From a virus, in the IMG/VR virus record IMGVR_UViG_3300031851_000209, positions 1-22,484 of that record: a stretch of DNA of 22,484 bases. One strand, given 5' to 3'. Every line of letters starts with the position of its first letter. The first letter of the stretch is position 1. Position numbers and translations under genes: made by a program. Shown piece after piece: positions 1 through 22,484 of the stretch. Under the pieces are notes generated by a model. The model had not been told where the DNA came from. It ran no database searches and saw only the letters and a list, made by a program, of their open reading frames with translations.

Positions 1-2
1 GA

Positions 3-647
3 GGACGTGATGTTTGTCGTCAAATTATTTTTCAAGCGCCCGGAGACAGCGGAGATATTACCGTTCCCGCAATAGGGGGCGGTCAACCTGAGAGTACCTA
101 TATGCCAAATATAAGAAATAAACTTTTGTCTGGGGTTGATGTTGGAACCTTGGGGGAGGGTCATTCAGAGACATTGCGAGGCGATGACAGCCCTACCGGC
201 AAGCCGACTATTCTTATTAACGATTCCATTTACACCGGTCGAGCGCGGGACAAGATGATAGCGGCGGAGTCTATTCATTTGTGGAAGGACGTTGACCCAG
301 AGGGTCATAAGAAACTTCTGGATACAGCTCTTGCAGACCCGGAGTACATGGAATGGACACAAAGGTCTTTCGACTATCTAACAGGGAAGATACCAAACCC
401 GGGAACGGGGAAGTTCGATATTCCAAAAGACAAGCTAGAGACGAGGGATTTCGATCAATGGCACGAGGTTTCTCGGTTCGATCAGGTAATTGGTGGCTAC
501 ATATACGCCCAAGACCCTGATCTGCCCACGATGAAGGATTGGGACCGGTATACGCTGCCTATTGGCACTGATTTAAGGGCAGGGCTTGAGGGTTTCAGGG
601 AGGATTTTGAGACGCCTCAGATAGCTGACCCTAGAAAAAAATACTGA
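3..647 (+). CDS. C-terminal part of a virion-associated protein (5' partial, start unresolved)
   Basis: The frame is open from base 3 to the TGA at 645-647, so this is probably the tail end of a longer gene. An internal ATG at 102 follows a GAGAG (90-94) at usable spacing, so an independent 181-residue protein is the alternative. The competing frame 1 stops at 73-75 and could instead be the upstream gene's end. The product is soluble and mixed-charge, with no signal peptide or membrane segment. Visible stretches are AAESIHLWKDVDP, SRFDQVIGGYIYAQDP and LPTMKDWDRYTLPIG. From memory this type of end (SRFDQVIGG then an LP-G motif) occurs at the C-terminus of large internal virion proteins of short-tailed phages. 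That attribution is an inference; no catalytic motif such as HExxH is present. Confidence 0.6.
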   Translation, partial: GRDVCRQIIFQAPGDSGDITVPAIGGGQPESTYMPNIRNKLLSGVDVGTLGEGHSETLRGDDSPTGKPTILINDSIYTGRARDKMIAAESIHLWKDVDPEGHKKLLDTALADPEYMEWTQRSFDYLTGKIPNPGTGKFDIPKDKLETRDFDQWHEVSRFDQVIGGYIYAQDPDLPTMKDWDRYTLPIGTDLRAGLEGFREDFETPQIADPRKKY

Positions 648-749
648 TCGCCTGTAACGGATGCTCGGAGCAGGCGATCCCTGTTGCCCTACCCCATTTT
701 TTGTTTACCCGGAAATGGGAAAAGTCGGTAAAAAAAATACGACTTTCCC
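646..749 (+). terminator. Overlapping hairpins, likely transcription terminator region
   Basis: Three inverted repeats are packed behind the stop codon. GATCGCCTG (646-654) pairs with CAGGCGATC (671-679), 9 perfect pairs with a 16-base loop. CCCATTT (693-699) pairs with AAATGGG (713-719). AAAGTCG (721-727) pairs with CGACTTT (740-746), extended by GGG/CCC (717-719/747-749) across a bulged A. The second and third share bases 717-719, so their full forms compete. A run of six T (697-702) lies 18 bases after the first stem, so no single hairpin is a textbook intrinsic terminator. The position, between the end of one gene group and a new one, supports a boundary. Confidence 0.45.
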
Positions 750-768
750 TGATTGTTGAGAGTAGAAG

Positions 769-966
769 ATGAGTGATCTAACCGTCAGTCCAGTGACGTG
801 GACCCAGATAGCCTTCCAGAAGGTCGAGAATCTCCGCACAGGAGCTTCTGGCGAGGTAGAGAGGGTAGTAGTGCAGGTACAAGAGACGACGCTCTACGAG
901 GCTAAGAATGGCTCTGTGGATATCGTTACTGCACAGGTAGGTCAGAAAGTTAACGTATTGGTGTAA
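769..966 (+). CDS. Small hypothetical protein, 65 residues
   Basis: This is the first gene after the hairpin region. ATG is at 769, with a GAGAG-type weak ribosome site in the preceding 15 bases. The product is short and beta-rich in appearance, alternating Val/Thr with charged residues (ERVVVQVQETTLYEAK), and ends in VGQKVNVLV. It has no cysteines, no signal peptide and no membrane segment. I do not recognise a family. It is separated from the next gene by about 60 bases that contain a possible promoter. Codon use and the good start context make it a credible gene, but the function is unknown. Confidence 0.6.
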   Translation: MSDLTVSPVTWTQIAFQKVENLRTGASGEVERVVVQVQETTLYEAKNGSVDIVTAQVGQKVNVLV

Positions 967-971
967 AAGTC

Positions 972-980
972 TGCTATAAA
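972..980 (+). promoter_or_regulatory. Possible extended -10 promoter
   Basis: TGCTATAAA fits an extended -10 element (TGnTATAAT, one mismatch) in the gap before the small-protein block. No good -35 box is visible at 16-18 bases. A second candidate, TATACT at 1014-1019, has only a poor -35 and lies very close to the ATG at 1026. The location, just after the hairpin region and one small gene, is suitable for a late operon promoter. Evidence is weak. Confidence 0.25.
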
Positions 981-1025
981 TAGCCCGATAGATTCATTTT
1001 GCAATCAATAGGTTATACTCGGCGG

Positions 1026-1220
1026 ATGAACAAGGCGTTAGCAGAATTCTTAGCAAATGGCGGTCAGATAACCCATCTGCCCTCTGGAGTGCCCTCAGAC
1101 ACGAATTCTTGCATGAACTGTAAAGGTCAGTTCCCGACTGAGTCTCTCACGCTACAAGGCACCATACGGCGCTGTAAGAAGTGTGTAGATCGAAGAACTA
1201 AATTCAGGAGTAAGCGATGA
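1026..1220 (+). CDS. Small four-cysteine zinc-ribbon protein
   Basis: The protein is 64 residues from ATG 1026. An upstream in-frame TTG at 999 exists but the ATG gives a compact product. Cys29 and Cys32 (CMNC) and Cys50 and Cys53 (CKKC) make a CxxC-x17-CxxC arrangement typical of a zinc ribbon. The C-terminus after it is very basic (DRRTKFRSKR), which suggests nucleic-acid contact. The gene ends in an ATGA overlap with the MazG-like gene, so the two are probably translationally coupled. No terminase small subunit is recognisable in the window; a DNA-binding role in packaging or gene control is possible, but this is inference only. Confidence 0.7.
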   Translation: MNKALAEFLANGGQITHLPSGVPSDTNSCMNCKGQFPTESLTLQGTIRRCKKCVDRRTKFRSKR

Positions 1221-1612
1221 GAACGGAAGCGGTAGAAAAAGATTTCTTTAACTGGGATCTGCACAACGGTAGGACCGAGTACGAAGCAACCCCGATGCCA
1301 TATGACCACACGGTGGATTACCTCGAGGAGCTGGTTACGGAGTGGCACCAAGCCCGGAACCTGATCGAAGGATCATCTGACAAAGATCAGTTTGCCAAGC
1401 TGATCCAAGAGTGCGGTGAGCTGTCAGAGAGCATCTGCAAGGATCGTAGTGTTGCGGATGATATCGGCGACATCATGGTTGTCCTGATCAATATCGCGGC
1501 TCGCAACAACCTGAATCTAAACCAGTGTTTGGGCACAGCCTACAACGACATCAAGGACCGCAAGGGACGCATGGTGGACGGCGTTTTCGTCAAAGAGGCT
1601 GATAACCACTAG
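1217..1612 (+). CDS. MazG-like nucleotide pyrophosphohydrolase
   Basis: The 131-residue product has the all-alpha NTP-pyrophosphohydrolase pattern. KLIQECGELSES places E65 and E68, followed by DDIGDIMVVLINIAA with D82 and D85; together these match the metal-binding ExxE and (E/D)xxD elements of MazG-type enzymes. The C-terminal DIKDRKGRMVDGVFVKE is also typical of phage members. Such enzymes hydrolyse NTPs or dNTPs to NMP and pyrophosphate, which in phages is proposed to adjust nucleotide pools or lower alarmone signalling during infection. The ATG overlaps the preceding stop (1217-1220), and its TAG overlaps the next GTG start (1610-1614). The first acidic position of the canonical EExxE is Gln64 here, a mild deviation. 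Confidence 0.82.
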   Translation: MRTEAVEKDFFNWDLHNGRTEYEATPMPYDHTVDYLEELVTEWHQARNLIEGSSDKDQFAKLIQECGELSESICKDRSVADDIGDIMVVLINIAARNNLNLNQCLGTAYNDIKDRKGRMVDGVFVKEADNH

Positions 1613-1782
1613 TGGCTAATGTGCCCACCGACAAGGCGCTGTACGCCCGTGTGAAGGCTGCGGCGAAAAAGAAATTCAAGGTCTACCCCAGTGCATATGC
1701 AAATGGCTGGCTGGTACAGGAATACAAGCGGCGTGGTGGCAAATACAAGACGGTGAAGAGCAGTGGCAAAAAAGGGAAGTAG
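1612..1782 (+). CDS. DUF5872-like small basic protein, N-terminal-type half
   Basis: The 56-residue product starts at a GTG that shares its G with the MazG stop (TAGTG). It contains the phrase KKFKVYPSAYANGWLVQEYK followed by RRGGKYKTVK, which I recall from a family of small, very basic phage proteins (DUF5872 or similar). The function of that family is unknown. About one third of residues are Lys or Arg. The gene ends 20 bases inside the next gene, which is in the +1 frame. Homologues as I remember them carry this block followed by a DRWFKEEWVDI-type block in one protein. Here the two blocks are separated by the frame change at a run of six A (1768-1773). A later GTG at 1621 is an alternative start. 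Confidence 0.72.
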   Translation: MANVPTDKALYARVKAAAKKKFKVYPSAYANGWLVQEYKRRGGKYKTVKSSGKKGK

Positions 1783-2008
1783 CTTAGATCGCTGGTTCAA
1801 AGAGGAGTGGGTCGATATCAAGACCGGCAAGTCTTGTGGTCGCAAGAAGGGCGACAAGCGAGCCTATCCCGCCTGTAGACCCAGCAAGAGGGTTTCCGCG
1901 AAAACTCCAAAAACTGCTTCTGAGATGAGCGCCAAAGAGAAGGCTAAGTTCAAGAAGAAGAAGACCTCCAGCAAGCGGATCGACTACAACCATAAGCGGA
2001 CGAAATGA
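1763..2008 (+). CDS. DUF5872-like small basic protein, C-terminal-type half
   Basis: The 81-residue product reads from GTG 1763, which lies inside the end of the previous gene. It is extremely basic: 21 Lys and 7 Arg. The N-terminal block LDRWFKEEWVDIKTGKSCGR, then a CRPSKRVS segment and a Lys-rich tail (KFKKKKTSSKR), match a recurring small phage protein of unknown role; two Cys (25 and 38) might bind metal. The ribosome site for this GTG is poor (AGAG at only 4 bases). Expression could be by coupling or by +1 slippage on the AAAAAAG stretch in the overlap, which would fuse it to the preceding gene. Strong positive charge suggests nucleic-acid binding (inference). Confidence 0.7.
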   Translation: MAKKGSSLDRWFKEEWVDIKTGKSCGRKKGDKRAYPACRPSKRVSAKTPKTASEMSAKEKAKFKKKKTSSKRIDYNHKRTK

Positions 2009-2011
2009 GCG

Positions 2012-2305
2012 ATGTCAGAGAAGAAGTCGGACTCGAAGCTAAAGAACGCCGGGGTGAGCGGCTACAACAAGCCAAAGCGTACCCCAAGTCATCCTACGAA
2101 ATCGCACGTTGTAGTTGCCCGGAATGCCAGCGGAGAGACCAAGACAATCAGGTTCGGGCAGCAAGGGGTGAAGGGAGCTGGGAAGAATCCCAAGACCGCC
2201 AAGGATAAAGCTCGCAAGAAGAGCTACTACGCCAGACACAATGCCCAGGATTCCAAGCCAGACATTCTTTCTGCTCGGTACTGGTCACATAAAACTAAGT
2301 GGTAA
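2012..2305 (+). CDS. DUF6321-like small basic phage protein
   Basis: The 97-residue product from ATG 2012 contains SKLKNAGVSGYNKPKRTPSH, then HVVVARNASGETKTIRFGQQ and a GAGKNPKTAKDKARKKSYYARH segment, ending ILSARYWSHKTKW. This order of blocks is one I recognise from a widespread phage family of unknown function (named DUF6321 from memory). Its VVVA...KTIRFGQQG centre looks like a small beta unit flanked by basic helices, and the protein is strongly cationic. The gene begins 3 bases after the previous stop, which suggests coupled translation. An overlapping reading frame from 2005 encodes no recognisable pattern and is rejected. Confidence 0.8.
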   Translation: MSEKKSDSKLKNAGVSGYNKPKRTPSHPTKSHVVVARNASGETKTIRFGQQGVKGAGKNPKTAKDKARKKSYYARHNAQDSKPDILSARYWSHKTKW

Positions 2306-2309
2306 GGAG
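2304..2309 (+). promoter_or_regulatory. Strong ribosome binding site for the 29-residue gene
   Basis: AAGGAG overlaps the preceding TAA and sits 5 bases before ATG 2315. It is the main reason for accepting so short a reading frame as a gene. Confidence 0.7.
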
Positions 2310-2314
2310 CCTCA

Positions 2315-2404
2315 ATGTTTAAACCGTGTTCATCCTGCAAGAGCAAGGCTAAGTGTAAGAAAGCCAAAAAATGTTTAAAGAAATCAGGTAGTTACAAGAA
2401 GTGA
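2315..2404 (+). CDS. 29-residue four-cysteine microprotein
   Basis: The product is 29 residues from ATG 2315, with a consensus AAGGAG 5 bases upstream. Nine of every ten residues are Lys, Cys, Ser or other small polar types, with Cys at 5, 8, 14 and 20 (CSSC at 5-8) and about ten lysines. Four spaced cysteines in a lysine-rich chain suggest a minimal zinc knuckle, but the spacing CxxC-x5-C-x5-C is not one I can assign to a named family. Its stop overlaps the GTG start of the next gene (GTGA, 2401-2404), which again points to coupled translation. It is too short for standard gene callers. Function is unknown; association with DNA or RNA is inferred from charge. Confidence 0.65.
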   Translation: MFKPCSSCKSKAKCKKAKKCLKKSGSYKK

Positions 2405-2532
2405 AGAAGAAGAGTTGCGATCACCGTGAGACGATGTACGGCAAAGGTGATCTCCGTCGCCCGACGGATCGCAAAAAGTTTAGTGAAAACTATGACCGTA
2501 TCTTCGCAAAGAAGGAGTCAAAGCGTGGGTGA
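2401..2532 (+). CDS. 43-residue basic protein with YGKGDLRRP motif
   Basis: The product reads from GTG 2401, overlapping the stop of the microprotein by GTGA, to TGA 2530-2532. It contains TMYGKGDLRRPTDRKKFSEN and a NYDRIFAKKESKRG end. I recall a similar YGKGDxRRP...F..NYDxIF pattern in small proteins of other tailed phages, again of unknown function. About a third of residues are Lys or Arg. Its last 8 bases overlap the GTG of the DUF5675 gene, and the ribosome site for that gene lies inside this one. The tight overlap on both sides and recognisable conservation support it being real despite its size. Confidence 0.62.
   Translation: MKKKSCDHRETMYGKGDLRRPTDRKKFSENYDRIFAKKESKRG
2512..2517 (+). 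promoter_or_regulatory. Ribosome binding site fixing the GTG start at 2525
   Basis: AAGGAG lies 7 bases before GTG 2525. It argues against the upstream in-frame ATG at 2426, which would add an unrelated Arg/Ser-rich N-terminus read through the preceding gene in another frame. Confidence 0.7.
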
Positions 2533-2929
2533 GATCGTTCTGCAACGCTGGGCATATCACCCTGACGCGACGCTAGGAATCATCAAGTTCTCCGATATAG
2601 AGTTCTGGTCGGTAGAGCGCCCATGGCTGGATAACAAGCCAAACATCTCTTGTATTCCAGAGGGTGAGTACAAATTGAGGTGGCGAGAGTCTCCGAAGTT
2701 TGGACCTACTTGGCAGCTCGAAGATGTACCGGGGCGCACTCATATTCTTATTCACGCAGCTAACTTTGCGTACCAGCTCCAAGGCTGTATTGCGCTTGGC
2801 ACCGATTTGATGGGCGACACGATTGCGGTGGCTAACAGCCGAAAGGCGGTGAATCTGTTTGAGGAAGTAACAGAGGGTGGCGAATGGGTGCTGAAGGTAG
2901 AAAATGCCGCATATGCGGCACTGGAGTAG
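2525..2929 (+). CDS. DUF5675 family protein, possible peptidoglycan-active enzyme
   Basis: The 134-residue product starts at GTG 2525. Family hallmarks in order are LQRWAY (6-11), SVERPWLDNKPNISCIPEGE (29-48), and DVPGRTHILIHAANFAYQLQ (68-87 approx.) followed by GCIALG. This order (ERPW, CIPEG.Y, R.HI.IH.(A/G)N, GC) is the DUF5675 pattern as I remember it. The reaction is not established. His73, His77 and Cys88 in an IH...GC context resemble the His/Cys arrangement of L,D-transpeptidase-like folds, so a cell-wall role is a hypothesis. No other candidate endolysin is visible in the window. The 3' end overlaps the HNH gene by 46 bases. Confidence 0.75.
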   Translation: MGEIVLQRWAYHPDATLGIIKFSDIEFWSVERPWLDNKPNISCIPEGEYKLRWRESPKFGPTWQLEDVPGRTHILIHAANFAYQLQGCIALGTDLMGDTIAVANSRKAVNLFEEVTEGGEWVLKVENAAYAALE

Positions 2930-3342
2930 CCCGATTAAACCGCCTGATCTGCAACCAGTGCAAGCACCTCCGAGACAAGGAAAGGTGGCGGGATAACTAT
3001 GAGAGCTACGTTAGTAGTCGCATACGGATCGCCAAAGCAAGAGCAAAGAAGCACGGATTCAGTTTTGCGATAGACAAGGACTACATCCTAGAGATCCTTG
3101 AGCGGCAGAATTATCGATGCGCGATAACGGGATTCCCGCTTTCTCGCACCAGTAATAAAGGTGACTACGACCTGAGCATAGACCGAGTGGATTCAGATCT
3201 TGGCTATGAGAAAGATAATGTGGTGTTGGTCTGCAACAGAGCCAACATCATGAAGAACATAATGCCACTGGACATGTTTGTTTGGTGGTGCCAAGCGATA
3301 GCAAATTATGACCAAGATCGAAGAAGCCGCAAAAAAACTTAA
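2884..3342 (+). CDS. HNH endonuclease with N-terminal zinc ribbon
   Basis: The 152-residue product has an N-terminal CRIC (8-11) and CNQC (23-26) zinc-ribbon pair. A basic helical linker rich in Arg/Lys (45-57) follows. The HNH (treble-clef) core comprises YRCAITGFPLS (77-87), LSIDRVDSDLGYEKDNVVLV (97-116) and NRANIMKN (118-125). D100, R101, N112 and N118 fall at usual core positions. The SIDR(V/I)DS..GY..(D/G)NV pattern is typical of phage HNH proteins. An AGAGG-type ribosome site precedes ATG 2884. The gene overlaps both neighbours, by 46 bases at 5' and 35 bases at 3' with the terminase. In HK97 an HNH protein beside the terminase is needed for packaging cleavage, so a packaging role is plausible; a free-standing homing nuclease is the alternative. 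Confidence 0.85.
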   Translation: MGAEGRKCRICGTGVARLNRLICNQCKHLRDKERWRDNYESYVSSRIRIAKARAKKHGFSFAIDKDYILEILERQNYRCAITGFPLSRTSNKGDYDLSIDRVDSDLGYEKDNVVLVCNRANIMKNIMPLDMFVWWCQAIANYDQDRRSRKKT

Positions 3343-4891
3343 AGGCAACTTCCCGCTATACGCCAAAAATGTACTCAAGATTGTCACCAAGGAAGGTGTG
3401 GCTAAGCCGTTTGTCCTGAATCAAGGACAGATGTGGCTACATAACCGTCTTGAAGAGCAGATGCAGAGGCAGGGCAATATCCGCGCCCTTGTCCTCAAAG
3501 CCAGACAGGTTGGCATCTCGACTTATGTAGAGGGTAGATACTTCTGGAAGATCACCCAGAATCGCAACGCCAACGCTTTCGTTCTAAGCCACCTAGCCGA
3601 ATCAACGAATTCGATCTTTAACATGGTGCGCTATTTCTACGACAACATTCCTCATCCCGCTTTCAAGCCTCCGTTATCCACTCAGACTGCCACAACGCTC
3701 GTATTTGACGAGATCAACAGCCGTTACCGGGTAGGTACAGCCCGATCTACACAGACCGGACGAGGGCAAACAAACCGCTTTGTGCATGGCTCTGAGGTAG
3801 CTTTCTATCCCCAGGGTAATGACATTGTTGCTGGTCTACTTCAAACAGTCGGTGGCAAGGATAGCGAGGTGATACTAGAGACCACAGCGAATGGTGCTGG
3901 CGGTTGGTTCTACGATCAGACAATGAAAAGTCTGCGTGGAGAGACCGAGTGGCAAGTCTGCTTTATCCCGTGGTTCTGGATGCCGGAGTACATCCGTAAG
4001 CCTAGTCCGTACTTCGAGGCGACACCGGAAGAGTACAAGCTGGCGCAGCAGTATGGTCTCAGTGATGAGCAGTTGTGTTTCCGCCGCGCAAAATTAGACG
4101 AGCTAGGTAGCACCGACTTGTTTCGGCAGGAGTACCCTTCCACGCCGTTAGAGTCCTTCCTGACTTCTGGTCGATGTTTCGTGGAGGACAAGTGTCTTCG
4201 TGCAGCGGAAGAGGAGTGCTACACCCCGGACTTTCGTGGGGATTATCGCAATGGTGCGCTGCAAGCCCACTCTAGCGGTCCATACAAAGAGTGGTTCCCG
4301 CCGGTTTCAGAGGATGCCTATGTAATCGGCGTGGACGTGGCTGAGGGTCTGTCATACGGGGACTACAGCGTTGCTCAGGTATTGGATTCCTATGGCAGGC
4401 AGGTCGCTTGCTGGCACGGTCATGTGGACCCTTGGGAGTGGGGAAACCTGATCTCGCAGTTAGGTCAGCGGTACAACAATGCGTATGTGATCGTTGAGCG
4501 GAACAACCACGGTCTGACCACGCTTCGGCGACTTCAAGAGATCAACTACCCCAACATGTTTGTCGAGTCATCTGTGGATGGAGCCTATGGCGACAAGCTC
4601 ACAAAGCGGGGCGGCTTCCTCACTACCAGCAAGACCAAACCACTGATCGTGGACAACATGGCTGCACTCCTCAGGCAGGAGGAATCGGGCATCGCGGACA
4701 TTGAGCTTGTGAACGAATTACGGACGTATGTCATTGATGAAAAAGGAAGTTTTAATTCCCAGCAAGGGTGTTATGATGACCGTGTTATGGCTTATGCTAT
4801 AGCCCTGCACGGACTCGCTTCAATGCCCAGACCAAGGGCAAGAATCATACAACGACGATATGAGTCGGTTGACTCTGTGGCGGGTTATTGA
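3308..4891 (+). CDS. terL: Terminase large subunit (ATPase and nuclease)
   Basis: The 527-residue product is the packaging motor. The ATPase part shows a Walker A variant KARQVGIST (64-72), a Walker B/SE-type segment FVHGSEVAF (158-166) with likely catalytic E163, and coupling motif ILETTANG (189-196). The C-terminal RNase-H-like nuclease shows GVDVAEG (341-347, D343), VIVERNNHG (394-402, E397) and GCYDDRVMAYAIA (487-499, D490/D491), the three acidic metal ligands. Length is normal for the family. Its ATG lies inside the end of the HNH gene and its stop overlaps the portal start (TGATG). No small terminase subunit is recognised upstream, so one of the unknown small genes or a distant gene must supply DNA recognition. 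Confidence 0.95.
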   Translation: MTKIEEAAKKLKGNFPLYAKNVLKIVTKEGVAKPFVLNQGQMWLHNRLEEQMQRQGNIRALVLKARQVGISTYVEGRYFWKITQNRNANAFVLSHLAESTNSIFNMVRYFYDNIPHPAFKPPLSTQTATTLVFDEINSRYRVGTARSTQTGRGQTNRFVHGSEVAFYPQGNDIVAGLLQTVGGKDSEVILETTANGAGGWFYDQTMKSLRGETEWQVCFIPWFWMPEYIRKPSPYFEATPEEYKLAQQYGLSDEQLCFRRAKLDELGSTDLFRQEYPSTPLESFLTSGRCFVEDKCLRAAEEECYTPDFRGDYRNGALQAHSSGPYKEWFPPVSEDAYVIGVDVAEGLSYGDYSVAQVLDSYGRQVACWHGHVDPWEWGNLISQLGQRYNNAYVIVERNNHGLTTLRRLQEINYPNMFVESSVDGAYGDKLTKRGGFLTTSKTKPLIVDNMAALLRQEESGIADIELVNELRTYVIDEKGSFNSQQGCYDDRVMAYAIALHGLASMPRPRARIIQRRYESVDSVAGY

Positions 4892-6870
4892 TGGCTGAGT
4901 ACGAGTTAGACGTTCCTGAGGACGACGCAGAATACGATGGCAACCAAGACCAAGAGCTGGTCAGTCTGGGTGCTAGGCTTTCTGATGTCTTCCAAGAATA
5001 CAAAGACGCTCGCAAAGAAACTGAGAACGAGTGGTTGAAAGACCTTCGTCAGTATCAGGGTCAGTATGAGCCGGATGTTTTGGCTCGCCTGAACGAGAGT
5101 GGTGCTCGCTCCAAAGTCTTCGTTGGTCTTACCAGAACAAAAGTCATGGCGGCGTACAGCCGGATCATTGACCTACTATTTCAGTACGGCGATTTGTACT
5201 TTGCCATACACCCCACTCCAATCCCTACGATCAGCCCAATCAAAGCGATGCAGATGCGTGAGATGGCTATGCAGCAAGTGATCGCTGCGTCTGGCGGCAT
5301 GGACCCAGCAATGAATCAGGATTTGATTGCTGCGCGGATGATGGAGTTGGAGGAAGAGTTTCTCGACGCTGAAAAAGAAATCTCGGAGAAAGCCGCTGAG
5401 GCTATGACTCTAGAGATAGAAGATCAGCTTATAGAGAACAATGCCGAGATGAAGCTTAAAGAAAGCATCTTGGAAGCTTGTATTTTTGGTTCTGGAGCGG
5501 TCAAAGCTGGAACGGTCAAGATTGATCGCACCCAGTCTTACTCGCAGGTAATTGACCCTCAGACAGGTCAGCAGGGCTTTGCTCTGGCTCAGATCGAGAA
5601 GCCAATGCCAGAGGTTGAGTCGGTCTCTATCTTTGATCTATATCCAGACCCTTATTGCACGACACTGGACGATTGCGAAGGATTGTTCCGCCGTCACGTT
5701 TTGACGCGAAAGCAATTCAGAGACCTGTCAGATCTACCGGGGTTTGACTCGGACGAGATCAAGTACCTGCTCAAGAACAACCGTAAAGGTAACCATGTTG
5801 AAGAAGAGCATGAGCGTGATCGCCGACGCATAGCGGGGATTCATGACCACGCAGAGAGCCATCGCTTCCAAGTACTGGAGTATTGGGGAACCGTGGATGG
5901 TTACGATCTCAAAGACCACAACATTGAGCTACCTGAAGACGCTGATCTCAGTGACACTTATAGCGCTTGTGTTTGGATCTGCGGGACCAGCGTCATAAAA
6001 GTGATGCTAAATCCTGTTGCGGGGTACAAGATCCCGTACCAGATATTCCCGTATGAGCGGTCACCCCATCAATTCTGGGGTACTGGTGTGCCACGAATGA
6101 TGCGTGACTCTCAGACGACTATGAACGCGGCTACTCGCATCTGGCTTGATAACCTGGCCTTGTCTAGTGGACCAATGATGGAGGTCAACACGGACCTTTT
6201 GGCTGCGGGTGAAGACCCAACCGACATCCATCCTTGGCGAGTCTGGTTGCGTGAAGGTGGTGATGGTTCTATGCCAGCAGTACGCTGGTATCAGCCCGTT
6301 GCAAACGCCAATGGTTTGAACCAAATCGTTGAATTGTTCAGAAGATTTGCGGATGAAACTACCAGTTTGCCGTCGTATACTCACGGCGAGCAGTCGCGGA
6401 GCTTGAATAAAACCGCAACTGGCATGTCGATGTTGATGGGTGCTGCGAATATCGCACTGAAGAGCACCATTAAGAACATCGATGACTTCTTGTTAGAGCC
6501 TATGGTTCAGGCGTTGTTTCACTACAATATGGAATTTGGCACTAACGAGAAAGCAAAAGGCGACCTCAAGGTCGTACCAAGGGGTAGCACTGCCCTTGTA
6601 CAAAAAGAAGTGCAGAGTCAGCGACTCCTTCAGTTCTTGTCGCTTGTCTCCAATCCCACGGACTTGGCATTAGTAGATCGACCACGGTTGTTGCGTGATA
6701 TCGCGCACTCTATGGATATCGATCCTGACGAAATTATTAAGTCTGAAGAGAGGTTACAAGCTGAACAGCAAGCCCTCCAAAATCAAGCTCTCGCCGCAGC
6801 AGGCGCAGGCGGTCCTATGGCTCCGCCATCAGGACCAATGGCAGCAGGTGATCAGCCTATTCCAATGTAG
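4891..6870 (+). CDS. Portal protein
   Basis: The 659-residue product starts at ATG 4891, overlapping the terminase stop; a TTG one codon earlier is unlikely. Size, position right after the terminase and overall pattern fit a portal of the podovirus-like (head-to-tail connector) type. It has an acidic N-terminus, a long helical insertion rich in Met, Glu and Ala (coding about 5240-5460), a YPDPYCTTLDDCEGLFRRH segment, and a late QSRSLNKTATGMSMLMGAAN stretch. The last feature is a helix typical of portal stems/crowns in this class. The C-terminus is an Ala/Pro/Gly-rich tail ending in PMAAGDQPIPM. The dodecamer would form the DNA entry channel and the terminase docking site. A small gene starts inside its 3' end. 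Confidence 0.92.
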   Translation: MAEYELDVPEDDAEYDGNQDQELVSLGARLSDVFQEYKDARKETENEWLKDLRQYQGQYEPDVLARLNESGARSKVFVGLTRTKVMAAYSRIIDLLFQYGDLYFAIHPTPIPTISPIKAMQMREMAMQQVIAASGGMDPAMNQDLIAARMMELEEEFLDAEKEISEKAAEAMTLEIEDQLIENNAEMKLKESILEACIFGSGAVKAGTVKIDRTQSYSQVIDPQTGQQGFALAQIEKPMPEVESVSIFDLYPDPYCTTLDDCEGLFRRHVLTRKQFRDLSDLPGFDSDEIKYLLKNNRKGNHVEEEHERDRRRIAGIHDHAESHRFQVLEYWGTVDGYDLKDHNIELPEDADLSDTYSACVWICGTSVIKVMLNPVAGYKIPYQIFPYERSPHQFWGTGVPRMMRDSQTTMNAATRIWLDNLALSSGPMMEVNTDLLAAGEDPTDIHPWRVWLREGGDGSMPAVRWYQPVANANGLNQIVELFRRFADETTSLPSYTHGEQSRSLNKTATGMSMLMGAANIALKSTIKNIDDFLLEPMVQALFHYNMEFGTNEKAKGDLKVVPRGSTALVQKEVQSQRLLQFLSLVSNPTDLALVDRPRLLRDIAHSMDIDPDEIIKSEERLQAEQQALQNQALAAAGAGGPMAPPSGPMAAGDQPIPM

Positions 6871-7033
6871 GTTGGAAGACTCGCAGAGTCGGTTAGAGCA
6901 AGCAGACGAAAAGAATTTCAGGTTCGAGCAGGGTCGGGTCAGTGAGATCCGTTTCCTATTGGAACTTGAGGACGCCGCGAAAGCGGTTCTCGACAAGCAG
7001 CGGACCCCTTCGAGGATATCCGCAATCGAATAA
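6848..7033 (+). CDS. Small helical protein between portal and scaffold
   Basis: The product is about 61 residues if GTG 6848 is used; TTG 6872 would give 53 residues. The frame stays open much further upstream, but that part lies wholly within the portal and carries no recognisable pattern. The body, RLEDSQSRLEQADEKNFRFE then GRVSEIRFLLELEDAAKAVL, is a clear amphipathic alpha-hairpin or coiled coil ending in a short polar tail. No strong ribosome site is visible for either start, so translation may be coupled to the portal. Small helical proteins in this position are common in phage head modules. I do not know the function; a scaffold or portal accessory role is a guess from location. Confidence 0.6.
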   Translation: MISLFQCRLEDSQSRLEQADEKNFRFEQGRVSEIRFLLELEDAAKAVLDKQRTPSRISAIE

Positions 7034-7065
7034 CGAACATCCCGTAGAGGACTCGTGAGGAATTG

Positions 7066-7974
7066 ATGGCTAGTAGAAATGACCCAGAGCGATTGCAGGC
7101 AGAAGCTAAAGAGTTGATGGAACAGTATCAGAACGCAGCGACTCAACCCTCGGCGGAGGACACTGAAGAGCAGCAGGAAGAAGTGTTTCAAGAAGCCCCC
7201 TCAGAACCAGAGGATACGGCAGAGGCTATAGCGGAAGAGGTTCCTGAAGAAGAGTTGGTCGGCGGCGACGACTCTGAAGCAGAACAGCGAATTGAAAAAG
7301 CTGAACGAGCCATGAAAGGCGCTCAGGCGAAAATGACCAAAGCGACTCAGGAAGCGGCGGAACTAAGGAAGCAGGTATCTGACTTAGTAAGCTCCGTTAC
7401 TCAGTTAAAGGGTCAGCTTGCAGATGAGCAGCGAAACACAGAGAAGTTGGCGCAGGTAAGGGAAGAATATCCTGATGTTGCTGGACCTCTCTTGGATGAG
7501 CTGGATCAGATGCGAGCAAGGTTGGATGAACAGGCGGCTCTGACTCAAGGTCAAGAGCGAAGAGCATTTGAGGCGAAGCAAGAGGAAGCAGTGCGAGAGC
7601 ACTTTGACCGTATTCGCGCAGTCCATTCTGACGTTGACGAAGTCACGCAGACATCGGATTGGGCGTTGTGGTTAGACGCTCAGGACAGTCAAGTCCACGA
7701 GTGGGTAGATGCTGGTTCGTCAAATGATGTGATCTTTGTTCTAGACAGATTCAAAGCTGACATGGGAGTCAAACCTGAAACGCCGCAAGAGTCGGCTTTA
7801 GCGCGAGCAAAGGAGGTTGCAGAACCTAAATTGCCCAAAGCGCGAAAAGCCAGTGTTACAGGTGGAAAGAAATCTTGGACCGTCCAAGACATCGTCAACA
7901 TGCCTCTCGCTGAATTCGAGAAGCACAAAGTCGATATCTTAAGGGCGCAGGCTGAGGGATCGATCCGCCGTTAA
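7066..7974 (+). CDS. Capsid scaffolding protein
   Basis: The 302-residue product starts at ATG 7066, with GAGG 5 bases upstream. It is strongly acidic in residues 29-70 (runs of Glu/Asp), and residues 71-175 are a long charged coiled coil (EQRIEKAERAMKGAQAKM onward). The C-terminal third is Lys-rich (PKARKASVTGGKKSW), ending in a small helical domain. An acidic, helical, elongated protein with a basic C-terminal head placed directly before the major capsid gene is the standard arrangement for a scaffold. The basic end is expected to bind the coat protein. Sequence conservation among scaffolds is low, so the call rests on position and composition. Confidence 0.85.
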   Translation: MASRNDPERLQAEAKELMEQYQNAATQPSAEDTEEQQEEVFQEAPSEPEDTAEAIAEEVPEEELVGGDDSEAEQRIEKAERAMKGAQAKMTKATQEAAELRKQVSDLVSSVTQLKGQLADEQRNTEKLAQVREEYPDVAGPLLDELDQMRARLDEQAALTQGQERRAFEAKQEEAVREHFDRIRAVHSDVDEVTQTSDWALWLDAQDSQVHEWVDAGSSNDVIFVLDRFKADMGVKPETPQESALARAKEVAEPKLPKARKASVTGGKKSWTVQDIVNMPLAEFEKHKVDILRAQAEGSIRR

Positions 7975-8000
7975 ATTCATTCTCTTGTGAGGACAATATA

Positions 8001-8858
8001 ATGGCTTTTTCATTTTTCTCCACGGGCGCTACGTCCGAAGTAAACTTCATCCCTGAAGTCTTTAGCAAGCTTCTGCAAGCTAAGTTCTACAGCTCGTCTG
8101 TATTACCCAGTATCTCTAACACCGACTACGAAGGTGAGATTTCTGGTCAGGGCGACAAGGTTGTGATCCGCACGGTTCCTTCTGTAACGATCAATGACTA
8201 CACGGGCACGATCACGACTCAAGAGCTGACCACAGCTAAAGTTGAGCTTCTCATTGATCAGGCTAAATACTACAGCTTCAAAATCGACGATGTTTTGGCG
8301 GCGCAAGCTGACATTAACTTGTTGGAAGGAGCTAGTTCTGACGCTGCCGAAGGCATGCGCGTAGCTGTTGAAACTTCAGTACTGAGCAGTGTAGTGACTG
8401 GTGCGACCACTATTGGTGCTCAAACCTCGATCACTGCGAGCAACATCCTGACCTCGATCTTGGATCAAGCGAAGGAGCTGGATGAGCTTAACATCCCAGA
8501 AGAAGGTCGATTTATCGTCCTGTCTCCTGAGTTTGTTTCTTTGCTCAAGCAAAGCGAGCTGCGTCAGGCTTACCTGACCGGCGATGACACGTCTCCTTTG
8601 CGTAACGGCAAGGTTGGTGTTGTTGATCGCTTTACGGTGTACCAGAGCAACATGCTCTACACCCCAGGATCTGGCACCGATGCTGGCTACACCCACGTTC
8701 TTGCGGGTCACCCAAAGGCAATCTCTTTCGCGTCTCAGTTTACCAATACGGAAACTGTTCGCATGGATTCTACCTTTGGTGATCAGGTTCGCGGCTTGAA
8801 GGTCTACGGATCTAAGGTCGTAACTCCTGACGCATTGGTCGTAGGTAAGTGGACCTAA
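8001..8858 (+). CDS. Major capsid protein (HK97-like fold expected)
   Basis: The 285-residue product starts at ATG 8001, with GAGGA (7989-7993) 7 bases upstream, a strong site suited to high expression. It has features of HK97-fold coats of the short-tailed phage type. These include an N-terminal arm with a NFIPEVFSKLLQAKFYSSSV helix, an extended beta region (GDKVVIRTVPSVTINDYTG), an IDQAKYYSFKIDD strand-helix, a central spine region, an A-domain segment (RFIVLSPEFVSLLKQSE), and a C-terminal VRGLKVYGSKVVTPDALVV. No cleavable delta domain is evident; the separate scaffold upstream fits that. A stem-loop directly follows the gene. Confidence 0.92.
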   Translation: MAFSFFSTGATSEVNFIPEVFSKLLQAKFYSSSVLPSISNTDYEGEISGQGDKVVIRTVPSVTINDYTGTITTQELTTAKVELLIDQAKYYSFKIDDVLAAQADINLLEGASSDAAEGMRVAVETSVLSSVVTGATTIGAQTSITASNILTSILDQAKELDELNIPEEGRFIVLSPEFVSLLKQSELRQAYLTGDDTSPLRNGKVGVVDRFTVYQSNMLYTPGSGTDAGYTHVLAGHPKAISFASQFTNTETVRMDSTFGDQVRGLKVYGSKVVTPDALVVGKWT

Positions 8859-8873
8859 GAGGTCTACTGGATG

Positions 8874-8893
8874 GGGGCTGCTTTCGCAGCCCC
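8874..8893 (+). terminator. Stem-loop after the capsid gene
   Basis: GGGGCTGC (8874-8881) pairs perfectly with GCAGCCCC (8886-8893) around a TTTC loop, giving a short, very GC-rich hairpin. The following TTTCTCC is only a weak U-tract. It may be a partial terminator or an mRNA 3'-end stabiliser that raises capsid transcripts relative to downstream genes. A minor hairpin (GACCT/AGGTC, 8852-8864) overlaps the capsid stop codon. Confidence 0.7.
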
Positions 8894-8921
8894 TTTCTCC
8901 ATTAACTAACTAGTGAATTTT

Positions 8922-9194
8922 ATGGACGTTGCAACAAACAAAGACGAAGTCTACGAGCAGGCGCTAAATCAATTCGGTATGAAATTGGATCGACGCCTGA
9001 AGCTTTCTGACCTTCAGGATCAGTTGCAGCGACTAGAGACGGAGAGGGACAACCCCGCTCCAGCACCAAAGGTCATGAGACCTAAGACGGTGCGAAACAT
9101 CATCACGGGCAACGTCTTTAGTTACGACGATTTGTTCAAAGGTAACCCCGATCTGGAAGTGATCGAGTGGGAGGAAGAAAATGCCGACAACTAA
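8922..9194 (+). CDS. Conserved small phage head-region protein
   Basis: The product is 90 residues from ATG 8922; GTG 8913 would add three residues, and neither start has a clear ribosome site. The N-terminal half is helical (DEVYEQALNQFGMKLDRRLK then LSDLQDQLQRLE). A short Pro/Ala linker leads to a compact end with VRNIITGNVFSYDDLFKGNP and DLEVIEWEEE. I recall similar proteins (helix, linker, VRN..TG..F.Y....) lying directly after capsid genes of other tailed phages, without known function. The gene follows the capsid hairpin and overlaps the next gene by 14 bases. A head-decoration or completion role is only an inference from place. Confidence 0.72.
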   Translation: MDVATNKDEVYEQALNQFGMKLDRRLKLSDLQDQLQRLETERDNPAPAPKVMRPKTVRNIITGNVFSYDDLFKGNPDLEVIEWEEENADN

Positions 9195-9858
9195 GGTCGT
9201 TGACATATTAGATCGCGCTTCGATCATCTTGCAGGATGCGACTAATGTCCGCTTCCCAAATGCGGAGCTGCTCAAGTTTTTTAATGACGCTCAGCGTGAG
9301 GTCGTTCTTCATAGACCAGACGCGAACATGATCAACACAACTTTGGCGTGTGTGGATGGTAGCAAGCAATCACTGCCGTCAGCGGCTCTTCGCTTGATCG
9401 ACATTGTTCGTAACGTAGGGGGTCGCTCGGTTACTCAGGTTGATAGAAAGATTCTTGATGAGACCTTGCCCAATTGGCACGAGACCGCTGCTGGCTCAAA
9501 CAAGATAGAGCATTTTGTTTACGACCCTGCTGACCCGAAAAACTTCTATGTATATCCGAAGGCGGCGAGTGGAACTCACAGTTTGGAGGTGGTGTACAGC
9601 GCATCAACGACAGACATAGCTATCAGCGATTTTAGCACCAGCACAACGGTTATCAGTGTGGATGATGTCTATGCCAACAGTATCCTCGATTACGTCTTGT
9701 ATCGGTCCTATCAGAAGGACTCAGAGTTCGCTGGCAATGCGAATCGGGCGCAAATGCACTATCAGTCGTTTGCCAACGCCTTGGGCGTAAAGACGCAAGC
9801 AGATGGAGCTACGACGCCGATACCCAAGAACCCTGACGCTAACGCAGGAAGAATGTAG
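9181..9858 (+). CDS. Head-tail adaptor protein (DUF6682-like)
   Basis: The 225-residue product starts at ATG 9181, inside the preceding gene. Its N-terminal pattern, ILQDATNVRFPNAELLKFFN then DAQREVVLHRPDAN, is one I associate with the DUF6682/phage adaptor group. Conserved helices (ILDRAS, W/F-x-N-D-A-Q-R-E) are followed by a beta region (HFVYDPADPKNFYVYPKA) and a C-terminal helical domain with VYANSILDYVLYRSYQKDSE. Proteins of this form bind below the portal and connect it to the tail in short-tailed phages. The next gene, with similar length and layout, is probably the second ring of the same connector. The Ala/Asp-rich end is likely flexible. Confidence 0.8.
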   Translation: MPTTKVVDILDRASIILQDATNVRFPNAELLKFFNDAQREVVLHRPDANMINTTLACVDGSKQSLPSAALRLIDIVRNVGGRSVTQVDRKILDETLPNWHETAAGSNKIEHFVYDPADPKNFYVYPKAASGTHSLEVVYSASTTDIAISDFSTSTTVISVDDVYANSILDYVLYRSYQKDSEFAGNANRAQMHYQSFANALGVKTQADGATTPIPKNPDANAGRM

Positions 9859-10481
9859 TGAAGTACTCTGATTTCTCTATCTACATCAGGCCAGAAGTAC
9901 AGGGCGCTCCGGACTTTCTCATTGAGAGATCTGTACGAGACAGCGCTATCGACTTTTGCTCGAGAACAGATATTTATATTCCAGAGCCGGAAAGCGTAGT
10001 CATCATTCAGGGCGTGAACGAGTATAGCGTCAGTTTGCCGTCTGGCACTGAGCTAAACCACATCATTGACGTTTACAACAACAAGACCCCTCTGACCCCA
10101 GTCGGTTATAGCGAGCTGCTTATGCGACTGGGAGACGAAACAGAACAAGGGTCTCCTCGATATTACTCACAGAGAGACAACCAAGAGTTTTATGTTGCGC
10201 CGATACCTGATGCGGCAGATAGCTTTAGAGTGGTTTATAGCGTCAAGCCGACATCAACTTCAACATCGATCCCGGACTCAATTGGGAAAGAACATCGTGA
10301 AACGATTGTTCACGGAGCTTTATATCGCTTACAGATGATGAGCGCACAGCCGTTTGCCAACGGGAATGCTGCTCAAATGAACAACCAATTATTCGAGAAA
10401 TCTGTCGGCAGGACCGTGCGGCAGGTGAAGTATGGATTTAGCGGAGGTCGATTGACCGCCAAACCGAGGGCGTTTATCTGA
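9858..10481 (+). CDS. Second head-tail adaptor or tail-tube-like protein
   Basis: The 207-residue product starts at GTG 9858, sharing a base with the preceding TAG. An AGGA sequence lies about 9 bases upstream. It has an N-terminal helical part (FLIERSVRDSAIDFCSRTDI), a beta-rich middle (VNEYSVSLPSGTELNHIIDV, then SPRYYSQRDNQEFYVAPIPD), and a helical end with RETIVHGALYRLQMMSAQPF. This matches the gene placed after the first adaptor in many podovirus-like genomes, analogous in position to the T7 gp11 tail ring protein. Assignment to that family by sequence is not certain. Its stop overlaps the next ATG (TGATG). Confidence 0.72.
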   Translation: MKYSDFSIYIRPEVQGAPDFLIERSVRDSAIDFCSRTDIYIPEPESVVIIQGVNEYSVSLPSGTELNHIIDVYNNKTPLTPVGYSELLMRLGDETEQGSPRYYSQRDNQEFYVAPIPDAADSFRVVYSVKPTSTSTSIPDSIGKEHRETIVHGALYRLQMMSAQPFANGNAAQMNNQLFEKSVGRTVRQVKYGFSGGRLTAKPRAFI

Positions 10482-10855
10482 TGGCATACCTTACAACCAT
10501 TGATTTAGTTCAAAACGACCAGCTACCTGAGATTGCAGTGACCCTAAAAGACAGCAATACGGCTGCTACAGGTCAGACTCTGGATGCTGATAATCCAGAT
10601 ACTTTCTCACCAATTGATCTCTCTGGTGGGTCCGTGCGTATGCGTATTCGAGAAGTAGGCAAGACCACGCTACTGGATAACATTGTCGGTACGGTAACAG
10701 ATGCTTCCGCAGGTAAGGCGACATTCGTTTTTACCTCATCGACTCTATCAACGACGGGTGTTTTGGAGGGCGAGATTGAGATTACTGATTCGTCAAGCAG
10801 GACTCAGACCGTAGTGGACTTGATTAAATTCAAGGTTCGCTCTCAATTCGGGTAA
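10481..10855 (+). CDS. BppU-like N-terminal domain protein (baseplate/fibre attachment)
   Basis: The 124-residue product starts at ATG 10481. The sequence NDQLPEIAVTLKDSNTAATG, then SPIDLSGGSVRMRIREVG, KATFVFTSSTLSTTGVLEGE and a VVDLIKFKVR end is the beta-sandwich pattern of BppU-like N-terminal domains. Such domains normally anchor receptor-binding proteins or fibres to the tail. Here the domain is a stand-alone protein, with no C-terminal fibre. A plausible job is as an adaptor between the tail ring and one of the fibre genes downstream. The spacing to the next gene is 6 bases. Confidence 0.78.
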   Translation: MAYLTTIDLVQNDQLPEIAVTLKDSNTAATGQTLDADNPDTFSPIDLSGGSVRMRIREVGKTTLLDNIVGTVTDASAGKATFVFTSSTLSTTGVLEGEIEITDSSSRTQTVVDLIKFKVRSQFG

Positions 10856-10861
10856 GTAACG

Positions 10862-11815
10862 ATGCCTGTCTTTGCTGAGGTCAGTTTTCGGCAACTGAGT
10901 GTCTCGGCGACTTATCGGCAAATACACGCTATTGCTCGACAGCCGGTTTCCACCGTTATTATCTCGACGCAGGAGCTAAGTCCAGAGGTAACTTTTCAGC
11001 GGCTGGTGACCGATCTTTCCTATCGATACTTAACGCCTCAGCTTCAGTGGAAGCGTCTGTTTTTGCATGATGTTGTGCTTAATACAGAGCAAACTATTTA
11101 CCCTCTGTCTGATCTTTTCATATTCTCAGATGTCCCTACGTTGGAACCGGGTCTAGTCAAGACGGACACATTTGCTGTCGGTGACGTGCCTCCAATCAAA
11201 GGTATTTTGCCTGTCTTTGATGACTTTTTCAGTTTCAGTGATATACAGGTCTTCGGGGTTGCTTCTAAGAAGTCCGATAGCTTTACGTTTACAGACTCGC
11301 AAGCATTTTCCGTCATCAGTTCTGCGTCTGATTTTTTTGGTGTACAGGACTCTCCAGTCAGTGTGGCGGTGAATCCTGGGAACATTCAATACAACCCAGA
11401 CGCGAATGGGAATCTCAGTATTGCGTTGCCGAAGACGGACTCGATATCCGCACAAGATGCTCCTGTATTTGAGGTATCAAAGTCTCTCTCTGATGCATTT
11501 GCGTTAGACGATAATAATGACCTTGATTATGTATTTTCTGGAGCAAAATCAAATGTTTACTCGTTAACCGACTTGCCGGTTTTTGGGTTCTCAAAGGCAA
11601 TAACTGATAATATACTCACAGAGGAATCTGCTGTTTTCGGGATTGAACCGGAACTCAGTGATTCTTCTGCGCTGGTGGACTCACCCGCGCTTTTTACAGG
11701 GAAAGTTTTTTCAGATTCAACAAGCTTGAGCGAGCAAATAGTTCTTGTGAACTATTCGTCGTCGTCGATTCTTGGCGACAACTTGGTCGGACTCATGCTT
11801 CTCAACGCTGACTAA
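10862..11815 (+). CDS. Repeat-containing tail fibre-like protein
   Basis: The product has 317 residues. Residues 1-75 are a distinct N-terminal domain with three short beta-like units (SFRQLSVSATYRQ, TFQRLVTDLSYRY, LQWKRLFLHD). Residues 83-290 are built from about eleven copies of an 18-residue unit whose core is (S/T)D-x-aromatic-x-(L/V/F)-x-(D/E)-x-P-x-F; details are in the repeat entry. The C-terminus (SSILGDNLVGLMLLNAD) is short and more hydrophobic. Acidic, Ser-rich tandem units of this kind occur in phage tail fibre or virion surface proteins and may bind calcium through the paired Asp; that binding is not shown. The ribosome site is weak. A surface or fibre role is inferred from repeats and neighbours. 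Confidence 0.75.
   Translation: MPVFAEVSFRQLSVSATYRQIHAIARQPVSTVIISTQELSPEVTFQRLVTDLSYRYLTPQLQWKRLFLHDVVLNTEQTIYPLSDLFIFSDVPTLEPGLVKTDTFAVGDVPPIKGILPVFDDFFSFSDIQVFGVASKKSDSFTFTDSQAFSVISSASDFFGVQDSPVSVAVNPGNIQYNPDANGNLSIALPKTDSISAQDAPVFEVSKSLSDAFALDDNNDLDYVFSGAKSNVYSLTDLPVFGFSKAITDNILTEESAVFGIEPELSDSSALVDSPALFTGKVFSDSTSLSEQIVLVNYSSSSILGDNLVGLMLLNAD
11108..11731 (+). repeat. 18-residue protein repeat array
   Basis: Repeat anchors (the Asp of SD/TD, or its equivalent) fall at residues 84, 102, 121, 139, 157, 193, 211, 231, 249, 267 and 285 of the protein. Steps are 18 or 19 residues, with one double step of 36 over a Pro/Asn-rich interruption (residues 170-190) and one of 20. The repeat is visible at protein level, while the DNA copies have diverged, which suggests old duplication under selection rather than recent slippage. 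Confidence 0.8.
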
Positions 11816-11826
11816 ATGGAGCCTGT

Positions 11827-12273
11827 ATGATTTCCGATAACCTACGCCTGAGAGGTCGTTTAGACATACTTGTCACAGCGCCTGACGGAACAATCAAAGA
11901 TACGAAACGTGTAGATAACCTAGTCGTCACTACGGGTAAAAACTTTGTTGCCTCTAGAATGGCTGGAACCTCTGTCTCTGTGATGAGTAATATGTCGATA
12001 GGCACTGGCTCCACTGCCGCCACCGCCGCAGACACGACTCTCGGTTCAGAGAGCGCGAGGGTCGCTCTGACCTCAACCACGGTCAACAACAACGATGTTG
12101 TTTATTTGGCGACATTCCCTGCAAACACGCCGATATCCGCAGCCGCGATCACAGAGGCAGGTATATTCAACGCTAGCACAAGCGGATCGATGCTGTGTCG
12201 CACAGTGTTTTCTCCTATTAACAAAGCCCCCGCAGACAGTCTTACGATCACTTGGACCGTTACAGCTAGCTAG
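11827..12273 (+). CDS. Conserved phage fibre-associated structural protein
   Basis: The 148-residue product starts at ATG 11827, with GGAG (11818-11821) 5 bases upstream. It has an N-terminal GRLDILVTAPDGTIKDTKRV, a central Gly/Ser/Thr-rich part (MSNMSIGTGSTAATAADTTL), then AAAITEAGIFNASTSGSMLC and a FSPINKAPADSLTITWTVTA end. The ITEAGIFN...(M)L.RTVF.P(I/V)NK...D.L.ITW pattern is one I recall from many phage tail or fibre regions, of beta-sandwich appearance and unknown exact role. The gene is followed at once by the large S74 fibre gene, suggesting it is a fibre connector or co-assembling subunit. Confidence 0.75.
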   Translation: MISDNLRLRGRLDILVTAPDGTIKDTKRVDNLVVTTGKNFVASRMAGTSVSVMSNMSIGTGSTAATAADTTLGSESARVALTSTTVNNNDVVYLATFPANTPISAAAITEAGIFNASTSGSMLCRTVFSPINKAPADSLTITWTVTAS

Positions 12274-12281
12274 GAGTCCTT

Positions 12282-15200
12282 ATGGGAATTAAGTTCTCTA
12301 ACCTAGCGACGACGACGTTAGCTAGCGGAATAACCAATTCTGCGACAACAATTACCGTCGCGGATGGATCTGTCTTCCCTGCACTTGGGTCTGGGGACTT
12401 TTTCTTTGCGTCTATAGACACACCGCCAAATGCTCCCGAGATTGTTAAAGTAACAGCGATCAGCTCCAACACACTGACGGTAGTCAGGGGGCAAGACGGG
12501 ACTACCGCGACGAGTCATAACTCTAGTGAGACGATTGCCTTGCGAGTTGTCTCTGCGGTACTAGAGGATCTTAGAGATAATGCTGGCGAGACCTACACCG
12601 CTGGCTCCGGTATCACCTTAACTGGCACCACGTTCTCTAATGCTGCCCCCGATCAAACTGTGTCGTTAACGGGGTCTGGCGCTACGACGGTAAGCGGCAC
12701 ATACCCGAACTTCACGATCAGCAGCACTGACACAAACACCGATACCAACACCACCTACACCGCTGGCACAAACCTGTCGCTGTCAGGCACGACCTTCAAC
12801 CTGAACACCAATCTCTCGGGTCTGGGAACTATCTCTAGCGGTGCCATTACAAGTAGTGGAGCTGTAAAAGCATATGGTAACTCTGACACTGTTTCGGCTT
12901 TAGAAATATATTCAGATTCTAATCATGGTATGAGAATACTTCATAGAGGCACAGATGGAGATTTTAGTTTTGAGCGTAGAGTTAATGGCACGAACACAGA
13001 GTTTTTAAGAATTGGCAGAGGCACTGGAAACGCTACCTTTGCAGGCGCTATATCTAGTGGTGCGATAACAATTACAGATGGCACTACAAATGGTGCATCA
13101 ACGATTGGCGGTTCTTCTGACCAGTTGTTATTAGATACAAACGCAGACACGGGAGTAACAATTCGTAGTGGTGCATCGAGCACTGGCGTAGTTTCTTTCG
13201 CATCACCTACTGACCATAATATTGGTCAGCTTTATTACAATCACAACGTTGATGCAATGGTTCTAAGAACTAACGATGCTATTGCGCTAACCATAAACTC
13301 ATCTCAAAACGCCACCTTTGCAGGCGATATCAATCTCAACGGTCAGATAATCGGCGGCTTCGGCGCAAGGACTACCGGCGGCACGACAGATTGGAATCAT
13401 TCCACAAATGCTCGTAGCGGCAACGGGTACACGCTTTTAACAGGGTCGGCAACTAACGGCCCCGGCGGCGGCAACTATTTTCACCCGATCAGTTTTGAAT
13501 ACAACAGCTATGACGGCTCCGGCAACATGACCCAGCTTGCTATTGGGTACAACTCCAACCAGATGTACTCGCGTTATCGATACAGCAACTCATGGAGCGC
13601 GTGGTCAAAGTTCTTCACCTCTGATGATGACAGACTCGTCGTTGACCGTGACATAAAGTCCGCCGGACAGGTGCGAGCTGGCGGCTGGTATAGTGATACC
13701 GCATCTACCGATTACAACAGCTTGGCACTGGAGATTGGACAGAGTTCAGGCACGAGCTATGTGCTGTCGTATAACCGAGACACCTCTAGCTATGGCCCTA
13801 TGGTTTTTGAGGCGAATAGCTTTGACTTTAACAATCAAGTCCAAGCCGCCAAGCTACGCACTGACAACGACGGCACCCAATTAGCCCCTCGATGGGACAC
13901 AAGCTTTTATGTAACGCAGAGCGATTACTGGTACGGGCAAACCAGTTCACGCACTATGCATATCGGTGAGTCCGGCAACGATGTTGTTCTGCGTGGGCAG
14001 TTATCGGTAGGTGGCAATACCGTGCAGAGCACCTACACCTTGTCTCTGAACAGCGGTGCTGGCATCCACATGGGCAACAACAACATTCACTATGCGAATG
14101 AAGTGCATTTCAACAGCAACACGCGCTTTAGAGACAACAACGCGTTTTACACAATTCACAGGGCTGGCTCCGGTTCTGCGGGTGGTCTTCTGATGCAAAA
14201 CAGCAGTGACGCTAACCAAGGCTACTTCTACTGGGATACATCGGGCATTGGTATCCTGTCAGCCGACGGCTCTTGGTCTATTCGGAACACGAACTCATTA
14301 ACAGATTTCTATAACCCCGTTCAATTTCAAGACGTTTTAAGGCGCACCGCCCACAACACAGGTCACCTAGAAGGCTCCTACAACAACGTAGGATCAAACG
14401 GAAGCAACTCAAATCCAATCTACACCATAGGTAGTAGCTACAACCCCGCGTCTACGACACTGGGCAACATGTACGGAATTGGCTACACAAACTCAAGTGC
14501 TTCTTTTATTTCGGGCATGAACGTTGTGGGTAGCTGGGGCATGTATGTCGCCTCTGACGGCGATGCCCGTGTTTGGTTAGACGGTCAAAACGGCAACATC
14601 CACGCCACATCCGGTGTCCACGCCTATTCTATACGCGGTCACTCCAACGTATCAGGCACCGGCAACGCATCGTACCACCCCGACGGTATCTACAGCACCG
14701 GCAGCAACTGGCTGTACGGCACCCAGTACTTGAACGGTTACGACACCTACTTCGCCGGTGGGTCTATCAGGACGATAGATGACATAGTCTCAGATCAGAA
14801 TTATGGCTACGGTGTAGTTGGTCTTTACAGTCCATCGAGGTATCAGCATGTTTGGTCTATGGGCAGTGCTTATCGGTTAGCTGCAAACGGAGCGAGCAGT
14901 GGCACTGGGGGCAATCTTTACGGATTAGCGTGGTCATACAACCCCAACTACAGCTATACGGGGTCTAACGCTCAGTCGAAATCCGGCTTGAATCATCAAC
15001 TTCTTTTGATGTCTAACGGAACTACGACATTCGCGGCTGGCGTGGGGGTTTGGACGAGCGGAAACGTCACCGCTTACTCGGATCGCAGGGTCAAAACAAA
15101 CATCGAAGTCATTCCCGATGCGGTCTCAAAAGTTAAGCAGCTATCGGGCTACGTCTTCGATAGAACCGATGTAGAAGAAGACCCCGCTACGGGAGAGACA

Positions 15201-15398
15201 AATCCTGTTCGGCAGACAGGTGTTATCGCTCAAGAGGTTTTGGAGGTTCTGCCCGAGGCGGTTATGGGCACTGACAAGGAAGGCTACAGCGTTGCCTACG
15301 GAAACATGGTCGGTCTTTTAATTGAGGCGATCAAAGAGCAGCAGGGTCAGATAGAAGACCTCAAGCAAGAAATTCAGACACTAAAGGGATCAAGCTAA
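12282..15398 (+). CDS. Tail fibre / receptor-binding protein with S74 chaperone end
   Basis: The product has 1038 residues; the start is fixed by AGGAG 5 bases upstream. In order: an N-terminal virion-anchor-like domain (about residues 1-100); beta repeats (YTAGSGITLTGTTFS and YTAGTNLSLSGTTFN); a middle segment with two NATFAG units; and a pyocin-knob-like region (QMYSRYRYSNSWSAWSKF). A long Ser/Gly/Tyr/Asn-rich shaft or head follows, then a C-terminal peptidase S74 chaperone of endosialidase. In the last, Ser933-Asp934 (YSDRRVK) is the expected self-cleavage site and GVIAQEVLEVLPEAV the second hallmark, before a coiled-coil end. The chaperone trimerises the fibre, then is released. The segment around 12860-13330 is unusually AT-rich, suggesting mosaic exchange. 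It is the best candidate for the host-recognition protein. Confidence 0.9.
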   Translation: MGIKFSNLATTTLASGITNSATTITVADGSVFPALGSGDFFFASIDTPPNAPEIVKVTAISSNTLTVVRGQDGTTATSHNSSETIALRVVSAVLEDLRDNAGETYTAGSGITLTGTTFSNAAPDQTVSLTGSGATTVSGTYPNFTISSTDTNTDTNTTYTAGTNLSLSGTTFNLNTNLSGLGTISSGAITSSGAVKAYGNSDTVSALEIYSDSNHGMRILHRGTDGDFSFERRVNGTNTEFLRIGRGTGNATFAGAISSGAITITDGTTNGASTIGGSSDQLLLDTNADTGVTIRSGASSTGVVSFASPTDHNIGQLYYNHNVDAMVLRTNDAIALTINSSQNATFAGDINLNGQIIGGFGARTTGGTTDWNHSTNARSGNGYTLLTGSATNGPGGGNYFHPISFEYNSYDGSGNMTQLAIGYNSNQMYSRYRYSNSWSAWSKFFTSDDDRLVVDRDIKSAGQVRAGGWYSDTASTDYNSLALEIGQSSGTSYVLSYNRDTSSYGPMVFEANSFDFNNQVQAAKLRTDNDGTQLAPRWDTSFYVTQSDYWYGQTSSRTMHIGESGNDVVLRGQLSVGGNTVQSTYTLSLNSGAGIHMGNNNIHYANEVHFNSNTRFRDNNAFYTIHRAGSGSAGGLLMQNSSDANQGYFYWDTSGIGILSADGSWSIRNTNSLTDFYNPVQFQDVLRRTAHNTGHLEGSYNNVGSNGSNSNPIYTIGSSYNPASTTLGNMYGIGYTNSSASFISGMNVVGSWGMYVASDGDARVWLDGQNGNIHATSGVHAYSIRGHSNVSGTGNASYHPDGIYSTGSNWLYGTQYLNGYDTYFAGGSIRTIDDIVSDQNYGYGVVGLYSPSRYQHVWSMGSAYRLAANGASSGTGGNLYGLAWSYNPNYSYTGSNAQSKSGLNHQLLLMSNGTTTFAAGVGVWTSGNVTAYSDRRVKTNIEVIPDAVSKVKQLSGYVFDRTDVEEDPATGETNPVRQTGVIAQEVLEVLPEAVMGTDKEGYSVAYGNMVGLLIEAIKEQQGQIEDLKQEIQTLKGSS
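15078..15395 (+). other. S74 intramolecular chaperone domain (self-released)
   Basis: These 106 residues after the predicted cut before Ser933 contain SDRRVKTNI, a VSKVKQLSGYVFDR segment, QTGVIAQEVLEVLPEAV, VAYGNMVGLLIEAI, and a terminal coiled coil (KEQQGQIEDLKQEIQTLK). The Ser-Asp pair and downstream Gln-Glu are as in known endosialidase-type chaperones. Confidence 0.88.
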
Positions 15399-15742
15399 TG
15401 GCGATAACCTACACTTGGGCAATAACAGGTCTTACCAGAGACACAGCAGGCACGATTGTTAAAGTCCACTGGAAAAAGACGGGTACAAACGAAGACGGTA
15501 TAACCGCCGACTTTAATATGTTTGATGACTTCAATGACGGAGATCCGACCAGCGAGTCTTATATTGCGTTTGATTCTTTGACCGAGGCGGACGTGCTGGC
15601 TTGGGTTCAAGGCAGGGTCACTGGCAGGTATCAGATGGACGTTGACCACCAGATTCAGCGGCATATTCAAGATCAGATTGATAATGCTGGTATCACGAGT
15701 GCGCCAATGCCATGGGCGACTGAAGAAGAGATTCCTGCTTAA
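15398..15742 (+). CDS. DUF7936-like fibre-associated protein
   Basis: The 114-residue product starts at ATG 15398, overlapping the fibre stop (TAATG). The opening AITYTWAITGLTRDT, then VKVHWKKTGTNEDGITADF, matches small proteins I recall directly after fibre genes in marine and other phages (DUF7936 from memory). The second half is helical (DVLAWVQGRV, MDVDHQIQRHIQDQIDNAG) and ends in PWATEEEIPA. The YTW...V.K(V/T).W.KTGT pattern suggests a small beta domain. A role in fibre assembly or as a decoration of the fibre is inferred from its fixed neighbourhood; there is no direct functional evidence. Confidence 0.75.
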   Translation: MAITYTWAITGLTRDTAGTIVKVHWKKTGTNEDGITADFNMFDDFNDGDPTSESYIAFDSLTEADVLAWVQGRVTGRYQMDVDHQIQRHIQDQIDNAGITSAPMPWATEEEIPA

Positions 15743-16170
15743 TGACCCTGCAAACCTCTGGGGCAATATCACTCAGCCAAGTGCAGTCTGAGTTCGGCGG
15801 AAGCAACCCGATCTCAATGTCGGAGTACTACCGAGGCGGCGCTTATGTTCCAACGACAATTAGTACCGCAGGTGCGTGGTCAGCTTACTACGGCAATACG
15901 AGCAGCTATTATTGGACGGATCTGGGCACATTGCGATGGAATAATAGCACCTTGACGACCCAAGCTACGACAACTTCGACCACCATAGGAGGTTATGAAT
16001 ACCAAAGGGGTACTTATATTACCTCATCGGGCGGGGGGAAAGGTTCAGTAACGATAAGTTACTACCGAGTGCGAAGAAGACCCGCTGGCAGTGCTACAAC
16101 GGTAAACACTAGTATTCCTGCGTCTGGCACCATTTCAATGAATCAGTTCTATGGTGGAAGAAAGACGTAA
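15742..16170 (+). CDS. Small Ser/Thr/Gly/Tyr-rich tail-associated protein
   Basis: The 142-residue product starts at ATG 15742. It begins with TSGAISLSQVQSEFGGSNPI and SMSEYYRGGAYVP, and ends with GTISMNQFYGGRK. This frame (SG.ISL..VQ.EFGG.NPIS..EYYRGG...SG.IS...FYGG) is widespread in phage and prophage tail regions. The internally similar starts and ends (SGAISLSQ..F and SGTISMNQFYGG) look like the same short element used twice, flanking a variable beta-rich centre with many Tyr/Thr. Function is unknown, but such proteins are usually virion or fibre components. It overlaps both neighbours by one base. Confidence 0.75.
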   Translation: MTLQTSGAISLSQVQSEFGGSNPISMSEYYRGGAYVPTTISTAGAWSAYYGNTSSYYWTDLGTLRWNNSTLTTQATTTSTTIGGYEYQRGTYITSSGGGKGSVTISYYRVRRRPAGSATTVNTSIPASGTISMNQFYGGRKT

Positions 16171-16706
16171 TGTACACGATTACTGAGTGCAACATTGTCC
16201 CCTACAACTTTGACACCCTGTTCGACCAGTGCCTGTCCATTATGGAGGCTGGCACGATTGATTGGCGCTATCTAGGCAATCCATCAGACAACTACGCTAA
16301 GAAGGCAAAGCTCCTTGAGGAGTATGAACAATACATCAGCGTTCCAAACACGAAGGTCATTTACTGGGAAAAAGATGGGCATCCGATACAACTTGCGGCT
16401 GGTCGAATCAACTTTGACGATGATCAGTATTTTCTTTTCGTTTACGCGCTATACGGTTCTGATGCGAACGGCAGTAAGGCATGGCTTCATGACCCTGACT
16501 ACATCCAAAAAACTAAAGAATACATCCAGGGCACGCTAGGGCTGTCTGGTTTCAAAATTAGCTGTCACCAAGGCTCTAGCTTGTACGATTACCACATGAA
16601 CAAGGTTGAGGCTGCTGACAACTACGAGGTCACGGTGGATGGGACATACCAACCTAGCGAAGCTGCCGACGTAACGGTAGCCACAATTAAATACAGGTAT
16701 CTGTAA
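16170..16706 (+). CDS. Unassigned protein, GNAT-like topology possible
   Basis: The 178-residue product starts at ATG 16170. I do not recognise a named family with confidence. The order of segments is suggestive of a GNAT fold: an N-terminal helix (FDTLFDQCLSIMEAG), strand-turn-strand (KVIYWEKDGHPIQLAAGRIN), strand (QYFLFVYALYG), helix (PDYIQKTKEYIQGTLGLSG), and strand with loop (FKISCHQGSSLYDYHM). The Q/RxxGxG/A cofactor signature is not visible, so catalytic activity is uncertain. It sits between fibre-associated genes and the holin, overlapping the preceding stop by one base. A structural or fibre-modifying role would fit; it stays hypothetical. Confidence 0.7.
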   Translation: MYTITECNIVPYNFDTLFDQCLSIMEAGTIDWRYLGNPSDNYAKKAKLLEEYEQYISVPNTKVIYWEKDGHPIQLAAGRINFDDDQYFLFVYALYGSDANGSKAWLHDPDYIQKTKEYIQGTLGLSGFKISCHQGSSLYDYHMNKVEAADNYEVTVDGTYQPSEAADVTVATIKYRYL

Positions 16707-17083
16707 TGAAAATTTTGGGAGATCTTATAGAACCCGTAACAGGCTTGCTCGAGAAGGTTATCCCGGATCGGGACCAAGCCGCCAAGTTGGCGCATGAAAT
16801 CTCGACTATGTCCGAGAAACACAGCCAGGAAATAGCGTTACAGCAGATAGAGGTTTTGAAGTTAGACGCCAAAGGCAATTGGTTTCAGTCGAGCTGGAGA
16901 CCCTTAGCCGGTTATTGCTGCGTATTGGGTTTATTCGTGAATTTCTTGGTGTCGCCTCTATGCGCTGGTTTTGGCATCGTCATCCCTCAAGCGGATGCAG
17001 GCGTAATGATGCCTCTTCTTCTTGGCATGCTCGGATTGTCCGGCGGTAGGTCGTATGAACGAATTAAAGGTGTAGGCAAGTGA
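16706..17083 (+). CDS. Holin, 3TM (GTA-holin-like) family
   Basis: The product has 125 residues. An amphipathic N-terminal part (MKILGDLIEPVTGLLEKVIP) and a charged helix (20-57) precede the diagnostic NWFQSSWRPLAGYCCVLGLF (58-77). Hydrophobic segments lie at about 66-91 and 98-113, and the end is GLSGGRSYERIKG. The WRPL-(A/T)-Y and G-GRSYEK patterns fit the three-TM holin family first named from gene transfer agent release. The N-terminal helix would be the third membrane-associated element. Holins permeabilise the inner membrane at the timed end of infection. Its stop overlaps the GTG of the next gene (GTGA). No adjacent endolysin or spanin is seen; the DUF5675 gene at 2525 is a candidate partner. 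Confidence 0.85.
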   Translation: MKILGDLIEPVTGLLEKVIPDRDQAAKLAHEISTMSEKHSQEIALQQIEVLKLDAKGNWFQSSWRPLAGYCCVLGLFVNFLVSPLCAGFGIVIPQADAGVMMPLLLGMLGLSGGRSYERIKGVGK

Positions 17084-18732
17084 CAGGATTCAAACTTCAA
17101 ACATTCTCAGGCAAAGCTCCGCGTATCTCTGCGCGTTTGCTTCCAGAAGATATGGCGCAAGAAGCGATCAACACTCGATTGGATTCTGGGCGTCTTGAGC
17201 CTTGGGCTGGAAACGCTTCTGCTTCAATTAGTCCGGTAGCAAGTTACTCGATATCCGGCAGTACTAAGACTTTATTTAAGTACAGCAGCTCCGCATGGAT
17301 CGGATCAGATGAAGATCTCAACATAGTAAGAAGCCCTATCGCTGAGGACTCGCACGAGCGAATCTATGTTTCCGGGATAGGTGGTGGAGCAGGTTATCCT
17401 CGTATGAGCACCTCCGCTATTATTGGCAACGGCACCTATTACAAGTTAGGCATTCCTGATCCAGGAGCGTTTGATTCAGTAACGCTTGTAGGGACCACAA
17501 CAAAAGCGGATGAAGAGACGCCGGTCAGCAGGGCATATGTATTTACCTATGTCAGCTACTACGGCGAAGAAGGTTCGCCAAGCACGTCTCTGGTAAGTCA
17601 AATTGTCGATGTTTACTCGGATCAGTCTGTAACGGTTGATTTCCCCAGCAACCCATCAGGAAATCACAATTTACTGAAGAAGCGGTTGTATCGTACAGAT
17701 CCTAATGGGACGTTTCGTTTTGTTGCGGATGTTGCTTTAGCTACTGACACGTTTAACGACACCGTGACAGATTCCAATTTAGGCGAGCAAATACCATCCA
17801 GCTCGTGGATTGCTCCGCCAGACGATGTTACGACTGACCACCCCGATGGACCGTTGCTGGGTTTAGTTAGTATGCCAAACGGATTTTTGGCTGGTTTTGC
17901 TGGACAAACCGTATGCTTTTCAGAGGCGTTTCAGCCTCATGCGTTTCCTGATGCGTACAAATTAACCATTAAGAGCGATGTGGTTGCACTGGCTCCGCTC
18001 AATACCGGACTGTTGGTTCTTACTAAAGAAAAGCCAGCGTTGATTCAAGGGCTGGACCCATCAAGCATGTCGATGATTGAAATCGACAGCACTCTGTCTT
18101 GCGTGAGCAAGCGCAGCGTTGTCGACATGGGCGAGTACGTCATGTACGCAAGCCCAGACGGCTTGGTAATGGCTCGGGACAATGGTTTATCTGTCGCTAC
18201 TGAATCGACTCTTTCCCGAGACCAGTGGCAGGATCTCAGTCCGTCATCCATTGTGGGCTTCCACTGGGAAGGGTACTACGTTGGGTTCTATGCTAACGGC
18301 GTCGAAAGCAAAGGATTTATTTTTGACCCTAGAGGTGGGAAAAACTCCTACGTCAAACTAGATTTCTACGCCACCGCTGGGTTTAACGATCTTGAGAATG
18401 ATGAGCTTTACTTGGTTGTGGGTGGGTCTGTTGTGAAGTTCGCTTCAGGCTCAAGCCTGCCGATGTCTTGGAAGAGTAAAAAATTCTACGCTCAACGCCC
18501 TATATGTCCGGGGGTAGCGAAGCTGGAGTGCGACACATATTCCCCCGCGCCAACCTTCAAGCTTTTTGCTGACGGATCGTTGAAACATACACAAACAGTA
18601 TCGAGTAGTTCTTTGTTCAGGCTACCGGGGGGATACAAGGCTAATGAGTTTGAGATTCAGATCGAGGGTTCTGTAGCGGTCAACGAGGTGTGTGTTTATG
18701 AATCTGCTGGAGAAATAGGTGTCAGCGCGTAA
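17080..18732 (+). CDS. Large tail protein, probable tail nozzle/stabilisation type
   Basis: The 550-residue product starts at GTG 17080. The opening FKLQTFSGKAPRISARLLPE then DMAQEAINTRLDSGRLEPW is strongly reminiscent of a conserved group of phage tail proteins. Later segments include YVFTYVSYYGEEGSPS, LKKRLYRTDPNGTFRFVADV, LVSMPNGFLAGFAGQTVCFS, and the YASPDGLVMA and FDPRGGKNSYVK units. Repeated beta blade-like units (GLV/GLL...ASPDG) suggest a beta-propeller, as in nozzle proteins such as T7 gp12, but that link is structural inference only. It overlaps the J-like gene by 14 bases, so the two products are likely partners at the tail tip. Confidence 0.72.
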   Translation: MTGFKLQTFSGKAPRISARLLPEDMAQEAINTRLDSGRLEPWAGNASASISPVASYSISGSTKTLFKYSSSAWIGSDEDLNIVRSPIAEDSHERIYVSGIGGGAGYPRMSTSAIIGNGTYYKLGIPDPGAFDSVTLVGTTTKADEETPVSRAYVFTYVSYYGEEGSPSTSLVSQIVDVYSDQSVTVDFPSNPSGNHNLLKKRLYRTDPNGTFRFVADVALATDTFNDTVTDSNLGEQIPSSSWIAPPDDVTTDHPDGPLLGLVSMPNGFLAGFAGQTVCFSEAFQPHAFPDAYKLTIKSDVVALAPLNTGLLVLTKEKPALIQGLDPSSMSMIEIDSTLSCVSKRSVVDMGEYVMYASPDGLVMARDNGLSVATESTLSRDQWQDLSPSSIVGFHWEGYYVGFYANGVESKGFIFDPRGGKNSYVKLDFYATAGFNDLENDELYLVVGGSVVKFASGSSLPMSWKSKKFYAQRPICPGVAKLECDTYSPAPTFKLFADGSLKHTQTVSSSSLFRLPGGYKANEFEIQIEGSVAVNEVCVYESAGEIGVSA

Positions 18733-21076
18733 AAGTAATCTGACCGTCCCTCCCGGCTGGTCAACTCAAGATAAGCGATTTGGTGACGGGGTCAAAGAAA
18801 ACCTAGACGTTTTGTTGGGTCATCGTGGAGATCCGCTTCAAAGGGCTGTGACTTTTGAGGACTTATTGGACGCTGGTATTTTGGAGTTGGCTAGCGGCGC
18901 ACGACTGTTTGGGTCGATCAATGACGTTGTTCCCGCCGTCAACCCAATACCTAACCTTGATGTGCCGCCTGCGCCTACAAACCTTCAAGCATCCGGGGCA
19001 TTTCAAAATATCATTCTTAGTTGGAATTTGAGCCTATACCGTGGGCACTCGTATGTAGAAGTGTTCAGGCATACTTCTGACGACATTTCCGCCGCCACAA
19101 TGGTTGCCCAAGTATCCGGTTTCACTGGGGTATATGGAGATCCAGTTGGTTCAGGGCAAACTCTTTATTATTGGGTAAGAGCGGTAAACGTGAACGGAGT
19201 ACAGGGACCATTTAATAGTGGCGCTGGCACTCAGGGTCAGACTGCGCCAGATGTCACGTTCCTACTCACCACCCTAGCGAACGCGATCACTGCTGGCGAG
19301 CTGGCAACTTCCTTATCTACACCGATAGGTAACCTTCCTACAGACACACAGACCGCGCTTAATGATCTTCAAAGCCAGATCAACGATATAGGGACTGTTA
19401 ATCTTTGGAGTAGCTCAACCTCATACTCTCAAGGTGATCTTGTACTTCATCCGTCGAGTAACTCGAGGCTTTATCGATCTAAGACAAACAGCAATGCAAA
19501 CAATCAGCCTAGCGGTAACTCATCAGACACTACTTACTGGGAGTTTGTGGGAACAGGTTCTACATTGGGAGATGTTGTTGCCGACAACACATCGAACATC
19601 ACGCAAATAAATTTCCTGGATGCTACTAGCACGAGTGCTGCCGCCCAAAAAATAGCTTCGTTGGATGCAACGGTATTTGATCCATCGACAGGAGTCTCTG
19701 CGAGCGCGACCTCTCTAAGCTCTTTGACGAGCCGTGTTTCCGCAACAGAGAGCGCTACAACAGCAAACACAACGAATATAACCAGCGCATCTAGCGATAT
19801 CACCGCGTTGCAGAATACGGTTAACAATTCAAATACGGGCGTGGTTGCAACATCGACAGCGTTATCTGGATTAACCTCTCGGGTAACAACGGCTGAGAAC
19901 ACGATCAGTGGGCATACGACCAGTATCACCGCTAACTCAGCCGATATTACCTCGCTTGAAAACACAGTAAATAATCCATCAACAGGCGTGTCCGCGACTT
20001 CTTCTGCGCTTAACTCTCTGACTAGTACAGTCACAAGCCAAGGCAGTACGATATCCGCAAACTCCAGCAGTCTTTCATCGTTAAGCACTACGGTGGGGAG
20101 CAACACGAGTTCCATTAGCACTCAAGCATCAAGCATTAACGGATTAAACGCTAAGTACGTTGTGAAGATTGATAACAACGGTGCGGTTGCGGGGTACGGA
20201 TTAGCCAGTACAGCAAACTCAGCCGGTAACATCGTAAGTGAGTTCATCGTCAACGCTGATCGGTTTGCGATCATGCGGGGCGGGTCGAACACAACAGCCG
20301 CGTCTGTTCCGTTTATAGTGCAAACAAGCGCTACGACTTTGAACGGGGTGACAGTTCCTGCTGGTGTTTACATGCAAGATGGATTCATAAAGAACGGGTC
20401 CATTGTAAACGCGAAGATAGGCAATGCGGCAATCGACAACGCGAAGATCGCTAACATCGACGCTGGCAAAATCACTGCGGGAACAATAAATACCTCCCGT
20501 CTCAATATCGATGGATCAACGCTTACCAGCAATAATGGGGTATTGCAGGTTAACGCACTCAACGCCAACGTGATCACTTCCGGTCTGATCAACTCCAGTA
20601 GAATCAACATAGACAACGTCACACTGGATACAAATGGTCAGGGTCGGCTGATCATAAAGAATCTGGGTGTTGATTCTCTACAGATTAAGGGTAACGCGGT
20701 TACCATCCCGTCTTCAGCGTACACGGCATCACAAGTCAATGCTCCGGCTAGTTCTGGAGACGTAACGGTCCAAACGATTACATACACATCGGTGGGGTCA
20801 CCCGCATTGATTATAGCTTCATGCCAAGGCGCTCCAAGCAGCGGAAGAAGTCACGCTGCTATGCTGAAAATCAAAAGGAACGGGACCACTATCGTAGAGC
20901 AAATACAAGGGAGCGGTACGCTAACTTGGGCTGTTTCTGCAACCGACTTTTTTACCGGAACGGGCACTCGAACCTACACGGTAACGATAGCTAATTTAGG
21001 TAGCAACCCAAAAGGGTCTGCAACCACTACCTTTGTAACGCTCCGCTCTTTAGCTGTTATCGAGGTAAAGAAATGA
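18719..21076 (+). CDS. J-like tail tip / fibre protein with FN3 and coiled-coil repeats
   Basis: The 785-residue product starts at GTG 18719, with GGAG (18709-18712) 6 bases upstream. In order: an N-terminal domain (1-80); a fibronectin type III domain (about 82-168; PPAPTNLQASG, then LYYWVRAVNVNGVQGP); a CBM5/12-like module (229-277; WSSSTSYSQGDLVLH, LYRSK, YWEF); and three 49-residue coiled-coil repeats (314-460). A DUF1983/phage-J-like segment follows (475-555; YVVKIDNNGAVAGYGLA, FIVNADRFAIM, GVYMQDGFIKNGSIVNAKIG), then NAKI/TSRLNI repeats and a beta-rich end. The second half matches the C-terminal part of lambda J-type host-specificity proteins. The large N-terminal part of J is missing, so it is probably a short-tail version attached through its own N-terminus. 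Confidence 0.82.
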   Translation: MSARKSNLTVPPGWSTQDKRFGDGVKENLDVLLGHRGDPLQRAVTFEDLLDAGILELASGARLFGSINDVVPAVNPIPNLDVPPAPTNLQASGAFQNIILSWNLSLYRGHSYVEVFRHTSDDISAATMVAQVSGFTGVYGDPVGSGQTLYYWVRAVNVNGVQGPFNSGAGTQGQTAPDVTFLLTTLANAITAGELATSLSTPIGNLPTDTQTALNDLQSQINDIGTVNLWSSSTSYSQGDLVLHPSSNSRLYRSKTNSNANNQPSGNSSDTTYWEFVGTGSTLGDVVADNTSNITQINFLDATSTSAAAQKIASLDATVFDPSTGVSASATSLSSLTSRVSATESATTANTTNITSASSDITALQNTVNNSNTGVVATSTALSGLTSRVTTAENTISGHTTSITANSADITSLENTVNNPSTGVSATSSALNSLTSTVTSQGSTISANSSSLSSLSTTVGSNTSSISTQASSINGLNAKYVVKIDNNGAVAGYGLASTANSAGNIVSEFIVNADRFAIMRGGSNTTAASVPFIVQTSATTLNGVTVPAGVYMQDGFIKNGSIVNAKIGNAAIDNAKIANIDAGKITAGTINTSRLNIDGSTLTSNNGVLQVNALNANVITSGLINSSRINIDNVTLDTNGQGRLIIKNLGVDSLQIKGNAVTIPSSAYTASQVNAPASSGDVTVQTITYTSVGSPALIIASCQGAPSSGRSHAAMLKIKRNGTTIVEQIQGSGTLTWAVSATDFFTGTGTRTYTVTIANLGSNPKGSATTTFVTLRSLAVIEVKK
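19658..20098 (+). repeat. Three 49-residue tandem repeats (seven heptads each)
   Basis: Residues 314-362, 363-411 and 412-460 of the J-like protein align without gaps. Each has a start like SL-x-(A/N)TV-x-(D/N)-x-STGV-x-A, a middle S-x-LTSRV, and an end like TS-x-DIT. The period is 49 = 7 x 7 residues, consistent with a continuous heptad coiled coil, with TVNN-x-x-TGV turns at fixed spacing. Repeats 1 and 2 keep the NI/SIT-x-x-SxDIT end; repeat 3 diverges there. Confidence 0.8.
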
Positions 21077-21462
21077 AGCAATTCTTTGTTCATGACACCG
21101 AAGGAAATATCCTTAGATCTGGGAGTTGTGCTGACGGCGATCTAGCCTTGCAGGCGAGAGATGGAGAGGTTGTTGTTGAGGGTGTCGCCGATGACGCAAC
21201 ACAAATGTTTTTGGAAGGGGTTTTGGTTGCCAAGCCGGGACCAACAGATGCTGAAAAGTCGGTAGCAGCAATGGCTGAACTTAAAGTTATCAGGCAAGGG
21301 CTTTTGCTTTCCAGCGACTACACCCAACTCAGCGATTCGCCGTTTACCGCAGAGCAGCGCAGTGAATGGCAGATGTACCGGCAAGAGCTGCGTGATTTGC
21401 CTGAAGACTTCGCTCATGTGACGAGTATTGACGACGTTGTGTTCCCAGATCCGCCGTTATAA
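21073..21462 (+). CDS. Tail assembly chaperone-like protein
   Basis: The 129-residue product starts at ATG 21073, overlapping the J-like gene stop (ATGA). An N-terminal beta part (MKQFFVHDTEGNILRSGSC) is followed by a helical C-terminal half with MAELKVIRQGLLLSSDYTQL, then SDSPFTAEQRSEWQMYRQEL and RDLPEDF. The pattern LL..(S/T)DYTQL.D.P....(K/R)..W..YRQ.LRDLP is the signature of phage tail fibre assembly chaperones (Phage_tail_APC / XkdW-like, from memory). Such proteins are needed to fold or attach the fibre encoded next to them, here presumably the J-like protein. The end FPDPPL is common in the family. It closes this gene cluster; a structured gap follows. Confidence 0.82.
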   Translation: MKQFFVHDTEGNILRSGSCADGDLALQARDGEVVVEGVADDATQMFLEGVLVAKPGPTDAEKSVAAMAELKVIRQGLLLSSDYTQLSDSPFTAEQRSEWQMYRQELRDLPEDFAHVTSIDDVVFPDPPL

Positions 21463-21623
21463 AAAGTGAAAAAAGTCATATAATTCAGTAACATTGGAAG
21501 CGTAAAACGGTCTAGAATCGTAGTTTCAAGGATACCTTTCTGGTATCCAATCGGAGACCGGGAACCTCCCGGATCGGACATCTCCGTTCAATAACCTCAT
21601 GGAAGATTGCTGGAAAGGCAGTG
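21463..21623 (+). promoter_or_regulatory. Structured intergenic region with candidate promoter
   Basis: This is the longest gene-free gap (about 160 bases). It contains TATAAT (21479-21484), a perfect -10 box, with only a poor -35 (TTATAA, 21457-21462, 16-base spacer). Downstream, GGATACC (21530-21536) pairs with GGTATCC (21542-21548) around TTTCT. Then CGGAGA (21552-21557) pairs with TCTCCG (21581-21586), enclosing CCGGGA (21558-21563) and TCCCGG (21567-21572) around ACC. A transcript from the -10 would begin near 21491 and carry both hairpins as a 5' leader of the GNAT gene. No tRNA fold or U-tract terminator is apparent. Confidence 0.5.
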
Positions 21624-22088
21624 ATGGCATTTATCGTGCGGAAGCCTCTTATCGAGGATTTCGACCAGATAAATCTCATAGGTCGCTGGTTTCAGGAAAA
21701 CAGTCTTTACGCCACATGCGGCTGGTCAGATGAGAAGTCGCTGAGATGGGTGGTCGAGGGCACATATCCAGATTCCAACACCTTCATGAGAGTGGTCGAA
21801 AGCGAGGGACAGATCGTCGGCTTCTTCCTCGGTCACATCACTGAATATTTCTTTTCCACGAAGCAGATTGCACAGGACTTGGTGATGGTTTTTCTCCCGC
21901 AAAAAAGAGCGGGAATAATCAAACCCACCATCAAGATGCTGAAAGAGTTCGAGGCATGGGCTGTTGATAAAGGCGCTCATGAAATTTGTATTGGTATCAC
22001 ATCTGGTATCGCTGGACCCGGATACGAGCAGTTGATCAAACGTATCGGTTACAGAGAAGTCGGATCGGTAATGAAGAAAGAGGTTTGA
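21624..22088 (+). CDS. GNAT-family N-acetyltransferase
   Basis: The 154-residue product starts at ATG 21624, with AAAGG (21614-21618) 5 bases upstream; a GTG one codon earlier is less likely. It shows GNAT order: IVRKPLIEDFDQINLIGRWF (beta1-alpha1), then FMRVVESEGQIVGFFLGHI (beta2-3), DLVMVFLPQKRAGIIKPTI (beta4 plus the acetyl-CoA pyrophosphate loop, with Q93-K94-R95-A96-G97 in the Q/RxxGx position), a KMLKEFEAWAVDKGAHEICI helix-strand, and YEQLIKRIGYREVGS near the end. The substrate is unknown. Phage GNATs lie in structural or packaging regions and may modify host or virion proteins. It starts a new transcription unit and is 1 base from the next gene. Confidence 0.8.
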   Translation: MAFIVRKPLIEDFDQINLIGRWFQENSLYATCGWSDEKSLRWVVEGTYPDSNTFMRVVESEGQIVGFFLGHITEYFFSTKQIAQDLVMVFLPQKRAGIIKPTIKMLKEFEAWAVDKGAHEICIGITSGIAGPGYEQLIKRIGYREVGSVMKKEV

Positions 22089-22089
22089 T

Positions 22090-22484
22090 ATGTGTGGAGG
22101 CGGTGGCGATAAGCCTGAAGAAATGGAGTCTCGGCTCGCTTTATCACAGCAGGCGGCAACCATGCTAAAGCGATACGGCAACACTTTTGTTGCCCTAGAG
22201 AATCAGTTCATGGACTCCACGATGGGGCAGTTTAGCGATGCTAATTACGACAGCTCAATCGCGGCTGGCATGAATCAAGCCGCAGCTCAATATGAACCTG
22301 CCATTCAAGACATGCAGGCGGCTGCATTTAACCGGGGTTTCGACCCGACATCTGGCGCTTTCCAGTCTGAGTCAGAGGCTCTTCGTGGAGCTAAAGCTAG
22401 AGGTATGGGTTTGGCTGGAGCTGATCGCGGAATATCCAACACTGACATGGGCTTCGCGGGTCTTCAGAACATTGTGAAGATGGG
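22090..22484 (+). CDS. Internal virion protein-like gene, 3' truncated by window
   Basis: The product reads from ATG 22090 and is still open at the window end (131 complete codons). It begins MCGGGGDKPEE. The remainder is helical, rich in Ala, Gln, Met and Gly (ALSQQAATMLKRYGNTFVAL, then IAAGMNQAAAQYEPAIQDMQ), with FNRGFDPTSGAFQSESEAL and GMGLAGADRGISNTDMGF. MCGGG starts and Ala/Gln-rich helices are common, in my memory, in internal virion or core proteins of short-tailed phages, which are ejected into the host envelope with the DNA. There is no lipoprotein signal peptide despite Cys2. It lies 1 base after the GNAT stop and probably opens the internal-virion operon. Assignment is tentative because most of the gene is missing. 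Confidence 0.7.
   Translation, partial: MCGGGGDKPEEMESRLALSQQAATMLKRYGNTFVALENQFMDSTMGQFSDANYDSSIAAGMNQAAAQYEPAIQDMQAAAFNRGFDPTSGAFQSESEALRGAKARGMGLAGADRGISNTDMGFAGLQNIVKM

Follow-up and report, generated by a model that had tools for sequence, protein, structure and literature searches.

A gene run between the two terminase genes

What do the tiny, strongly basic proteins encoded just ahead of a phage large terminase subunit do, and do they do it together? The question is raised by an uncultivated virus record of 22,484 bases (hereafter, the window), in which an earlier note singled out six small, tightly coupled basic genes at positions 1026–2532 as a joint nucleic acid-binding set. All open reading frames proposed for this stretch were confirmed at their positions, and neighboring genes do overlap or nearly touch. 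The run and its context are listed below; locus counts, here and throughout, are numbers of sequences and not of independent events, with near-identical contigs counted many times, and every locus comes from metagenomes or sequence deposits.

1026..1220, + strand: P0001, 64-residue zinc-ribbon-like protein with two CxxC pairs (CxxC/CxxC); 9 near-identical loci only; pN/pS 0.14
1217..1612, + strand: MazG-like pyrophosphatase; phrog_1992, E 7e-38; 10 loci only
1612..1782, + strand: P0003, N-half of DUF5872, 56 residues, GTG start, trio member 1; PF19197, 46.5 bits; pN/pS 0.10
1763..2008, + strand: P0004, C-half of DUF5872, 81 residues, GTG start, trio member 2; PF19197, 58.9 bits; pN/pS 0.07
2012..2305, + strand: P0005, phrog_7595 protein, 97 residues, trio member 3; phrog_7595, E 2e-30; pN/pS 0.13
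2315..2404, + strand: 29-residue basic microprotein with four Cys, variable slot member; relatives in 19 loci; pN/pS 0.05
2401..2532, + strand: 43-residue YGKGDLRRP protein; relatives in 53 loci, same order; pN/pS 0.18
2525..2929, + strand: DUF5675 protein (context); PF18925, E 7e-27; phrog_1501
2884..3342, + strand: HNH/endonuclease VII-like protein (context); phrog_3322, E 4e-25
3308..4891, + strand: TerL, terminase large subunit (context); phrog_2, phrog_24361; 128 relatives in IMG/VR

The basic charge also holds: all six small proteins have a pI of 10.1–10.5, Lys and Arg together accounting for 19, 29, 35, 25, 41 and 35% of their residues in gene order, whereas most of the 12 further small or mid-sized genes listed for the window encode acidic proteins. 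Codon usage backs four of the six genes; for the zinc-ribbon and 29-residue genes it is either neutral or carries no information. Across relatives, pN/pS lies between 0.05 and 0.18 for all six families, indicating strong purifying selection. Therefore, all six are real genes, even the one encoding only 29 residues. The N-terminal stretch of P0001 resembles the SutA RNA-polymerase-binding domain, although the match stays below the cut-off (PF20661, 26.1 bits versus 29.3); a link of this protein to host RNA polymerase is possible.

Conserved place, variable content

We fetched 80 TerL relatives from IMG/VR and called upstream genes in 50 of them. TerS was identified upstream of the slot in these relatives (PF03592, E 7e-22); in the window, the contig starts only after this gene, and the run is positioned between TerS and TerL. 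Where TerS was called, at least one tiny basic gene (Lys+Arg of 22% or more) is present in the TerS–TerL interval in 39 of 42 relatives, and at least two in 36 of 42. The run is an accessory stretch between the terminase genes of a marine phage group and belongs to the head/packaging region; place and gene type are conserved in this slot, and gene content is variable.

The slot is mosaic among the 50 relatives and differs even between near-identical contigs. For example, the 29-residue gene is swapped for a 78-residue gene in near-identical contigs L010 and L014–L017, and in L013 an additional 101-residue gene precedes the DUF5872 N-half. The only stable block consists of the 43-residue gene, DUF5675, HNH and TerL. 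The zinc ribbon and MazG are confined to near-identical contigs, the former being a lineage-specific gene that is probably outside the unit and the latter a neighbor of the unit, not a part of it.

Several features of the slot deserve mention in their own right. In almost every relative (80 loci), DUF5675 (phrog_1501) is kept beside HNH and TerL. The 101-residue gene (MPNYKPGQKIFPTDHPFKNLDGS...) occurs in two relatives (L013:2270-2575 and L021:463-768) and had no match in Pfam or PHROG. In L041, L047, L061 and L080–L085, the slot contains another two adjacent tiny basic genes, phrog_17747 and phrog_14910. They may represent a distantly related form of the DUF5872 pair, with suggestive similarity on the N side. 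Comparison of the DUF5872 N-half with the neighboring AGNYTKP family gave a probability of 63 (shuffled at most 2.6), which is suggestive only. The proposed relationship between the DUF5872 C-half and the SLKKWTK family was rejected (probability 4.9, against 24.5 for one of the shuffles), as was that between the YGQ family and P0005 (probability 0.5).

Two halves of DUF5872

That the run encodes two DUF5872-like halves, as had been proposed, is borne out by Pfam matches well above the gathering cut-off of 27.5 bits: P0003 covers positions 1–49 of the 116-position PF19197 profile (46.5 bits), and P0004 covers positions 51–114 (58.9 bits). The Pfam model describes a single 116-residue protein, whereas here it is represented by two overlapping genes in different frames. 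The same arrangement, two genes that usually overlap, is found in nearly all other phage loci that we fetched, and in crassvirus-like contigs the halves are two modules, sometimes in reverse order. The linkage between the halves is complete in the sequences counted: in each of the 88 IMG/VR loci with either half, the other is present too (74 loci retrieved with P0004, 11 loci of TerL relatives and 3 P0005 loci). A joint alignment of both halves was misaligned and was excluded from the analysis.

The third protein, P0005, adjoins the DUF5872 pair in the window, and its relatives are found within approximately 1 kb of such a pair in C72C1, L123, L152, L173, L176 and L179. In CRP-2 and CRP-207, phrog_7595 likewise occurs near DUF5872-like sequence.

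P0005 and the phrog_7595 family

Since homology of short basic proteins is easily overstated, decisive profile matches were checked against column or residue shuffles; the comparisons with crAss001 described below stand outside this control. P0005 is a clear, full-length member of phrog_7595, its residues 4–97 matching positions 3–96 of 96 (E 2e-30). The label "DUF6321-like" given to it previously was right only in a weak sense, as the match to DUF6321 (PF19846) reaches 16.3 bits against a cut-off of 28.5. The match to Tlr6F/DUF5754 (PF19058) is similarly far below its gathering cut-off (14.8 versus 27.4 bits), and P0005 was therefore filed under neither family. Profile–profile comparison of phrog_7595 with DUF6321 gave a probability of 31 across 21 columns (0.9 or less after shuffling), so that kinship between P0005 and DUF6321 is only suggestive.

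The connection to Tlr6F runs through intermediates. The P0005 family matches the pooled modules of capsid protease, portal and crassvirus-like proteins (see below) with an hhalign value of 98.3 (shuffled at most 1.6) and the single module sets with values of 87–98.6, and the modules of two crassvirus-like contigs, L099 and L140, pass the DUF5754 cut-off with 28.7 and 29.5 bits. Judged by these intermediate profiles, P0005 is a distant relative of Tlr6F/DUF5754 and not a member. DUF5754, identical with Tlr6F, is a conserved protein with no assigned function in polinton-like viruses, virophages, giant viruses and certain phages (PMC4642659, PMC12220804), and the alga virus CpV-BQ1 carries both DUF5754 and DUF5872 (PMC12085832). 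Otherwise, DUF5872 and DUF5754 are barely mentioned in the literature. A scan of genome contigs returned 18 matches, almost all in MAG contigs, which we read as phage contigs binned with their hosts; no cellular use was found in that scan.

Structure prediction, advised for the single proteins, was only partly informative. The P0005 model (pLDDT 73, pTM 0.62) did not lead to a recognizable solved fold, its best match reaching Z 2.8, and among viral models it matched its own kind only. The P0004 model was too poor for use (pLDDT 63, pTM 0.31).

The same modules are fused in head-associated proteins

A counterpart of the run is present in cyanomyoviruses, where T4-GC119 proteins (Syn33_105, SSM1_115) are encoded after gp16 (TerS) and before gp17 (TerL). 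They combine C-type, N-type and DUF6321 modules in the same interval as the gene run considered here, but as one polypeptide of 450–700 residues instead of separate genes. For the N-type module, hhalign gives 83 (shuffled at most 0.9); for the C-type module it gives 74, in one protein out of three (7.7 or less after shuffling); the DUF6321 module is recognized by its Pfam match (PF19846, E 1e-21). The latter module is also related to a family from the slot of the window relatives (hhalign 85, against 2.3 or less after shuffling). Because the phrog_7595–DUF6321 kinship is only suggestive, this fusion firmly covers two trio members. SSM1_115 is annotated as "hypothetical", whereas other S-SM1 genes are marked as structural after virion mass spectrometry; T4-GC119 is thus probably absent from the proteins detected in S-SM1 virions.

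The phrog_7595 domain has its own fusion partners. Together with Peptidase_S78_2, it is found in the capsid protease gp125 of ICP1 and in 4L372D_127 of an Aeromonas phage, located at the C-terminus in the former and at the N-terminus in the latter. These two proteins share the domain with P0005 but differ in its fusion to the peptidase, and we noticed no DUF5872 modules in either. ICP1 gp122–126 constitute a late capsid operon (PMC7567579). As judged from these sequences, the domain in capsid proteases is a module that has been moved as a whole. In the ICP1 and 4L372D proteases, which are related, the two phrog_7595 domains are 62% identical to each other and occupy opposite ends (L250:2758-3681 and L254:2967-3803). 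In CL131 ORF012, the domain is located between portal and head-morphogenesis parts, and this protein was detected in virions by LC-MS/MS (PMC6293099).

Fusions covering the whole trio come from large crassvirus-like contigs, in which DUF5872-C, DUF5872-N and DUF5754/7595 modules reside within proteins of 480–2000 residues. L099 and L111 unite all three in a single protein, whereas other contigs of this kind divide them between two consecutive ones. The genes are located directly behind a muzzle-like gene (hhalign 82 to PhicrAss001 gp44), which is itself preceded by a homolog of the ring protein gp43 (E 0.007 in PDB, blastp 1.5e-5). Portal and capsid homologs of crAss001 confirm the crassvirus affiliation of three of these contigs. 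In PhicrAss001, the next genes after gp44 are gp45 and gp46, whose products are virion cargo proteins (PMC10172136). They occupy the same genome slot as the crassvirus-like proteins with trio modules, and one crassvirus-like module matches gp45 (blastp 0.001), but our comparisons revealed neither a DUF5872 nor a 7595 module in gp45 and gp46 themselves.

The crassvirus-like proteins in this cargo slot are chains of modules bordered by double glycines, as seen in L163:5785-10195, L111:5620-8631 and L140:5713-11522, and look as if built for cutting by a protease. The crassvirus-like polyprotein L099:4741-9279 contains a SET domain as well (PF00856, E 4e-7).

On the strength of these module matches, the core trio can be described as free-standing versions of modules that in other phages are combined within one or two head-associated polypeptides.

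Genomic context of stand-alone copies

Among 100 proteins encoded near P0005 relatives, portal, major head, head–tail adaptor, terminase and endolysin families dominate, and the same families are rare among 100 proteins encoded farther away, the counts being rough because one protein can match several families. In KBS-S-2A and MED4-184, stand-alone 7595 copies have scaffold and capsid genes as neighbors, DUF5872 lies between scaffold and capsid genes in P-SCSP2, and the modules are immediately ahead of TerL in CRP-7 and C72C1. Cultured marine carriers of these genes include Roseobacter phages CRP-345 and CRP-207, Puniceispirillum phage HMO-2011, Prochlorococcus phage P-SCSP2 and Synechococcus phage S-SM1. 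Copies outside head genes occur too, as in phage NCTB, and some have lysozyme neighbors. Our literature search found no virion proteome for a phage with stand-alone copies.

Taken together, the proposed joint set stands in part. Its location in the head/packaging region is upheld, and the fusions point to one unit made up of the trio, which recurs in head/packaging contexts; a six-gene ordered system is contradicted by the mosaic slot in the 50 TerL relatives and by the zinc ribbon, found in near-identical contigs only. The suggestion of host takeover found no support.

A possible role of the trio

Since the modules are fused within head-associated polypeptides elsewhere, the three proteins most likely act together. 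We propose that they would be late products, binding DNA by virtue of their charge and entering the procapsid as small internal head proteins, with the phrog_7595 domain as the part docking on or inside the head. The docking role is assigned to this domain because it is the one joined to the capsid protease, to the portal/minor-head protein and to proteins of the cargo slot. As no solved fold was recognized for the P0005 model and the model of the DUF5872 C-half is unusable, charge is the one property from which DNA binding is read. Proteins packed with DNA are familiar from the internal head proteins of T4 and the ejection proteins of P22; the likeness to these concerns the proposed way of working. 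That the trio is a head/packaging unit we consider likely. Its location inside the virion is a more tentative claim, for which we see somewhat less than an even chance; among relatives, the fused CL131 protein is the one reported in virions. The statement as a whole, namely that these are late, DNA-binding head accessory proteins that are probably packaged, appears to us evenly balanced.

The same observations can be read differently. The proteins might act as packaging cofactors outside the virion, binding pac or concatemer DNA or the terminase, helping TerS–TerL to start or regulate packaging and then leaving. Such a role would fit the TerS–TerL location in two unrelated phage groups, the window relatives and the cyanomyoviruses, and the position directly before TerL in CRP-7 and C72C1; the apparent absence of T4-GC119 from S-SM1 virions also favors a cofactor over a packed protein. 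However, the modules are away from the terminase in P-SCSP2, KBS-S-2A, MED4-184 and the crassvirus-like contigs, where they occupy scaffold/capsid or cargo slots, and the fusions found join them to protease and portal but not to terminase, which makes the cofactor role somewhat unlikely in our assessment.

Less probable still is that the genes have no joint function and are hitch-hikers, a slot beside a homing-type HNH endonuclease having gathered small mobile host-acting genes (morons). Slot content that varies between near-identical contigs and the HNH gene within the block agree with this, as does the report that T4-GC119 sits in an endonuclease-linked cassette (PMC3037559). Yet hitch-hiking accounts poorly for N–C linkage in all loci, for the same modules being fused in unrelated lineages and for their enrichment beside head genes. 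Finally, anti-defense or toxin–antitoxin-like genes are typically small, densely packed and variable in content, and so is the run. Nevertheless, such a role unrelated to the head seems very improbable, as no family of this kind is among the Pfam and PHROG matches and the fusion partners are head proteins.

Implications

A broader and, at present, unlikely possibility is that the phrog_7595/Tlr6F-like domain might be a portable head-docking (encapsidation) module, which brings basic DNA-binding DUF5872 modules into the capsid, as their carrier or partner, and is common to tailed phages, crassvirus-like phages and, via DUF5754, giant viruses and polinton-like viruses. Both Tlr6F/DUF5754 and DUF5872 are found repeatedly in tailed phages and in large viruses of algae; Tlr6F extends further, to polinton-like viruses and virophages. 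Neither family has an assigned function. Their modular fusions, with a capsid protease, a portal/minor-head protein, the crassvirus cargo slot and a TerS–TerL protein, point to the virus head and supply named cultured phages for direct testing. A portable head-docking module, if true, would provide a first function for a protein that is among the most widespread of those still unexplained in viruses.
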